DNA of 64,000 nt, taken from the NCBI RefSeq assembly GCF_017745095.1, contig NZ_JAGHZZ010000004.1:372001-436000 (forward strand), written 5' to 3'. Of this stretch, positions 1-64,000 are shown one piece after another. Below the pieces are notes generated by a model. That model saw only the letters and a program-made list of their open reading frames with translations, did not search any database and was not told where the DNA came from. Positions within the stretch are counted from its first letter, which is position 1. Every line of letters starts with the position of its first letter. Source of the stretch: Sporocytophaga sp. Its GTDB lineage: Bacteria; Bacteroidota; Bacteroidia; Cytophagales; Cytophagaceae. The position numbers were made by a program, and so were the translations under genes.

Positions 1-1
1 T

Positions 2-1495
2 AATGCTGTCAACCACATGTATGGAATGGGCATCAAAGACGTTGAATTTGTTGTCTGCAATACTGATGTTCAGGCATTAAAGGCGAGCCCTGTACCTACT
101 AAGATTCAGATAGGGGTCAATCTGACAGACGGACTGGGAGCTGGGGCAAATCCAGAGAAAGGTAAGAATGCTGCTATTGAAAGTAAAGAAGAGATCCGTG
201 ACTTTTTAAGCAATAATACAAAAATGCTTTTCATCACTGCCGGAATGGGTGGTGGTACTGGCACAGGAGCAGCTCCTGTTATTGCAAAACTTGCAAAAGA
301 AATGGATATACTAACTGTTGCTATCGTAACTGTTCCATTTTCTTTTGAAGGTAAAAAGAAAAGACTTCAGGCTGATCATGGTATTGCTGAATTAAAGCAG
401 TATTGCGATACAGTACTTATTATTCTTAATGATAAGTTAAGAGAAATATATGGTAACCTGGCAATCAGAGATGCATTTGCACAGGCTGATAATGTCCTTA
501 CCAATGCTGCAAAAAGCATAGCAGAGATCATCACTGTAACCAGTGAAGTGAACGTAGATTTTGAAGACGTTAAAACTGTTATGTCTAATTCTGGCGCTGC
601 AGTAATGGGATCAGCTGTTACAGGTGGTGAAAACAGAGCAAGACGTGCTGCTGAGGAATCATTGTCTTCACCATTGCTTAATAACACAGACATTCACGGT
701 GCTAAAAAGATCCTTCTTTCTATTATGTCCGGTGATCAGGCTCAACTTACCATGGATGAGCTTACTGAAATCACAGACTACATTGAAGAAAGAGCGGGTG
801 ATGATGCTGAAGTTATTTTTGGAGAAGGTATCGATGCAGCTCTTGGAGATCAGATTCGTGTTACTGTTATTGCTACTGGCTTCCAGGAAAAGGAGTTTGT
901 GCCGGTAAAAAAAACAGTTATCGATCTTGAATCAGAGCGTCAGATAAATGTTGCAAAGCGTGAAGTTTTGCCAACGCAGCAGTTTACAACTCCTCCTGTT
1001 AACAGAATGGATCCACAGCCTCCGGCTAATCAAAACAATGGCAGAAGGAATCCAGGAGAAACATTGTCTTTTGAGTTTGATAATCAAAAATCTCAATCTC
1101 CTGAAACTAAAAGTTATGATTTTCAAGATGAAAGAAGAAATGCTGATCCATACTTCGAAGGACCTAAGAAAACAGAAGATGCTCCAAAGTATCATTCATT
1201 TGATATGAAGAAGCCTCAGTCTAATGAGGATTCATTTTATGAGGAAGAGAAAAAGAAGCAATTGATGCAGCAGGCTAATGAGAGAATAAAGAAGTTGAAA
1301 GGGCTTAGCAGCATGAATACATCCATGAACCCTGATGAGTTCAAAGAAAAGCTGGATGTACCTGCTTATATGAGAAAGAATGTAAATCTTCAGGATTATC
1401 CTCATTCTTCTGAAAGAAATATATCAAGGTTCAATTTGAATGATGATAATGAAATTCTAGGAAACAATAAGTTTCTTCATGACAATGTAGATTAA
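2..1495 (+). CDS. ftsZ: Cell division protein FtsZ (5' end outside window)
   Basis: Tubulin-like GTPase that polymerises into the Z ring at midcell. The reading frame is open to the left edge (N-A-V-N-H-M from base 2), so the first residues, including the start of the nucleotide-binding fold, lie upstream. The glycine-rich tubulin signature GGGTGTGAAPV is at about 240-285, followed by the T7-loop region and the C-terminal GTPase subdomain to about base 900. A long, polar, Gln/Asn/Lys-rich linker follows. A conserved-looking peptide (DVPAYMRKNV) sits about 40 residues before the end, the sort of motif that binds FtsA and other partners. ftsA probably lies just upstream, outside the window. An internal ATG at base 17 is not the real start. 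Identification is very secure. Confidence 0.97.
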   Translation, partial: NAVNHMYGMGIKDVEFVVCNTDVQALKASPVPTKIQIGVNLTDGLGAGANPEKGKNAAIESKEEIRDFLSNNTKMLFITAGMGGGTGTGAAPVIAKLAKEMDILTVAIVTVPFSFEGKKKRLQADHGIAELKQYCDTVLIILNDKLREIYGNLAIRDAFAQADNVLTNAAKSIAEIITVTSEVNVDFEDVKTVMSNSGAAVMGSAVTGGENRARRAAEESLSSPLLNNTDIHGAKKILLSIMSGDQAQLTMDELTEITDYIEERAGDDAEVIFGEGIDAALGDQIRVTVIATGFQEKEFVPVKKTVIDLESERQINVAKREVLPTQQFTTPPVNRMDPQPPANQNNGRRNPGETLSFEFDNQKSQSPETKSYDFQDERRNADPYFEGPKKTEDAPKYHSFDMKKPQSNEDSFYEEEKKKQLMQQANERIKKLKGLSSMNTSMNPDEFKEKLDVPAYMRKNVNLQDYPHSSERNISRFNLNDDNEILGNNKFLHDNVD

Positions 1496-1541
1496 TTGTC
1501 AGGACAGGTTTTATTTTTTTGTCAAAAAGTAACCCTAAACC

Positions 1542-1573
1542 AAAAGCTTTGTCGCAAGACAAGGCTTTTTTAT
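1542..1573 (+). terminator. Rho-independent terminator after ftsZ
   Basis: A stem of about 10 bp (AAGCTTTGTC / GACAAGGCTT, one G-T pair) closes a GCAA loop and runs into a T-rich tract. It lies about 45 bases after the ftsZ stop, so ftsZ is probably the last gene of its transcript. Confidence 0.8.
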
Positions 1574-1749
1574 TTAATGACAGATGTATGTCAAGAAGAG
1601 AAAGCCTTTCATAATGGGATAAAGGCATGAGAATATTTTTGAAGAGGAAATTCACCAACGAAGGGAAAAGTATACAATGTAGTTTATTTCTTAGGTGAAT
1701 TAAAATCCTTCTCCTTTAGACATAGCCGTCACCTTAACAGAATCTTTCC

Positions 1750-1880
1750 TTTGTCATTCTGAGCTCTGCGAAGAATCTGGGCTTTCAAAATGAATAAAAT
1801 TAAGCTATCCGGCAGAATAATAGTTAAATAACAAATTTTTTGAGACAAACAGATCCTTCGCAGAGCTCAGGATGACCAAA
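1750..1880. repeat. Imperfect inverted repeat with GTCATTCTGAGC-type arms
   Basis: Two arms of about 28 bases, at 1751-1779 and 1850-1879, face each other across about 70 bases. The left arm reads TGTCATTCTGAGCTCTGCGA and continues AGAATCT; the complement of the right arm reads TGGTCATCCTGAGCTCTGCG and continues AAGGATCTG. They differ at only a few positions. Arms of this kind (GTCATYCTGAGC...GCGAAGRATCT) recur as dispersed palindromic elements in many Bacteroidota genomes. It lies between the converging ends of ftsZ and the SulP-carbonic anhydrase gene. It may be a REP-like element or a decayed MITE. No open frame of note lies inside. The rest of the 1574-1940 stretch shows nothing else I can name. 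Confidence 0.7.
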
Positions 1881-1940
1881 CAGCCTATTGTTAGGTTGAG
1901 GTCTTTATTTGAAATTAATTTAGCACTAGATGTATAGAGG

Positions 1941-4091
1941 TTAAATTTTAAACTTATAGATTTCAGGTATTGATGAGGTTGCTTGAATATTAACATCCAG
2001 ATCTTTTAATGACCCATTGGCAATGTCATAAACCCAGCCATGTATAATCGGGAATTTACCGTTTTTCCATTCCTCCTGAATTACTGACATTTTGGAAAGG
2101 TTATAAACTTGTTCAAGTACAACAAGTTCAACCATCCTATTAAATTTGGCTTTTTCATCTTCTATAGCATCAAGTTCTTCCTGATACTTATCGTAGATAT
2201 CCTTGATATTACTTAACCAGTTATCTATTAATCCTAGCTTTTGATTGCCCATGGCGGCTTTAACTCCACCACATTCATAATGGCCACATACGATAACGTG
2301 TTTTACCTTTAATACGCTTACGGCATATTGCAAAACACTCATCAGATTAAAGTCTGTTTTAATAACAAGGTTTGCAATGTTCCTGTGTACGAATATATCA
2401 CCTGGATCAGTCTGTGTTATTTCGTCTGTAGCAACACGACTGTCAGAACAGCCTATCCAAAGAAACTTAGGTGCTTGACCTTTTGCCATTCGTCTAAAGT
2501 ATTCGGGATCAAGATCGGTTCTTTGTTTAACCCATTCCTTATTTCTATCTAGCAATGCATGAAAAGCATTTTCATCAGAATCAAGTTTGTATTGAGTTTT
2601 GATCAGTTCAGTTTTTCTTTGTAAGTGATCAGAGGCAGTTTTAAAATCTTCAATTACCTCAGCTATATCATTGTCAATGAACGAAGCCTTAGAACCATCA
2701 ATGATTACGTTTTTAGACTTTGGGATATTGTTTAATTTGGTAATCAGCTGTGGCTTATTAAGAAAGGATACATCTTTATTTAACCTGACATATACAGTAT
2801 CTCCCGTACCGTCTCCTTCAACAGAGATAGCAGAATGGAAGTTTGTTCTGACTACTGATATAACTCCTGCAATACTTCCAATCAGAATTCCTATAAGCAG
2901 GTTGGTAGCAAGGGTGGCAATTATTGTTATCGCAAATGGGATAAAAGTAGCCCAACCAAGCGAAAATTCTTCTTTAAAAATCGCTGGTCTTACAAGTTTG
3001 AATCCTACACCTATAAGCACCGCTGCCAGAACACCAAGCGGGACGTGATGCATGAATTGCGGTATTAGAAGAACAGCTAAAATCAGAAAGATACCATGAA
3101 TAATTGCAGATACTTTTGTCTTGGCCCCGGAATCAGCATTTGCTTTACTTCTTACAATTAAAGCAGTTAATGGCAAGCCACCAAGTAATCCTGATACAAT
3201 GTTGCCGGCGCCTTGGGCTAGCAGCTCATGATTTACATGTGGTTGCCTTTTGTGGGGATCAATTTTTTCGATTGCTTCCAGAGTGACAAGGCTTTCAACA
3301 GAAGCAACTAATGCTAGAGTAAAAGCCAGATAGATTATTTTTCCGTTAAATAATAATGAAAAATCAGGCAACTTGAATCCATGAAATAAATTGGTGTCGG
3401 GAATAGAAACAAGTTCGCTTTCGGGTAGCTGTATATTAAAGTATAATTCAAGTATCGCATAGAACAATGTACCTGTAAGCATTGCTACAAGCGCAGATGG
3501 AAACCATGAATACTTTCGTTTAAGTACTATATCCCAAAAGATATATACTCCTAAACTCACAAGGGTTACCAAAAGTACGTGAGGATTAACATGTTCAAGT
3601 GCATTAGTGATCATTGAGAATTTGCCATTATCTCCAGAGTCCATAAACTCATCTACTCCGAATATTTTAGAGTGATATCCCAGTGCATAAGGAATCTGTT
3701 TTATGATAAGAATAAGTCCTATCGCAGCAAGCATTCCTTTTATGACGGAGGATGGAAAGAAGTATGCGATAATTCCTGCTCTTATCACTCCAAAAAGTAT
3801 TTGTAATATACCTGCAAGAATGATAGCCACAGTAAAAGCTTCAAAGCTTCCCAGGTCTTTGACTGCCCCTGCTACGATTATAGCCAGCCCAGCTGCAGGG
3901 CCGCTTACGCTTAATTGTGATTTGCTGATTAATGATACTACGATTCCGCCGACTATCCCAGCTATAATGCCAGAGAATAAAGGAGCATTGGAAGCGAGAC
4001 TAAGCCCCAAGCATAGCGGTAGTGCTATGAAAAAGACAACTAGACCCGATGGCAGATCATGTTTTAGATCTGATAATTTGTAGTTAACCAT
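1941..4091 (-). CDS. SulP anion transporter fused to STAS and beta-carbonic anhydrase
   Basis: A 716-residue inner-membrane protein likely to import bicarbonate or another anion and interconvert it with CO2. Residues 1 to about 415 form the hydrophobic SulP transport domain, starting with the family-typical DLPSGLVVFFIALPLCLGL stretch. Residues about 425-500 resemble a STAS domain. The C-terminal 190 residues are a beta-class carbonic anhydrase with zinc ligands Cys548 (GCSDSR), His604 and Cys607 (GHYECGG), and Asp550 and Arg552 of the catalytic dyad. All key residues are present, so the enzyme should be active. SulP-carbonic anhydrase fusions are known in bacteria; substrate is inferred from the fusion. 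It is transcribed away from the upstream FMN reductase gene and appears monocistronic. Confidence 0.93.
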   Translation of the reverse strand: MVNYKLSDLKHDLPSGLVVFFIALPLCLGLSLASNAPLFSGIIAGIVGGIVVSLISKSQLSVSGPAAGLAIIVAGAVKDLGSFEAFTVAIILAGILQILFGVIRAGIIAYFFPSSVIKGMLAAIGLILIIKQIPYALGYHSKIFGVDEFMDSGDNGKFSMITNALEHVNPHVLLVTLVSLGVYIFWDIVLKRKYSWFPSALVAMLTGTLFYAILELYFNIQLPESELVSIPDTNLFHGFKLPDFSLLFNGKIIYLAFTLALVASVESLVTLEAIEKIDPHKRQPHVNHELLAQGAGNIVSGLLGGLPLTALIVRSKANADSGAKTKVSAIIHGIFLILAVLLIPQFMHHVPLGVLAAVLIGVGFKLVRPAIFKEEFSLGWATFIPFAITIIATLATNLLIGILIGSIAGVISVVRTNFHSAISVEGDGTGDTVYVRLNKDVSFLNKPQLITKLNNIPKSKNVIIDGSKASFIDNDIAEVIEDFKTASDHLQRKTELIKTQYKLDSDENAFHALLDRNKEWVKQRTDLDPEYFRRMAKGQAPKFLWIGCSDSRVATDEITQTDPGDIFVHRNIANLVIKTDFNLMSVLQYAVSVLKVKHVIVCGHYECGGVKAAMGNQKLGLIDNWLSNIKDIYDKYQEELDAIEDEKAKFNRMVELVVLEQVYNLSKMSVIQEEWKNGKFPIIHGWVYDIANGSLKDLDVNIQATSSIPEIYKFKI

Positions 4092-4262
4092 AAAATGTAA
4101 AATCCCTCTGTTGTATGAAAAGTTTAAAAAATAAGGCCTGGCCTGTTATACAAATTTTTCCCTTGAACTTTAGCTATTTCAAGGTCTTTATACTTAAGTT
4201 CAAGATAAGAAAGAGTTTTGTATGGACTCTTAGGCGCATTAATTATGCCAAACAGAGGATAT

Positions 4263-4307
4263 TAGAGAGTTTTAATGGTACTTTAACAGGGTTTTAAGAA
4301 CTCTCTA
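4263..4307 (-). terminator. Hairpin at the 3' end of the FMN reductase gene
   Basis: TAGAGAGTT (4263-4271) pairs with AACTCTCTA (4299-4307), with partial pairing further in. It overlaps the stop codon of the leftward reductase gene. There is no clean T-tract, so termination is only inferred. Confidence 0.4.
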
Positions 4308-4829
4308 AAACTCTATTAATGCGGTGACCTGAGCTTCTATTAATCCTGAGACAAAAGAGTCCAGAATTACCCCTTCTTTGAAGTTGTTTTCTACCCTTGA
4401 TATTCTTGGTTTTATTGCAAGTACATTCATTCCTAAATAATTCAAAATGTCGGTGAGATGGCTCAATGCCAAGGCTCCTCCCATAACTCCTGACGATATT
4501 CCCACAAGTGCCCCTTTCTTATTTTTGAAAGTATTGGGATAACTTAGCCCGTCGATAAATCCTTTTAAAACGCCAGGGAAAGAGTTGTTATATTCCGGAA
4601 CTATAAATACAAATTTATCCGATTCTTTAACATAGTCAGATAGTACATTAAAATCCGGATCCTTTCCAGTATTTTCATATAGCGCCGAGAAAATAAACCT
4701 TTCAGGCAATTTGCTCAGATCAAGGATCTGACTTTCTGCTCCGTGTTTCTTTAAAAGCTTTTGATAATATTCTGCGATTTTAATCGAATTAGATGGAACC
4801 CTATTAGTTCCTGATATTATTGTAATCAT
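4305..4829 (-). CDS. NAD(P)H-dependent FMN reductase family protein
   Basis: A 174-residue flavodoxin-fold oxidoreductase that probably reduces FMN or quinone-like or azo substrates with NAD(P)H in the cytoplasm. The N-terminus carries the phosphate-binding loop SGTNRVPSNS. The family motif PEYNNSFPGVLKGFIDGLS, which contacts the isoalloxazine ring, is at about residues 98-116, followed by the GISSGVMGG loop. Length is normal for the family. It is separated by 213 bases from the SulP gene, with its own upstream gap, so it is likely transcribed alone. The physiological substrate cannot be read from the sequence. Confidence 0.88.
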   Translation of the reverse strand: MITIISGTNRVPSNSIKIAEYYQKLLKKHGAESQILDLSKLPERFIFSALYENTGKDPDFNVLSDYVKESDKFVFIVPEYNNSFPGVLKGFIDGLSYPNTFKNKKGALVGISSGVMGGALALSHLTDILNYLGMNVLAIKPRISRVENNFKEGVILDSFVSGLIEAQVTALIEF

Positions 4830-5743
4830 AAAATTTTATTGACCCGTACTTGCAATTGCCTGATGAATTGGTCTTTTCAGGAAGGCTTTCTTTCTTATTT
4901 TAATATTTAAAGAAAATATAAAATTTTCATAAATATAAATATTTGAAAGAAAAGGTTAAGTTCTAATGATTTGGGTGTATTCCCATATTAAAACTAATCC
5001 CTGAATTTCAATTAAGACTGAAAATCTATTTGTTCTATTTTAATTTATTGGAATAGATGTATTTTCTCATCAACTATCAGGAATAGGGAAAAATAAAGAT
5101 TTGGTAAATCTTATTTGGTCTTTATTTTTCCTTGTCTGAATGTGTTGTAAAGTCTTTTGCAGATTGTTGATTTTGAGTTAGGAAGGCCTTCTGTTTACTC
5201 AGATTTACTTCAGAATCCGACATTAAATTTGATGCGATGCTAACGTAAATTCAAATATGAAAGCAGAAATTTCATCATTGGGACTTCCTCAAGCCGGTTT
5301 TGGGGAGGTCTAATGCAAATCTGGAAATCGGATATGTTGTACGGTTTTCTGGTATTTCTTATACCATGTCTTAGGATAGCTATGGTTATTGCTGGCATTA
5401 TGACAGCCATTGCAAGAAGGATATTAAAGAGCTTTCTTTAATAAAGATCTCCTGAGATGTTTCGAACAAAACACATTTTACAATGTTGAAAGTCTCATAA
5501 ATGAAGTAGTGATTTATAAATCAGAAACTTTACTGTCTGTGTATGAGATACTCAAACTACTTAACTTTTCTAAGACATTCTTAAATAAAGTATCTAAGCA
5601 ACAACTACAGGAATCAAAATAAATTTGTAAGAAACACTAGTGTTCATTAATATTAGGGTTGTCTCATTTTCAAACTAAAATAAATTCAGTTTAGGCCAAT
5701 TAATGAATGAGACCGGCCTTTTTATTTAAATGTTAAATTAGTA
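4830..5743. other. Gene-poor interval with a possible coding relic
   Basis: About 0.9 kb without a convincing gene. On the + strand, 5428-5622 is open for 64 codons and ends in TAA but has no ATG. Its translation (for example NVESLINEVVIYKSETLLSV) faintly recalls the last part of a sigma-54-type activator, and the preceding 42-codon frame (5313 onward) ends in stops. This may be a decayed gene. Near 5664-5720, GTCTCATT and AATGAGAC form an inverted repeat followed by GGCCTTTTTATTT, which could act as a terminator or be an old element end. The assignment of the relic is weak. Confidence 0.4.
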
Positions 5744-7138
5744 ATGAAAAAAAAAGCATCCCTTACTATTCTTGTGTTTTTGGTTTCCCTTTATATGTTT
5801 GCGCAAACAGATAGTCTGAAATCTCCAGCAAGTGTTGTTCATGTTGAAGATAAACCTTTAAAGTTTTCTCTGAACAAAGATGGGTCAAGATATTTTCAGA
5901 TTACTTTCTTGAATCAGACCTGGGTTAGGTTTAATGAAAGTAACCCTGGAACTACTGTATTTGGAGATCTTCAGGAAAATACCTTTGATATAGGATTGAG
6001 ACGTACACGAATGCAAATGTACGGGCAGGTTACGGAAAGGGCGTTTGTTTATTTTCAGTTTGGTTTGAATAACTTCAATCGTACCTACCAGATGGATAAC
6101 AACAGAAAAATTCAGTCGTTCTTTCATGACGCAGTAGGCGAATATCGTATTACCAAAGGCAATGAGCTTAAACTTGGAGGAGGCCTTACAATAGCCAACG
6201 GTCTTTCAAGATTTTCAAATCCGAGCGTAGGAACTATCATGACGCTCGATCTGCCCGTATTTGCTCAGGCAACAGTGGATCAGACAGATCTTTTTTCCAG
6301 GAAATTAAGTGTATATGCACGTGGTCAGTTAGGTAAGCTGGATTATAGAGTAGTATTGAGCGATCCGTTTTCGGTAAATTCAGCCGGAACTTCTGTTGTT
6401 ACCAATGCAGCCGGAAATATTCAGGCTATAACTAAAAAAGCTCCTGACTCTAAAGATGCTACATTTGCAAATATTGGCCATACATATCAATACCAAGGTT
6501 ATTTTTCCTATAACTTTTGGGAAATGGAATCAAACCTGACTCCATATATGACCGGTACTTATCTTGGGAAAAAGAAAGTGCTGAATCTTGCAGCAGGTGC
6601 AATCTATCAGTCGAAGGCAATGTGGAGACTTAGCCAGGACTCTGCTACAACTTATGATGATATGTTTTTGTGGTGTGTGGAGGGTTATCTTGATAGCTAT
6701 ATTAACAAGGATAAAAATGATGCTATTTCAGTTTACATTGGTTATTTCAAATATAATTTCGGTAAAAACTATTTAAGGTATAATGGCATAATGAATCCTG
6801 CAAATGGTCTGGTAAATGCAGCGAACGCCCCTTCGGGTTCTTTTGGGAATGCAGTTCCTATGATGGGCACGGGACAAATTGTTTATGCTCAACTAGGATA
6901 TTTATTTCCACATGAATCTAGTAAACCTGGGATTATGCCTTTTGTAAGTTATACTCGTTCTGATTTTGATAAACTTAAAGAACCAGCGAATCTTTATGAT
7001 GTTGGAGTAAATCTCTTGATGAATGGACATAAATCAAAATTGTCATTTGATTATCAGAACAGACCTGCATTCAATGCAGATTACAAAGTAAGTCAAAGAA
7101 GGAGTTGCTTTATATTGCAATATCAGATTTTCATATAG
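5744..7138 (+). CDS. Outer-membrane porin, phosphate-selective porin O/P-like
   Basis: A 464-residue secreted beta-barrel protein. Residues 1-20 are a signal peptide ending in MFAQ. The mature part consists of alternating amphipathic strands, with an early RRTRMQMYGQVTERAFVYFQ segment typical of the OprO/OprP-like porin family of Bacteroidota, and the chain ends in an aromatic/hydrophobic YQIFI strand as expected for a BAM substrate. It would form an anion- or solute-selective pore. A strong terminator follows, then a two-component system on the same strand, so that system may regulate it; this link is inferred from position. Substrate is unknown. Confidence 0.8.
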   Translation: MKKKASLTILVFLVSLYMFAQTDSLKSPASVVHVEDKPLKFSLNKDGSRYFQITFLNQTWVRFNESNPGTTVFGDLQENTFDIGLRRTRMQMYGQVTERAFVYFQFGLNNFNRTYQMDNNRKIQSFFHDAVGEYRITKGNELKLGGGLTIANGLSRFSNPSVGTIMTLDLPVFAQATVDQTDLFSRKLSVYARGQLGKLDYRVVLSDPFSVNSAGTSVVTNAAGNIQAITKKAPDSKDATFANIGHTYQYQGYFSYNFWEMESNLTPYMTGTYLGKKKVLNLAAGAIYQSKAMWRLSQDSATTYDDMFLWCVEGYLDSYINKDKNDAISVYIGYFKYNFGKNYLRYNGIMNPANGLVNAANAPSGSFGNAVPMMGTGQIVYAQLGYLFPHESSKPGIMPFVSYTRSDFDKLKEPANLYDVGVNLLMNGHKSKLSFDYQNRPAFNADYKVSQRRSCFILQYQIFI

Positions 7139-7180
7139 TATTAGTAAAGTAAGTTTGTTTAGTTTGTTTATTTATTTGTT

Positions 7181-7216
7181 GGGGAAGAAGGCGTAATAGT
7201 CTTCTTTCCCTTTTGT
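7181..7216 (+). terminator. Rho-independent terminator after the porin gene
   Basis: GGGGAAGAAG pairs with CTTCTTTCCC (one G-T pair) around a 10-base loop and is followed by TTTTG. It separates the porin transcript from the response regulator gene. Confidence 0.7.
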
Positions 7217-7241
7217 AAAAAGGGACTAATAGTTTATTGAT

Positions 7242-7919
7242 ATGAAAGTTTTAATAATTGAAGACGAAAAGGAGCTTAGATATGATATGGTGAGCTATCT
7301 TTCGCAGGAAGGCTTTCTCTGTGAATCTGCCAAAAACTATAGCGAGGCAATTGATAAGATTGGCGTTTATGAATACGACTGCTATGTGGTGGATATCATG
7401 TTGCCAGGAGGCACAGGGCTAGATCTTGTTAAGGCTATAAAGTCCCAAAAGCATCAGGGTGGTATTATTATAGTTTCAGCAAAAAACTCAATAGAGGATA
7501 AAATCGTGGGGCTTGAAATAGGTTCTGATGATTATCTTACAAAACCGTTCCATTTGTCTGAACTCAATGCCAGAATAAAATCAATTATCAGACGAAGAAG
7601 TTTTAATGGTAATAATGAAATTCAATTCAACGAAATCAGAATACTGCCGGATTCTAGACAAGTCTATATTAATGGGAAAGAAATTGCACTCACTGCAAAG
7701 GAATATGATCTATTACTGTTTTTTATTGCCAACAAGGGAAGAGTAATTCCGAAGGATTCTATAGCAGAACACTTATGGGGTGATTATATGGATCAGGCAG
7801 ATTCCTTCGACTTTATTTATACTCACATAAAGAATTTAAGAAGAAAACTAGTACAACAAGGAGCGAAAGATTATCTTAACACTGTTTACGGTATAGGATA
7901 TAAGTTTCAATCTGAATGA
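7242..7919 (+). CDS. OmpR/PhoB-family response regulator
   Basis: A 225-residue DNA-binding response regulator. The receiver domain (residues 1 to about 115) has the acidic pair Glu7/Asp8, the phospho-acceptor Asp51 (VVDIMLPGG) and the conserved Lys in LTKPFH. The C-terminal winged helix (about 130-225) shows the ALTAKEYDLLLFF start and the VYGIGYKF end typical of OmpR-type regulators. Its last codons overlap the start of the kinase gene (ATGA), so the two are translationally coupled. Targets are unknown; the porin upstream and the PepSY-like gene downstream are plausible ones. Confidence 0.93.
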   Translation: MKVLIIEDEKELRYDMVSYLSQEGFLCESAKNYSEAIDKIGVYEYDCYVVDIMLPGGTGLDLVKAIKSQKHQGGIIIVSAKNSIEDKIVGLEIGSDDYLTKPFHLSELNARIKSIIRRRSFNGNNEIQFNEIRILPDSRQVYINGKEIALTAKEYDLLLFFIANKGRVIPKDSIAEHLWGDYMDQADSFDFIYTHIKNLRRKLVQQGAKDYLNTVYGIGYKFQSE

Positions 7920-9169
7920 AGTTACTACAACGAACTACTTTATATTACCTTTTATATTCACTTTTTATATTTGGAATAGGAACCATACTATTCTATATTT
8001 TTATTAAAGTCATTCTATTAGATGGAATTGATGAGGCTATTCACCAAGAGAAAGTTCAGCTTGTTGCTAATCTTAATTATGAAAAAATAGGTGAGGGGCT
8101 TCAACCGAGTAAAGATGTGTTGATTATGCCGGCTCGGGAAGCGGAGGTTGAAAAGGATAAGTATAAAACAATACCTATTTACGATTCACTCTCTAAAGAA
8201 TATGTCGACTATAGGCAGTTGACATCCTATCATAAAAATGAAGCAAATTGGTATAAGGTAACAATAAGACAGCCGCTGGCAGAAGCAGAATCATTGCTTA
8301 ACAGTATTCTACCTGTAGAAATAGGTCTTTTCTTGATTCTGTTAGGTGGAGTATTGCTCATGAATAGGTTTATACTTGCTAAAATTTGGCAACCCTTTTA
8401 TGTGCTTCTGGATAAATTAAAAAAGTATAATCTTGAGACGACGAAGATTATTCCTTATGAATCCACTGATATTATTGAATTTCGGGATCTGAATATCAAT
8501 GTCGAAAAAATGACAGAGCGTATATATAAAGATTTTCTTACTCAGAAGGAATTTAATGAGAACTCTTCACATGAAATGCAGACTCCGTTGGCCATTATTA
8601 AAAACAAGTTGGAGCTGATCATTCAGTCAAAAAACCTGACGGAACAAGAGATGATTCATATTCAGTCTATATTCAGTGCAGTAAAAAGACTGACATTATT
8701 AAACAAAGGATTATTACTTCTAAGTAAGATTGAGAATAGACAATTTACTCAGAAAGAAAATGTAAATCTGGGAGAATTGCTCCAGTCTATCTTTAATCTT
8801 CTGGAAGAACAAATCAATGATAAAAATATAAGCACTGAAATAGAAATTAAAAGTAAGGACAAGCTTCTGACAAACCGGGTACTTATAGAAGGATTGTTCA
8901 ATAATCTTGTCTCCAATTCTATTAAGCATAATGTCCAAAATGGTAAAATCATGGCAGAGCTTACAGACAAACATTTTATTATCACGAATACAGGCACCCA
9001 GCTCAACTTTCCTGCTGACGAGATGTTTGAACGTTTTCGAAAGGATTCTGCTGTTGAAAACTCAGTCGGACTGGGTTTGTCAATTGTGAAAAAAATATGC
9101 GATTTCCTGGATTATAAAATTATTTATATACATCAGGATGGTTTACATACATTGGTGGTAAATTTCTAA
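7916..9169 (+). CDS. Membrane sensor histidine kinase
   Basis: A 417-residue partner of the preceding response regulator. One transmembrane helix lies near residues 10-35 and a second at about 135-155, enclosing a periplasmic sensing segment of about 100 residues. The H box SSHEMQTPLA contains the phospho-acceptor His219. The N box (NNLVSNSIKHN) and the G box (GLGLSIVKK) of the HATPase domain follow. It senses an unknown periplasmic signal and phosphorylates Asp51 of the regulator. The start ATG overlaps the regulator stop by 4 bases. Confidence 0.93.
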   Translation: MKLLQRTTLYYLLYSLFIFGIGTILFYIFIKVILLDGIDEAIHQEKVQLVANLNYEKIGEGLQPSKDVLIMPAREAEVEKDKYKTIPIYDSLSKEYVDYRQLTSYHKNEANWYKVTIRQPLAEAESLLNSILPVEIGLFLILLGGVLLMNRFILAKIWQPFYVLLDKLKKYNLETTKIIPYESTDIIEFRDLNINVEKMTERIYKDFLTQKEFNENSSHEMQTPLAIIKNKLELIIQSKNLTEQEMIHIQSIFSAVKRLTLLNKGLLLLSKIENRQFTQKENVNLGELLQSIFNLLEEQINDKNISTEIEIKSKDKLLTNRVLIEGLFNNLVSNSIKHNVQNGKIMAELTDKHFIITNTGTQLNFPADEMFERFRKDSAVENSVGLGLSIVKKICDFLDYKIIYIHQDGLHTLVVNF

Positions 9170-9264
9170 CATCGTATAGATCGTTAAGTGTTTTCACTTA
9201 GATATCAGCTTCAAAATGTTTTCAGAATTCCAAATTACCTTTGTAACCATAAATATTAAAGGTG

Positions 9265-9615
9265 ATGAAAACATTATTCTGGACGCTCATTATGACCATT
9301 GTTGTGATATTGTCAGTTGCCGGATACACGGTTGCCAATAGAAAGATTTTGGTTTCACCCGTTCTTGTGGCTCTTGGTACTGAAGAGTTACTTCAAAAAA
9401 TTACACTAACATGGATTCAATTACCCATTCAGACCAGAAAGTATATTTCGGACCATTTTTCGGGTTGCAGAATAGAAGAGATGAATGAGTTGAAATCTCA
9501 GAAATCAGATAAAATAGAAGTGTTTTTATTTAAGGATCACTATAGGTATGAACTTATTTTTAATAAGGAAGGTGAGCTCTTGAAACAAATTAAGCACGTA
9601 AAGCAAAGTCAATAA
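9265..9615 (+). CDS. Membrane-anchored or secreted PepSY-like (DUF2874-like) protein
   Basis: About 116 residues: an N-terminal hydrophobic segment (residues 4-24), then a small domain with the pattern LPIQTRKYISDHFSGCRIEE ... YRYELIFNKEGELLKQI. This matches the PepSY-like putative beta-lactamase-inhibitor-like family that is common in Bacteroidota. A GTG three bases upstream (9262) is an alternative start. It follows the kinase gene on the same strand, 95 bases away. PepSY-like proteins often accompany two-component systems, so it may be a target or modulator; the exact function is unknown. Confidence 0.65.
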   Translation: MKTLFWTLIMTIVVILSVAGYTVANRKILVSPVLVALGTEELLQKITLTWIQLPIQTRKYISDHFSGCRIEEMNELKSQKSDKIEVFLFKDHYRYELIFNKEGELLKQIKHVKQSQ

Positions 9616-9647
9616 TTAAGTTAAGTTTGTTTAAGGTAAAGTAGAGT

Positions 9648-9682
9648 AAGAGGCTGTTTATAGAAAGCAGTCTCTTTTTTTT
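9648..9682. terminator. Terminator between the PepSY-like and HAD-like genes
   Basis: AGAGGCTG pairs with CAGTCTCT (one G-T pair) and is followed by T8 on the + strand. It sits between convergent genes and reaches the stop of the leftward HAD-like gene. Confidence 0.75.
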
Positions 9683-10010
9683 AATAGCCTAATAATTTTT
9701 CTTCAATCACCTTCCAGTCTGTAAATTTAACAGATACCTTCAGCTCCGAAAAATCAGGAGTACCAAGATATAATTCATCGAATTCTATACCATTTGCATC
9801 GAGCCATTCAAGGGTAACTTTTCCAATATTTTTAATTCCGGAATTGTAAGAGGAAAGATGTCGTTTAGTGAGGATAATAATATAATGTCCGGCTTTTCTA
9901 AGTTTGTTGATCTTTTCTTTTGCCCCAGGAAAGGGTATTAAGTTTTCAAAGGTTTCATCTTCTTTTTTGACTGGACATATTGTCCCATCAAGCGTTATAA
10001 ATATTCTCAT
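9681..10010 (-). CDS. HAD-fold protein lacking the nucleophilic Asp
   Basis: About 109 residues from the preferred ATG at 10010, which is preceded by a purine-rich GAGGGAT; a longer frame begins at 10097 but its extra 29 residues do not look like the fold. The N-terminal MRIFITLDGTIC lines up with HAD motif I (DxDGT), but the first Asp is Thr6. A TKR (motif II) follows at about residue 63 and a FTDWK near the end resembles a degraded motif IV. Similar small HAD proteins sit beside glycan genes, and a glycosyltransferase gene lies upstream. Without the nucleophile, normal phosphatase activity is unlikely. Role unknown. Confidence 0.6.
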   Translation of the reverse strand: MRIFITLDGTICPVKKEDETFENLIPFPGAKEKINKLRKAGHYIIILTKRHLSSYNSGIKNIGKVTLEWLDANGIEFDELYLGTPDFSELKVSVKFTDWKVIEEKLLGY

Positions 10011-10167
10011 CAGTTTATATCCCTCTTTACAATAGAACCGGATTTTCTCTGTTTGGTTAATCTCCCAAAAAAATGAAGGGAGAACAATTTGAATCATCAG
10101 GGTGTTTTTTAAATAGAGATTATATTTATTTTACTTTATATTTCTTTGTGTAATCAATGGTAATTTT

Positions 10168-10213
10168 GAGGCTGTAAATCTTCAATATCTCATCCTCTGA
10201 AGATTACAGCCTC
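10168..10213. terminator. Long near-perfect hairpin between glycosyltransferase and HAD-like genes
   Basis: Sixteen paired bases (GAGGCTGTAA-TCTTCA with TGAAGATTACAGCCTC, one bulged A) enclose a 13-base loop. It lies 15 bases past the stop of the leftward glycosyltransferase gene, so it probably ends that transcript. On the + strand it is followed by a T-rich tract, but no + strand gene precedes it. Confidence 0.65.
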
Positions 10214-10227
10214 TTATATTTTTTAAT

Positions 10228-11418
10228 TTATGCTTTTGAATAAAGCTTTTTGTCGATATAATCTTTTACAATTGTCTGGAAAACTTCAGCTTTTCTTTCC
10301 CATGAATTTCCTCTTGCGCGTTCATATCTTTTTTCTTTTTTTTCTTTTGAATCGAGGGTTAACTCTTCTTTAATTGACTTTAACATCTCTTCCTTCGAAC
10401 TGCAAAATCTTACAACATCTTTATAATCCTTGATAAAGTTGTAATTAAATGCTATGACAGATTTCCCTGCGGAGAGATATTCGTTTAGTCCTACCTCAAG
10501 TGGTAAGTGGGAGTCTCCTTTGTTTAGTATTATGCCAATGTCAAAACTTGATATCAGTTCTGTAAACTCATCTCTTTTTCTATTTCCAATATGAGTGAAG
10601 TTAGGATACTTATCTAGTTTTTTTAATACGGAATTGTCAAGCACTTTACCTGAAAAGACGAAGTTGATATCTTTCAGGTTTTCAATTAGATATGTTGCTA
10701 AGGCAATATCAAAATCTTTATCTATAACCCCTATAGAACCTACAGTTAAAGATTCTGATTTTTGGATAGATAAACTACGTTTATAGAAGTCTTCAAATCT
10801 TACACCGTTTCTTATAAGAAAAGTCGCATCCTTGAAAGATCTGATTTTGTTGTATAAGACTTCAGTATTGGTAATTACTACATCAGTGGCTTCTATATAC
10901 TCTCTTTCAAATAATGCCTGTTCATGAGATTCTTCTTCATCTGTGCCCTCAAATGTATAATAAACATTCAGACTGTCATTAAATTTTTTCATAAGGGCCA
11001 ATCCGTAATCAGGATTAGCCCCAGAAATGAAAATGATGTCTGTAAGATTTAAGAAGTGAATACTCTTTCTTAATTCTGTTTCTAAAATGCGGGCATTAAA
11101 TGCAAGAAGTTTTTTATAGATCTCTTTATCCCTTATCTTGTTTAAGGGTAATACAGGAGGAGGAGTTAATATGTAAACATTCGATCCTGTTCGTGATTTT
11201 TGAACCCTTAACCTTTTATCTAGATTAAGCATTTTTCGCACAGGAACTTCTTTTTTTCCTTTGATGCTGTCGAATATATCGCTGATTGAGTATTGATTTT
11301 CTATATAAAGGACAGTATTTTCCCGGCTTAGTTCATGCATGATCTCTATTAGAGGAGAAGGGTTGCCACATTCCCAGTGCTCATTTCCGAGACATATAAA
11401 TGTTAGGCCTTTTGTCAT
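10228..11418 (-). CDS. Glycosyltransferase, GT4-like (TuaH-type)
   Basis: A 396-residue GT-B-fold glycosyltransferase. The N-terminal half starts with a Rossmann strand (GLTFICLGNEHWECG). The C-terminal half contains the motifs NGVRFEDF and SIGVIDKDFDIAL, a typical nucleotide-sugar-binding region, SFDIGIILNKGDSHLPLEVG, and the closing NSWERKAEVF commonly seen at the end of GT4 enzymes. It would transfer a sugar from an NDP donor to an envelope or exopolysaccharide acceptor in the cytoplasm. Donor and acceptor cannot be inferred. It appears to be transcribed alone. Confidence 0.82.
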   Translation of the reverse strand: MTKGLTFICLGNEHWECGNPSPLIEIMHELSRENTVLYIENQYSISDIFDSIKGKKEVPVRKMLNLDKRLRVQKSRTGSNVYILTPPPVLPLNKIRDKEIYKKLLAFNARILETELRKSIHFLNLTDIIFISGANPDYGLALMKKFNDSLNVYYTFEGTDEEESHEQALFEREYIEATDVVITNTEVLYNKIRSFKDATFLIRNGVRFEDFYKRSLSIQKSESLTVGSIGVIDKDFDIALATYLIENLKDINFVFSGKVLDNSVLKKLDKYPNFTHIGNRKRDEFTELISSFDIGIILNKGDSHLPLEVGLNEYLSAGKSVIAFNYNFIKDYKDVVRFCSSKEEMLKSIKEELTLDSKEKKEKRYERARGNSWERKAEVFQTIVKDYIDKKLYSKA

Positions 11419-11604
11419 ACACTTGTTGTTTGAATTTCAAACCGGGGTGTTTTATAAAAGTTTGTTGGTATTGTTAAATTTACTTTGAATGCATTGGCTT
11501 TTTTTAATATCTCTATCCATGTTATAGGGAAAAATCCATTAAAGAGACTTCCTGTTTTATTTGTATATTGGTCTATGAAAATTATTTGAAGGGATATAAA
11601 TCAG

Positions 11605-12204
11605 ATGAATAATATTAAAATACTTGCACTGGGTGATTCCTATACAATAGGAGAGGATGTTCCTCAAAGTGAAAGCTGGCCATATTTACTTAAAAGAAAT
11701 TTAGAAAACAGAGGATTTTCAGTTGGATTAAAAGTCGTAGCTAAAACAGGTTGGACTACTGATGAGCTTGGACTTGCAATAGAGCAAAGTGATTTAAAAA
11801 GAGAATATGATTTGGTGTTTCTCCTTATTGGAGTAAATAACCAATATAGAGGATATTGTATTGATAAATATCGTAGTGAATTCAGAAGACTTTTACTGAA
11901 AGCAAAAGAATTCTCAGTAAATAACTCTGTTTTCATATTGTCTATTCCAGATTGGTCCTGTACTCCATTTGCCTCGGAAAAGGATAAATCAAAAATTTCT
12001 GAGGAGATTGATGCTTTCAATAGGGAGAACTTCGAAATATCTGAATCTGAGGGTGCTCTTTATCTTAGTATTACAGGAATTAGTAGACGATCAGCTGACG
12101 ATACGAGATATACAGCTTCAGATGGTCTTCATCCCAGTGGATATCAATATGAGAAATGGGTTGAGAAGATTATGCTTAAGATAGATTGGCCAGCTTCAAT
12201 CTAA
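11605..12204 (+). CDS. SGNH/GDSL-type hydrolase
   Basis: A 199-residue esterase/lipase-like enzyme without a signal peptide. Block I is ALGDSYTIGE with the nucleophile Ser12, block III is IGVNNQYRG, and block V is SDGLHPSGYQY with the catalytic Asp and His. All four SGNH landmarks appear intact. Such enzymes cleave acyl esters of lipids, sugars or small metabolites; the substrate is not evident. It is followed by a short convergent gap to the ammonium transporter gene. Confidence 0.88.
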   Translation: MNNIKILALGDSYTIGEDVPQSESWPYLLKRNLENRGFSVGLKVVAKTGWTTDELGLAIEQSDLKREYDLVFLLIGVNNQYRGYCIDKYRSEFRRLLLKAKEFSVNNSVFILSIPDWSCTPFASEKDKSKISEEIDAFNRENFEISESEGALYLSITGISRRSADDTRYTASDGLHPSGYQYEKWVEKIMLKIDWPASI

Positions 12205-12253
12205 TTTGAATTTTCAATATTATAGGTTGTACTGGCCACTTTTGGATAAACGC

Positions 12254-13612
12254 TTATTTCGCATTGTCAATGTGATAAGCTCTCATACCATGAATGCCAA
12301 TGTCAAGTCCTTCAAGCTCTTCTTTAGCTGTAACTCTAAGTCCTATCGTTTTATCTATTAGAATGAAAATAAAATAGGTTATAGGAAAAACAAACAGACC
12401 TGTCGATGTAATGCCTATTGCCTGACTGATAAGCTGCTTTGTTCCATGGGTTTCAGCTAGGTCCCCCATGAATCCTACCGCAAGAGTTCCGAATATACCA
12501 CAGATAAGGTGAACTGAGATTGCCCCTACAGGATCGTCAATCCTTAATTTATCAAAGAGGAGTACAGCAAGTACTACTAAAGAGCCGGAAGTAAGTCCAA
12601 TGATAATAGCTTCTGAAGGATTCATCTTATCTGCTCCGGCAGTAATTGCAACGAGTCCTCCAAGTATTCCATTTAAGACCATGCTATGGTCAATAGTTCT
12701 TGTTGTTATAAAAGAAGTTGTTAGAGCTCCGATTGCTCCAGCCGATGCGGAAAGACAGGTAGTGACAAGAACAAGAGAGACGAGTTTAGGATTTGCTGAT
12801 AAAACAGAGCCCCCATTGAATCCAAACCAGCCAAACCATAATAGAAAGGCGCCAATGGTAGCAAGCGGCATACTATGGCCGGGCAGTGGAATTATTCTAT
12901 TGTCCACATATTTGCCAATTCTTGGTCCAAGCACAATAACACCAGCAAGTGCAGACCATCCACCTACAGAATGTACAACAGTGGATCCAGCAAAATCATA
13001 AAATTGAATATCCATTTTTTGCAAAAAACCTCCGCCCCAAGCCCAAAAGCCAATTATAGGATAAATGATGCCCACAAGTAAAAATGAAAACAGAATAAAA
13101 CTCCAGATTTTAATACGCTCAGCTACTGCCCCTGACACAATCGTCGTAGCTGTAGCGGCAAACATAGCTTGGAAGAGAAAAAATGACCAGAATGTGTAGC
13201 TACTTGCTTCCGCGTTTGGATTATCTTCTGGAGCTGCAATTCCAAATCCCGAAAAGCCTATAAAATTACCTTCAAAAAAGCTACCAGGATACATTAGATT
13301 ATAACCCCATAGACCGAATATTAGGATTCCCATTGCAGGAATTATAGTATTTTTAAATAAAATATTGGTTGTATTTTTTGACCTGGAAAGTCCTGATTCA
13401 ATGGTTGCAAACCCCAGGTGCATAATGAACATTAGAGCAGTAGCTACCATCATCCACAAGTTGTTGGAAAGTAGAGCATTTCCGGCAATTTCAGCTTTGA
13501 GACTATTAATGATTTCAGCATTTGTAAAAAGGGAATCATTAGACACTGCAATAATATTTGAAGTTGAATCAATAGCTTCAGTTGCAGAAGTATCGAGTAA
13601 TGGCTGGTTCAT
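12254..13612 (-). CDS. amtB: Ammonium transporter AmtB
   Basis: A 452-residue inner-membrane channel for NH3/NH4+. Eleven or so hydrophobic helices follow a short N-terminal extension. Family signatures are visible: DFAGSTVVHSVGGWSALAG, the GWFGFNGGS stretch, the ILGGLVAITAGAD motif and the HLICGIFGTLAVG segment with the second pore His. The leftward operon places it 46 bases after the PII gene, the usual glnK-amtB order, so it is expected to be gated by the PII protein when nitrogen is abundant. Confidence 0.95.
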   Translation of the reverse strand: MNQPLLDTSATEAIDSTSNIIAVSNDSLFTNAEIINSLKAEIAGNALLSNNLWMMVATALMFIMHLGFATIESGLSRSKNTTNILFKNTIIPAMGILIFGLWGYNLMYPGSFFEGNFIGFSGFGIAAPEDNPNAEASSYTFWSFFLFQAMFAATATTIVSGAVAERIKIWSFILFSFLLVGIIYPIIGFWAWGGGFLQKMDIQFYDFAGSTVVHSVGGWSALAGVIVLGPRIGKYVDNRIIPLPGHSMPLATIGAFLLWFGWFGFNGGSVLSANPKLVSLVLVTTCLSASAGAIGALTTSFITTRTIDHSMVLNGILGGLVAITAGADKMNPSEAIIIGLTSGSLVVLAVLLFDKLRIDDPVGAISVHLICGIFGTLAVGFMGDLAETHGTKQLISQAIGITSTGLFVFPITYFIFILIDKTIGLRVTAKEELEGLDIGIHGMRAYHIDNAK

Positions 13613-13658
13613 TTGGAAAGTGGAAGTGTTATTTAGTAAGGTTTGATTATGGTAAAGG

Positions 13659-13997
13659 TTAAAGTGCCGTAATATCTCGTTCTCCGGATCTTATTCTGAT
13701 GGCTTGTTCAATAGGTGAAATAAAAATTTTTCCATCTCCGATTTCCCCTGTTCTTGCACTGCATAAAATAGCATTGATTATTTCATCCACCGATTCATTT
13801 GATGCAACTATAGTTATTTTTGTTCTGGCAATTGAACCAAGATCATATTCTTGTCCTCTGTAAACTGTTTTTTCACTTTTCTGATTGCCAACACCTTTAA
13901 CATCTTGAAAGGTGAAAAAATCTATACCTATTTTGTGCAATGCGTCTTTCACAGGATAAAAGTGTGATGATCTGATTATCGCTTCAATTTTTTTCAT
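13659..13997 (-). CDS. glnK: PII nitrogen-regulatory protein (GlnB/GlnK type)
   Basis: A 112-residue trimeric signal protein that binds ATP/ADP and 2-oxoglutarate. The T-loop is recognisable (EKTVYRGQEYDLGS) with both conserved tyrosines, the second corresponding to the uridylylated Tyr51 of the enteric protein. The signature TGEIGDGKIFISPIEQAIRI of the B-loop region is intact. Being first in an operon with amtB, it is most likely the GlnK-type paralogue that blocks the channel. Whether it is uridylylated in this organism is not known. Confidence 0.95.
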   Translation of the reverse strand: MKKIEAIIRSSHFYPVKDALHKIGIDFFTFQDVKGVGNQKSEKTVYRGQEYDLGSIARTKITIVASNESVDEIINAILCSARTGEIGDGKIFISPIEQAIRIRSGERDITAL

Positions 13998-14407
13998 ATA
14001 CCTCTGTTTTATAAATATTATCAGTTACTTCTCTGATAAATTTTTAATCTTAAATTAATTATATAATTATGATTTGTTTATTAAGTTAAAAAAATAACGA
14101 CAATTTTCATAATTTATATATAATATTTGATCTATGCCTTCTATCAAAGACTCAAATAAACTAAAAAAATAGGTATAATTAAAATTCAGTTAAATAAAAT
14201 GACTGTCTATTTAATATTTTGATTTTTTAATGTTTGGGGGTTATATTATAAAAAGTAAATTTTCGTAACTCTAGGTGAGCTTTTAATAATGATGTAAGGG
14301 GAAAATCTAAGCTATTGGATGGGATGGATTGGATTAAAATTTGCAAAACTTAAAACAATAAGCATTGCAAATGTTTTATAAAATAACTTCGTTGAAAGTG
14401 TTTTTAG
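13998..14407. promoter_or_regulatory. Very AT-rich divergent intergenic region
   Basis: About 410 bases separate the leftward glnK-amtB operon from the rightward outer-membrane protein gene, so promoters for both must lie here. A small inverted repeat (TATCAG / CTGATA) near 14021-14039 would fall in the 5' leader of glnK. I could not identify a confident promoter or an NtrC-like site, and I see no gene. Confidence 0.5.
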
Positions 14408-16504
14408 ATGAAATTTCCCGTCTTTTTAAAATTTATTCTCCTAATACAGATATTGCTGTTTTTTGCTCTGCAAACTTTTGCGCAGGTAGAAAAGACGGAT
14501 TCTCTGTCATTTTTAAATAGGGATACTTTATTTAAAAAACTTTCAGTGAAAGAACTCTTTATTTCCAGAAAAGATACTTTTTTCTCAAAAAATGATACAT
14601 TAATTGTAGTTAAGGATTTGGTAATCAGAGAAAAGGATACGCTGGTTCAGTTTCTTAAGCCAATTCTGAAAGATGGAAAAATTGAATTTATTGAGAGTAA
14701 GGAAATTTTACCCAAAATTGATACAGTCATTGTTCATCAGGATACTATTCGCACAAAAAATGAACAAGTACTTAAGGAAATACAGCAGTTCTCACAAAAA
14801 AAGAATTTTTTTTCCCAGCTAATTAAAAATTTCCTTGTTTTTGAAGATAATGATGTAAATCAGGCTAAACCGGAATCCAAGGAAAAAAGTGATGAACGAT
14901 ATGCAAGTTATGAAAACAAGATTATCAGAAAAATTGACATTCGTGTCTTAGGCGTATTCGGGCCATCTGTGGATAATCCAGACAAAAAACCAAAAGGGGT
15001 TCTCGAGAAAAGTGGAAATGCACTTCATATTAAGAGCCAAAAGTGGATGGTAAAAAGGCGATTGCTTTTTGCCAGAGGAGATAAGGTAAATTCTCTTACA
15101 CTTAGTGAAACGGAAAGATTATTAAGGGCAACAAGTTATGCATATGATGCCAAGGTGGTAATTGTTGACTATGAAGGAAAAGATAGTGTTGATATAATTG
15201 TTCTGGTGCAAGATGTATGGAATATTTCTGTAGGAGGTGGTTTTGATCAGAAAACAGGTTCAAAAGGTTTTTTTATTCAGGATGCCAACTTTGCGGGGTT
15301 AGGTCAACAGTTGCTTACTGATTTTACTTTTAATAACAGATATCCCAAAGGGATGAATTTTTATGGGAACTACAATGTCAATACATTTCAAAAAGGACTT
15401 ATCAATGCAAGTTTTTCTTACCGTTATGCATTTGGACTAAATAGTTTTATCTCTGGTATTAATAGAGAATTTCAGACACCGGAGATAAAATGGTTGGGTG
15501 GGGTTAACTATTCAATTTTGGAGCTTTGGCCCTATAATCTTCGATTCGACAGTTTTACGGTTAATCAGAAGATAAAACTTAATATGGGAGATGTTTGGGC
15601 AGGATATGCATTTCCTTTTCTGGAAAATACTAAAAATGGAGAGGGGAGCAGATTGATTTTCGCTGTTAGGGCCGTCAAGTATTTATATGAAAATGTACCT
15701 GAAAAGAAAGCAGGCAAATATTTTACTTACTATTCTTCTGAAAGTGCTTTTGCTGGATTGACTTACATTAATAGACGCTTTTACAAAGACAGGTATATTT
15801 TCAGGCTAGGAAGGACGGAAGATATACCAATAGGTAAAATGCTGGGAGTAACAACAGGGGTTAAGAAACGAGATGGGCCGCTTCTGCCTTATGGGGGTAT
15901 CAATTTTACTATTGCCGAATTTGTGAAAAAGATCGGGTATATTTCTGTTACAGGTGGATATGGATCTTTTTGGCGAAATGGAAAAATGGAGGAAGGGGTT
16001 TACTATGGAAGATTGCTGCATTTCACCCCGCTAATCAATTTTAAAAACTGGAAGTACAGAAATTACATAAGTTTCAGATATACTAAAGGCTTAAATCAGC
16101 TTGATGGATACTATGTAAATATCAATCGGGAAAATGGGTTAAGAGGTTTTATTTCAGAGGGAGTTGTTGGGACTAAGAAATTTGTAATTAATATAGAATC
16201 CAATTTTTATCCTCCATTAAATTTGCTAGGATTCAAAATGGCATTTGTCCTTTTTGCAGATTTTGCATGGATAGGGCAGAATAAAAATTTATTAACTAGA
16301 TCAAATTATTATTCAGGATTTGGTCTGGGACTTAGATTTAGAAATGAACACCTTGTATTTAGTATGGTCCAGGTAATGGTTGGCTATTATCCTGATGCAA
16401 TCAAGCTTAATAAAACTCCACTTCAGTTTTATGAGCGATCAAGATTTTTTTATAACTTTTTAGATTTCAACTATTCTCGTCCTGGTCAGGAACCTTATCT
16501 GTAA
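14408..16504 (+). CDS. BamA/TamA-like outer-membrane protein with POTRA-like segment
   Basis: A 698-residue protein with a signal peptide (residues 1-25, ending TFAQ). After about 130 polar residues containing several KDT repeats comes a POTRA-like unit (about 175-270): IRKIDIRVLGVFGP, LLFARGDKVNSLTLSETERL and VDIIVLVQDVWNISV. The remaining 420 residues alternate like beta strands and end in an aromatic-rich segment. This layout recalls the Omp85 surface-antigen family. It would sit in the outer membrane and may assemble or translocate proteins or lipids. It is an orphan, so no partner can be named. Confidence 0.65.
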   Translation: MKFPVFLKFILLIQILLFFALQTFAQVEKTDSLSFLNRDTLFKKLSVKELFISRKDTFFSKNDTLIVVKDLVIREKDTLVQFLKPILKDGKIEFIESKEILPKIDTVIVHQDTIRTKNEQVLKEIQQFSQKKNFFSQLIKNFLVFEDNDVNQAKPESKEKSDERYASYENKIIRKIDIRVLGVFGPSVDNPDKKPKGVLEKSGNALHIKSQKWMVKRRLLFARGDKVNSLTLSETERLLRATSYAYDAKVVIVDYEGKDSVDIIVLVQDVWNISVGGGFDQKTGSKGFFIQDANFAGLGQQLLTDFTFNNRYPKGMNFYGNYNVNTFQKGLINASFSYRYAFGLNSFISGINREFQTPEIKWLGGVNYSILELWPYNLRFDSFTVNQKIKLNMGDVWAGYAFPFLENTKNGEGSRLIFAVRAVKYLYENVPEKKAGKYFTYYSSESAFAGLTYINRRFYKDRYIFRLGRTEDIPIGKMLGVTTGVKKRDGPLLPYGGINFTIAEFVKKIGYISVTGGYGSFWRNGKMEEGVYYGRLLHFTPLINFKNWKYRNYISFRYTKGLNQLDGYYVNINRENGLRGFISEGVVGTKKFVINIESNFYPPLNLLGFKMAFVLFADFAWIGQNKNLLTRSNYYSGFGLGLRFRNEHLVFSMVQVMVGYYPDAIKLNKTPLQFYERSRFFYNFLDFNYSRPGQEPYL

Positions 16505-16861
16505 AATGAATCTGATGTGATTTTTTTAATTCAGAATTAAAACCTGCTGTTATATAATTTTTTTATTATAAAGTAGGATTTTAAAGTAATTAATAGAAAA
16601 AAAACTCTTTCTTATTTGAAATTAAAAATATAATATTGCAACCTGTAAATAGGCATGTCCTTGCTAAGCAAAAGTTGAAATAATTTATGCTGGCATTCAG
16701 GCTTAGCTTTTTTTTAGCTTTTTTAATCGAGGGGATTTGGCTGAAAGAGCTTTTACTATACTAATACAAAGAACTTATATAAAAGTTCATACGAATTTGA
16801 TGTATTTAATTTACTTAATACAAAATAAGAATTTAGTTCACTTAAATAAATTGTTTATCGT
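16505..16861. other. AT-rich gap with a possible terminator
   Basis: About 357 bases with no gene. GCTAAGC (16663-16669) and GCTTAGC (16701-16707) form an inverted repeat with a 31-base loop followed by T8, which could terminate transcription from the upstream outer-membrane gene. The rest probably contains the promoter for the following beta-glucan-like locus, but no clear element is visible. Confidence 0.4.
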
Positions 16862-19072
16862 TTGAAAACGCGTACTAAACTAATCATCTTTTTATTGGCA
16901 TGTTTCCCGGGGTTTTTTGCCTTTGCGGGAGATCCACCATCTGAAAAGGAAAAGAGCTCAGCGCCAATGCTTCTCAGAAAATTGCCTGTTAAAAAATTAC
17001 TGGGACTTAAATCAACTGCTTCGAATGCGGAAACTCCTGCCGGAGGCTACAAGAGGTGGTCTGGTTTAAAATATTCCGGATATGTGAGATCCTTTACACA
17101 GTATCGTGTAATGCCTACCCATTATACAAGCAATCCTTCCTTATCTGAAAAATCATTGGTTTTCAATGGTGTTGAAGCATACAACGGGTCGCTTCAGGGA
17201 TACCAGGAACCATTGTTTTTATTAAGACTTGAAGGAAATCCTACAGCAAGAACATTCTTTAAAGTAGAATATGCTATGGATAACCAACTAACCGGAATTA
17301 TAAAAGATAACGGTGGGGTTATTGAAGGAACAAACACTGCTTACAACAGAAGGATTTCTACCTATAGAATTTTGCAGTTTGAAGGAGGAGCAAGCACGGG
17401 AATTGGAGATTTTAAACTAACAGCAGGTGGTGGCGTTCTTTGGCACAGAGTGAGCCCATTTACATTCTGGAACTATGAGTACCGCGATGACCTTTTTGAG
17501 CGTTATCCATGGGAGCCGGAAGGTGCATCATTTAACAGATACAACCAGTTCTATGCAACTCAAAACATTGCCAGAGATGCACGTTGGGGAAACACTGCAA
17601 CTCAGGGCTTTATTTTAGAAGCTAAAAACTTACCATTAGGATTTGGGGGTAATATCGTTTATGGAAAAACTGATAATAGTGGTGGATTTACAGCTGTTAA
17701 AACCAAAAGCCCAAGAAACCTGGTAGCAGGTAGAATAGATAAAGGTTTTGGAATGCACAAATTCGGTCTTAACTATTTTAATCAGTTTGGATTTTTGGAT
17801 ATTCAAGAGCTTTTCCGAATCAGACAACAAATCGCGACAATTGACGGAAGAATGAATCTTAATAATGTTAAGATTTATTTTGAAGGTGGAGTTGGTCGTT
17901 TTCAAGACTTCATAGCACAAAGAGATCAGGATGGAGTAATTATTAATAATTATTCTAAAAGCAATGTCCTTGCTCCATTAGCTCCAGTCAATGTTAAGGA
18001 AGGTCAAAATTATGGTGTGGATTATAACTGGGCACCTGCTATCATGACACAGATCGACGTGACTAAAGAAGCTTTTAATGTGCCGGTTAACCTAATGTTG
18101 TTTTACATTGACAAAGCTGTAACTAATATCAATAGCCAGGTTATGAATACTGCTAACCCCCATGCACTGGGAACTGCAGAAAACATAGGTTCAATTTATG
18201 ATATAACTACTTACTACGGTGGTGTAACAGATATTCAGCAAATGGCCAATAACAGATGGGGAGGATATTTGAAGCATGAAGATACTTATGGTAAATTGAA
18301 AGTTAATATTGGTACAGGCTTCGCACAGGAGATTGAAAACCTATACGACTCTATAAGTTTCCAGCATAGAGCAAACTCTTTTACAAGATCTAGATTTGCA
18401 TTTTTTACAAGAAACAATGGCCCGTATTCTAACATAATGAATATCTACAGAAGGGCTTTTGAAGTAATGGCAATTACAGATACGATTAGTGATTATAAAA
18501 AAGGTTTTAATAGCATTGATCTTAATCTAAAATATAAACTTTCATTTTTGGGTAGAGAATTAATTCTTGCTAACTACAATAATTATAGCTCTGTTCAGCC
18601 TGGGTTTTCTGCGATACCAAAATTCTCTGACGATGCTTTCTTACGCTATTTCTACGAGGAGTTCATGGCATTTTATGCTTTGAGACCAAAACTTACTTTG
18701 ATAGGATTTGTAAGTTATGAAAGAGCATTAGGAAATGATAGAACAAGTCAGGCATATGTTGCTGACGACCCAAACGGTTTATTTAAAAAGGGAGATTTGA
18801 TTGCCGGTGAAAATGGAAAGCCTATTTCCAATGCTCAGAATCTGCAAAATATTACAGAATATAATGCAGTCAACGTCAATCAAAAGACTTTTGTTGAAGG
18901 AAAAGGCATTAATCAAAGAGGTTACGGTTTTGGATTAGGATTCGATTACGATTTTTCTGGTAGAGCAGGTCTTTATGTAAGACACAGAGTGTTTAGTCAC
19001 AAAGATGTAAATTTTATAAAAGATAAATTTAATGGTCAGGAGACTACTGTCGAACTGAAAATATTCTTTTAA
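16862..19072 (+). CDS. Outer-membrane beta-barrel protein in beta-glucan-like locus
   Basis: A 736-residue secreted protein; I do not recognise a named family. The predicted start is TTG, which gives a good signal peptide (MKTRTKLIIFLLACFPGFFA). After a low-complexity stretch, the rest is dominated by alternating aromatic/polar strands (for example GGGVLWHRVSPFTFWNYEYR) and ends in VELKIFF, a typical barrel terminus. It begins a + strand run with another barrel, two lipoproteins and a GH3 beta-glucosidase, suggesting a role in binding or uptake of glucan oligosaccharides. That role is inferred only from context. Confidence 0.7.
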   Translation: MKTRTKLIIFLLACFPGFFAFAGDPPSEKEKSSAPMLLRKLPVKKLLGLKSTASNAETPAGGYKRWSGLKYSGYVRSFTQYRVMPTHYTSNPSLSEKSLVFNGVEAYNGSLQGYQEPLFLLRLEGNPTARTFFKVEYAMDNQLTGIIKDNGGVIEGTNTAYNRRISTYRILQFEGGASTGIGDFKLTAGGGVLWHRVSPFTFWNYEYRDDLFERYPWEPEGASFNRYNQFYATQNIARDARWGNTATQGFILEAKNLPLGFGGNIVYGKTDNSGGFTAVKTKSPRNLVAGRIDKGFGMHKFGLNYFNQFGFLDIQELFRIRQQIATIDGRMNLNNVKIYFEGGVGRFQDFIAQRDQDGVIINNYSKSNVLAPLAPVNVKEGQNYGVDYNWAPAIMTQIDVTKEAFNVPVNLMLFYIDKAVTNINSQVMNTANPHALGTAENIGSIYDITTYYGGVTDIQQMANNRWGGYLKHEDTYGKLKVNIGTGFAQEIENLYDSISFQHRANSFTRSRFAFFTRNNGPYSNIMNIYRRAFEVMAITDTISDYKKGFNSIDLNLKYKLSFLGRELILANYNNYSSVQPGFSAIPKFSDDAFLRYFYEEFMAFYALRPKLTLIGFVSYERALGNDRTSQAYVADDPNGLFKKGDLIAGENGKPISNAQNLQNITEYNAVNVNQKTFVEGKGINQRGYGFGLGFDYDFSGRAGLYVRHRVFSHKDVNFIKDKFNGQETTVELKIFF

Positions 19073-19121
19073 CTATTATTGAAAAAATTAAGAACTGATT
19101 TAAATGATAACATATAATATA

Positions 19122-20921
19122 ATGAGCAAGAAATTTTTACTTGGTTTAGTAATTTTTATTGCTGTCTGTTTACAAAATGCAAATGCTCAGACAGTTTATT
19201 TCAATGGTCTGGGAAGAGCACTTGTAACGACTGATCAAATGAAAGGTAATGCATTAACTGTCAATCAAGGTGGGGTTCCTAAACCTGACACTCTTTCTGG
19301 AAGAAGAGCAACAGGAGGATATACAATTTTTGACCTAGGTGTGAATGCTCAACCTAATGAAAACCTTAGAGCTAGCGCTATCCTTAGGATAAGAAATGAT
19401 TTTGGGGGATTTTATGGTAACGGTAGTTCTGTATTCTTTAGACAGTTACGTATTGATGGGGTTATTGCAAAAATTGTAAAATATGAAATTGGTGATATTG
19501 ATTTAGGTTTAACACCATATACTCTTTATAATTTCGATGAGTCTTATCATGATTATGAAGCTGATGTATTTGCAATCAGAAGAAGTATAGTGAATTATGA
19601 AAACTTCAATTTTGGAAATAAGTGGAGGCTTCAAGGTGCTCATGCAAATGCAAATTTCAGATTCACAAAAGGTATCGAAAAAATTGGAGTGAGAGTATTT
19701 GCTGCCAGAGCTGGTAAAAAAGATGTTTTGGATCTGGTAAATCCAGATAGAGTTAACTGGGGTGGAAGAGTAGATCTTGTTCAAAGTAGATTTTTCCATA
19801 TAGGTGCAAACTATATCCAGATGCTTGATTTGGCAGGAACAGTTCCTGTAAATTCCTTCGAATTTGATAATAAAGTAGGAACAGTTGATTTTAAGGTTGG
19901 ATATGACAATGATCAGATTGGAGCTTTCGTTTATGGTGAAGCGGGATTTTCTAAATATTCATTCTTCAAGGCTCTGAATGATACTACTGTAAAGAAAGAC
20001 GGAAATTTTTATGATATCGGTGTGTCAGGAGAATATAAACCTCTGAAAATAAAAGTATTCGCTTCATACAGAAACGTAAGTGATAATTTTAATAGTCCAG
20101 GAGCACAAACAAGAAGAATCTTTGATTACGGAGTCCCTGATTTATTTCCATCAATAAAAGGAGGTCCGGATGCAAATGGTGTTCAGGGAATCAGACAAGT
20201 TGGGTTGCTAGATAGAATTTCTGATGAAAGTGTTAGAAACTTAAATATCATGCCGGTGTTAATGGCTTATAGACCTGAATATAATAATATAACACCTTAT
20301 GGTACAGCTACTCCTAACAGAAAAGGTATATCGTTCGGAGCTTCTGTTGGTGAAATGGAAAAAGTAGTAAAAGGAGATGTGAAAGTAGATTTACTATCTG
20401 AAGTTGTCGGAGAAGGATCTACAGATACAAGAAAATTCACTGGTGTTAGAGGAGGATTATTTTTTAACATTAATAAGCTGATTAACTGGGAAAGAGCACT
20501 TGGAATCAACTTTGGTTATAGATATGAGCATACAAAAAGAGACGGAGGAAATCAGATTGATCTGAAAAGTTCGTTATTAGATGCAGGAATAAATGTAGAG
20601 GTAGTTAAAAGTTTTGATCTGATTGCTGGCTATAAAATGCTTAGTGCAAAAGGAAATGAATATATTCTTGTGAGAAATGAATTTAATACACTTGTTACTC
20701 CAGTACAAGCTTATAGTGATGTAGATCAGCCTAATACAATCCTTAGCCAAGGATTTAACCAAGGATTATTAGCTGCAGGTATCAGATACAGATTTACTAA
20801 AAACACATATTTCACTGGACAAGCAGTGTTCTATAATAACAAAAGTAAATTACAAACATCTTTAGGAGATTTTGATTACAAAATCAACCAAATTTTCTTA
20901 AATTATACAATGGTATTCTAA
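19122..20921 (+). CDS. Outer-membrane beta-barrel protein, second of the pair
   Basis: About 599 residues from the ATG at 19122, which gives the signal peptide MSKKFLLGLVIFIAVCLQNA followed by NAQ; a frame-extending ATG at 19104 adds six residues before it. The mature chain is strand-rich with many short turns, and it closes with a LNYTMVF strand typical of outer-membrane barrels. It lies 49 bases after the previous barrel gene and 19 bases before a lipoprotein gene, so the genes are very likely co-transcribed. No transport family can be named with confidence. Confidence 0.7.
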   Translation: MSKKFLLGLVIFIAVCLQNANAQTVYFNGLGRALVTTDQMKGNALTVNQGGVPKPDTLSGRRATGGYTIFDLGVNAQPNENLRASAILRIRNDFGGFYGNGSSVFFRQLRIDGVIAKIVKYEIGDIDLGLTPYTLYNFDESYHDYEADVFAIRRSIVNYENFNFGNKWRLQGAHANANFRFTKGIEKIGVRVFAARAGKKDVLDLVNPDRVNWGGRVDLVQSRFFHIGANYIQMLDLAGTVPVNSFEFDNKVGTVDFKVGYDNDQIGAFVYGEAGFSKYSFFKALNDTTVKKDGNFYDIGVSGEYKPLKIKVFASYRNVSDNFNSPGAQTRRIFDYGVPDLFPSIKGGPDANGVQGIRQVGLLDRISDESVRNLNIMPVLMAYRPEYNNITPYGTATPNRKGISFGASVGEMEKVVKGDVKVDLLSEVVGEGSTDTRKFTGVRGGLFFNINKLINWERALGINFGYRYEHTKRDGGNQIDLKSSLLDAGINVEVVKSFDLIAGYKMLSAKGNEYILVRNEFNTLVTPVQAYSDVDQPNTILSQGFNQGLLAAGIRYRFTKNTYFTGQAVFYNNKSKLQTSLGDFDYKINQIFLNYTMVF

Positions 20922-20940
20922 AATTTAAAGACCATTTATT

Positions 20941-21990
20941 ATGAATAGATTTAGAAAAAATGTACTGCTAGGATTTTCAGCTATTGCTGTTATATTTTCT
21001 GTCAGTTGCAAACGCGATAAACATCCTGAAAATCTGATTGGACCAGAATACAAAAACGCTGATCCGGGATTTTATGTGGTAAATAATTCATTTACAGCAG
21101 CACCTTCGGATCTAATTGATTTTACAAAAACTCAAGTAGGCTTTAATGCCCAGTTTTCTCAGGAGGTTACGTATTTTCTGACACTTAGAAGTGAAAAAGG
21201 AGCAAGTGTTACCTTTACTGACAAAGCAGCAGATCTGAGTAAGGTTAAATGGGATGGAGGACATAATGGTCTTTATTTCTTTAACGCAAATGATAAAGTG
21301 TTTGCTGAATTAAGTTTTTTAGGAAGTAATGTTAAGCTACAGGATACTTTAACAGTTAAGACACCTAAATCTTATGGAAGACTTGTTGAAGATTTTGAAG
21401 CTGCAACCCCTGGACATTTAAAATTTCCTGCTGGCTGGTATACTTTTGGAAAAGAGGCAAGTGCAAAAGCAGTTGATGAAGACAAATACTATAATGGTGT
21501 TGTAGCATTTGCTGCAAATAATCCGAAAACAATTCAACCTCCTTCCGGAATCAAATACTTTAAAGTTATGGGAACTGATGCCAACGTTGACTTTTTTATA
21601 GATGGCGCAGGTTTTATCAGTAGACTAAATTTAGTTACCGCTAATACAGATAGCATATATTTTAATATGTTTGTTTATGGTACAGGTAATGTTTCTGACA
21701 AAGGATCCATAAAAATTGGAGAGGATGATAATGGTAAAGGAGGGGTTCAGGATTTAGTTGAAGATGAGCTTTTCTATGACTTTAAAATCAACTGGACCGG
21801 TTGGAAGCTAGTATCTGTGAAATACAGTGATTTCTCTTTCACTGCTGCTAATACAGGAAATAGAATTAGAGAGCCTAAAAAAGCAGGTAAAATGGGATTT
21901 GCACTATTGTCAGATCCAAGTGGGGCTAAGACGAGTCTGATCTTCGACTACCCAATCTTTACCTACGGTAAACCTTTACCTCAAAATTAA
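20941..21990 (+). CDS. Lipoprotein with CBM11/CIA30-like region
   Basis: A 349-residue lipoprotein with lipobox FSVSC and lipidation at Cys23. Residues about 140-345 resemble a jelly-roll galactose-binding-like domain: LVEDFEAATPG at its start, and WTGWKLVSVKYSDFSF plus LIFDYPIF near its end, as in CBM11/CIA30-type modules. It would be anchored in the outer membrane and may bind a glucan. It is tightly linked to the next lipoprotein gene (15-base gap). There is no catalytic motif. Confidence 0.65.
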   Translation: MNRFRKNVLLGFSAIAVIFSVSCKRDKHPENLIGPEYKNADPGFYVVNNSFTAAPSDLIDFTKTQVGFNAQFSQEVTYFLTLRSEKGASVTFTDKAADLSKVKWDGGHNGLYFFNANDKVFAELSFLGSNVKLQDTLTVKTPKSYGRLVEDFEAATPGHLKFPAGWYTFGKEASAKAVDEDKYYNGVVAFAANNPKTIQPPSGIKYFKVMGTDANVDFFIDGAGFISRLNLVTANTDSIYFNMFVYGTGNVSDKGSIKIGEDDNGKGGVQDLVEDELFYDFKINWTGWKLVSVKYSDFSFTAANTGNRIREPKKAGKMGFALLSDPSGAKTSLIFDYPIFTYGKPLPQN

Positions 21991-22005
21991 TAAGGAAATT
22001 AACCA

Positions 22006-23946
22006 ATGAAGAAATTCTTTAAATATTCAATAAAGGTACTTTTATTACCTGTCATATTCAGTGGCTGTGTAAGCCTTGAGAAAGCCACACTGGATGACAG
22101 TCATCAACTTGCTGTAGCTGAAGATCCTGAGTTTGGAACCCCGGTTTTAAAATTTAATAAAGGAGTTGTAGAAGGATTTTCAAATGAAATCTATAGCTGG
22201 TGGGTGGCAAACGACCAATTGGCCTTGGCCAAAAAGGGAGATACTCTTAAAATTGTTATGAAAAATGTGGGTCCGAAATGGGAATGTTTCGGAAGCCAGA
22301 TAATGATGCTGGACTTTACTGAAGCTTCGGTCCTTAAATTAAGAATGCGTTCTGAAGGCGCAACTGCTCCTAATGTAAGTATCAGATTCCGTGATGCTAA
22401 TGGGTACATGGCTGATATGATACCAAATGTTAAAGTACCCAAAACTGGCCCATATCAGGATTTTTACTACAACTTTACAGGCAAATGGAAACAAGCATGG
22501 CCTGAATCTAAAGATGTAGATCCTAGAATTATCAATGAGGTTTTATTCTTTATCAATGGAGGAGGGTCTCCTTACACGGGAACACTTTATATTGATGAAA
22601 TAAAAGCTATTCCTCTTTCTGAATTACCTGCTGCTGGTCCTGCTGCTGTCGGTGGAGTCATTGATGATTTCTCTGAACCAATTGATTCTTGGTGGGCTGC
22701 AGATAAAATAAATTTGATGACCGAGAGGGAAGAACTTGCGATCACAGCTACTGGTGCAGGTCCTGGATATGAGTGCTTTGGTAGAGCATTTACAGTTAAA
22801 GATTTTACAAAAGCTGATATTGTAAGAGTAAGAGCAAAAGCTATTGGAGACAGCGAGCCTATCCTTAGAGGTGATGTTAAAGATGCCGATGGTAGAGTTA
22901 CCAATGCCAATGTAGTTTCTCACAAAATTGCTTTGAATGAATACAGAGATTATTTCTATGATTATAATGGGAAATTCTCTCAGGTTTATCCAGATAATCA
23001 AACTGTAAATCCTGCTCAGATTAAGGATATCTTATTCTTTATTAACCCAGGTGGACCAGCATTTGAAGGAAAGATTTATGTTGATGAAATCGAAGTAATT
23101 ACAAGACAGAAGTACAATGAGTTAACAGGTCAGGGAAAAGTTGAGGAGAAAAAAGATGAATCATCATCTTCGTCATCTTCTTCTAATACAACAACTCCTT
23201 CAACGGAAACTGCAGAAGCTAAGGAAGCTCCAGCGCAACCTGTAGCTGAAGCACCTGCTGTTAAGGAAACTACTAAACCTAAAGAAGCTCCTAAAACTGC
23301 AACTGCTACAACAGAAAAGAAAGCTGTAACTGCAGAGAAAAAAGCTGTTGTAGAAACTAAACCCGTAGCAGAGAAAAAGGAGGAAGCGCCTGCAATTCTT
23401 GAAGCTACTGTGAAAGCAAAAGAGGAAGAAGTGGTATCAGCTTCTTCTACTCCTGTAAATTCTAAAATTGTTAATCTTGATAATTTCAAGGATGGGATTA
23501 CAAAGTGGTATGGCGGAAGTGATAAAGTGAAACTTTCAAAAGCCGGAGAAGATCTGAAAGTAGAATTGAATGGAGTTGGTCCAATGTATGAAACATTTGG
23601 AAGAGGCTTTTTATCAACTGACTTTACAGAAACACCTGTTGTTAAAGTAAGAGTTAAAGCTGATAAAGCAGGTCAATTAAGACTTGATGTAAAAGATATT
23701 GATGGGTACTCCACAAATCTTAAGCCTGTAGTGCAGACTATTGCTGCTGGAGCTGATTTTGTTGATTTGTATTTTGATTTTACTGGTAAATTCGAACAGT
23801 CTTTCCCTACTAAACAAAAAGTAAATCCTGCTAAGATAGTTCAAATACTATTTTATGTTAATCCTGGAGGAAAAGCCTATACAGGAAGTCTAGTGATTGA
23901 CGAAATCAAAATGATGACTGCGGAAGATGCAAAGGCAAAGAAATAA
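22006..23946 (+). CDS. Lipoprotein with three copies of a carbohydrate-binding-like domain
   Basis: A 646-residue lipoprotein (lipobox FSGC, Cys21). Three homologous units of about 150 residues occupy about 53-204, 216-368 and 487-638. Each has the same order of motifs: an F-S/K...W(W/Y) opening, GPxYExFGR or GPKWECFG, the xDFT strand, YxFTGK(F/W) or YDYNGKF, an (N/D)P...I-(L/V)-F-(F/Y)-(I/V)NxGG loop and (Y/V)IDEI. Units two and three are separated by a Ser- and then Lys/Glu/Ala/Thr-rich linker of about 110 residues. The fold is probably a jelly-roll binding module. The next gene is a beta-glucosidase, so glucan capture is a reasonable inference. Confidence 0.72.
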   Translation: MKKFFKYSIKVLLLPVIFSGCVSLEKATLDDSHQLAVAEDPEFGTPVLKFNKGVVEGFSNEIYSWWVANDQLALAKKGDTLKIVMKNVGPKWECFGSQIMMLDFTEASVLKLRMRSEGATAPNVSIRFRDANGYMADMIPNVKVPKTGPYQDFYYNFTGKWKQAWPESKDVDPRIINEVLFFINGGGSPYTGTLYIDEIKAIPLSELPAAGPAAVGGVIDDFSEPIDSWWAADKINLMTEREELAITATGAGPGYECFGRAFTVKDFTKADIVRVRAKAIGDSEPILRGDVKDADGRVTNANVVSHKIALNEYRDYFYDYNGKFSQVYPDNQTVNPAQIKDILFFINPGGPAFEGKIYVDEIEVITRQKYNELTGQGKVEEKKDESSSSSSSSNTTTPSTETAEAKEAPAQPVAEAPAVKETTKPKEAPKTATATTEKKAVTAEKKAVVETKPVAEKKEEAPAILEATVKAKEEEVVSASSTPVNSKIVNLDNFKDGITKWYGGSDKVKLSKAGEDLKVELNGVGPMYETFGRGFLSTDFTETPVVKVRVKADKAGQLRLDVKDIDGYSTNLKPVVQTIAAGADFVDLYFDFTGKFEQSFPTKQKVNPAKIVQILFYVNPGGKAYTGSLVIDEIKMMTAEDAKAKK

Positions 23947-24011
23947 TTTAGCCTGAACCATTTTAACTCTACCATTATTTTTCGGATTTAAATAAAAATA
24001 TAATTAGCTTT

Positions 24012-24041
24012 GAAGCTGTTTCCGTAAGGGAACAGCTTTTT
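24012..24041 (+). terminator. Rho-independent terminator after the triple-domain lipoprotein gene
   Basis: AAGCTGTTTCC pairs with GGGAACAGCTT (one T-G pair) around a GTAA loop, followed by a T-rich tract. The GH3 gene that starts 45 bases later may therefore have its own promoter or rely on read-through. Confidence 0.85.
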
Positions 24042-24085
24042 CTTTTTATTAAACTTATCTTAAAAAGCATCATTTAAAACATTTT

Positions 24086-26413
24086 ATGGAGAAACGTTTA
24101 TTTTCATTGAAAACCTTGATCGGTTCAATGATATTTTTAGCCACCTTGCTAGGCCCCGCTTATGGGCAGAAAAAAGGATCTAAAACTCCTGCGGCTTCTG
24201 CACCTGTTGTATTGACAGATGCCGAAGTGGAAGCCAAAGTTCAGGAACTGTTGGGTAAAATGAGTATTGAGGAAAAGGTTGGCCAGATGACTCAGGTGAA
24301 CCTTAACGTTGTCCTTAAAGGCGGTTACGGTAACATGGATGGAACTATTGATCCTGAAGCTTTAAGAAAAGCCGTAGTGGATTATAAAGTTGGTTCTATA
24401 CTTAATGCAATTAACCATGCATACTCTGTTGAAACATGGCATCAGATCATTACAGCTATCCAGGATGTTGCCACTAAGCAAACTGCTAATAAAATCCCTG
24501 TGCTTTATGGTATCGATGCTATCCATGGTGTGACTTTTACTTCGAAGTCAACTTTATTCCCTCAGAATATTGGAATTGGAGCAACTCGTAACCCTGAGCT
24601 ATCAAAACTTGCAGGAGAAATCACTGCTAAAGAAACAAGAGCATCTGGTATCAGATGGAATTTTGCTCCTGTTTTGGACGTAGGTAGACAGCCACTTTGG
24701 CCTAGATTCCCTGAAACTTATGGTGAAGATGTTTACTTAGTAAGCCAGATGGGGGTTGCTTCTATCATCGGAATGGAAGGTGACGGAAACCTTAACAGAA
24801 TTGACAGAGTGTCTTCATGTATGAAACACTATATCGGATATTCTTTGCCTCTATCTGGTAAAGACAGAACTCCTGCTTATATACCTGAAAGAATTTTAAG
24901 AGAATATTTCCTCCCTCCATTCAGAGCTGCTGTAAATGCGGGTTCAAGCACTATCATGATCAACTCAAGTGAAATTAATGGTGTGCCTGTACACGGCAGC
25001 AAATATTTATTGACTGATGTGTTAAGAAAAGAACTGGGCTTTAAAGGCCTTGCTGTTTCTGACTGGGAAGATATTATCAGACTTCATACTAAACATAAAG
25101 TTGCTCAGACTCCTAAAGAAGCTGTTAAACTTGCTGTAAATGCTGGAATTGATATGAGCATGGTTCCTCACGATTATTCATTTTATGAGTACCTTGTAGA
25201 ACTTGTAAAAGAGGGTGCTGTTTCTCAGGCGAGAATCAACGAAGCTGTTGGAAGAATTTTAACTCTGAAATTCAGAACCGGACTTTTCATCAATGCATAT
25301 CCAGAAAAAGATGCAATGAAGAATTTTGGTTTGCCTGAATATAAAACTGCTGCATTAGAAGCTGCAAGAGAATCTGTAACCCTTTTGAAAAACAAAGAAA
25401 ACATTCTTCCTCTTGCTAAAGGCAAAAAAATATTAGTTACTGGTCCTGCAGCTAAATCAATCACTGCTCTTAACGGTTCATGGTCTTATACTTGGCAAGG
25501 AAATGAATCTAAATATTATCCAGATACTACTGCCTATATTTTCAATGCTATAAAAGCAAAAAATACAGGTGGAACAACTCTATATGCTAAAGGATCGGAG
25601 TTTGATAAAGAGGCAGATGCTAAAAAAGCAGTAGAGCTTGCAAAATCTGTTGATTATGTTGTGGTATGTATTGGTGAAGATGCTTATGCAGAATCTCCTG
25701 GAGTTATCGATGAACTAGACCTTCCAGAAGCTCAGCAAAAATTAGTAGCTTCTCTTTATGAAGCTGGTAAGCCGGTAGTAATCGTTCTTGTAGAAGGAAG
25801 ACCTAGAATTATCAGAAAAATTGAAGACGGTGCAAAAGGTATCATTGATGCTTATATCCCAGGAAGTCAAGGCCACAACGCAATTGCTGAAGTCCTTTTC
25901 GGTGATGTAAACCCAAGCGGTAAGCTGCCATTCTCTTATCCAAGATTTAGTGGAGATATTATTCCTTATGACCACAAATACAGCGATAAAGTTACTGAAC
26001 TTTCTCCTGGACAAATGGGAGAAGGTGGATATAAACCTCAGTGGCCATTCGGTTTTGGTTTGAGCTATACTAAATTTGAATATTCAAACCTTAAAGTAAG
26101 TTCTCCAACACTTAAAGGAAACGGTTCTATTAAAGTAACTGTAGATGTGAAAAATGCTGGTTCAAAAGCTGGTAAAGAAGCTGTAGAACTTTATACAAGA
26201 GATCACTTTGCTACAATTACTCCTTCATGGATGAGATTGAGAAAATTCAAGAAGATTTCTTTGACTCCAGGACAGACTCAAACTGTAGAGTTTGAACTTA
26301 CCAAGAGTGACCTTGCTTTCATTGGCATGGACGAGAAAACTTTCATAACTGAGCCAGGTGCATTTGATGTAATCGTTGGCGAGCAAAAAGCTTCATTCAA
26401 CTACGAAGACTAA
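24086..26413 (+). CDS. Secreted GH3 beta-glucosidase
   Basis: A 775-residue glycoside hydrolase family 3 enzyme, with an N-terminal signal peptide ending near AYGQ. The (beta/alpha)8 domain holds the substrate-binding stretch SSCMKHYIGYSLPLSGKDR and the nucleophile Asp326 in GLAVSDWEDI. The second domain contains GEDAYAESPG, whose Glu536 is in the position of the acid/base residue of barley ExoI. A fibronectin-III-like domain closes the protein. Expected to cleave terminal beta-linked glucose from cello- or other gluco-oligosaccharides in the periplasm. A terminator follows at once. Confidence 0.95.
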   Translation: MEKRLFSLKTLIGSMIFLATLLGPAYGQKKGSKTPAASAPVVLTDAEVEAKVQELLGKMSIEEKVGQMTQVNLNVVLKGGYGNMDGTIDPEALRKAVVDYKVGSILNAINHAYSVETWHQIITAIQDVATKQTANKIPVLYGIDAIHGVTFTSKSTLFPQNIGIGATRNPELSKLAGEITAKETRASGIRWNFAPVLDVGRQPLWPRFPETYGEDVYLVSQMGVASIIGMEGDGNLNRIDRVSSCMKHYIGYSLPLSGKDRTPAYIPERILREYFLPPFRAAVNAGSSTIMINSSEINGVPVHGSKYLLTDVLRKELGFKGLAVSDWEDIIRLHTKHKVAQTPKEAVKLAVNAGIDMSMVPHDYSFYEYLVELVKEGAVSQARINEAVGRILTLKFRTGLFINAYPEKDAMKNFGLPEYKTAALEAARESVTLLKNKENILPLAKGKKILVTGPAAKSITALNGSWSYTWQGNESKYYPDTTAYIFNAIKAKNTGGTTLYAKGSEFDKEADAKKAVELAKSVDYVVVCIGEDAYAESPGVIDELDLPEAQQKLVASLYEAGKPVVIVLVEGRPRIIRKIEDGAKGIIDAYIPGSQGHNAIAEVLFGDVNPSGKLPFSYPRFSGDIIPYDHKYSDKVTELSPGQMGEGGYKPQWPFGFGLSYTKFEYSNLKVSSPTLKGNGSIKVTVDVKNAGSKAGKEAVELYTRDHFATITPSWMRLRKFKKISLTPGQTQTVEFELTKSDLAFIGMDEKTFITEPGAFDVIVGEQKASFNYED

Positions 26414-26428
26414 TCCAAAATAAAAAAA

Positions 26429-26470
26429 ATAAAAAAGGGCTTTCCGAAAGGAACAGCCCTTTTTTATTTT
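26429..26470 (+). terminator. Rho-independent terminator after the GH3 gene
   Basis: AAAAAGGGCT-TTCC pairs with GGAA-C-AGCCCTTTTT around a GAAA loop. It gives a long stem with a poly-T tail, 16 bases after the stop. Confidence 0.9.
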
Positions 26471-26497
26471 AGTTATTCAATTATTAATTTTTCAACT

Positions 26498-27859
26498 ATG
26501 GGAAAAATAAAATCTGTAAATCCCTTTTCAGGGCAGCTATTGAAAGAATATGAGTCTTATTCTGATGATAAAATGAATGAGGTTTTGGCTTTTTCGGAAA
26601 AGGCTTTTAAAGTTTGGAAAGACTATTCTTATGAAAAAAGAAGTTCTTTATTCAATAAAATAGCTGGAAAACTCAGGGAGAAAAAAGGATATCTTTCTAT
26701 TCTCATGACTTCCGAAATGGGCAAACCCATAAAGGAAGCAGAAGCAGAGATAGAGAAATGTGCATGGGTTTGTGAATACTATGCTGAGAATGCCGAATTT
26801 TTCCTTAAAGACGATTTGATAATTTCTGATGCTTCTGAAAGTTATGTTGAGTTTGATCCATTAGGATGTGTCCTTGCAATTATGCCATGGAATTTTCCCT
26901 TTTGGCAGGTATTCAGATTTGCTGCTCCGACAATTATGGCTGGAAATACAGGTATCCTGAAACATGCTTCCAATGTACCTCAATGTGCATTGGCGATACA
27001 AGATTTATTTGAAGAAGCTGGTTTTCCCAAAGGAATATTTCAATCTGTATTAATTTCAGGAGAAGAAACGGACAAACTTATTGCCCACAAAACAATTAAG
27101 GCTGTGACTCTTACTGGGAGTGAACAGGCAGGTATGAAAGTGGCAGCATCAGCTGGTGCGAATCTTAAAAAAACTGTCCTTGAGCTGGGAGGTAGTGATC
27201 CCTTTATTGTTCTGAAAGATGCCAATATTGAAGATGCAGCTATGTGGGCGGTAAAGGCAAGAATGATAAATAATGGTCAAAGTTGTATCGCCGCTAAACG
27301 ATTTATTGTAGTGAATTCAGTTAAAAATCAATTTGTTGAGTCAATGACTAAGGCAATAAGTGGTTTAAAACTTGGAGATCCATTGTTACCAGAGATTCAG
27401 GTTGGACCACTTGCAAGAAAGGATCTGGCCGAAAGTCTTTTTGGTCAAGTTCAAAAAAGTATAGCATTAGGAGCTTCTGTGGTAGTTGGAGGAATACCTC
27501 CGAAAGGTGCTATGTTTTCACCAACAATACTTGAAAATGTTAAACCAGGTATGCCAGCTTTTGATGAAGAGCTTTTTGGCCCTGTAGCTGCCATTATAAG
27601 TGTTACGAATGAACAGGAAGCGATCAATATGGCAAATCAAAGCAAGTATGGACTTGGAGCTTCTATTTGGACAGAGGATTTTGAAAAGGGTAAAGCTTTA
27701 GCGCGACAAATAGAGTCCGGTTCAGTATTTATCAATGGAATGGTAAAATCGGATCCAAGACTTCCATTCGGTGGAGTTAAACTTTCCGGATATGGAAGAG
27801 AGCTTGCTGCATTTGGTATCAGAGAGTTTGTAAATATTAAATCAGTTTGGGTTAAGTAG
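26498..27859 (+). CDS. NAD(P)-dependent succinate-semialdehyde dehydrogenase (Sad/GabD-like)
   Basis: A 453-residue aldehyde dehydrogenase that would oxidise succinate semialdehyde (or a similar aldehyde) to the acid in the cytoplasm. Visible motifs are MPWNFPFWQVFR, the cofactor loop LTGSEQAG, the general base Glu229 in VLELGGSDPF, the catalytic Cys263 in NNGQSCIAAKR, and EELFGPVAAI. The sequence is close to the short Sad (YneI) type, which is about 455 residues long. Its last bases overlap the convergent YdcF-like gene by 8 bases. Confidence 0.9.
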   Translation: MGKIKSVNPFSGQLLKEYESYSDDKMNEVLAFSEKAFKVWKDYSYEKRSSLFNKIAGKLREKKGYLSILMTSEMGKPIKEAEAEIEKCAWVCEYYAENAEFFLKDDLIISDASESYVEFDPLGCVLAIMPWNFPFWQVFRFAAPTIMAGNTGILKHASNVPQCALAIQDLFEEAGFPKGIFQSVLISGEETDKLIAHKTIKAVTLTGSEQAGMKVAASAGANLKKTVLELGGSDPFIVLKDANIEDAAMWAVKARMINNGQSCIAAKRFIVVNSVKNQFVESMTKAISGLKLGDPLLPEIQVGPLARKDLAESLFGQVQKSIALGASVVVGGIPPKGAMFSPTILENVKPGMPAFDEELFGPVAAIISVTNEQEAINMANQSKYGLGASIWTEDFEKGKALARQIESGSVFINGMVKSDPRLPFGGVKLSGYGRELAAFGIREFVNIKSVWVK

Positions 27860-28625
27860 GAATACTGTAACCCATCATTCTATAAACCCAATATCCTAAT
27901 ACTTCATGTATTAACAGACTCCACTTTGAGAGCGCCCTTTCTGAAGGAATTATAAAATAATCAGGGGTAAATTTACCATCGGTAGAATAATAGTCTGCGG
28001 GATATGGTGTAACTGCAGTACCTACTTTTTTAAAACATCCTTTTGCCCTTTTCATGTGAAATGCAGAGGTAACAAGTAGGAAAGGGCCTTTTAAATTTAG
28101 TGAATCAATTATTTTTTTTGTAAACAATGCATTCTCTCTTGTATTTCGGGATTCTGTCTCAAGAATTATTGCATTTGAAGGAATTTTTGCATCGAGAAAT
28201 GTTTTTTTTAGACTTTCAGCTTCCGGAATTTGCTCTCCGATCATCAATGCAGCGCCTCCTGAAATGATGGTAGATTTTACTTTACCCGCTCTATATAACT
28301 GAAGGGTGTGAAGAACTCTGTCAGCTCCTTTATTATAGTAAATACGATCTTTGGGAGACTTGTTTGACTCTGTTACTCCTGTGAGTAAGATAGCTGTATA
28401 GCCTGTTTGCAGATTAGCTATTGAAACGGGTGGTTCTTCCCAAAATAAGAGGGCTTTATTAACAATGTATTCATTAGAGAAAAAAAGAAGTAATAATGTC
28501 GCAGAAATAACAGCTATTTTTTTTCTTCTAACATCTCTGGTGAATAATGAATAAATAAGAATGCCAATGATCCAGATCATTGGCATTACTAAGTAGAATA
28601 ATATTTTGGATAGTATAAAGAACAT
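27852..28625 (-). CDS. YdcF/ElyC-family (DUF218) membrane protein
   Basis: A 257-residue protein with two N-terminal membrane helices (residues 4-26 and 37-52) and a C-terminal DUF218 domain. The domain shows AILLTGVTESN, IISGGAALMIGEQIPEAESL, ETESRNTRENAL and VTSAFHMKRAKGCF, all typical of the ElyC/YdcF family. ElyC in E. coli affects envelope and undecaprenyl-phosphate-dependent synthesis; a comparable envelope role is inferred here. It lies 28 bases downstream of the M4 protease gene and could be in its transcript. Confidence 0.85.
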   Translation of the reverse strand: MFFILSKILFYLVMPMIWIIGILIYSLFTRDVRRKKIAVISATLLLLFFSNEYIVNKALLFWEEPPVSIANLQTGYTAILLTGVTESNKSPKDRIYYNKGADRVLHTLQLYRAGKVKSTIISGGAALMIGEQIPEAESLKKTFLDAKIPSNAIILETESRNTRENALFTKKIIDSLNLKGPFLLVTSAFHMKRAKGCFKKVGTAVTPYPADYYSTDGKFTPDYFIIPSERALSKWSLLIHEVLGYWVYRMMGYSIPT

Positions 28626-28653
28626 TCCAATTCGTATTTGCGAGAACTCTAAT

Positions 28654-31600
28654 CTATAACTTCAACAATTTGGATGTGAATATACCATCTTTTGAAACGA
28701 TTTGAATAATATAAGTACCTGCTTTGAGCTCAGGCAATGTAAGTTTATGCTGGATGAAACTATTCAGATTCAGTTTTTCCTGATATATATTCTGACCTAA
28801 ATTATTGATCAATATAATCTCAGCCTCGCCAATTGGATTGAAGTCAATAGTTAGTTGGTTGTCAAACGGATTTGGATAAATTCTAAAGTCCTGAGACTTT
28901 GTTTGTGGCTCATTACCAAGAACCCTGGCTCCGTTTGCATAGTAATTAAAATATTTTCCGGTAATGGTTGGGTCATAGAATCCATCGATCGGAGTAATTT
29001 TATCTACATCCATATTTACATAAGCAAAGACTGTATCTTGTATTCTTGCACCCATTGTAGTAAAACCAATTTTAGTGTCGGATTTATTAAAGCTTGGAAA
29101 ACATAACATCCCATTATTGCCATTCAGGATAAAATTACCTTCAGATGTTTCAAGGTTAGTAGAGACCATATCCACATAGCCGACAGATTCATCTATTATC
29201 TCATACACAATAATATTTGGTGAGTTTTTGGAAAATGAAGGATTACCAATGCTAATGTCTTGGGGAAGGTCGGCATAGAGTTTGGTTACAGTTCCATCAG
29301 AAAAATCATTTTCAGCATTGTCCCATACTTTTATAAAATTGACATCCCAGAATACTACACTATCCTTGTTCCCTTTGATAAGATTATAACAATCATACAT
29401 AATCCTTTCTCCAAAGTGATCCCATTCCAGGGCATCAGCATATTTGGGACCGTTAGATTTAATTTCTACTGAATCCGGAGTGAAGGTTGGGTTGTATAAA
29501 ATAAAGCGTATCCATGGAGATCCTGCAGAAGTTTTCCTTACATAAATAGAAGAATCCTCATCATCGGTTACTGCAGCTATTTTAGTCCCGTCTTTTGAAA
29601 CGGATACATTATTCCACTTTCTTGAATTATCAAAGGTTACTTCTGAATTACCGACGGTGTATATCTGTTTAATAATACCTTCCGGCGTGACAAAATACAT
29701 GACACTTCCATTATCGGAGATACTTGGTTTTCTTCCGACTTTAGTAGAAGTTATCAGAGTTTTTGTTGAAGTAGCTGTTTCTATGGTTTCAAGCCTGTAA
29801 TTGTCTTTTAATGTTTTAGTCACAAGTAGATACTCATCTCCTGGATTTTCAGGAAGGCTTTCCTCAACTTTGGTTGCCTGTCCCTCAAAAATTCCAACCT
29901 GATCAAAAGCAGATTTGGCTTGAGTAACTTCATTGGAGTTTTCTCCATAAAGTTCAGTTGCTGCACCAACTACAGATATTCTCAGGTCAATAAAGCGAGA
30001 AGAGGCAAACAGATATTTAGTCATAGCCAGATAATAAACCTTTTCGGCTTTTTCTTTGGTGACCTGGGTTGCAAATAAATAAAATGCCTTGTTTGGAATA
30101 CCACTGTTTGTATGCACACCTCCATTATCACTAGTAGTATTCACGAACTCATCCATATGTTGTGGTTGCCAGCAATAATCAGTTTTGGTAGTCCCACCAT
30201 TATGAGGATTGGATAAATCTCTCAATGCCCCGGAAGGGAACAAAGTTAAGTTTTTTGTAATCGCTTCTCCAATTTGCCAGTCATCACGATCAACCAGGGA
30301 ACCGAAAATATCTGCTAGGGACTCATTGATAGCGCCAGTTTGCCCGGAATATTTAAGGTTGCAGCTATTTTGGATCACGCCATGCGTCATTTCATGTGCA
30401 GCGACATCAAGAGCTCCAGCCAAAGGTTTGAAATAAGAGCCTCCATTACCATATGCCATAAGCTTACCATTCCAGTAAGCATTTTCCATAGATTTCCCAC
30501 CATCAGTTACGTTTATAACCGATATAATATTTCCACCTTGTCCATTCAGTGAGTTGCGATTATGAGTATTTTGGTAATAGTTATAACAAATTTTGGCATT
30601 GCTATGAGCTGATACTGCAGTTGGCGTCCAAGAGGAAGCAGTAGTAGATGTTATCTGCGCAATGCTGGTAAGGTCTGTATTTTCAGCACTCATCGTCCAT
30701 ATAGCACCTACAGGTTGTTCTGGCAAATCTGATTTTGTAGCATTGAACATAGGAGTAGAGGTATCAATAAGATAATAGGTCGTACCGTCCAGATAGCTTA
30801 TTACTGACTGGTTAACTCCATTCAGGTCAGGTGCCGAGCCAGTTGCATGCACTGCTGTACATGTATGGTTTTCTTTAAAGATTATTTTTCCTGTAACAGC
30901 ACTTACATAATAGTGATAGTGATCGATTAGATTAGGTCTTATGCTAACCTCCCATGCCAACTCATACAGTTTAATCATTTCGGATCTCGGCACAATTACA
31001 AGAGTTGCTTCAGGGCCTTCATATTCGAGTATCTGTTGTTCCTTCGCGGTTAAAGTCCTTACAGATATTGTTTTTTTGAGATCGTAAACAGCAGTTTTAA
31101 TTACCTGTTCTACACTAACAGATGGGGTTGTATTAAAGTTAGCATCTACGTTTTCAATTTGTCCATGAAAAGTATGGTTGCCATCCTCTCTTAGGTGGAT
31201 AATACCATCCCCCCCTAATACTGGAACCCCGCCAACCTTTTGTGTAAAACGAATATGTCTTAAATCTCCTTCTTCAGTATTTTGAATTTCAAATTCATTG
31301 GCACTGTTGCGAAGTTTTAACACAGGGTTAATTTCATTAAGAAAGTTTGCAGCTTCTTTTTTGCAAAGCTCGGGGACAATCAGGGAAAGTTTTCTAGTAT
31401 TTTTGGCTCCTGATGATTTTCGCTTTATAAAGTAAGGGGTCTTTTTTTCCTGATCAAAGGAAATCAAAAAGGCTAGATTTTCTGGACTTGCAGGAGCGCT
31501 ATAGAGTAGGTAAGGAAGAGCATTCCTATTTAGTCTACCATCGATTGTTATATCTGAAGCTTTTCTGACGGATGCATGTGTTTGTGGCTTTCTTTTTTTT

Positions 31601-31689
31601 GCAGAAAATAAATCAGGGTTGGTATTTTGAGCAATCGCTACTTTCAGAATCAATACTGAGAGTGAAATAAAAAAGGTTAATTTTTTCAT
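28654..31689 (-). CDS. Secreted M4 (thermolysin-like) metallopeptidase with T9SS sorting domain
   Basis: A 1011-residue secreted protease. It has a signal peptide (residues 1-21, ending AIAQ), a propeptide with FTP/PepSY-like features (about 80-275), and an M4 catalytic domain with the zinc motif HEMTH (His432, Glu433, His436) and the third ligand Glu456 in NESLADIFGS, exactly 20 residues on as in thermolysin. A region of about 300 residues with beta-propeller-like repeats follows. The last 75 residues are a type A C-terminal domain (FRIYPNPFDNQLTIDF to the end), the signal for export by the type IX system. It would degrade extracellular protein. Confidence 0.93.
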   Translation of the reverse strand: MKKLTFFISLSVLILKVAIAQNTNPDLFSAKKRKPQTHASVRKASDITIDGRLNRNALPYLLYSAPASPENLAFLISFDQEKKTPYFIKRKSSGAKNTRKLSLIVPELCKKEAANFLNEINPVLKLRNSANEFEIQNTEEGDLRHIRFTQKVGGVPVLGGDGIIHLREDGNHTFHGQIENVDANFNTTPSVSVEQVIKTAVYDLKKTISVRTLTAKEQQILEYEGPEATLVIVPRSEMIKLYELAWEVSIRPNLIDHYHYYVSAVTGKIIFKENHTCTAVHATGSAPDLNGVNQSVISYLDGTTYYLIDTSTPMFNATKSDLPEQPVGAIWTMSAENTDLTSIAQITSTTASSWTPTAVSAHSNAKICYNYYQNTHNRNSLNGQGGNIISVINVTDGGKSMENAYWNGKLMAYGNGGSYFKPLAGALDVAAHEMTHGVIQNSCNLKYSGQTGAINESLADIFGSLVDRDDWQIGEAITKNLTLFPSGALRDLSNPHNGGTTKTDYCWQPQHMDEFVNTTSDNGGVHTNSGIPNKAFYLFATQVTKEKAEKVYYLAMTKYLFASSRFIDLRISVVGAATELYGENSNEVTQAKSAFDQVGIFEGQATKVEESLPENPGDEYLLVTKTLKDNYRLETIETATSTKTLITSTKVGRKPSISDNGSVMYFVTPEGIIKQIYTVGNSEVTFDNSRKWNNVSVSKDGTKIAAVTDDEDSSIYVRKTSAGSPWIRFILYNPTFTPDSVEIKSNGPKYADALEWDHFGERIMYDCYNLIKGNKDSVVFWDVNFIKVWDNAENDFSDGTVTKLYADLPQDISIGNPSFSKNSPNIIVYEIIDESVGYVDMVSTNLETSEGNFILNGNNGMLCFPSFNKSDTKIGFTTMGARIQDTVFAYVNMDVDKITPIDGFYDPTITGKYFNYYANGARVLGNEPQTKSQDFRIYPNPFDNQLTIDFNPIGEAEIILINNLGQNIYQEKLNLNSFIQHKLTLPELKAGTYIIQIVSKDGIFTSKLLKL

Positions 31690-31989
31690 CTTAAATAATT
31701 AAGTATTGAGGTATTTGGATGATCAAACGATTGAAATCGACGTATTTTTATTAATGAAGTTTCATTTTGAATATACTTTACGCAACTTTGAAGAAAATTT
31801 TTTTTAAAGGTCGAAAGTTACATTAATTTTGAACCCTGATTTTTAATCAAAGGTAAAAAAGCTTATGTCCCTGGAAAAGTTTTAAGTTTTTTTACAATTA
31901 ATCATATTGGGAACTAATATTGTTTTTTTACGATTTACCGCTTCTATAGGGTTAGTAAAAAATAATCTAAAATTGATTTTATAAGTCTG
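31690..31989. promoter_or_regulatory. Divergent promoter region between protease and pigment cluster
   Basis: Exactly 300 AT-rich bases separate the leftward M4 protease gene from the rightward aromatic amino acid lyase gene. Promoters for both must lie here, but I cannot pick out a convincing TAnnTTTG-type element. No gene is visible. Confidence 0.4.
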
Positions 31990-33528
31990 ATGGTTACTAT
32001 TGGAGAAAAAAAGCTCGATTTGTCGGAAATTGAAAGAATATTGACGGGTAAAGAGCTTATTGAAATTCATACATCTATTGAAGAAAGAATAAGAAAAAAC
32101 CATGATTTTTTGAGCTATTTTTCAAAAGATAAACTGATATATGGAATCAATACTGGATTTGGGCCAATGGCTCAATATAGAATTGACGAAAAGGACCAGA
32201 TAGATCTTCAATACAACCTTATAAGAAGCCATTCTTCAGGTGTTGGAGCAGTATTGCCTGATATATACCTGAAAGCTGTTATGATAGCTAGGCTTAATTC
32301 ACTTTGCCAGGCATGTTCAGGTATTCCTAACAGTGTAGTTACCCTGTTGAAAGATTTGATTAATAACGAAATATATCCGGTTATATTTGAACATGGCGGT
32401 GTGGGAGCGAGCGGTGATCTTGTTCAGTTGGCTCATTTGGCCCTTGGCTTGATAGGAGAGGGAGAGGTTTCTTCAAAAAAACAGCTACGACCTGCTGCCG
32501 ACGTTTATAAAGAGTATAAAATTTCCCCTTTGAAGGTAAGTGGGAGAGAAGGCCTTGCCATTATGAATGGTACTTCATGTATGACAGGAATAGGATTGGT
32601 AAACCTAATCCAAGCTCAAAAGCTGGTAGATTGGAGTACCTATGCATCCTGTATGCTGAATGAGCTTGTTAATTCATATGATGACCATTTTTCTAATGAA
32701 TTAAATCAGGTAAAAAGGCACAGAGGCCAAAGAGAAATAGCCGAGTCGATGAGAAATATTCTTCACGACAGCAAGCTTACACGAAACAGGCAGAAAGAGC
32801 TTTATAAAAAGAAAGTAGAAGAGTATGTGCTAGAAGATAAGGTACAAGAGTACTATTCACTAAGATGCGTTCCTCAGATTCTGGGACCGATTAAAGACAC
32901 GATCACTTATGCAGAAGAAGTTTTAATAAATGAATTGAATTCTGCAAATGATAACCCGGTAATTGATTCAATTGCAGAAAACGTATTCCATGGAGGTAAT
33001 TTTCATGGGGATTACATTTCTCTAGAAATGGATAAATTAAAAATTGCTATCACGAAGCTTTCTATGCTTGCAGAAAGGCAATTGAATTACCTGATGAATA
33101 ATAAGCTGAACGGTAAAATTCCTCCATTTGCAAATCTTGGAAAGTTAGGCTTGAACTTTGGAATGCAAGGAGTACAGTTTACTGCAACTTCCACTACTGC
33201 AGAAAATCAGGTTTTAAGTAATCCAATGTATGTTCACAGTATTCCTAATAATAACGATAATCAGGATATTGTAAGCATGGGGACCAACTCAGCTTTACTT
33301 ACTAAAAAAGTCATTGAAAATACCTTTGAAGTATTATCAATCGAGATGATGTCCATTCTTCAGGGAATAGATTACCTGGGAATTTCTGACAAACTATCGG
33401 GCAAGACAAATAAGGTTTATAAAGCGTTAAGGGAAATTTTCCCAAGGTTTGAGAACGACCTTCCTAAATATGGTGATATTAAAAAAGTCAAACAGTATCT
33501 GATTGATAATAAGCCTGATAATGTTTGA
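31990..33528 (+). CDS. MIO-type aromatic amino acid ammonia-lyase (HAL/TAL family)
   Basis: A 512-residue lyase that uses an autocatalytic MIO group formed from Ala140-Ser141-Gly142 (GVGASGDLVQLAHLALG). It removes ammonia from an aromatic amino acid, most plausibly tyrosine to give 4-coumarate, the aryl starter of flexirubin-type pigments. Position as first gene of the pigment cluster and absence of hutU/hutI argue against histidine degradation. The selectivity loop reads RSHSSGVG (His81), closer to the Ser-His of histidine lyases than the His-Leu of the Rhodobacter tyrosine lyase, so the substrate is inferred from context. It is separated by 137 bases from the ketoreductase gene. Confidence 0.87.
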   Translation: MVTIGEKKLDLSEIERILTGKELIEIHTSIEERIRKNHDFLSYFSKDKLIYGINTGFGPMAQYRIDEKDQIDLQYNLIRSHSSGVGAVLPDIYLKAVMIARLNSLCQACSGIPNSVVTLLKDLINNEIYPVIFEHGGVGASGDLVQLAHLALGLIGEGEVSSKKQLRPAADVYKEYKISPLKVSGREGLAIMNGTSCMTGIGLVNLIQAQKLVDWSTYASCMLNELVNSYDDHFSNELNQVKRHRGQREIAESMRNILHDSKLTRNRQKELYKKKVEEYVLEDKVQEYYSLRCVPQILGPIKDTITYAEEVLINELNSANDNPVIDSIAENVFHGGNFHGDYISLEMDKLKIAITKLSMLAERQLNYLMNNKLNGKIPPFANLGKLGLNFGMQGVQFTATSTTAENQVLSNPMYVHSIPNNNDNQDIVSMGTNSALLTKKVIENTFEVLSIEMMSILQGIDYLGISDKLSGKTNKVYKALREIFPRFENDLPKYGDIKKVKQYLIDNKPDNV

Positions 33529-33576
33529 AAAATAGGGAAACCCTTGAAATAAGGGCTGGGTAGAAATATATTTTAT

Positions 33577-33584
33577 TATATTTG
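33577..33584 (+). promoter_or_regulatory. Candidate Bacteroidota -7 element upstream of the ketoreductase gene
   Basis: TATATTTG matches the Bacteroidota -7 consensus TAnnTTTG, about 80 bases before the ATG at 33666. No good -33 TTTG is visible at the right distance, so this is only a candidate for a second promoter of the pigment cluster. Confidence 0.3.
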
Positions 33585-33665
33585 TAGATAATGTCTACAC
33601 TTATCCTAAATCATTAACCTGATTTGCAGGAAATTGTTTGAAAGAAATAATAAATTTTTTAAATA

Positions 33666-34394
33666 ATGAAATACGCTTTAGTTACAGGAGGTTCAAGAGG
33701 AATTGGAAGAGCTGTGTGTCTGAATCTCGCAGAGATGGGCTATAAAATTCTCATCAATTTTCAATCAAATGTTCAGGAAGCAGAAAAGACACTTGAACTA
33801 ATAAGAGAGAAGGGAAGTGATGGTGAACTAATGCAATTCAATGTTTCTAAAAAAGAAGAAGTTGAAGGTGTCTTGGGGAGCTGGCTCGAAAAAAATCCTG
33901 ATAAAGTAATAGAAATTTTAGTCAATAACGCTGGAATCAGAAAAGATAATCTTCTGATGTGGATGAGTGAAGAGGAGTGGCATGGTGTTCTTGATATTAG
34001 TCTTAACGGCTTTTTTTACATAACCAGACTGGTTGTGAAGGGAATGTTGGTTAATAAATATGGAAGAATTGTAAACGTTGTATCTCTATCAGGAATCAAG
34101 GGAATGCCGGGACAAACAAATTATTCTGCGAGCAAAGCAGCAATAATAGGAGCAACAAAAGCCTTGGCTCAGGAAGTTGGAAGAAGGGGAGTCACCGTCA
34201 ATGCTGTAGCGCCAGGCTTTATTGTAACAGATATGACAAAAGATATTAATGAAAAAGAATTTAAATCATTAATTCCTTTGGCCAGATTTGGAACTGCGGA
34301 GGAGGTTTCGAATGTTGTATCATTTTTAGCCTCAGACAAAGCATCATATATTACCGGAGAGGTAATATCTGTAAATGGAGGATTGTATACCTAG
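33666..34394 (+). CDS. 3-oxoacyl-ACP reductase (FabG/ApeQ-like)
   Basis: A 242-residue short-chain dehydrogenase that would reduce the 3-keto group during chain extension of the polyene. The NADPH-binding motif TGGSRGIGRA is at residues 7-16, NNAG at about residue 90, and the catalytic Ser...Tyr-x-x-x-Lys as SLSGIKGMPGQTNYSASKAA. The C-terminus has the usual NGG near the end. In this cluster it most likely fills the ApeQ role, acting on ACP-bound aryl intermediates, rather than being the housekeeping FabG. It is separated by 26 bases from the next ketosynthase gene. Confidence 0.9.
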   Translation: MKYALVTGGSRGIGRAVCLNLAEMGYKILINFQSNVQEAEKTLELIREKGSDGELMQFNVSKKEEVEGVLGSWLEKNPDKVIEILVNNAGIRKDNLLMWMSEEEWHGVLDISLNGFFYITRLVVKGMLVNKYGRIVNVVSLSGIKGMPGQTNYSASKAAIIGATKALAQEVGRRGVTVNAVAPGFIVTDMTKDINEKEFKSLIPLARFGTAEEVSNVVSFLASDKASYITGEVISVNGGLYT

Positions 34395-34420
34395 TATTTA
34401 ATAAGAATCACCTAGTATAA

Positions 34421-35641
34421 ATGAACAGGGTAGTTATTACTGGAATCGGTATTTATTCCTGCCTGGGAACAGGACTGGATCAAGTGCGCGATTCTCTTTT
34501 CAAAGGAAAGTCAGGAATTGTATTTGATGAAGAGCGAAAAATTATGGGTTTTCGTTCGCCACTTACTGGTATGGTTGAAAAACCGGTTCTAAAAGGAATA
34601 CTTGACAGAAGACAAAGAATAGGTCTGGCAGAGCAAGGTGAATACGCTTACCTATCTACTTTGGAAGCAATAAAAAATGCTAAGCTCGATGAGGAAATTA
34701 TTGACAGAAACGAATTTGGCGTGTTGTTTGGCAATGACAGTTCTGCAAGAGCTGTGATTGAAGCAACTGATATAATAAGAGATAAAAAAGATACTACACT
34801 TGTTGGTTCAGGTTCTGTATTTCAGTCAATGAACTCTACAGTAACCATGAACCTTGCAACAATATTTAAGCTCAAAGGTGTAAACTTCACAGTTAGTGGT
34901 GCCTGTGCCAGCGGCTCTCATGCTATCGGAATAGGTTATTTTCTGATCAAACATGGGCTTCAGAAGGGGGTAATTTGTGGAGGCGCTCAAGAAATCAATC
35001 CGTTCTCAATGGGTAATTTTGATGCGTTAAGTACGTTTTCAGTAAGAGTTGACGAGCCTACAAGGGCATCAAGACCTTTTGATAAAAACAGAGATGGTTT
35101 AGTCCCTAGCGGTGGTGCTGCTACTGTAATTATTGAAAGCTATGAATCGGCAATAGAAAGAGGTGCGCCGATCCTTGCTGAAATTATAGGATACGGTTTT
35201 TCTTCAAACGGAGGCCACATCTCGCAACCAAATGTTGAAGGTCCCGTAAGGGCTCTGGAAATGTCATTGAGGGATGCAGGAATTCCAGCAGATTTAATAG
35301 ATTATGTAAATGCTCATGCAACATCTACACCTGTAGGCGATATGTATGAAGCAAGAGCTCTGGATTCTGTTTTCGGAGGTTCCAAACCACTAGTAAGCTC
35401 AACCAAGTCTATGACAGGACATGAATGCTGGATGGCAGGAGCAAGTGAAATAGTGTATTCATTGTTGATGATGCAAAATGATTTTGTTGCACCAAACATT
35501 AATCTTGAAACCCCTGACGAGGATTCCGCAAAACTAAACATCGCTACAAAAACAGTTGAAAAGAATATCGACACATTGCTGTCTAATTCATTCGGCTTCG
35601 GAGGAACCAACTCCTCACTAATATTAAAAAAGGTAAAATAA
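34421..35641 (+). CDS. FabF-type beta-ketoacyl-ACP synthase, first copy
   Basis: A 406-residue thiolase-fold condensing enzyme. The active-site Cys162 lies in VSGACASGSHAIG, the first His in NAHATSTPVGD, and the second in TKSMTGHECWMAGASE. All three catalytic residues are present. It would carry out decarboxylative condensation of malonyl-ACP onto the growing chain. It is followed closely by an ACP gene (20 bases) and lies in the ketoreductase-ketosynthase-ACP-acyltransferase-darA block. Which half of the pigment it builds cannot be told from sequence alone. Confidence 0.9.
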   Translation: MNRVVITGIGIYSCLGTGLDQVRDSLFKGKSGIVFDEERKIMGFRSPLTGMVEKPVLKGILDRRQRIGLAEQGEYAYLSTLEAIKNAKLDEEIIDRNEFGVLFGNDSSARAVIEATDIIRDKKDTTLVGSGSVFQSMNSTVTMNLATIFKLKGVNFTVSGACASGSHAIGIGYFLIKHGLQKGVICGGAQEINPFSMGNFDALSTFSVRVDEPTRASRPFDKNRDGLVPSGGAATVIIESYESAIERGAPILAEIIGYGFSSNGGHISQPNVEGPVRALEMSLRDAGIPADLIDYVNAHATSTPVGDMYEARALDSVFGGSKPLVSSTKSMTGHECWMAGASEIVYSLLMMQNDFVAPNINLETPDEDSAKLNIATKTVEKNIDTLLSNSFGFGGTNSSLILKKVK

Positions 35642-35661
35642 AAAACATACTTAGAGGTAAA

Positions 35662-35922
35662 ATGAAAAATCAGGAAATTATTGAAAAAATTAATGGCTTT
35701 TTGGTTGAAGAGTTTGAGGTAGATGCTGATAAAATAACTCCCGAAGCTAACCTGAAAGAAACCCTTGGTCTTGATAGCCTGGACTATGTAGACCTTGTAG
35801 TTGTTATTGAAAGTAATTTCGGATTTAAAGTTAAAGGCGAAGATTTCGTTGGAATAGTTAACTTCCAGGATTTTTATAACTACATTTTAAGTAAGGTTGG
35901 CGAGAAACAGGAAGCTAAGTAA
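35662..35922 (+). CDS. Acyl carrier protein, first copy
   Basis: An 86-residue acidic four-helix carrier. The phosphopantetheine attachment site is Ser39 in LGLDSLDYVDLV. It carries acyl intermediates for the ketosynthase and reductase encoded beside it. It is distinct from the second ACP at 45179 (attachment motif DSLD here, DSID there), so the cluster may keep two separate acyl pools. The acyltransferase gene follows after 2 bases. Confidence 0.93.
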   Translation: MKNQEIIEKINGFLVEEFEVDADKITPEANLKETLGLDSLDYVDLVVVIESNFGFKVKGEDFVGIVNFQDFYNYILSKVGEKQEAK

Positions 35923-35924
35923 TA

Positions 35925-36800
35925 ATGGCCTGGAAAGGAAAAACCCAGGGTTCCTTATTAGGACACAAAATATTTGTATTCCTGATCAGGCACCTTGGTC
36001 TTAAAATCGCATACCTGGTACTTCGGTTTGTTGCACTTTATTATTTGTTTTTCTCATTAAAGTCAACAAAATCATCATTCCATTTTTTTAGAGAAATTCT
36101 CAAATATAAGTACTTCACAGCCTGGCTTAAAGTATATAAAAACTATTATGTTTTTGGGCAAACCCTGATAGACAAAGTTGCTATTATGGGGGGAATCAGA
36201 AATAAGTTTACCATTAATCATGATGGTCAATTTCATCTCAGGGAAATCGCAGCTCAAGGTAAGGGTGGAATTTTTATCAGTGCTCACATCGGAAACTATG
36301 AAGTAGCAGGGCATCTCTTGAATGAGATCAAAGCAAAGATAAACATAGTTATGTTCGATGCAGAGCATGAAAAAATTAAAAGTTATTTCTCTGAAATATA
36401 TGGAGAAAGACCTGTTAATATAATCCCTGTTAAAGACGATCTTTCTCACATCTTCGAAATTAACAAGGCTTTAAAAAATCAGGAAATTATCTGTATCCAT
36501 GGAGACAGATATGTAGAAGGGGGAAAGGTAATTACAACTGATTTTCTTGGAAAAGAGGCTCTATTTCCACTTGGTCCTTTCCAGCTTGCAAAAGCTTTAA
36601 AAGTTCCTTATAGCTATGTATTTGCTGTGAAAGAGACAGATAAGCATTATCACTTCTTCGCAACACCACCAAAGATTAGCAATGGAAATGTGGAAGAAAT
36701 GGTGAGGGAATATGTGACAGAAGTGGAAAGGATGGTAAAAACTTATCCGGAACAATGGTTTAATTTTTATAACTTCTGGGCAAAAAACTCGCATTCATGA
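35925..36800 (+). CDS. LpxL/HtrB-like lysophospholipid acyltransferase
   Basis: A 291-residue membrane-associated acyltransferase with an N-terminal hydrophobic helix (about 25-45). The catalytic pair of the family is visible as HIGNYE (His121, Glu126), followed by HGDRYVEGG and FLGKEALFPLGPF, as in lipid A late acyltransferases. In aryl polyene and flexirubin clusters such enzymes are thought to join the polyene acyl chain to its lipid or resorcinol acceptor. It overlaps darA by 4 bases (ATGA), so the two are coupled. The acceptor is inferred. Confidence 0.85.
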   Translation: MAWKGKTQGSLLGHKIFVFLIRHLGLKIAYLVLRFVALYYLFFSLKSTKSSFHFFREILKYKYFTAWLKVYKNYYVFGQTLIDKVAIMGGIRNKFTINHDGQFHLREIAAQGKGGIFISAHIGNYEVAGHLLNEIKAKINIVMFDAEHEKIKSYFSEIYGERPVNIIPVKDDLSHIFEINKALKNQEIICIHGDRYVEGGKVITTDFLGKEALFPLGPFQLAKALKVPYSYVFAVKETDKHYHFFATPPKISNGNVEEMVREYVTEVERMVKTYPEQWFNFYNFWAKNSHS

Positions 36801-37705
36801 AAAAAGTACTTGTTCTTTGGTATTCACAAACCGGTCAATTGACAGCAGTGGTGAAGTCTGTTTGTTCAGGAATGAATAAAAAAGATGTAGAATTTACTTT
36901 TGAGCAACTTCAACCGGAAAATAACTATAACTTTCCCTGGTCTGCAGATGAATTTTTAGACGTGTTTCCTGAAACAGTTCATCAGGAATCTATAAAGCTG
37001 AAGCCTTTACAAATAGAGAATTCCGATTTTGACCTTGTAATATTTGGATATCAGCCATGGTATTTGTCACCTAGTTTACCTGCGTGCTCATTTCTCCAAA
37101 GTGACGAAGCAAAAAGAATTTTAAAAGGTAAGCCGGTCATAACAGTTATAGCTTGTCGCAACATGTGGATTTCGGGTCAGGAAAAGGCGAAAGCTTATAT
37201 AAAAGCTGCTGGTGGGAATCTTGTAGGGAACATTGCCTTGTTCGACAAATCACATAATCTGGTAAGTCTTGTTACGATCATTGGCTGGCTGATGAAAGGA
37301 AAGAAGGCAAATTATTGGGGATTTTTACCGGCTTCAGGGGTAGCAGATTCAGATATTAAAGGAGCTTCGGCGTACGGAGAGATCATCTATAAGTATTTAT
37401 CCGGAAATCAATTGGATAACCTTCAGGATTCTCTGGTGAAAGCAGGTGCTGTAGAAATCAAACAGCCATTGATGACCATGGAAATGACTGGGTCTAAGAT
37501 ATTCAAAATATGGGCTAAAGCTATAAGCAAATTGGGGAGGTCAGGGAGTCCAAAAAGAAAAGCAGCTTTATCATTTTTTCTATATTATCTAATATTTGTG
37601 ATCATCATTGGTACTCCAATTATGTTTATGGTCGCAAATATTAAAAGAATACTGCTTTGGGCGCCAATGAAAAGGAAAGTGGCCTATTTTTCCGGGGTGA
37701 AATAG
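36797..37705 (+). CDS. darA: DarA-like dialkylresorcinol aromatase (flavodoxin-like)
   Basis: A 302-residue protein with a flavodoxin-like N-terminal fold: the phosphate loop reads LWYSQTGQLTAVV and a second conserved turn FGYQPWYLSPSLPACSFL resembles a flavin-binding loop. The C-terminus has a hydrophobic helix (about 255-280). DarA proteins convert the cyclohexanedione made by DarB into a resorcinol, and a flavin-dependent step fits the fold. The neighbouring DarB-like gene 165 bases downstream supports the assignment. This would form the dialkylresorcinol half of the pigment. Confidence 0.8.
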   Translation: MKKVLVLWYSQTGQLTAVVKSVCSGMNKKDVEFTFEQLQPENNYNFPWSADEFLDVFPETVHQESIKLKPLQIENSDFDLVIFGYQPWYLSPSLPACSFLQSDEAKRILKGKPVITVIACRNMWISGQEKAKAYIKAAGGNLVGNIALFDKSHNLVSLVTIIGWLMKGKKANYWGFLPASGVADSDIKGASAYGEIIYKYLSGNQLDNLQDSLVKAGAVEIKQPLMTMEMTGSKIFKIWAKAISKLGRSGSPKRKAALSFFLYYLIFVIIIGTPIMFMVANIKRILLWAPMKRKVAYFSGVK

Positions 37706-37870
37706 AGCTATTCTCAATCCAAACCGGCACTAAATTTAATATTTTAAGTATTATTTTTAGCGATTCTTAAGAGGAAATCCATTAGTTTTACTGTTTGTTT
37801 GACTTAAGCGTTTAGTTGACTGCGGGTTTTCCACCGGTTCAATTAGAGTTTTTCATAAGAGAAGTTATTA

Positions 37871-39007
37871 ATGAAGGAAGTATTTATAACAAGGGTTGCG
37901 AAATATTTGCCTAATAATCCGGTTTCAATTGATGAAATGGAGACTTATCTGGGATTTATTAATGGCAAACCTTCGAGAGCTAAGAAGATAGTATTAAGGA
38001 ATAATGGCATTAAAACACGATATTACGCGCTTTCCAAAGAGGGTAATATAACTCATAATAACGCTCAGCTGGCAGCGGAAGCTGTCAGATCTTTATTTGA
38101 CAGTTCTTTTAATCAGGATGATATAGAGCTGCTTGCTTGTGGTACCTCATATCCTGATCAAATTATGCCATCTCATGCAATTATGGTTCACGGATATTTG
38201 GGAGGGAGACCGATGGAAACTTTCTCTCCAATGGGAAACTGTTGTTCGGGGATGCATGCGCTAAAGATTGGCTTTATGTCTATCCAGGCAGAAAATACTT
38301 CTAATGCCGTGATCGTAGGGTCAGAACTTTGTTCACCTATGCTTCAGGCTAAAAATTATGAAGAGGAAGCAAAAAAGATCGGGGAAATGGAGGAAAACCC
38401 AATTCTCGCTTTTGAAAAAGATTTCCTGAGATGGATGCTTTCTGACGGGTCCGGCGCTTTTCTTTTGGAAGATAAACCTGCTGAAAAAGGTTTGTCACTT
38501 AAGATAGAATGGATAGACAGCATTTCTTTTGCAAATGAAGTAGAGACATGTATGTATGCTGCTTCTGACAAAGATGAAAATGGAAATCTCATAAGCTTCA
38601 AACAAATGGATCCTAAAGTAATTGCCGAGAACTCTGTAATGGCAATGAAACAAGATGTCAAATTGCTTGATCAGCATATTTCTCTTTTAGCAGCGAAGGC
38701 TCTAAAGGGAATCTGTAAGAAGAGAAATTTTGATGTTAAAGAAATCAAGTATGTACTTCCCCACCTTTCATCAGAGTTCTTCAGATTTAAGATTGCAGAA
38801 GAATTAATAAAGTATAATCTTGAGATTCCTCAGGAAAAGTGGTTTACAAATCTTACCAGTGTCGGAAATATCGGCGCGGCTTCAGTGTTTGTAATGGTAG
38901 AGGAAATTTTAAGTTCAGGGAAATTAAATATAGGCGATAAATTATTGCTGGCAGTTCCTGAAAGTGCACGGTTCTCATATTCGTATGCACTTCTAACTGT
39001 CTGTTAA
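37871..39007 (+). CDS. darB: DarB-like beta-ketoacyl synthase III
   Basis: A 378-residue KAS III-type enzyme that condenses two acyl units head to head into a cyclohexanedione, the precursor of dialkylresorcinol. The active-site Cys is in MGNCCSGMHA (Cys125 by alignment with FabH), the catalytic His in LPHLSSEFF, and the Asn in TSVGNIGAAS. It starts a tight run of + strand genes that continues to 42909. The upstream 165-base gap may hold a promoter. Confidence 0.86.
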   Translation: MKEVFITRVAKYLPNNPVSIDEMETYLGFINGKPSRAKKIVLRNNGIKTRYYALSKEGNITHNNAQLAAEAVRSLFDSSFNQDDIELLACGTSYPDQIMPSHAIMVHGYLGGRPMETFSPMGNCCSGMHALKIGFMSIQAENTSNAVIVGSELCSPMLQAKNYEEEAKKIGEMEENPILAFEKDFLRWMLSDGSGAFLLEDKPAEKGLSLKIEWIDSISFANEVETCMYAASDKDENGNLISFKQMDPKVIAENSVMAMKQDVKLLDQHISLLAAKALKGICKKRNFDVKEIKYVLPHLSSEFFRFKIAEELIKYNLEIPQEKWFTNLTSVGNIGAASVFVMVEEILSSGKLNIGDKLLLAVPESARFSYSYALLTVC

Positions 39008-39025
39008 GTTTTAAATTTTATTAAA

Positions 39026-39484
39026 ATGAATACCAATAGTCCAATTTACGAAGGCGATGTAGTTATTAACATGGTTCCTCAAAAAGAACCATTTGTAATG
39101 GTAGACAAGCTTTTGTTTTCTGATGATGTAAAAACTGTAAGCGGACTGACCTTGAAAGAGGATAATATTTTTTCTTATAACGGCTTTTTCAGAGAGCCTG
39201 GGCTAGTGGAAAACATGGCTCAGACGGCTGCCCTTCGCATGGGGTATGAAATTAATAGACAAAAATCTGACAATAACGGTGAGTTAAAAGGCGCTCCTGT
39301 AGGCTACATTGGAGCAATTAAAGGATTGAAGATTCATTCACTGCCTCCTGTCCATTCTGAGCTAGTGACTGAAGTGAGATTTGAAAATGAAGTAATGGGA
39401 GTCCTGCTTATTAAAGCATTTTGCACTTGCAACGGAAATGCAGTGGCTGAATGTGAAATGAAAATTTTCGTCAAAAAAGATTAA
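39026..39484 (+). CDS. ApeP-like hotdog dehydratase subunit without catalytic His
   Basis: A 152-residue FabZ-like hotdog protein. The central-helix acid is kept (Glu62 in PGLVENMAQ, matching Glu68 of FabZ). The segment that carries His54 in FabZ (GHFPG) is replaced by the shorter NGFFREPG, so the catalytic His is absent. The early PQKEPFVMVD corresponds to FabZ PHRFPFLLVD. Alone it should be inactive; it may pair with the protein encoded at 49732, which has the His but lacks the acid. Such ApeI-ApeP pairs are reported for aryl polyene synthases. It would help to install trans double bonds. Confidence 0.8.
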   Translation: MNTNSPIYEGDVVINMVPQKEPFVMVDKLLFSDDVKTVSGLTLKEDNIFSYNGFFREPGLVENMAQTAALRMGYEINRQKSDNNGELKGAPVGYIGAIKGLKIHSLPPVHSELVTEVRFENEVMGVLLIKAFCTCNGNAVAECEMKIFVKKD

Positions 39485-39492
39485 TAGCTTTT

Positions 39493-39885
39493 ATGGAAAA
39501 AGATCAGGTTCCTCAAGATCATGGTGTCCTGGAAGGCGTCAGGAAGGTTATATATGCAACTGATAAAAATGGCACTTATACTAAAGTAAAGACTGCTGGT
39601 TGGGAACCTGAAAATGTCGCTCTGGATCAAGCCTGGGAAGTAATCAATGAAAAGGTTGAAGCTGCCAGACAAAAAGTATTGGCAGGTAAAGCCAGTCCAT
39701 TGCTTTTTCATCTTGAAAAAAATATGATCACCAAAGGTATGCTTGCAGAACTAAGCGGCATTTCGTGGTTCAAAATTATCTGGCATTTGCGTCCTTCCGC
39801 ATTTGCAAAGTTGAACCAGAAGACCCTTGAAAAATATGCTCGTGCTTTGAATATTTCTGTGGCACAACTAAAAAAAACTGAATAA
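39493..39885 (+). CDS. Small protein with HTH-like C-terminus
   Basis: A 130-residue protein; I do not recognise a named function. Residues 1-70 are polar with a YTKVKTAGWEPEN segment. Residues about 78-126 resemble the helices of an XRE-type helix-turn-helix (LAELSGISWFKIIWHLRP ... TLEKYARALNISVAQL), though the usual recognition-helix pattern is changed. It might be a local regulator or a structural protein of the pathway. It lies 8 bases after the hotdog gene and 2 bases before the BtrH-like gene, so it is surely co-transcribed. Confidence 0.6.
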   Translation: MEKDQVPQDHGVLEGVRKVIYATDKNGTYTKVKTAGWEPENVALDQAWEVINEKVEAARQKVLAGKASPLLFHLEKNMITKGMLAELSGISWFKIIWHLRPSAFAKLNQKTLEKYARALNISVAQLKKTE

Positions 39886-39887
39886 CC

Positions 39888-40889
39888 TTGGAAGTGCAAT
39901 TTGAACATAATCAGAGTGCGCACTGTGAAAATGGCGCAGTATCTAATCTATTGAAGTTTCATAACCTTGGAATTTCTGAACCAATGGTTTTTGGTATAGG
40001 TTCAGGTCTGTTTTTTAGCTACCTGCCATTTGTTAAACTAAATGGATTACCTGTTACATCCTACAGAATACTTCCAGGATGGATATTTAAAAGGGTAAGC
40101 TCCCGGCTTGGGATTTCAATTCACTCTACAACTTTCAGAAGTGAAACAAAAGCAATGGAAGAGCTGGATCGTACATTGGAAAAAGGCTTGCCTGTTGGGT
40201 TATTGACAAGTGTGTTTTACCTTCCTTATTTACCTAAAGCTTTAAGATTTCATTTCAACGCTCATAATATTGTTGTTTTTGGAAAAAGAAACGGAAAATA
40301 CCTTGTGAGTGATCCTATCCTTGAAGAAACTTGTGAAATAGACTATGATGATTTGGTGAGAGCCAGATTCGCCAAAGGGACAATGCCTCCGAAAGGAAAG
40401 ATGTATTACCCAACTGTAGTGCCAACTTCATTTGATTTTAAACCCGCTATAGTGAAAGGAATCAAGCAGACAGCAGGCGATATGCTGAATGTACCTATTC
40501 CACTTTTTGGCGTAAAGGGAATCAGATTTCTGGCTAAAAGCCTGAAAAAATGGCCGGATAAACTTGATGAAAGAAGAGCTATTTTATACCTGGGTCAGGT
40601 AATAAGGATGCAGGAAGAAATCGGAACCGGAGGCGGAGGGTTTAGATTTATATTTGGGGCGTTTCTTCAGGAAGCATCTAATCACCTTCAGCAGCCATGG
40701 CTTCAGGAAGTAGCTCAGGAAGTTACTGAAACCGGAGACAGATGGAGAGATTTTGCATTTGAGGCGGGAAGAATCTGTAAAGGAAGAGCTTCTTCCGCAG
40801 TATCTTATAAAACATTATCAGATATATTACTGGAATGCGCAGATCGTGAGAAGGCAATATTTACCAAACTGAAAAAAATTACCTTATAA
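39888..40889 (+). CDS. BtrH-like N-terminal domain protein (possible acyltransferase)
   Basis: A 333-residue protein starting at a TTG; this start is needed to keep the motif HCENGAVSNLL with Cys13. The first 150 residues match the BtrH N-terminal type, a papain-like fold with a likely triad of Cys13, His126 (HNIVVFG) and Asp142 (VSDP). BtrH in butirosin synthesis moves an acyl group from a carrier protein to an amine. A comparable transfer in pigment assembly is possible here but is inference. The C-terminal half is helical and of unknown role. ABC transporter genes follow. Confidence 0.75.
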   Translation: MEVQFEHNQSAHCENGAVSNLLKFHNLGISEPMVFGIGSGLFFSYLPFVKLNGLPVTSYRILPGWIFKRVSSRLGISIHSTTFRSETKAMEELDRTLEKGLPVGLLTSVFYLPYLPKALRFHFNAHNIVVFGKRNGKYLVSDPILEETCEIDYDDLVRARFAKGTMPPKGKMYYPTVVPTSFDFKPAIVKGIKQTAGDMLNVPIPLFGVKGIRFLAKSLKKWPDKLDERRAILYLGQVIRMQEEIGTGGGGFRFIFGAFLQEASNHLQQPWLQEVAQEVTETGDRWRDFAFEAGRICKGRASSAVSYKTLSDILLECADREKAIFTKLKKITL

Positions 40890-40892
40890 AAA

Positions 40893-41630
40893 GTGGTTCA
40901 GGTAAATAATCTTTTCAAAACCTATAAAAAGGGATTTGCTCCTGCGCTCTCGGGGGTAAATCTGACAATTCAAAAGGGCGATTTTTTTGGATTACTTGGT
41001 CCTAATGGAGCAGGAAAAACAACTTTGATTTCCATTATCTGTGGATTATCACCTGCTAATATCGGCACAGCTTATATGAATGAAACCGATATTTTAAGAT
41101 ATCCAGAGAAAATAAAAAAATACTATGGCCTGGTTCCGCAAGACATAGCTTTGTATCCTTCACTGACTGCGGAAGAAAATCTACGTTTCTTTGGTCGCAT
41201 GTATGGCATACCTGGAAATACTATTAAAAGTGAAGTCGATTTTTGGCTTCCTAAAATGGGGCTGTCGAATCACCGTCACAAAAAAATAAACGAGTACTCT
41301 ACAGGCATGAAGAGACGGGTGAATCTTATTGCCGGTATCCTTCATAAGCCTTCCATCATAATTCTTGATGAGCCTACAGTAGGCGTCGATGTTCAATCCA
41401 GAGTGCTTATTTTGGAAACATTAAAAGAAATTAACAGCAAGGGAACTACTGTAATTTATACAAGTCACTACCTGGAAGAAGCCGAAGATCTTTGTAACAG
41501 AATTGCTATCATCGACAAAGGAAGAATCATTAAAGAAGGAGAGCCAGCTCAACTGATAGCTCAGGAAAATCCATGTTCTAATTTGGAAGACCTGTTTATT
41601 AAACTTACAGGAAAGGAATTAAGAGATTAG
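40893..41630 (+). CDS. ABC transporter ATP-binding protein (ABC-2 type)
   Basis: A 245-residue ATPase that starts at GTG. Walker A is GPNGAGKTTL, the signature motif is YSTGMKRRVN, and Walker B is IIILDEPTVGVD, followed by the switch His in YTSHYLEEAE. It pairs with the permease gene starting one base after its stop. The two could move the finished pigment or a precursor across the inner membrane, or could be an exporter for lipid-like molecules. The substrate is inferred from cluster membership. Confidence 0.92.
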   Translation: MVQVNNLFKTYKKGFAPALSGVNLTIQKGDFFGLLGPNGAGKTTLISIICGLSPANIGTAYMNETDILRYPEKIKKYYGLVPQDIALYPSLTAEENLRFFGRMYGIPGNTIKSEVDFWLPKMGLSNHRHKKINEYSTGMKRRVNLIAGILHKPSIIILDEPTVGVDVQSRVLILETLKEINSKGTTVIYTSHYLEEAEDLCNRIAIIDKGRIIKEGEPAQLIAQENPCSNLEDLFIKLTGKELRD

Positions 41631-41631
41631 C

Positions 41632-42909
41632 ATGAGAGTTTTCTTTGCCATTTATAAGGAACTTTTGATCCTGATCCGAGACAAGGCTGGTTTGGCAATC
41701 TTGTTTCTGATGCCTTTAACAATGATCATCATCATGGCATTGATTCAGGATGGTCCTTTCAGAGATTATCAGCAGGCTGAAATAAAGGTTATATTCTTAG
41801 ATCAGGATGGAGATGAATGCGGAAAGGCAATATCACAAGGTCTGAACCAGGCAGGGATATTTAAAATAACACAGGCGGAATATTCAAAATACGATTTAAA
41901 CAATATCAGGGAAGAAGTAAATAAAGGAACTTATAAAGTTGGAGTAGTAGTTCCTCCCGGTACTTCTCTGATGCTTCAAACTCATATAAGCAGAGACATC
42001 AGCAGGGCTTTTGGTGAGCTTACCAATGGTCCGTCTGAAGATATCAAGGATTCTCTGCATGCAGCCATTCAGGTAATTTATGATCCTGCATTACAAGCTT
42101 CATTCAAAAAGTCGGTGCAACTGGCTTTGGATAAAATTCTTGATGGATATCAGGCTAGCCAGTCTATAAAGGTCATCTCACAACATTTATCACAGTATTT
42201 TCCTAATGGGAATCAGTTTAATATAGATACCAGAAGGTTTATACAATTAGATCAGAAAACTGCGGTACCTGAATTACAAGGCCTGTCTCTGAATTCCGTT
42301 CAGCATAATGTTCCAGCCTGGACTATTTTTGGTATTTTCTTTATCGTTCTTCCATTGGCTGGCAGCATCATTAAAGAAAGGGAAGATGGTAGCACCTTAA
42401 GGTTAAGAACGATTCCAGGAACTTCTTTAGTTGTAATGATTGGGAAAGTTCTGGCTTACTTATTAATTACGCTTGCACAGTTTGTACTGATGATGTTGGC
42501 AGGAATTTTCTTAATGCCACATCTTGGATTACCTGCCCTAGAAATAGGTGGAAATCTTTCAGCACTTTTGCTGGCAGTAGTGTCTATAGGGCTGGCAGCT
42601 ACAGGGTTAGGCGTATTACTTGGTACCGTATTTAAAACTCATCAGCAATCTTCCACATTTGCAGCCGTTTCTATTGTAATCCTTGCAGCGATAGGAGGAA
42701 TCTGGATACCGGTTTTTGTAATGCCGGAAATATTGAGAAAAATGAGTGTCATATCTCCCCTGGGATGGAGTATGGAAACTTTCAATAACCTATTTCTTAG
42801 AGGAGCAGGGGTGGAGGAAATATTGCCTGAAATTTCAGCATTAACCGGTTTTTTTGGAGCAATGCTAATTATGGCCTATTTTTATAATAAATTTAAAGTC
42901 AGAAGTTAA
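41632..42909 (+). CDS. ABC-2 type transporter permease
   Basis: A 425-residue membrane protein: one N-terminal helix (about 18-38), an extracytoplasmic domain of about 190 residues, then five or so helices from about 225 to the end, the standard ABC-2 layout. The segment EREDGSTLRLRTIPGTSL between helices is a typical coupling region. It works with the preceding ATPase. Position within the cluster suggests transport of pigment intermediates, which is unproven. Confidence 0.9.
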   Translation: MRVFFAIYKELLILIRDKAGLAILFLMPLTMIIIMALIQDGPFRDYQQAEIKVIFLDQDGDECGKAISQGLNQAGIFKITQAEYSKYDLNNIREEVNKGTYKVGVVVPPGTSLMLQTHISRDISRAFGELTNGPSEDIKDSLHAAIQVIYDPALQASFKKSVQLALDKILDGYQASQSIKVISQHLSQYFPNGNQFNIDTRRFIQLDQKTAVPELQGLSLNSVQHNVPAWTIFGIFFIVLPLAGSIIKEREDGSTLRLRTIPGTSLVVMIGKVLAYLLITLAQFVLMMLAGIFLMPHLGLPALEIGGNLSALLLAVVSIGLAATGLGVLLGTVFKTHQQSSTFAAVSIVILAAIGGIWIPVFVMPEILRKMSVISPLGWSMETFNNLFLRGAGVEEILPEISALTGFFGAMLIMAYFYNKFKVRS

Positions 42910-42960
42910 TGAAGACTAGGCTTTATAATTAAAAAGAATTCGGATTTTAATAAATAAGAG

Positions 42961-43398
42961 TTGGAAACAAATTTACTAGTTGCCAGAACAGAGATAAAAG
43001 TCAGGTTTTGTGAGGTGGATGCGATGGGTATTGTCTGGCATGGAAATTACCTCAAATTTTTTGAAGATGGCAGGGATGCATTCGGGAAGGAATTTGACCT
43101 CGATTTTGTTGAATTGTACAGTTCACAGGGGTATTTAACTCCTCTTGTAACAGCAAACTGCGATTATAAAAGGCCTCTAAGACTTCAGGAGAAAGCAATT
43201 GTAGAGACTACATTTGTTCCAACAGAAGCTGCAAAAATCATATTTGATTATAAAATCTACAGGGATACTTCAAGGGGACGGGAACTTCTTACGACAGGAA
43301 AAACCATTCAGGTTTTTCTAAAAGATGGGGAACTTTCAATAACAAATCCGGATTGCTATCAGCAGTGGAAAGAAAAGTGGCTTTATAAAAAAGGATGA
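42961..43398 (+). CDS. YbgC/4-hydroxybenzoyl-CoA-type thioesterase
   Basis: A 145-residue hotdog thioesterase with a TTG start. The active-site signature is FCEVDAMGIVWHGNYLKFFE, with the Asp of the YbgC/4-HBT family in the VDAMG part. It probably releases an acyl group from an ACP or CoA thioester, a function matched by ApeK-like thioesterases in aryl polyene clusters. Its stop overlaps the next ketosynthase start (ATGA), giving tight coupling. Confidence 0.85.
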   Translation: METNLLVARTEIKVRFCEVDAMGIVWHGNYLKFFEDGRDAFGKEFDLDFVELYSSQGYLTPLVTANCDYKRPLRLQEKAIVETTFVPTEAAKIIFDYKIYRDTSRGRELLTTGKTIQVFLKDGELSITNPDCYQQWKEKWLYKKG

Positions 43399-44540
43399 AA
43401 TCAGTTTTTTTAATATCGGATAATGTTATCACCTCCCTAGGGTTTAATACCGGGGAAAATGCTGCAAAAATGAGGGAAAGATGCTCCGGAGTATTGCTTT
43501 CGGAAGATCATTTTATTTCCCCTACTCCATTTTATGCATCATTGGTGAAGACTCCTATATTAGAAGAATCTTTCGGCAGGTTAAATTCAAAAGAAGGGTA
43601 TACAAGACTTGAGAAAATGATTATCACAAGTATTTCGGATGCTCTGAATAAAACTAAAATTGATCCGGCATCTAATGATACTTTATTTATCATTTCCACT
43701 GCCAAAGGAAATATAGATCTTCTGGAAAATAAATATAAAGAGAGAGTCCCCAAAGAACGTTTAAAGCTGGCTGTAATGGCCAGAGTTATAAGTTCTTTTT
43801 TCAAAAATCCTAACCAGCCACTTGTGATATCCAATGCTTGTATATCTGGCTCTGTGGCAATACTGTTAGGGAAGAGAATTTTAAATGAGGGTAAATATAG
43901 AAATGTAATTGTAGCTGGAGGTGATGTTATTTCTGAATTTACAGTATCAGGTTTTCAGTCTTTTAAAGCGATTGGAAGTGGACCTTGCAAGCCATATGAT
44001 GAAGGCAGGGATGGGATAAGCCTGGGAGAGGGTGCAGGAACTGTTATTCTTTCTGTTGAGCCGGAAAACAACACTTCTATTGCGGTAATAGGTGGAGCGA
44101 TCACCAACGATGCCAACCATATTTCTGGTCCTTCGAGAACAGGAGAAGGTTTGTTTCTTGCAATAGATGGGGCTTTAAAAGATGCCTCAATTTGTGCAGA
44201 AGAGATTGATTATATATCTGGGCACGGCACTGCTACAAATTATAATGATGAAATGGAGTCTAAGGCAATTCATTCTGCCAAACTGGAACTAGTGCCGATG
44301 AACAGTTTGAAAGGATATATTGGACATACGCTTGGAGCGGCTGGTATAGCAGAATCTGTTATGGCAGCTTATTCCATGAAAAATAATATTCTGTTTGCAA
44401 CAGCAGGTTTTTCCAAAATGGGAGTTACCCAGCCCGTAAATGTACTGAGTGATTGCATAGAGAAGAAGGTCAATAGAGTTTTAAAAACAGCTGCCGGTTT
44501 CGGAGGATGTAATGCAGCGTTGATTTTTGAGAAACAATGA
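43395..44540 (+). CDS. FabF-type beta-ketoacyl-ACP synthase, second copy
   Basis: A 381-residue condensing enzyme with Cys149 in ISNACISGSVAIL, His in SGHGTATNYNDE, and the second His in KGYIGHTLGAAGIAE; all catalytic residues are present. It overlaps the thioesterase before it and the half-ketosynthase after it by 4 bases each. It probably corresponds to one of the two ketosynthases (ApeO or ApeR types) of aryl polyene synthesis; which one cannot be settled by eye. Confidence 0.88.
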   Translation: MKSVFLISDNVITSLGFNTGENAAKMRERCSGVLLSEDHFISPTPFYASLVKTPILEESFGRLNSKEGYTRLEKMIITSISDALNKTKIDPASNDTLFIISTAKGNIDLLENKYKERVPKERLKLAVMARVISSFFKNPNQPLVISNACISGSVAILLGKRILNEGKYRNVIVAGGDVISEFTVSGFQSFKAIGSGPCKPYDEGRDGISLGEGAGTVILSVEPENNTSIAVIGGAITNDANHISGPSRTGEGLFLAIDGALKDASICAEEIDYISGHGTATNYNDEMESKAIHSAKLELVPMNSLKGYIGHTLGAAGIAESVMAAYSMKNNILFATAGFSKMGVTQPVNVLSDCIEKKVNRVLKTAAGFGGCNAALIFEKQ

Positions 44541-45169
44541 GCAGTATAGGTTTTATAAAATCATATTCGATCATAAGAAATAATCAGGCCATTTTGAATG
44601 GTGAAGAATTTCTTAAAGGGGCTCCGGAAGATGACTTTGCTACCTTTATAAGAAGTCTTTATAAAAAGCTTGAAATAACGCATTCCCCATTTTACAAAAT
44701 GGATGATATGTGCAAGCTTGGATTAATGGCAACCGAGTTGATTCTAAAAGACTCTGCGATCAAAGAAAAATATACTGATACGGAGATTGGTGTGGTACTT
44801 TCGAACTCCAGTTCGAGTTTGCATACTGATGCTTCTTATTATGAAACAGTTAAGGATAAAAGTAATTACTTTCCAAGTCCTGCTGTGTTTGTTTATACTT
44901 TGCCAAATATAGTTATCGGGGAAATTTGTATCAGAAATAAGATAAAAGGTGAAAATACTTTTTTTATTTTTGAAGAATATAATCCTGAGTTTATTACAGA
45001 TTATGTTAATAACCTCTTCTCTTCGGGAAAATTAAAATCCTGTATTGCCGGTTGGGTAGAGTTTTGTGAAGGCAAATATGAGGCCTTTTTATATCTTGCT
45101 GAAGCGGCTCAAGCAGAGAACTTGATAACTCATACAGCAGAACAAATTAAAAAAATATATAATTTTTAA
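44537..45169 (+). CDS. Ketosynthase N-lobe-like protein without catalytic Cys
   Basis: A 210-residue protein resembling only the first half of a FabF-type enzyme: IGVVLSNSSSSLHTDASYYE and PNIVIGEICIRNKIKGEN align with the region before the active site. The position of the Cys falls in FFIFEEYNPEF, so no nucleophile is present, and the C-terminal lobe with the two His is missing. The frame is intact and both ends are tightly packed against neighbours, so it does not look like a decaying fragment. It may stabilise or measure chain length with the adjoining ketosynthase. Confidence 0.72.
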   Translation: MSSIGFIKSYSIIRNNQAILNGEEFLKGAPEDDFATFIRSLYKKLEITHSPFYKMDDMCKLGLMATELILKDSAIKEKYTDTEIGVVLSNSSSSLHTDASYYETVKDKSNYFPSPAVFVYTLPNIVIGEICIRNKIKGENTFFIFEEYNPEFITDYVNNLFSSGKLKSCIAGWVEFCEGKYEAFLYLAEAAQAENLITHTAEQIKKIYNF

Positions 45170-45178
45170 GTTTTTATT

Positions 45179-45436
45179 ATGGAAGATTTAGTAAACCAAT
45201 TAAAGGTTCAAATTATAAAGGCCCTTAAGCTGGAAGATGTAAAACCTGAAGATATCAATCCTACAGCTCCTTTGTTTGGAGACGGACTTGGTCTTGACAG
45301 TATAGATGCTCTTGAGCTTATCGTTCTTCTTGAGAAGGAATATGGTTTAAGAGTAGAAAATGCAGCTTCAGCTAAAAAGATATTTTCATCGATCAAGTCG
45401 ATGGCAGACTATATTGCAGAGCATAAAAAAGCATAA
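45179..45436 (+). CDS. Acyl carrier protein, second copy
   Basis: An 85-residue ACP with phosphopantetheine site Ser41 in LGLDSIDALELIVLLE. It lies between the half-ketosynthase and the third full ketosynthase, and probably carries the aryl polyene chain. The sequence differs enough from the first ACP to suggest a separate role. The genes on either side are 9 and 6 bases away. Confidence 0.93.
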   Translation: MEDLVNQLKVQIIKALKLEDVKPEDINPTAPLFGDGLGLDSIDALELIVLLEKEYGLRVENAASAKKIFSSIKSMADYIAEHKKA

Positions 45437-45442
45437 TCAGGA

Positions 45443-46651
45443 ATGAGTAAAAAGGTTGTCATTACCGGTCTTGGAGTTATCTCTTCCATTGGAAACAATG
45501 TACAGGAGAACTATAACTCATTGACTTCTTTAAGGCCTGGTATAGGGCATATTCAAAACCTTGATACTGTTCATAAAAATATCATTCCTGTTTCGGAAGT
45601 AAAGCTTTCCGATAAGGATCTTGGTCAAATGGCCGGATTTGATATGAATCGGCCAGTGACAAGAACTACTTTGTTAGGAATCATTGCTGCAAGAGAAGCA
45701 TATCTTGCCGCTGGCCTGGATAAAGTTGCAAAACTCAGGACGGGTTTTATATCAGCGACTTCTGTCGGTGGAATGGGCAAGACTGAAATGCTTTATCAGA
45801 GATATCTTGATCCTGCGGACAAGGGAGATTTTATGAAATTTCTGGAAACCCATGACTGCGGGGAAAGCACTGAAAGAATCGCTGAGGCATTGGGAATTAA
45901 AGACTTCATGACGACAATTAGCACTGCATGTTCCTCTTCTGCCAATTCTATCATGCTTGGCGCAAGAATGATCAAGGCAGGAATGATTGACAGAGTTGTG
46001 GCTGGAGGCGTTGATTCCCTTACAGTATTTACCATCAATGGTTTCAATACATTGATGATTTTGGATAAAGAGCATTGCAGACCGTTTGATGATAGCAGAC
46101 AAGGCTTAAATCTCGGAGAAGGGGCAGGCTACATTGTGATAGAGTCTGAAGAAGCAGCAAAAGCCGGAAATAGACCTATTCTAGCTGAAGTTGGAGGATA
46201 TGCCAATACCAATGATGCTTATCACCAGACTGCAAGCTCTCCTGACGGACAAGGAGCTTTCCTTGCTATGAAAAAGGCTCTTGAAGTGGCTGGATTGACA
46301 GCTGAGGAAATTGACTATATCAATGTTCATGGTACTGGAACTCCAAATAACGACTTATCTGAGGGAACGGCGATGACAAGACTGTTTGGCAATCAAGTTC
46401 CGAAATTCAGTTCCACAAAATCATATACAGGCCATACTCTGGGAGCATGTGGTGGTATTGAGGCTGTTTATTCTACGTTATCAATTATGAATAAAACCAT
46501 CTTCCCAAATCTTAATTTTAAGGCGAAGATGAAAGAGCTGGACCTTGCTCCTGAAACTTCATTACTATCAGGTGTAGATATCAAAAGTGTACTTTCCAAT
46601 TCATTTGGTTTTGGAGGGAATAACTCAGCTCTTGTTTTTAAGAAGATTTAA
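45443..46651 (+). CDS. FabF-type beta-ketoacyl-ACP synthase, third copy
   Basis: A 402-residue condensing enzyme with Cys163 in ISTACSSSANSIM, His in NVHGTGTPNNDLSEG, and His in TKSYTGHTLGACGGIE. All catalytic residues are intact. The next gene, only 3 bases away, encodes a Cys-less partner, an arrangement like the KS-CLF pair ApeO-ApeC of aryl polyene synthesis. It is therefore the best candidate for the main chain-extending ketosynthase. Confidence 0.9.
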   Translation: MSKKVVITGLGVISSIGNNVQENYNSLTSLRPGIGHIQNLDTVHKNIIPVSEVKLSDKDLGQMAGFDMNRPVTRTTLLGIIAAREAYLAAGLDKVAKLRTGFISATSVGGMGKTEMLYQRYLDPADKGDFMKFLETHDCGESTERIAEALGIKDFMTTISTACSSSANSIMLGARMIKAGMIDRVVAGGVDSLTVFTINGFNTLMILDKEHCRPFDDSRQGLNLGEGAGYIVIESEEAAKAGNRPILAEVGGYANTNDAYHQTASSPDGQGAFLAMKKALEVAGLTAEEIDYINVHGTGTPNNDLSEGTAMTRLFGNQVPKFSSTKSYTGHTLGACGGIEAVYSTLSIMNKTIFPNLNFKAKMKELDLAPETSLLSGVDIKSVLSNSFGFGGNNSALVFKKI

Positions 46652-46654
46652 ATT

Positions 46655-47707
46655 ATGCAGATTTATATTAATGGTCTTGGTAATGTCTCTCCCCAGAATA
46701 CTCTGGACAATTCCTCTTTTCTGGAAGAGATAAAATATCATCAGGACTATTTCAAAGTGGTAGAACCAAATTATAAGGAGTTTATATCCCCTGCTGCTGC
46801 ACGAAGAATGGGAAAGGTTATAAAAATGGGTGTCGCTGCTGCTAACTATTGTCTTAGAGATGCAAAGGTTGAAAATCCTGATGCAATCATTACAGGTACT
46901 GGTATGGGCTGCCTTGAGGACACTGAGAATTTTCTTTGTAATATCCTTAATAATAAAGAACAGTTTTTAACCCCAACCTCATTTATCCAGTCTACTCACA
47001 ATACTGTTGGGGCTCAGATTGCATTGCTGCTTACCTGCAATAATTATAACTTCACCTATGTTCACAGAGACCTTTCTTTCGAAAGTGCTTTTGTGGATTC
47101 TATACTTCTGCTAAAAGAAGGCGAAGCTTCTAACGTCCTGTTAGGCGGGGTGGATGAAATTACACCTAACCATTATTCTATTCATGCCAAAAAAGGTTTG
47201 TGGAAGACTGGGGCTCAGACTTCTGAGTTTTTTAATAAAAATTCTGACGGGACGATTCCTGGAGAAGGAGCTACATTCTTTTCACTCTCTTCAAGCCCAA
47301 AGGATCCTTATGCAACTGTGCTGGCAGTAGAAATGCTGTTTAATACAAATAGCAAGGAAGATCTAAAAAAGGTTCTGGACAGAATTCTTTCTTCTAACAA
47401 CATACAATCTAAAGATATTGATCTGATATTGTTAGGTGCTAATGGAGATAAGGAAGGGGATAGAGTATATTCAGAATTTAAAGAAAACTTCTTTAAAGAA
47501 AATAATTCAGCTGCCTTCAAAAATCTTTGTGGTGAATATTCAACATCTTCTGCGTTTGGAGTTTGGTTGGCTTCCCAGATACTAAAGAAAAAAGAAATTC
47601 CTACATGTGTTTCTGTGAGTCGCACTCCTGACAAGGAAGTGAATAAGATTCTTTTGTATAATCATTACTGCGGAAATCATTCCCTCATATTACTATCCTC
47701 ATGTTGA
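46655..47707 (+). CDS. Chain-length-factor-like ketosynthase without catalytic residues
   Basis: A 350-residue thiolase-fold protein. It follows the FabF pattern (AARRMGKVIKMGVAAANYCL, PTSFIQSTHNTVGAQIALLL, LLGGVDEITP), but the active-site Cys is replaced (HRDLSFESAFVDS) and the first catalytic His position reads LLGANGDKEGD. It would act as chain-length factor for the preceding ketosynthase, by analogy with ApeC. Its end overlaps the next gene by 7 bases. Confidence 0.82.
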   Translation: MQIYINGLGNVSPQNTLDNSSFLEEIKYHQDYFKVVEPNYKEFISPAAARRMGKVIKMGVAAANYCLRDAKVENPDAIITGTGMGCLEDTENFLCNILNNKEQFLTPTSFIQSTHNTVGAQIALLLTCNNYNFTYVHRDLSFESAFVDSILLLKEGEASNVLLGGVDEITPNHYSIHAKKGLWKTGAQTSEFFNKNSDGTIPGEGATFFSLSSSPKDPYATVLAVEMLFNTNSKEDLKKVLDRILSSNNIQSKDIDLILLGANGDKEGDRVYSEFKENFFKENNSAAFKNLCGEYSTSSAFGVWLASQILKKKEIPTCVSVSRTPDKEVNKILLYNHYCGNHSLILLSSC

Positions 47708-48480
47708 GGTTTAAACTTGTCAGCACATTATTTTTTATAATTTCGGCACTGCTCCTTTATCTGGCGATCGAAAAAGGTTTTTCTTTTTGGTGGCTGGTAC
47801 TTTCAGTATTAGCTTATTCTGGAGTGGTATTTTATGGAGTAACCTATTTGAGTGCAGGCTTTTTTGTAAAAGCTGTTTGTGCCGGTCCTGACATTAAGAA
47901 GGAATTATGCATAACCTTTGATGATGGACCCCATCCTGAAATAACCCCGAGAATATTACAAATTTTAAAAGAGCATTCTGTCCCCGCAGCATTTTTTGTT
48001 ATTGGAAAAAATATCGAGGGGAATGAAGCTTTATTGAAAAAAACATATCAGGAGGGGCACATAGTCGGAAATCATACTTTTAATCATTCTTTCTGGTTTG
48101 ACCTGAAATCACCTTCAGGCATGAAAGTTGAATTGAAGCAAACCGATGATAAGGTGAAGGAAGTTTTGGGAAAATATCCGTTGTATTTCAGGCCGCCATA
48201 TGGGGTAACAAATCCTCCTTTGTATAAGGCGCTTAGAAATTCAAGATATTCTGTAATTGGTTGGAATGTTCGTTCCTTTGATACTGTTGTAATGGATAAA
48301 AACAGTTTACTTGATAAACTGAAAAAAGCTCTGAAACCAGGAGCTATCTATTTGTTTCACGATACAAACGACAGGACTGTTGAGATATTAGAATCATTTA
48401 TTCTTTATGCAAAGGAAAATGGCTATTCTTTTGTATCAATTGAGAAGTTTGTAAATAAAGATGCATATGCTGTTAATTAA
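47701..48480 (+). CDS. Polysaccharide deacetylase family (NodB-type) protein
   Basis: A 259-residue protein with two N-terminal membrane helices (about 5-22 and 27-45) and a NodB domain. Metal and catalytic residues are visible: TFDDGPHPE (Asp74, Asp75) and GNHTFNH (His125, His129), plus RPPYG. The active site looks complete. It would remove acetyl or other N/O-acyl groups at the membrane. Why a deacetylase lies in a pigment cluster is unclear; it may process a glycolipid acceptor. It overlaps the next gene by 20 bases. Confidence 0.88.
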   Translation: MLRFKLVSTLFFIISALLLYLAIEKGFSFWWLVLSVLAYSGVVFYGVTYLSAGFFVKAVCAGPDIKKELCITFDDGPHPEITPRILQILKEHSVPAAFFVIGKNIEGNEALLKKTYQEGHIVGNHTFNHSFWFDLKSPSGMKVELKQTDDKVKEVLGKYPLYFRPPYGVTNPPLYKALRNSRYSVIGWNVRSFDTVVMDKNSLLDKLKKALKPGAIYLFHDTNDRTVEILESFILYAKENGYSFVSIEKFVNKDAYAVN

Positions 48481-49114
48481 GAAATTCGGATTTATTCTTT
48501 CACTTATTTTTGGTCTTACCACAATTGCTTTTAGTCAGCACCCTGGTTTTGGTCCGCTTACAGATTCGGTTTCATTTAAGAATAATCTTTCAAAAACTGC
48601 GAAAGAAACCAAGACCATTCAAAGTGATTTTGTTCAGGAGAAAAACTTGAGTGTACTTGCAGAGAAAATTATTACCAAAGGCAGTTTCATGTTTAAGAAG
48701 GACAACATGCTGAGATGGCAGTATACAGATCCGTTTCAGTATTTGATTATCATGAATAAAAATAAAGTCTATATCAAAGACGACTCAAGGGAAAATAAGT
48801 ACGACATGCAGTCAAACAAAATGTTCCAGGAGATCAACAACATGATTGTCAATAGTGTACAGGGGAATGTATTGAACAGCAAAGATTATAAAATCAAGTA
48901 CTATCAGAATGAAAAGTATTATCTGGTAGACCTTACTCCTCTGAATAAGAATATGAAAGGGTTTTTAAAAAGCATCAGTTTATATTTTGATAAAAAGGAT
49001 TTTACAGTTTCCAAACTGACAATGACTGAGCCATCAGGAGATTATACCAATATCGCTTTCACTAATAAAAAAGTAAATGCCGAAATTCCGGATGAGAAGT
49101 TTCATATTAAGTAG
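48461..49114 (+). CDS. LolA-like periplasmic carrier protein
   Basis: A 217-residue periplasmic protein with a signal peptide (ending near IAFSQ). The mature part resembles LolA: TIQSDFVQEKNLSVLAEKI, then GSFMFKKDNMLRWQYTDPFQY and a series of beta strands. LolA-like proteins occur in aryl polyene clusters and are thought to carry the hydrophobic pigment through the periplasm. A second ATG at 48467 would shorten the signal by two residues. The following lipoprotein gene overlaps its 3' end. Confidence 0.85.
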   Translation: MHMLLIKKFGFILSLIFGLTTIAFSQHPGFGPLTDSVSFKNNLSKTAKETKTIQSDFVQEKNLSVLAEKIITKGSFMFKKDNMLRWQYTDPFQYLIIMNKNKVYIKDDSRENKYDMQSNKMFQEINNMIVNSVQGNVLNSKDYKIKYYQNEKYYLVDLTPLNKNMKGFLKSISLYFDKKDFTVSKLTMTEPSGDYTNIAFTNKKVNAEIPDEKFHIK

Positions 49115-49730
49115 TATTCTGATTGTTTTGCTTTTCTCTTGTAAGGGCTCTAAAACAGCTGTTACTGGAGAAGAAAGAAGACCACTGAAGTCAGATGAGC
49201 TGATATCGCTATTTAAAAGTGATAGTGGAGCTTTTGTATATAAAACTGCCGTAGATGTCTATGGTCATTACCTTAGCGGATTGTTAATTATAAAAAACAC
49301 AGAACCGGATAAGTACAGACTTGTATTTACAACAGAAGTAGGTGTCAAACTTTTTGATTTTGAGCTCGGCCCCTCTGATTTTTTTAAGGTACACTACTGC
49401 ATTGACCAAATGAATAAAAAGGTTGTAATTAACCTTCTTAGGGACGATTTTAGGCTGTTGCTTATGAATCCATTAATTGCTTCAGAAGCAGTTGTTTCAA
49501 AAGATAGCACGCATGTAATTTACAGGCTCAGAGGAAAGAAGGAAGAAAATGCCTATTTTTACAAACTTGATGACGGCAAGTTGTCAAAAATAATGACGAC
49601 TTACGGAAAGAAGTCCAAGACAAAGGTGGAGATTTTATTCACTGATTATTCAGGTGAAGTACCTTCCAATATTCTGCTAGATCATCAGAATATTAAGTTG
49701 ACAATTAAGATGAGTCTTTTGAAAAGATAA
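49092..49730 (+). CDS. Lipoprotein partner of the LolA-like carrier
   Basis: About 212 residues from the ATG at 49092 (a second candidate ATG is at 49077), with a lipobox LLFSC. The mature part is beta-rich: GHYLSGLLIIKNTEPDKYRL and a VGVKLFDFELGP strand, in the style of LolB- or DUF3261-type lipoproteins that accompany LolA homologues in aryl polyene clusters. It is probably outer-membrane anchored and may receive cargo from the carrier. Start overlaps the upstream gene by 23 bases. Family assignment is tentative. Confidence 0.6.
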   Translation: MRSFILSSILIVLLFSCKGSKTAVTGEERRPLKSDELISLFKSDSGAFVYKTAVDVYGHYLSGLLIIKNTEPDKYRLVFTTEVGVKLFDFELGPSDFFKVHYCIDQMNKKVVINLLRDDFRLLLMNPLIASEAVVSKDSTHVIYRLRGKKEENAYFYKLDDGKLSKIMTTYGKKSKTKVEILFTDYSGEVPSNILLDHQNIKLTIKMSLLKR

Positions 49731-49731
49731 T

Positions 49732-50100
49732 ATGTTACAAGAGAATAATTTCTATAAAGTACAAACAGTAGAGCCGATCGCAGAAGGCTCTTTAAAAGTC
49801 AGAGTGGAACTGAACGAAAAGCATAAAATATTTGAAGGGCATTTCCCGGGAAATCCTGTTGTGCCGGGAGTATGCATGGTGCAGATGATTAAAGAAATGC
49901 TTTCTTCAGCTTTAGAAAAAGAACTGATTCTGGTTACAGGCGATAATCTGAAGTTTATGAATATTGTAAATCCGAAGGTTAATAAATTCCTTGATTTCGA
50001 TATCAATTATAAGCATCAGGATGATTCTGTTATCAAAGTGAATAATACCATATTTTTTGAAGATAAAGTATTCTTTAAGTTTAGCGGAACCTTCAGATAA
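49732..50100 (+). CDS. ApeI-like hotdog dehydratase subunit without catalytic acid
   Basis: A 122-residue FabZ/FabA-like hotdog protein. His37 lies in FEGHFPGNPVVPG, equivalent to His54 of FabZ, but 14 residues later, where FabZ has Glu68, there is Gln51 (VCMVQMIKE). It therefore keeps the half of the active site that the protein at 39026 has lost. In hotdog dimers the His and acid come from opposite subunits, so a heterodimer of the two would restore one full site. Such ApeI-ApeP dehydratases are reported for aryl polyenes. Confidence 0.82.
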   Translation: MLQENNFYKVQTVEPIAEGSLKVRVELNEKHKIFEGHFPGNPVVPGVCMVQMIKEMLSSALEKELILVTGDNLKFMNIVNPKVNKFLDFDINYKHQDDSVIKVNNTIFFEDKVFFKFSGTFR

Positions 50101-50207
50101 TAGCCATAAGGGACTGATTAATATTTTTTGCTTTTGAGGAATTAAACAGGCGGGGAATACGTTATTTATCAGTTTTTTGACTAGTAATATTCAATATCAA
50201 ATTATTC

Positions 50208-51410
50208 ATGCAATCTCTGAAAGATAACTATAGGGAAAAGTTTGACAAGCTTAAATGTTGTGTGCTGATTCCTACATACAACAATGAAAAAACTTTGTCC
50301 AATGTGATCAGGGATGTGTTGGAATATACGGCAAATGTCATTGTTGTTAATGATGGCTCTACAGATTCTACGCCAAGCATTCTTGAGTCTTTTACCCAGG
50401 TTAAAGTAGTTCACCAGCCTCAAAATATGGGCAAAGGCATGGCCCTTCGCACAGGATTCAAAGTGGCTTTTGAACAGGGATATCAATATGCCATTACTAT
50501 AGATTCAGATGGCCAGCATATGGCATCGGATCTTCCTGTATTTATAGATAAGATTGAAAAAGAACCAGGGACACTTATTGTAGGTGCAAGGAATATGGAA
50601 CAATCTTCTGTGCCAGGCAAAAGCAGCTTTGGACATAAATTTTCTAATTTCTGGTTTTGGTTTGAAACAGGAGTGAAGCTTCCCGATACCCAATCAGGAT
50701 ACAGGCTTTATCCCTTGGAGCCATTATATAAAATGAAATGGTTCTCAAGAAAATATGAATTTGAAATTGAGAATATAGTAAGAGCATCCTGGAAAGGCGT
50801 AAAGGTTGATTCAGTGCCAGTGCAGGTATATTATGGCAAAGAACGGGTAACACACTTCAGGCCCTTTAAAGATTTCAGCAGAGTCAGTGTCCTGAACACA
50901 GTATTGGTTGTGATTGCTGTTCTTTTTATCAAACCTTTTAAAGTAATCAGAAGTCTCAATAGAAATAGCATAGCTGACTTTTTCAAAAAGTATGTTTTCA
51001 ACAGAGATGAATCTGATGTCAGAAAAACGCTTTCGGTGATGTTTGGTGTTTTCATGGGGATAGTGCCTATATGGGGTTTTCAGCTGATTGTCGGAATTAC
51101 GCTGGCACACCTGATGAAATTAAATAAGGTGTTGTTTGTAACAGCTGCACACATTAGCATACCTCCAATGATTCCCATTCTTATTTTCCTAAGCTATAAG
51201 TCAGGAGGTATGGTGTTACCTAATGGTAAAGATGTTTTGATATTCAACAGAGATATAACATTAGAAAATGTTAAAGCAGATCTCTTCCAATATACCGTAG
51301 GAAGCATGTTGCTTGCAGTAGCGGCAGCTGTGTTGTTTGGTCTTATTACTTATTTGTTATTAAAAGTTTTTCCTGCAAGGCAAAAGCTAAATACTGAAAT
51401 TTCAAGCTGA
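50208..51410 (+). CDS. GT2 glycosyltransferase fused to DUF2062
   Basis: A 400-residue membrane protein. Residues about 16-220 are a GT2 domain of the dolichyl-phosphate-mannose-synthase type: VLIPTYNNEKTLSNV, VNDGSTDST, the metal-binding IDSDGQH and TQSGYRLYP. Residues about 225-400 contain hydrophobic helices and a DUF2062 segment (MGIVPIWGFQLIVGITLAHL). A fused or neighbouring GT2 is common in aryl polyene clusters and may glycosylate the pigment or a lipid carrier; the acceptor is unknown. The 107-base gap upstream could hold a promoter. The MMPL gene follows 7 bases later. Confidence 0.88.
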   Translation: MQSLKDNYREKFDKLKCCVLIPTYNNEKTLSNVIRDVLEYTANVIVVNDGSTDSTPSILESFTQVKVVHQPQNMGKGMALRTGFKVAFEQGYQYAITIDSDGQHMASDLPVFIDKIEKEPGTLIVGARNMEQSSVPGKSSFGHKFSNFWFWFETGVKLPDTQSGYRLYPLEPLYKMKWFSRKYEFEIENIVRASWKGVKVDSVPVQVYYGKERVTHFRPFKDFSRVSVLNTVLVVIAVLFIKPFKVIRSLNRNSIADFFKKYVFNRDESDVRKTLSVMFGVFMGIVPIWGFQLIVGITLAHLMKLNKVLFVTAAHISIPPMIPILIFLSYKSGGMVLPNGKDVLIFNRDITLENVKADLFQYTVGSMLLAVAAAVLFGLITYLLLKVFPARQKLNTEISS

Positions 51411-51417
51411 AATATTA

Positions 51418-54400
51418 ATGTCAGATCTGTTTCTTAATCTTTATAATTTTTTTGAAAAACGTAGGTGGCTGCTTGCAGTCATTATCTGTTCAGTCATTGC
51501 TGTAGCTGCGTTTTTCGCTTCGGGCATCAAAATGGAGGAAGATATTTCCAAGATAATGCCGAAGGATGAGAAGATCACAAAGATGAACCTGATCTTCCAA
51601 AACTCTAAATTTACAGATAAGCTTATCTTCCATTTATACCTGAATGATACTACTGTAACTGATCCTGATAAACTTGTTGGTTTCTCCGAAAATCTGGCAG
51701 AAGTGCTGAAGGAGAGATATCAGCCTGAATATATCAAAGACATCAATTACAAAGTGTCTGACGATATGATGGCTCAGGTTTATAATACCTTCTATGAAAA
51801 TATTCCCCTTTTTCTGGATGAGAAGGATTATAAAGACATCGATCTGTTGACAGGAAGACAACATCTGGACTCCACAATGGTACGGAATTACAAAACATTG
51901 ATTTCGCCTGCCAGCATTGTGATGAAGCAGTTTATTGTCAAAGATCCTGTAGGTATTACATTCATTGGCTTAAAAAAACTTCAGAATCTTCAATATGAAG
52001 ATAACTATGAATTATATAATGGAAGTATTGTAACTAAAGATAAAAAACACCTGGTATTTTTTATTGACCCTGCTCATTCAGGAAATAAAACAGCAAAGAA
52101 TTCAGTATTTCTAAAAGGTGTAGATGCCGCTATCGATAGTTTACAAAAGATAGAGGGTGGAAAAGTAAAAGCAGAATATTTCGGTGCAATGGCTATGTCG
52201 GTAGGCAATGCCGAAAGAATCAAAAATGATATTACAATTACTGTATCAATAGCTATCTCTATACTTGTAGTATTCATCAGCTTGTTTTTCAGAAGGGCAG
52301 CAATTGTATTTCTGATATTCCTCCCGGTCGCTATTGGCGGACTAATTTCACTAGCAATTTTGACTTTCTTCCGACCAAATATTTCTGCTATAGCTCTGGG
52401 CATGGGATCGGTGTTGCTTGGTATCACCATAGATTACTCACTCCATATATTTACGCACTATAAGAGTACAGGCTCTCCGAAGGCAGTTATAAAGGATGTA
52501 ACTACTCCGCTTTTGCTAAGTTGTTTAATCACTGCATCTTCATTCTTCTGCCTGATGTTTGTAAAAAGTGAAGCCTTGCAGGATCTTGGTTTATTTGCAG
52601 CTATCAGCTGTATTAATGCGGCTTTGATAGGTTTAATTGTACTTCCTCATTTTCTTAAGAAAAAGAAAGTTGAAGAGCATAAAGCTGAAGATCATGGAAG
52701 TCTTTCTTTTGTTCATAAATACACTTCATACGAGTTTGATAGAAATCCCTTTATCATAGGGGCTATCGCTGTGGTTTCTATAATCTGTGCATATACATAT
52801 CAATTGGTGGAATTCGAAAGCGATATGCTCAAGATGAACTATGTGTCGGATAAGCTTTTTGTTGCTCAGGAAAATCTTAATAAAATCAGTTCAGCCTCCT
52901 CTAAATCAGTTTACCTTGTCTCAAGCGGAAAAACATTGAATGAGGCGCTGGCCAGCAGTGAAAAAGTTGCGGACCAGGTTGAAAAGTTGAAGGAAGAAGG
53001 AATCGTCCGCAAGTATACATCAGTAAGTAAAATGCTTATCAGTGATAGTCTGCAAAAGGAAAAGATCAAAAGATGGAATAATTACTGGACTGATGAAAAG
53101 AAAGCTTTACTAAAAAAGAATCTACTGGAATCTTCTGCAAAGTATAAATTCAAACCTGAGGCATTTGCAGGATTCTTTGAACTTCTGGATAAGCAATATC
53201 AGCCAGTGACTATGGAAGATCTTGCGGATGTCAGAAAATTATTCTTTAATGATTTTATCACGGAAAGCAAAGATCTGACAACAGTTGTAACCTTGTTGAA
53301 AGTTGATGAGGAGGATAAAAAACAGGTCTATGCTGATATTCATGAAAATGATAACCTCACTATAGTTGATAAGAAATATCTTACTGACAAGTTTATTGAA
53401 ATTTTGAACAGAGATTTCAGTCTTCTGGAAGTATTGTCCCTTGGGTTAGTGTTTTTTATACTGGTTGTATCTTACGGAAGGATTGAACTAGGTATGATAG
53501 CATTTGTACCTATGTGTCTGAGCTGGCTCTGGACACTTGGATTGATGGGAATGCTCGGTATTAAATTTAATATAGTTAATATCATCATCTCTACATTTAT
53601 TCTCGGGCTGGGTATTGACTATAGTATATTTATTATGTCTGGTCTTCTTCAGGAATATAGACTGGGACTGAATAATCTTGCTTCATATAAAACCTCCATA
53701 TTCCTTTCGGCATTTACCTCTATAGTTGGAATAGGTGTATTAGTATTTGCTCAACACCCGGCACTGCAATCCATAGCGTTCTTATCGATTGTAGGAATGT
53801 TCTCGGTAATCATCATATCCTATACCGTTCAGCCTTTGCTGTTCAGACTTCTGATCACAAATAGAACCAGAAAAGGATTTGATCCATACACTGCGGAAGG
53901 CTTGTTTTTTACAGCTGTTGCATATACTTATTTCCTTTTAGGATGTCTTCTTTTAAATGTAGTTGGTCCTATTGTGTTGTATGTACTTCCTGCTAAAGCG
54001 AGTAAGAGAAAGCTCATACTGCATTATCTGCTGATGTATTTCAGCAAGTCCATGATTTATATTATGGGAAATGTAAGGAAGAAGATTATCAATGAAACCG
54101 GTGAAAACTTTGAGAAACCTGCTGTAATCATCGCGAATCATCAATCATTCCTGGATATTCTGGTTACTATTATGCTTTATCCAAAAATGGTAATGGTAAC
54201 GAATGAGTGGGTATGGAATTCTCCATTCTTTGGAAGAGTTATTCGCTCAGCTGATTTTTACCTTGCCAGCTCAGATCATGAGGCAGGTTTGGAAAAGTTA
54301 AAAGCATTGGTTGATGAAGGTTATTCAATTATAATTTTCCCTGAGGGAACAAGAGCAGCAGACAAGAAAGTTGCCAGATTCCACAAGGGAGCTTTTCTTA

Positions 54401-55272
54401 TGGCAGAACGCTTAAAGCTTGATATTATTCCGCTTCTTTTACATGGCACAGGGGATACCATTGCGAAAGGTGACCTACTCCTGAAGAATGGAAGGATAAC
54501 AATGAAGTTACTTCCAAGAATATCTTCAGAGGACAAGACATATGGAGAAACATACTCTGAAAGAGCAAAATTGATCGGAAGATATTTCAGAGGTGAATAT
54601 CAGAAATTGAGAGATTTTGAGGAAACAGTAAATTATTATAAGGATAGGCTAATCAAGAACTATATCTATAAGGGGCCAGTTCTTGAGTGGTATATGAGAG
54701 TAAAATTGAGACTTGAGAATAACTATGAGTTTTTCAATACTATTGTGCCTAAGAAAGCTGTGATCACGGATTTGGGATGTGGTTATGGGTTTTTATGCAA
54801 TATGCTGGGCTTCCTTTCTGATGAAAGAAAAATAGTTGGAGTTGATTATGACTCGGAGAAGATAGAGGTAGCAGAGAACGGATTCGCAAAACCTGCAAGT
54901 GTTAGATTTGAAGCAGCGGATATTACAAAGTATGATATTCAGAATTCAGATGTGATTATACTGAATGATGTGATGCATTATCTTCCTGAAGTAGTACAAA
55001 CGGAGTTGTTAGATAAATGCTTTGATAAGTTAAATCCAGGAGGAATGTTGATTTTGAGAGATGGAGACTCAGATTATCAGGAAAGACATAAAGGCACTAA
55101 GCTAACGGAGTTTTTCTCTACTCGTTTTGTCAAGTTTAACAAAACGGAAAATCCTCTTTCGTATCTTTCTGGTAAAGCTATCGTAAAACAGGCGAAAGAC
55201 AAGGGACTTGATGTTGAGATTGTAGACAATACAAAACTGACCTCAAATAGAATTTTTATCATAAAAAAATAA
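51418..55272 (+). CDS. MMPL exporter fused to PlsC-type acyltransferase and methyltransferase
   Basis: A 1284-residue protein with three parts. Residues 1 to about 830 are an RND-superfamily MMPL transporter: first helix at about 17-36, a periplasmic domain, a helix bundle from about 270, and the second half from about 443 with the motif GLGIDYSIFIMSG. Residues about 870-1070 are a PlsC-like acyltransferase with NHQSFLD (His907) and FPEGTR (about 975). Residues about 1080-1284 are a SAM methyltransferase with DLGCGYGF and NDVMHYLPE. It could move the pigment out while acylating and methylating it. Substrate coupling is inferred. Confidence 0.9.
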   Translation: MSDLFLNLYNFFEKRRWLLAVIICSVIAVAAFFASGIKMEEDISKIMPKDEKITKMNLIFQNSKFTDKLIFHLYLNDTTVTDPDKLVGFSENLAEVLKERYQPEYIKDINYKVSDDMMAQVYNTFYENIPLFLDEKDYKDIDLLTGRQHLDSTMVRNYKTLISPASIVMKQFIVKDPVGITFIGLKKLQNLQYEDNYELYNGSIVTKDKKHLVFFIDPAHSGNKTAKNSVFLKGVDAAIDSLQKIEGGKVKAEYFGAMAMSVGNAERIKNDITITVSIAISILVVFISLFFRRAAIVFLIFLPVAIGGLISLAILTFFRPNISAIALGMGSVLLGITIDYSLHIFTHYKSTGSPKAVIKDVTTPLLLSCLITASSFFCLMFVKSEALQDLGLFAAISCINAALIGLIVLPHFLKKKKVEEHKAEDHGSLSFVHKYTSYEFDRNPFIIGAIAVVSIICAYTYQLVEFESDMLKMNYVSDKLFVAQENLNKISSASSKSVYLVSSGKTLNEALASSEKVADQVEKLKEEGIVRKYTSVSKMLISDSLQKEKIKRWNNYWTDEKKALLKKNLLESSAKYKFKPEAFAGFFELLDKQYQPVTMEDLADVRKLFFNDFITESKDLTTVVTLLKVDEEDKKQVYADIHENDNLTIVDKKYLTDKFIEILNRDFSLLEVLSLGLVFFILVVSYGRIELGMIAFVPMCLSWLWTLGLMGMLGIKFNIVNIIISTFILGLGIDYSIFIMSGLLQEYRLGLNNLASYKTSIFLSAFTSIVGIGVLVFAQHPALQSIAFLSIVGMFSVIIISYTVQPLLFRLLITNRTRKGFDPYTAEGLFFTAVAYTYFLLGCLLLNVVGPIVLYVLPAKASKRKLILHYLLMYFSKSMIYIMGNVRKKIINETGENFEKPAVIIANHQSFLDILVTIMLYPKMVMVTNEWVWNSPFFGRVIRSADFYLASSDHEAGLEKLKALVDEGYSIIIFPEGTRAADKKVARFHKGAFLMAERLKLDIIPLLLHGTGDTIAKGDLLLKNGRITMKLLPRISSEDKTYGETYSERAKLIGRYFRGEYQKLRDFEETVNYYKDRLIKNYIYKGPVLEWYMRVKLRLENNYEFFNTIVPKKAVITDLGCGYGFLCNMLGFLSDERKIVGVDYDSEKIEVAENGFAKPASVRFEAADITKYDIQNSDVIILNDVMHYLPEVVQTELLDKCFDKLNPGGMLILRDGDSDYQERHKGTKLTEFFSTRFVKFNKTENPLSYLSGKAIVKQAKDKGLDVEIVDNTKLTSNRIFIIKK

Positions 55273-55281
55273 TTTTTTAGA

Positions 55282-56796
55282 ATGCCACAATTTGATTATG
55301 TAATTATTGGAAGTGGTTTGGGGGGCTTATTATGTGCATACACACTTACCAAAGAGGGTAACTCTGTCTGTGTTCTCGAAAAGAACAGACAAATAGGGGG
55401 TAATCTTCAGATATTCGTGAGGGACAAAGCAATATTTGATACTGGTATCCATTATATAGGAGGCTTGGATGAAGGACAAAATCTGAATCAATACTTCAGA
55501 TATTTCGGTCTTATGGAAAAGCTAAAGCTGAAGAAACTGGATGAAGAAAGCTTTGATGTGGTTTCATTTGATAAAGATGAAAAGGAATATTCCTATGCAA
55601 TGGGATATGAAAAGTTCAGTGAAAAGCTAATTGAACAATTCCCATTGGAGAAAGATGCCATTCATAATTACTGCGCAAAGCTGAAAGAAATAAGTAATTT
55701 TTCTCCTCTGTATAATTTAAGGTATAGTGAACAAAGTTTTTTTAATACAGAATATTTATCGGTAAATGCAAAGCAATACATCGAATCTATTACTTCAAAT
55801 ACATTGCTTCAGAATGTGCTTGCTGGCACCAACCCATTATACGCAGGCATTGGAGAAAAAACACCTCTTTATGTACATGGCCTTATCATCAATAGCTATA
55901 TTGAAAGTGCTTATAAATGTATCGGAGGTGGGGCTCAGATTGCAACAATTTTAACAAAATCAATAAAAGAAATGGGTGGTGAAATCCGGAATTATTCGGA
56001 GGTTACTAAATTCTGTTTCAAAGGTGATGAGATTGAATCAGTTGAGTTAACAAACGGCGAAAGAGTGGAGGGGAAAAGATTTATATCCAATATCCATCCA
56101 AGCAATACGCTTGATATGGTAGAGTCTGGAAAAATCAGGAAAGCTTACTCTACAAGGATTCACAGCCTTGAAAATACCAGTTCTGTATTTATTCTTAACA
56201 TAGTCTTAAAACCTAAAACCTTAAAGTACAGGAATAGCAATATTTACCATTATAAAAATGAGGATGTATGGAATACTCTGAATTATAATGAGGACAACTG
56301 GCCTTTGGGTTATGCACTATTCTTTCCTGTAAGCAGGCAAGATGAAGAGTATGCGGAAAGCCTGACTATAATGGCTTACATGAAATATGAAGATGTGGCT
56401 CCCTGGGAATTTTCTTTTCATACGATACCGCACCATCGAACCAATAGAGGGGAAGGTTATGAGGAGTTTAAAATAAGAAAGGCGGAAAAGCTGATTGATG
56501 AACTGGAAAAAAGAATTCCAGGCCTAAGAGGCAAGATCAAATCCTATAATACATCTACTCCTTTAACCTACAGGGATTATATAGGTACAAAAGATGGAAG
56601 TATGTATGGAGTGATGAAAGATTACAACGATCCGATCAAAACTTTCATACCAACACGAACTAAAGTGCCGAATCTTTTCTTCACAGGTCAGAATATAAGT
56701 TTGCATGGTGTATTAGGTGTTACAATTAGCTCAGTTACTACCTGTTCGGAGTTTTTTGGAATGGAATATCTGATTGATAAAATTAGAAAGGCTTAA
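55282..56796 (+). CDS. CrtI/phytoene-desaturase-like FAD oxidoreductase
   Basis: A 504-residue flavoprotein. The dinucleotide-binding motif is IIGSGLGGLLCAYTLTKEG at residues 7-25, followed by VLEKNRQIGGNLQIF. Motif GGGAQIATIL and the C-terminal FTGQNISLHGVLGVTISS complete the CrtI/retinol-reductase-like pattern. In the pigment cluster it may adjust the oxidation state of the polyene or modify the aryl ring. Its last 66 bases are overlapped by the convergent hydrolase-like gene. Substrate is inferred from position. Confidence 0.88.
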   Translation: MPQFDYVIIGSGLGGLLCAYTLTKEGNSVCVLEKNRQIGGNLQIFVRDKAIFDTGIHYIGGLDEGQNLNQYFRYFGLMEKLKLKKLDEESFDVVSFDKDEKEYSYAMGYEKFSEKLIEQFPLEKDAIHNYCAKLKEISNFSPLYNLRYSEQSFFNTEYLSVNAKQYIESITSNTLLQNVLAGTNPLYAGIGEKTPLYVHGLIINSYIESAYKCIGGGAQIATILTKSIKEMGGEIRNYSEVTKFCFKGDEIESVELTNGERVEGKRFISNIHPSNTLDMVESGKIRKAYSTRIHSLENTSSVFILNIVLKPKTLKYRNSNIYHYKNEDVWNTLNYNEDNWPLGYALFFPVSRQDEEYAESLTIMAYMKYEDVAPWEFSFHTIPHHRTNRGEGYEEFKIRKAEKLIDELEKRIPGLRGKIKSYNTSTPLTYRDYIGTKDGSMYGVMKDYNDPIKTFIPTRTKVPNLFFTGQNISLHGVLGVTISSVTTCSEFFGMEYLIDKIRKA

Positions 56797-57897
56797 TTCT
56801 GTCATTGCAGGAGCTGCCGGACTGGTTACAAAAATTTTGTCATTGGAAATAAGAAACTTACAATCAGGTTTTTTTTTCATAGAATAATTGTTCTTACATT
56901 TTTTTGCCTTCAGATAGCAACAAGTCTCATTGTCTGCAGGCAATCCGTGAAGTACCTGATCATAAAAATGTTTAACGGATGGTGCAAGATTCAGAAGCTC
57001 GATATCAATAAAAAAGCTGTGTTTATGGCCTGCAACATTATCTAGTCGAACATATGTTGCATTTTCAGCAAGAGGTTTCCTGTGTTTTTTCCCCAGATAA
57101 CTCTTGAATGTCAGGAAATAGGCCCCGGTGAGGATTATATCACGTCTATTTGAAATGATGTAGATGTTTTTCTGAAATGATATATCTTCAACCCATTGTG
57201 AATGCTTTCTTTGTTTGACAGCAGGTGCATTCATCACTATGTTTTCAAAAACTATTGAGGAGTCCTGAAGACCCTTAGAATTTCTGATCAATACATTTCC
57301 GAGACTATGTAAAAGCAAGGTGTAGTGGCCATTGGTATTATGTAATGCACGATAGGTTTTTACTTCGTTGATCATTTTGCCAAATGAAGTAACTGCATTG
57401 TTAACATTGATAATGGAAGTATGAAAATTTCTCCAGAAGGGTAATTCTTCGTCTTTGGTTGGATAATCAAAAGCAACAAAGTTAACACTATACAGAATAC
57501 TCATGCGTAAGCCTCCTTCGAGCACATCAGGAAATGATTTGCCATCTCCGTGAACATAGAATAGAAAGTCTTTATTGGAAGGCATCTCTAAAGCAGCTTC
57601 TTCAAATGAATTTTTAATTTCGAGATTCCATGATTTGTTTTTCAGCCTTGCAACAACATAATGCAAATGACAGGGGGCATCCTGATCTTTACTAAATAAC
57701 TGTATTTTATCTGAAAAAAATTTTCTTGTAGTAATGATGATCACAACCGTATCAGCAACGTTTTTTTCTACGTCGTTAATCTTAATTTTTTCCCAGGGAA
57801 TATAAGTATTGCCAGGTTCTTTCACCTGCGCTTTGGCAGCATTTTCAGAGATGAATGAAAAGATAAAGAAAAACAGATAAGCCAGTTGTTTTAACAT
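56731..57897 (-). CDS. Secreted alpha/beta-hydrolase-like protein (DUF900-like)
   Basis: A 388-residue protein with a signal peptide (residues 1-23, ending AKAQ). The central part resembles an alpha/beta hydrolase: DFLFYVHGDGKSFPDVLEGG (oxyanion region) and LLLHSLGNVLIRN, where HSLGN takes the place of the GxSxG nucleophile elbow. A late GHKHSFFID could supply the catalytic His. The C-terminal 70 residues are Cys/Lys-rich (TCCYLKAKKCKNN). Its last 22 codons lie opposite the end of the oxidoreductase gene. Substrate unknown. Confidence 0.7.
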   Translation of the reverse strand: MLKQLAYLFFFIFSFISENAAKAQVKEPGNTYIPWEKIKINDVEKNVADTVVIIITTRKFFSDKIQLFSKDQDAPCHLHYVVARLKNKSWNLEIKNSFEEAALEMPSNKDFLFYVHGDGKSFPDVLEGGLRMSILYSVNFVAFDYPTKDEELPFWRNFHTSIINVNNAVTSFGKMINEVKTYRALHNTNGHYTLLLHSLGNVLIRNSKGLQDSSIVFENIVMNAPAVKQRKHSQWVEDISFQKNIYIISNRRDIILTGAYFLTFKSYLGKKHRKPLAENATYVRLDNVAGHKHSFFIDIELLNLAPSVKHFYDQVLHGLPADNETCCYLKAKKCKNNYSMKKKPDCKFLISNDKIFVTSPAAPAMTELSLSNFINQIFHSKKLRTGSN

Positions 57898-58064
57898 AAA
57901 TTCAATATCTCCCCGGATTCGTACTTATTATTAAAGTAAGTCGGTAGAGAGGAGAATTGTTTTATAGTTGACCTATGGCATTGTTGTCCAGTTTGTTAAA
58001 GAGTTGTCTGTTGGGCTAACTTTTACTTTATCCTGATTAAAATTTGATCTTTTTTGAAATCAGA

Positions 58065-59324
58065 TTATTTAAGGTTTTCAGAGTATTCACTTGGTTTAAA
58101 CTCCTTTTCCCATTTCGCAATAACCAATGTAGCTACGGTATTTCCTATAAGATTTGTAATTGCTCTAGCCTCTGACATAAATCTGTCAACACCCAAAAGT
58201 AGGGCGATACCAGCTACGGGCAGTTTATGAATAGATGAAAGTGTTGCAGCAAGGACAATAAAACCTCCACCTGTTACAGCTGCAGCTCCTTTGGAAGTAA
58301 GCATGAGAATGCCAAGCAATCCTATTTCATCCCAGAGGCTTATTTTGGTGTTGGTTGCATAGGCTATAAACATGGTAGCCATAGTCAGATAAATAGAAGT
58401 TCCATCAAGATTAAAAGTATAACCGGCCGGTACTACTAAGCCGGTAATGGATTGGGAACAACCTGCATTTTCCATTTTTTTCATTAATCCAGGTAAGGCG
58501 GGCTCGGAGGAACTGGTACCAAGTACAAGAAATATTTCTTCCTTTATATACTTTAAAATCCTGAAGATGGAAAAGCCTGCCAACCAACACATTATTCCTA
58601 GAATTACAAAAACAAAAAAGAAGCAAGTCAAATATACGGAAGCCATAAGTTCTCCCAAGGATAATAGGCTTTCAATACCATATTTACCAATAGTAAAAGC
58701 CATAGCGCCGAAAGCCCCTATGGGCGAGGCTTTTAGAATAATTGCAACCACTCTAAAGAAGAAACTATTGAAGTAATCTATTCCCTTGATAAGGGGCTCT
58801 CTGTATATGCCCATCCGCGATATTGCGAATCCGGATAGGATGCCCAGAAACAGCACCTGAAGGATTTTACCCTCTGCAAAAGCTCCGAAAAAAGAGTCAG
58901 GTATAATGTCCAGCAAAAAGGTAATTGTATCAAATTTTTTGGCTGATTCGGTATAGCCTTGAATGCCTGAAATATCAAGGGTAGCAGGGTTGACATTCAT
59001 TCCTTTGCCTGGTGTAAGGAGTTTGGCTACAATAAGCCCAATTACAAGGGCAAGAGTACTCATTACTTCAAAGTATATAAATGCCTTAAAACCTATTCTT
59101 CCTATTTTCTTGTTTTCTTTTACATTAGCAATACCTGCAGCGACAGTGGTGAAAATAACTCCTGGAACAATCATTTTGATGAGTTTGATAAAAGCATCTC
59201 CGAACGGCTTTAGCTGTGCTCCGGTTGAGGGAAAGAAATACCCTATAAAAACACCTGCACCAATTGCAATCAGGACATAAAAGTAAAGTGTATGGTAAAA
59301 TTTTTTAGAAGAAGTGGTCTCCAT
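58065..59324 (-). CDS. Dicarboxylate/amino acid:cation symporter (DctA/GltP family)
   Basis: A 419-residue inner-membrane symporter for C4-dicarboxylates or acidic amino acids. It shows the family motifs of the hairpin and transport domain: [47 protein letters not shown] and [16 protein letters not shown]. About eight membrane helices are visible. Length is normal. The promoter should lie in the 167-base divergent gap shared with the lipid kinase gene. Dicarboxylate versus glutamate specificity cannot be settled by eye. Confidence 0.92.
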
Positions 59325-59491
59325 CTGTATATAAATTTAATAGCAGCCCAAATAAAAAATAAAATTAAGCAATTATACTATTATAAAAATTCAGCGCTTG
59401 AATATCCTTGAAAATAAGAATATATATGTGAAATGAGGAATATGTCGTATTTTCGAGCAACTGATTTGTTGGTTTGAAAAGGGTAAATTAA

Positions 59492-60376
59492 ATGAAACAA
59501 AAACCAGAGAGATTTTTCTTTATTATTAATCCTATTGCAGGCGTAAGAAGCAAGGAAGATATCCCACAAAATATAAAAGAAATTTTCAACGACTCCGGAA
59601 GGTCTTATGAAATAGCCTTCACCAAATGCAAGGGGCATGCAACAGAGCTGGCTCTGGAAGCGGTGAATCAAAATTTTGATGCAGTAGTAGCAGTAGGTGG
59701 AGATGGCACTATCAACGAAGTAGCCACCGGTCTTATTGGCCAAAAGCCTGCTTTGGGAATTATTCCACTAGGCTCCGGAAATGGTCTTGCCAGACACTTA
59801 CAGGTTCCGATTAATATTCAAAAATCTATCAAATACCTTCTTGAAGCAGCTCCAATTTCAGTAGATCATTGTACATTGAATGATTTACCTTTTTTTTGCA
59901 CTGCAGGAGTAGGCTTTGATGCTCTGATCGGAAAAGTCTTTGCTGAGCAGAAAACCAGAGGATTTTCGACCTATTTAAAAACAGTTGTTACGCAATATCA
60001 GAGCTATAAATGTGAATCTTATAAAATCACGCTTGATGGAAAAGAGATAGAAATGAAGGCTTTTCTTTTAAGTTTTGCCAATGCATCACAATACGGTAAC
60101 AACGTATTTATAGCTCCTCAGGCCAGTCTTCAGGATGGGTTTATTGATGTTTGTATGATGCATCCTTTTCCATTGAGATCTCTTTTGAATCTTGGTTTTA
60201 GGTTATTTACTAAAAGAGTAAATAAATTTCACTATCTGGATATTGTCAAAGCCAAAAATATTGAAATCGAAAGAAGGTCATCTGGTCCGGTGCATCTTGA
60301 TGGAGAACCGGTGAATATGGAAGCCAGATTAAAAATATCTATTGTGCCTAACAGCTTAAGAGTTTTGTCAGTATGA
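59492..60376 (+). CDS. Diacylglycerol kinase-family lipid kinase (YegS/BmrU-like)
   Basis: A 294-residue lipid kinase. The nucleotide-binding motif [14 protein letters not shown] is at about residues 69-82, followed by [11 protein letters not shown]. The C-terminal domain closes with [12 protein letters not shown], characteristic of the family. It would phosphorylate diacylglycerol, sphingosine-like lipids or another membrane lipid. It overlaps the SUI1 gene by 4 bases. Confidence 0.93.
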
Positions 60377-60714
60377 AAAAAAGTAAAAAGAACAGAGACG
60401 GAGTTGTATTTTCTACCAACCCCGAGTTTGAGTTTCAATACAATCAGGGAGAAGAAATTACTACCTTACCTCCTCAGCAACAAGACCTCAGAATTCAGTT
60501 GGACAGAAAAGGCGGAGGAAAAGTTGTTACAGCTATCACTCAATTTGTTGGTAAAGTTGAAGACCTTGAAGCATTAGGTAAAGAGTTAAAGCAAAAATGC
60601 GGAGTAGGCGGAAGTGTTAAAGACGGGGAAATATTGATACAAGGTGATTTCAGAGATAAAGTTATGGCCCACCTTCAAAGCAAAGGTTATAAAGTAAAGA
60701 AAATAGGTGGTTAA
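60373..60714 (+). CDS. SUI1/eIF1-like translation factor (YciH family)
   Basis: A 113-residue protein. The first 45 residues are basic and polar; the rest is the SUI1 domain, with [39 protein letters not shown] and [18 protein letters not shown]. It is expected to bind the 30S subunit and affect start-codon fidelity, as proposed for E. coli YciH. Translationally coupled to the lipid kinase gene by a 4-base overlap. A terminator follows. Confidence 0.93.
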
Positions 60715-60739
60715 ACGCCTTAAGTTCAAACAATTTTAT

Positions 60740-60779
60740 AAAGCTGAGAACCAGAAAAATCTGATCTCAGCTTTTTTTT
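60740..60779 (+). terminator. Rho-independent terminator after the SUI1 gene
   Basis: AAGCTGAGA pairs with TCTCAGCTT and an inner CAGA pairs with TCTG. A run of nine T follows. It clearly ends the lipid kinase-SUI1 operon. Confidence 0.92.
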
Positions 60780-60895
60780 GTTTTAAAAAATTTTAAGATA
60801 TGTCTAAATGGCTTGATTCTCAGTGCGATTTGGAGGATGGTTCCAACAATTTGATTTTTAAAACTGTTGCATTTAAAGACATAAGGAACTGATTA

Positions 60896-61825
60896 ATGGA
60901 AAGAATACTGGTGCCCGTGGATTTTTCAATTTACTCTCAAAAGGCTATTGAAGCAGCGGCATACATTGCTTTGCAAAAGAACTGTGAAGTGAAGCTGCTC
61001 CATGTTGTGCAGCAGGTTTATGTACCAAAGATTGGTTCTTTCGGTGATCCATTGTTTGAAGATGAGTTGCAGATGGATTACCAGGCTAGGATTATGGAAG
61101 TAAAGCAAAGGCTGCTGAAAGGCTTTGAAGATCGCTTGAAATCAAAAGGGGTGAAGTGTAGTGGAGATATAGTACAGGGAAAAGTTTCTAAAGAAGTCCT
61201 CCTGCATGCAGCTGAAGAAGATATAGATCTGATAATCGTTGGCAAAAAGGGAGAAAGTGATTTTGAAGAAGTTTTATTTGGATCTACTACTTTAAAGTTG
61301 ATCAGAAAGTCTAACATTCCTTTACTGATATTGAAGAATACAGAGGCCGCATTCAAAATCAAAACCATTGTTTTTGCATCGAATTTTGAAGAGCCTGTTC
61401 ATAAAATAATCACGAAGGTTAAAAGTATGTCACAAGCATTTGGGGCAGACCTACATTTTCTTAAAGTCAATACCCCATCAGGAAATATTCCAGAAGCAAA
61501 GATCCAGAAGACACTTGATGAAATCAGAGATGATTTTAAGCTGGAGAACAATCCTGTTCATCTAGTTACTGATAAAACAGAGGAGGAGGGCATTTTGCAT
61601 TTCACCAAACAAGTGCAAGCAGATGTGCTTTGTCTAGTTAGTCATGAAAAGAAAGGGCTTGAGAGGTTTTTTAGCGATAGTATTTCAGAAAATATTGTAA
61701 AGGAATCAGATTGTGCGATAGTAACATATAAACTCAGAAAAGATATGTACGCCGGAAAGGCGGCAGTTAAACAAGAAAGAAAACTTAGTATAAAAGACAG
61801 ACAGCGAAATAAAGAAGAATTGTGA
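60896..61825 (+). CDS. Tandem universal stress protein (UspA family)
   Basis: A 309-residue protein of two Usp domains. The first (residues 1-147) begins with ILVPVDFSIYSQKAIEAA and has a complete ATP-binding motif G-x2-G-x9-G-S (GKKGESDFEEVLFGST). The second (about 150-280) starts KIKTIVFASNFEEPV; its ATP motif is degraded (SHEKKGLERFFSDSIS). The C-terminus is a basic tail of about 30 residues. It probably works in stress adaptation. It is followed by a small lipoprotein gene within about 15 bases. Confidence 0.9.
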   Translation: MERILVPVDFSIYSQKAIEAAAYIALQKNCEVKLLHVVQQVYVPKIGSFGDPLFEDELQMDYQARIMEVKQRLLKGFEDRLKSKGVKCSGDIVQGKVSKEVLLHAAEEDIDLIIVGKKGESDFEEVLFGSTTLKLIRKSNIPLLILKNTEAAFKIKTIVFASNFEEPVHKIITKVKSMSQAFGADLHFLKVNTPSGNIPEAKIQKTLDEIRDDFKLENNPVHLVTDKTEEEGILHFTKQVQADVLCLVSHEKKGLERFFSDSISENIVKESDCAIVTYKLRKDMYAGKAAVKQERKLSIKDRQRNKEEL

Positions 61826-61838
61826 GTTCGATAAAGTG

Positions 61839-62234
61839 ATGAAAGAGATGAAAAAGATAAACATAGTTACTTCTGTTATAGGATTCGCCTTTATTGGTGG
61901 AATTTACCTTTCGGGGTGTGAAGAAAAGAAAACAGAAGCAGGACATGCTGATACCGCAACTTCAATGTATTCTCAACAGGAAAAGAAGGAAACTTCAAAA
62001 GCTGAAATGGAAGAAGAAAAAGAGAAGTTAGAAAATAAAATAGAAGCCTTGGAGAAAAAGGCTGATGAAAAAGCAGACAAAGGCTCCAAAGTAGTAAAAC
62101 AAAAATTTACAGTTTTAAAGAAGCAAGTGAAGGACTATAATTTCGATTCTACAAAGGTAGATGCGGAAGAAGGATGGACTCGCTTTAAGTTAAGAATAGA
62201 AACTGCTGTAGACAGCCTTGAAAAAAAGATCTGA
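61839..62234 (+). CDS. Small lipoprotein with charged coiled-coil region
   Basis: About 131 residues. GTG at 61836 and ATG at 61848 are alternative starts. The signal ends in a lipobox (YLSGC), followed by the acidic EEKKTE. Residues about 50-85 are almost wholly Glu/Lys/Ala with heptad spacing and should form a coiled coil; the last 40 residues are amphipathic. Acidic residues just after the lipid-modified Cys resemble a Bacteroidota surface-export signal. The function is unknown. It is likely co-transcribed with the universal stress protein gene. Confidence 0.65.
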   Translation: MKEMKKINIVTSVIGFAFIGGIYLSGCEEKKTEAGHADTATSMYSQQEKKETSKAEMEEEKEKLENKIEALEKKADEKADKGSKVVKQKFTVLKKQVKDYNFDSTKVDAEEGWTRFKLRIETAVDSLEKKI

Positions 62235-62252
62235 TTTTAAATCAGATCTTTT
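62224..62252. terminator. Shared bidirectional terminator between convergent genes
   Basis: AAAAGATCTGATTT and AAATCAGATCTTTT form a nearly perfect palindrome with T-rich flanks on both strands. It contains the TGA of the lipoprotein gene (62232-62234) and the stop of kdsB (62237-62239 on the opposite strand). Confidence 0.88.
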
Positions 62253-62971
62253 ATTTTTTCCAGGTCAGAAGGCACATCAATCCCTACGCTCTCATAAGTT
62301 GTAATCTCCACCTTTATTTTGAATCCATACTCCAACCATCTTAATTGTTCCAGAGATTCTGATTTTTCTAGACTGCCCGTTTCAAGTGAGGTAATAGCCT
62401 TTAGTATATCTGATCGATAAGCATAGATACCGATATGCTTATAAAATTCTGCTTTTGACAGCCACTGCTCTGGCTCAGCTCCTCTAATATATGGGATAGT
62501 CTGACGGCTGAAGTAAATAGCTTCTTTATATTTATTAAAAATGACCTTTGGAGTATTTGGATTAAATAGAGTTTCCTGGTCTTCAATCTTTTTAACCAAA
62601 GTAGCCAGTTCCGTTTCTTTGTTAAGTGCGGAAGCCAGAAGATCAATTTGTTCAGGATGAATGAATGGCTCATCACCTTGTATGTTAATCACAAAATCAA
62701 ATTTCCCGGCAGTTTTCTCCAGTGCTTCAAAACATCTGTCAGTGCCACTTGGATGATCTTCTCTTGTCATTACTACATTTCCTCCAAAGCTTTTCACATG
62801 GCTAAATATTTCGTTGTTGTCTGTAGCAACAACAATTTGGGAAAGTAGTTTGGCTTTTCCTGCCTGTTCATAAACCCTTCTGATCATTGATTTTCCACCT
62901 ATTTCTACCAGAGGTTTGGCTGGAAATCTTGTGGAAGCATATCTGGCAGGAATTATTCCTATTATATTCAT
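62237..62971 (-). CDS. kdsB: 3-deoxy-manno-octulosonate cytidylyltransferase (CMP-KDO synthetase)
   Basis: A 244-residue cytoplasmic enzyme that activates KDO with CTP for lipopolysaccharide inner-core synthesis. The N-terminus shows GIIPARYASTRFPAKPLVEI, followed by ATDNNEIF, TREDHPSGTDRCFEA, NIQGDEPF and KHIGIYAYRSD, all classic KdsB motifs. Length is normal. It is transcribed toward the shared terminator and begins about 240 bases from the right-hand DUF4905 gene. Confidence 0.97.
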   Translation of the reverse strand: MNIIGIIPARYASTRFPAKPLVEIGGKSMIRRVYEQAGKAKLLSQIVVATDNNEIFSHVKSFGGNVVMTREDHPSGTDRCFEALEKTAGKFDFVINIQGDEPFIHPEQIDLLASALNKETELATLVKKIEDQETLFNPNTPKVIFNKYKEAIYFSRQTIPYIRGAEPEQWLSKAEFYKHIGIYAYRSDILKAITSLETGSLEKSESLEQLRWLEYGFKIKVEITTYESVGIDVPSDLEKIKDLI

Positions 62972-63214
62972 TCTTTAATTTTAGCGTTACTAAATCAATT
63001 AAATTTTTTGATTATGTATTCGGTTTCCTCACCGTGCGAAATAGACCTCATCCTAAATCCTTCTCTGAAGATGAAGTATTTCAATATTTGCATGCAATCT
63101 GCTATCATGCTTCAATTTATGTTCACTTTTCACTTTCAGCTTTACGCTTTCTGCTTCTTTTCCTTTGTAAACCTTTTCAAATGCTTATTTTTGCAGAAAA
63201 ATTACAAATAAAGC

Positions 63215-64000
63215 TTGTCGACGCAAAATCTAACTTCCTTTTCTTTTGACGGTTTGATCTGGAAAGTAATTCCCGATGAAGTAAATCATTTGCTTGTAGT
63301 GGAATACAGAAATTCAGATAAGCACCATGCAGATTTCAGTGCTATTGATTTAAAGAAGAAAAAAATCAAATGGCAGGGAATAAAAAAGAATGAACCCTGG
63401 TGGGTCGGATTGGAAGCTGTTAAAGACGGTTACATCTATCTTCACGGTTTTAAAGACATACAGAATCCGGAGCATAGAGGAATTATTTCTGTATCATCAG
63501 ATTCGGGAAAGGTAATGTGGGAAGAAAAAGTATTAAGTTTTGGCGGTGTATTTTCTGAAGGTATTCTTGCCCTCCAAAATGAAGAAGAAGAAAATAAGGT
63601 CTACTTTTTGCTTGATCTCAAAACCGGAAAGCAAAAGAAAGAATATTCTGATGTAGAAGTTTTAAAAAAACTTAATCAGGTCTTTCGAGAAAAGCAAAAA
63701 AGTAACATTCAGAATGCACTACATTTTACTCAGGAGAGCGAATATTTTCCAAAACTATCTGAATATGTGCACGAAGTAACGGGAGAGAAAACCTCATTGG
63801 CCTTTGACTATGCGGAGTATAAAAATTTTATAATTATTTCTTATTATATTTACTCAGATAATAAACTTCAAAATCTCCTGTTAATAGCCAATGAAGAGGG
63901 AGAGGTGCTTTTGAAAGAAATTCTGGACAAAAGCCCTAAGGGTGTAGGTATGGATACTTTCTTTTTGCTGGAGAATGCTGTAATTTTTGTTAAAGAAAAA
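63215..64000 (+). CDS. DUF4905 protein (3' end outside window)
   Basis: The frame is open from after a TAA at 63209 to the right edge: 262 codons from the TTG at 63215, the only early start candidate. The translation begins STQNLTSFSFDGLIWKVIPD and includes EPWWVGLEAVKDGYIYLHG and PEHRGIISVSSDSGKVMWEE, which I recognise as the DUF4905 pattern of Bacteroidota. The beta-rich repeats suggest a propeller-like fold. There is no signal peptide. Function unknown. The 62972-63214 gap before it holds no recognisable gene. Confidence 0.8.
   Translation, partial: MSTQNLTSFSFDGLIWKVIPDEVNHLLVVEYRNSDKHHADFSAIDLKKKKIKWQGIKKNEPWWVGLEAVKDGYIYLHGFKDIQNPEHRGIISVSSDSGKVMWEEKVLSFGGVFSEGILALQNEEEENKVYFLLDLKTGKQKKEYSDVEVLKKLNQVFREKQKSNIQNALHFTQESEYFPKLSEYVHEVTGEKTSLAFDYAEYKNFIIISYYIYSDNKLQNLLLIANEEGEVLLKEILDKSPKGVGMDTFFLLENAVIFVKEK

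Follow-up and report, generated by a model that had tools for sequence, protein, structure and literature searches.

Two genes of Sporocytophaga sp. encode hotdog proteins that each appear to hold half of a dehydratase active site, which raises the question of whether they act separately or as one enzyme. Both lie in the window, the whole stretch of 64,000 nucleotides that was analyzed, and the protein encoded from position 39026 is referred to here as ApeP-like and that encoded from position 49732 as ApeI-like (Table 1). A sequence-only reading had described the first as keeping the catalytic acid but lacking the His of the GHFPG motif, and the second as keeping this His but having Gln in place of the acid. 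Both open reading frames were present, and alignment with FabZ bore out both descriptions. In the ApeP-like protein, Glu62 fell in the column of the FabZ acid and Gln66, at +4, in that of the FabZ Gln, while the GHFPG loop was shortened and the FabZ His column was a gap. In the ApeI-like protein, His37 was found within FEGHFPG, and the FabZ acid column, exactly 14 residues beyond it, was occupied by Gln51; Glu55, at His37 +18, was one helical turn beyond Gln51. Neither protein thus had the His and the acid on one chain, as FabZ/FabA homodimers do. In AlphaFold monomers (mean pLDDT of 93.0 for the ApeP-like and 94.0 for the ApeI-like protein), Glu62 and Gln51 each lay five residues into a helix, spanning 57-83 and 46-61, respectively, and in these models the two residues look structurally equivalent, as judged by helix position in the monomers rather than by superposition.

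Table 1. Features of the window discussed in the text
Feature	Position	Strand	Basis or residue state
Aromatic amino acid ammonia-lyase (FlxA-like)	31990..33528	+	Pfam PF00221, 534.8 bits
DarB (dialkylresorcinol biosynthesis), marks flexirubin type	37871..39007	+	NCBIfam NF053539, 574.8 vs cut-off 550 bits
ApeP/FlxF-like hotdog protein, 152 aa	39026..39484	+	Acid-only half: Glu62 and Gln66, GHFPG loop lost
Codon of Glu62, predicted catalytic acid	39209..39211	+	Glu in 140/140 ApeP rows
Ketosynthase and KS-like protein, proposed KS/CLF pair	43395..45169	+	Pfam, NCBIfam, Cys motif
Flexirubin-cluster LolB2, immediately upstream of the ApeI-like gene	49077..49730	+	NCBIfam NF053540, 164.5 vs cut-off 60 bits
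ApeI/FlxS-like hotdog protein, 122 aa	49732..50100	+	His-only half: His37, Gln51, Glu55
Codon of His37, predicted catalytic base	49840..49842	+	His in 115/115 ApeI rows
Codon of Gln51, replaces the FabZ acid	49882..49884	+	Gln in 34/36 Bacteroidota ApeI of the phylum survey

No alignment gave the ApeP-like protein a catalytic His, and realignment could not restore one because its sole His residues are His104 and His110. The FabZ His column was a gap in all ApeP (His in 0/140); in an earlier alignment, 14/64 proteobacterial ApeP carried another letter there, never His. A His occurred within 22 residues before the Glu in 37/124 ApeP relatives, at scattered positions. PDB entry 6QSR, which we take to be the X. 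doucetiae ApeI:ApeP complex, has one chain like each window protein: chain A carries His and Asp, and chain B carries Glu with no aligned His. The GHLPGW of chain B was rejected as a His loop, as its LPG fell on the second PG of FabZ when read by eye. Likewise, the His of the LPH motif in proteobacterial ApeP (89/124 rows) corresponds to the FabZ LPHR His, which is presumably noncatalytic, and this position is Gln in the ApeP-like protein of the window.

Conservation was counted over 115 ApeI and 140 ApeP rows from sampled Bacteroidota and Pseudomonadota, the genome surveys being samples of 395 (Bacteroidota), 398, and 39 genomes and not whole phyla. Every ApeI had the His of the GHF motif (115/115), and every ApeP had the Glu (140/140), the Gln at +4 (140/140), and the ExxAQ motif with the GHFPG loop lost (140/140); Glu62, Ala65, and Gln66 were invariant over 29 ApeP rows. 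However, only 52/115 ApeI had an acid at the FabZ acid position, and the acid/non-acid state changed at least 12 times on one tree and 13 times on another, of 102 rows, counts that are approximate for a quick tree with many unresolved forks. Seven further ApeI read by eye all carried the His (7/7), with H, Q, H, H, D, K, and A at the acid position, and six further ApeP, also read by eye, all carried the Glu (6/6). Ordinary FabZ, used as a control, had both His and Glu in 42/42 sequences, of which 15 came from frames selected for a GHF or GNF motif and 27 were selected by profile and read by eye. Eight weak extra matches (E 3.4e-7 to 9.4e-6) were omitted from the Bacteroidota survey, and the two that were read were FabZ. 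The 35 weakest rows (≤41.8 bits) of a 100-row match list stood outside the 115/140 counts; 34 of them, read later, comprised 7 ApeI and 27 FabZ, and a single row of the 100 (G612) had a stop inside its frame. At the level of sequence, the recurrence of the residue division across the surveyed genomes, set against a control that has both residues, confirms that the division is not due to chance.

Since the ApeI His and the ApeP Glu are invariant and the ApeI acid is variable, these counts strongly support the view that the composite site of ApeI His and ApeP Glu is under selection and the reverse half-site is not. The proposal that the two proteins share one composite active site was supported in part. 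Strict complementarity was not general in the family, as shown by the Asp of 6QSR chain A and by the Asp or Glu found at the acid position in 49/66 proteobacterial ApeI.

The Bacteroidota ApeI of the phylum survey had Glu at the acid position in 2/36 and at +4 in 34/36, so that the FabZ order ExxxQ is swapped to QxxxE. Among proteobacterial ApeI, an acid at +4 was present in 5/17 without and 0/49 with an acid at the usual position (Fisher p 0.0007, with rows that are not independent). This pattern may mean that an acid on the ApeI helix serves some purpose, and the conserved Glu55 of Bacteroidota ApeI counts against the composite-site reading, which gives no account of it. The near fixation of the +4 Glu and its association with acid loss in proteobacteria would suit a self-sufficient homodimer of the ApeI-like protein with Glu55 as the acid and the ApeP-like protein as a structural or substrate-binding partner. 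We consider this very unlikely: the ApeP Glu would then have no need to be invariant, and the monomer models place Gln51, not Glu55, where Glu62 sits in the ApeP helix. Moreover, both the acid position and +4 were free of Asp and Glu in 17/115 ApeI, a state with at least nine changes, and these ApeI included those of four genomes from one genus of the window's own family, in which ApeI has Tyr and Phe there while ApeP keeps ENMAQ. On these grounds, Glu55 was set aside as a restored acid.

The two proteins also occurred together. Among the Bacteroidota genomes, 36/395 had the ApeP-like protein and all 36 also had the ApeI-like one, and 14/14 genomes of relatives with ApeI also had ApeP. In proteobacteria, ApeP was in the same stretch as ApeI in 64/66 cases and elsewhere in the genome in the other two. 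ApeP lay alongside 6/7 of the ApeI read later, and none was found within the 6.7-kb stretch of the seventh (L245); one genome that was 69% complete (G804) had ApeP, and the genome search found no ApeI in it. The spacing of the genes ranged from 21 bases to 19 kb, with separate contigs in 2/36 genomes, so the earlier suggestion that the division of residues is kept despite the separation of the genes holds over this whole range and across contigs.

Both window proteins missed the Pfam cut-offs of their families. The ApeI-like protein scored 15.8 bits on Pfam PF22818 (ApeI-like), below the cut-off of 28.5, while a Xenorhabdus ApeI control scored 219.5 bits; the ApeP-like protein had no match to PF22817 (ApeP-like) at E 0.1, and 1/29 Bacteroidota ApeP rows matched it (best E 0.048), below the cut-off. 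In profile comparisons, Bacteroidota ApeP matched proteobacterial ApeP more closely, at E 5.1e-21, than FabZ, at 3.3e-16, when 29/60 Bacteroidota, 20/64 proteobacterial, and 14/15 FabZ rows were used, and Bacteroidota ApeI were closer by a modest margin to proteobacterial ApeI (E 1.2e-15) than to FabZ (4.1e-13) with 21/36, 24/66, and 14/15 rows, respectively. In a quick tree of 60 ApeP and 15 FabZ, a 99% branch parted the two. Against the PDB, the Bacteroidota ApeP profile matched FabZ entries (best 5.5e-12) better than 6QSR chain B (2.1e-5). Neither window protein matched MaoC in Pfam or NCBIfam; dehydratases of the MaoC-like HadAB type have an Asp-His dyad on a single subunit. With a limit of E 0.1, 7/21 Bacteroidota ApeI had a match to PKS_DH_N of Pfam, the best being 7e-5. 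Homology to both chains of 6QSR supports pairing of the window proteins.

A rival reading gives the two proteins different roles, one acting as a dehydratase together with some other protein and the second being a hotdog enzyme that does not dehydrate. Precedent for the latter comes from AmcE of cispentacin synthesis, which keeps the His and yet decarboxylates (PMC10698177), and the window has a thioesterase-like hotdog protein at 42961-43398 (Pfam, NCBIfam). Nevertheless, separate functions are very unlikely: ApeI and ApeP occurred together with just two exceptions, the proteins are homologous to the two chains of one solved entry, and no further window open reading frame of ≥70 amino acids matched either protein at E 1e-3.

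By its DarB, ammonia-lyase, and LolB2 genes, the cluster is of the flexirubin (aryl polyene) type; a role of the FlxA ammonia-lyase in flexirubin synthesis has been described (PMC3992019). The ketosynthase (43395-44540) has the active-site Cys motif, and the KS-like protein (44537-45169, 210 amino acids), which is without it, is probably a CLF. We regard it as highly probable that the ApeP-like and ApeI-like proteins are subunits of one beta-hydroxyacyl-ACP dehydratase whose sole working site combines His37 and Glu62; each carries half of the usual active site and very probably functions only in the pair. We infer the physical pairing, site geometry, chemistry, and dead second site as follows: His37 and Glu62 would meet at the heterodimer interface, with Gln66 holding Glu62, while the mirror-image site would be dead, since its His disappeared together with the ApeP loop and Gln51 takes the place of its acid in this lineage. 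The substrate would be the 3-hydroxyacyl-ACP made by the ketosynthase and ketoreductase of the cluster, and removal of water would add one conjugated double bond per cycle to the flexirubin polyene, as in proteobacterial ApeI/ApeP. That neither protein is a dehydratase and both are relics, the pigment pathway being served instead by canonical FabZ (a single ordinary copy was present in the genome at E 1e-20, within a frame of 468 amino acids as for LpxC-FabZ fusions), is extremely unlikely, given that the strict conservation of His, Glu, and Gln over two phyla is unlike that of relics and that the frames of the ApeI/ApeP matches listed from the 395-genome survey had no internal stop.

In 24/36 surveyed genomes, two acid-only ApeP genes, in tandem with each other, accompanied one His-only ApeI. 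A tentative extension, which we think possible but doubtful, is that in Bacteroidota the split has become obligate and modular, with a single His-only subunit supplying the base to both partners as their sole donor. Three half-enzymes would then make up two dehydratases, which might differ in the chain lengths they act on, with the dead site rebuilt around QxxxE, e.g., for partner holding. The literature searched contained no account of this arrangement and no description of the Bacteroidota form, which is mostly without the ApeI acid and below the Pfam ApeI/ApeP cut-offs; nor did it present FlxF and FlxS anywhere as one enzyme.

Pairs of the ApeI/ApeP kind have been described for related pigments, and the heterodimer that the sequence-only reading named is in print as a dehydratase with a single active site (PMC8041823). 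The new element is the evidence, drawn from relatives in two phyla, on which of the halves are important; natural variation alone reveals the half-site of the aryl polyene dehydratase that is under selection. As the ApeI acid changed state at least 12 times on the tree while the His and the partner Glu were kept, this acid should be dispensable in the solved structure too. The results also suggest that FlxF and FlxS, the dehydratases named for the flexirubin cluster of Chitinophaga pinensis, are one enzyme; the main text of PMC3992019 has only "a dehydratase (FlxF, FlxS)", and the words heterodimer and active site are absent from it. The window proteins would be the equivalents of FlxF and FlxS, judging by the description of that cluster rather than by sequences, and both clusters have an ammonia-lyase, ketosynthases, a deacetylase, LolA, a glycosyltransferase, and an exporter (PMC3992019).

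Among known systems, ApeI/ApeP (6QSR; PF22818, PF22817) was the best match of the profiles compared and shares a polyene-forming type II PKS cluster and the combination of a His subunit with an acid subunit that is without the His loop, with one working site. It differs in the acid of ApeI, which is Asp or Glu in 6QSR chain A and most proteobacterial sequences but mostly Gln, with Glu at +4, in Bacteroidota; the window proteins are below both Pfam cut-offs, and the ApeI here is a stand-alone protein. FabZ and FabA share the hotdog fold, the GHFPG His, a central helix bearing the acid and the Gln, and a site common to two subunits, but they are homodimers, and in FabZ every chain carries both residues, so that a dimer has two sites. 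In type I polyketide synthases, the DH domain is a double hotdog in which one half bears the His and the second half the acid; these halves form a single chain there but are two genes 10 kb apart here. In FabA, the residues of each active site come from different subunits (PMC2698920). HadAB of mycobacteria is also a hotdog dehydratase that forms a heterodimer and has just one site, but HadB bears both catalytic residues and HadA the substrate channel (PMC4491049). The ApeI/ApeP-type pair would be a natural equivalent, encoded by two genes, of the double-hotdog DH domain.

In the first hotdog protein, sequence and alignment showed Glu62 together with Gln66, and the GHFPG His is missing; in the second, His37 is followed by Gln51 14 residues on and by Glu55 at +18. 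The sequence-only reading, which had assigned Glu62 without the GHFPG His to one protein and His37 with Gln51 to the other, was correct for each of these residues. AlphaFold monomers with family alignments as input were confident (mean pLDDT of 93.0 for the first protein and 94.0 for the second). In its model, Glu62 is placed five residues past the start of helix 57-83, and Gln51 is equally far into helix 46-61; the two residues thus appear to occupy equivalent places.

The first protein had matches in 36 of 395 sampled Bacteroidota genomes, all within the 44 that matched the second protein; the other 8 matches to the second were weak, and the two that were read were FabZ. The His was kept in 36/36 ApeI, with Gln (34) or Glu (2) at the acid position, while each of the 60 ApeP rows kept Glu and Gln and lacked the His; these rows comprised 36 first copies plus 24 second copies located near the first. 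A search of 39 relatives, G000 counted in, found ApeP in 15 genomes and ApeI in 14, the odd genome (G804, ApeP counted and ApeI not found) being 69% complete. All 13 new ApeI had His, and their acid position was occupied by Gln (7), Tyr (4), Leu (1), or Glu (1). One genus in the window's own family contributed four genomes (L219, L220, L221, and L222) with Tyr at this position and Phe at +4, in which the His and the partner's Glu were retained. The second, acid-only ApeP gene occurred in 24 of the 36 genomes (e.g., L028, L025, and L014) alongside a single ApeI per genome at E 1e-5, which suggests that one His subunit may serve two acid subunits; the window's genome has one ApeP copy.

A profile from four enterobacterial ApeI gave 100 match rows in 96 of 398 sampled Pseudomonadota genomes. 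In the 66 ApeI comprising the 65 strongest rows (genome L082 among them) and genome L094, the His was always kept, and the acid position held Asp (43), His (11), Glu (6), Gln (3), Gly (2), or Asn (1). ApeP was present in 64 of the 66 stretches, with Glu and Gln kept in 64/64, and elsewhere in the genome for the other two. The weaker rows, 34 of 35 of which were read, yielded 27 FabZ and 7 further ApeI, all with His and with H, Q, H, H, D, K, and A at the acid position; ApeP lay in the stretch for 6 of them, with Glu in 6/6. In the divergent ApeI of genomes L243 and L245, Lys or Ala stood in the acid's place, and PG was replaced by PA.

In the pooled set, the His was found in 115/115 ApeI and the acid in only 52/115, whereas Glu and Gln at +4 were present in 140/140 ApeP and the FabZ His column was empty in 140/140. 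Both residues occurred in 42/42 ordinary FabZ read as a control. On an ApeI tree computed without the two columns in question, a quick and poorly resolved one, the acid state changed at least 12 times, and the lack of an acid at both 0 and +4 (17/115 rows) required at least 9 changes. On the premise of a two-subunit site, the half-site of ApeI His and ApeP Glu is under strict selection and that of the ApeI acid and the absent His is not. A single composite active site predicts such one-sided selection, and working homodimers of either protein are hard to reconcile with it.

The main loose end of the composite-site reading is Glu55, the +4 acid. It is nearly fixed in the phylum survey (34/36 Bacteroidota), where QxxxE is the swapped order of FabZ ExxxQ, but in four genomes from the window's family these two places hold Tyr and Phe. 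Among proteobacterial ApeI, an acid at +4 occurred in 5/17 without an acid at 0 versus 0/49 with it, a tendency only. The +4 acid may act in the second, presumably dead site, or it may help to hold the partner.

The cluster is of the flexirubin type, and the hotdog genes, said to lie some 10 kb apart in it, are separated by about 10.2 kb on a shared strand. The short ketosynthase-like protein matches in length the 211-residue aryl polyene CLF described in a passage of PMC12664062; a sequence search of solved structures with it gave no match at E 0.01. None of the active-site Cys motifs sought was found in the longer ketosynthase-like protein.

Features of the flexirubin-type cluster and the two hotdog genes
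Feature	Position	Strand	Remark
Ammonia-lyase	31990-33528		
Ketoreductase	33666-34394		
Ketosynthases			
Carrier-protein-like ORFs	35662; 45179		from reading of the sequence
DarB	37871-39007		above its NCBIfam cut-off
ApeP/FlxF-like hotdog	39026-39484	+	152 aa
BtrH_N/DUF4872 protein; two ORFs like ABC transporter ATPase and permease	39888-42909		between the dehydratase halves; ORFs judged by eye
Like N-terminal ketosynthase half, no active-site Cys	44537-45169		210 aa; after full ketosynthase
Ketosynthase-like protein	46655-47707		350 aa
Flexirubin LolB2	49077-49730		above its NCBIfam cut-off
ApeI/FlxS-like hotdog	49732-50100	+	122 aa

The structure 6QSR, which we take to be the X. doucetiae complex, has one ApeI-like chain with His and Asp and one ApeP-like chain with Glu. 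With the passage of PMC8041823 on a heterodimeric ApeI/ApeP dehydratase with a single active site, it makes the principle of a His subunit and an acid subunit already known. The flexirubin paper PMC3992019, in the part consulted, names FlxF and FlxS jointly and only as a dehydratase. Deletions in the E. coli cluster are reported to have abolished pigment in most core-gene mutants, and apeI and apeP are not among the exceptions named in the part of PMC8253772 consulted. The Bacteroidota pair is a diverged form: by profile comparison it is nearer ApeI and ApeP than FabZ, and in the tree it groups with ApeP, away from FabZ. It scores below the Pfam cut-offs (PF22818 and PF22817), and a PDB sequence search with the Bacteroidota ApeP profile places FabZ entries first. 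On these grounds we describe the pair not as a curated member but as an ApeI/ApeP homologue, probably working like ApeI/ApeP.
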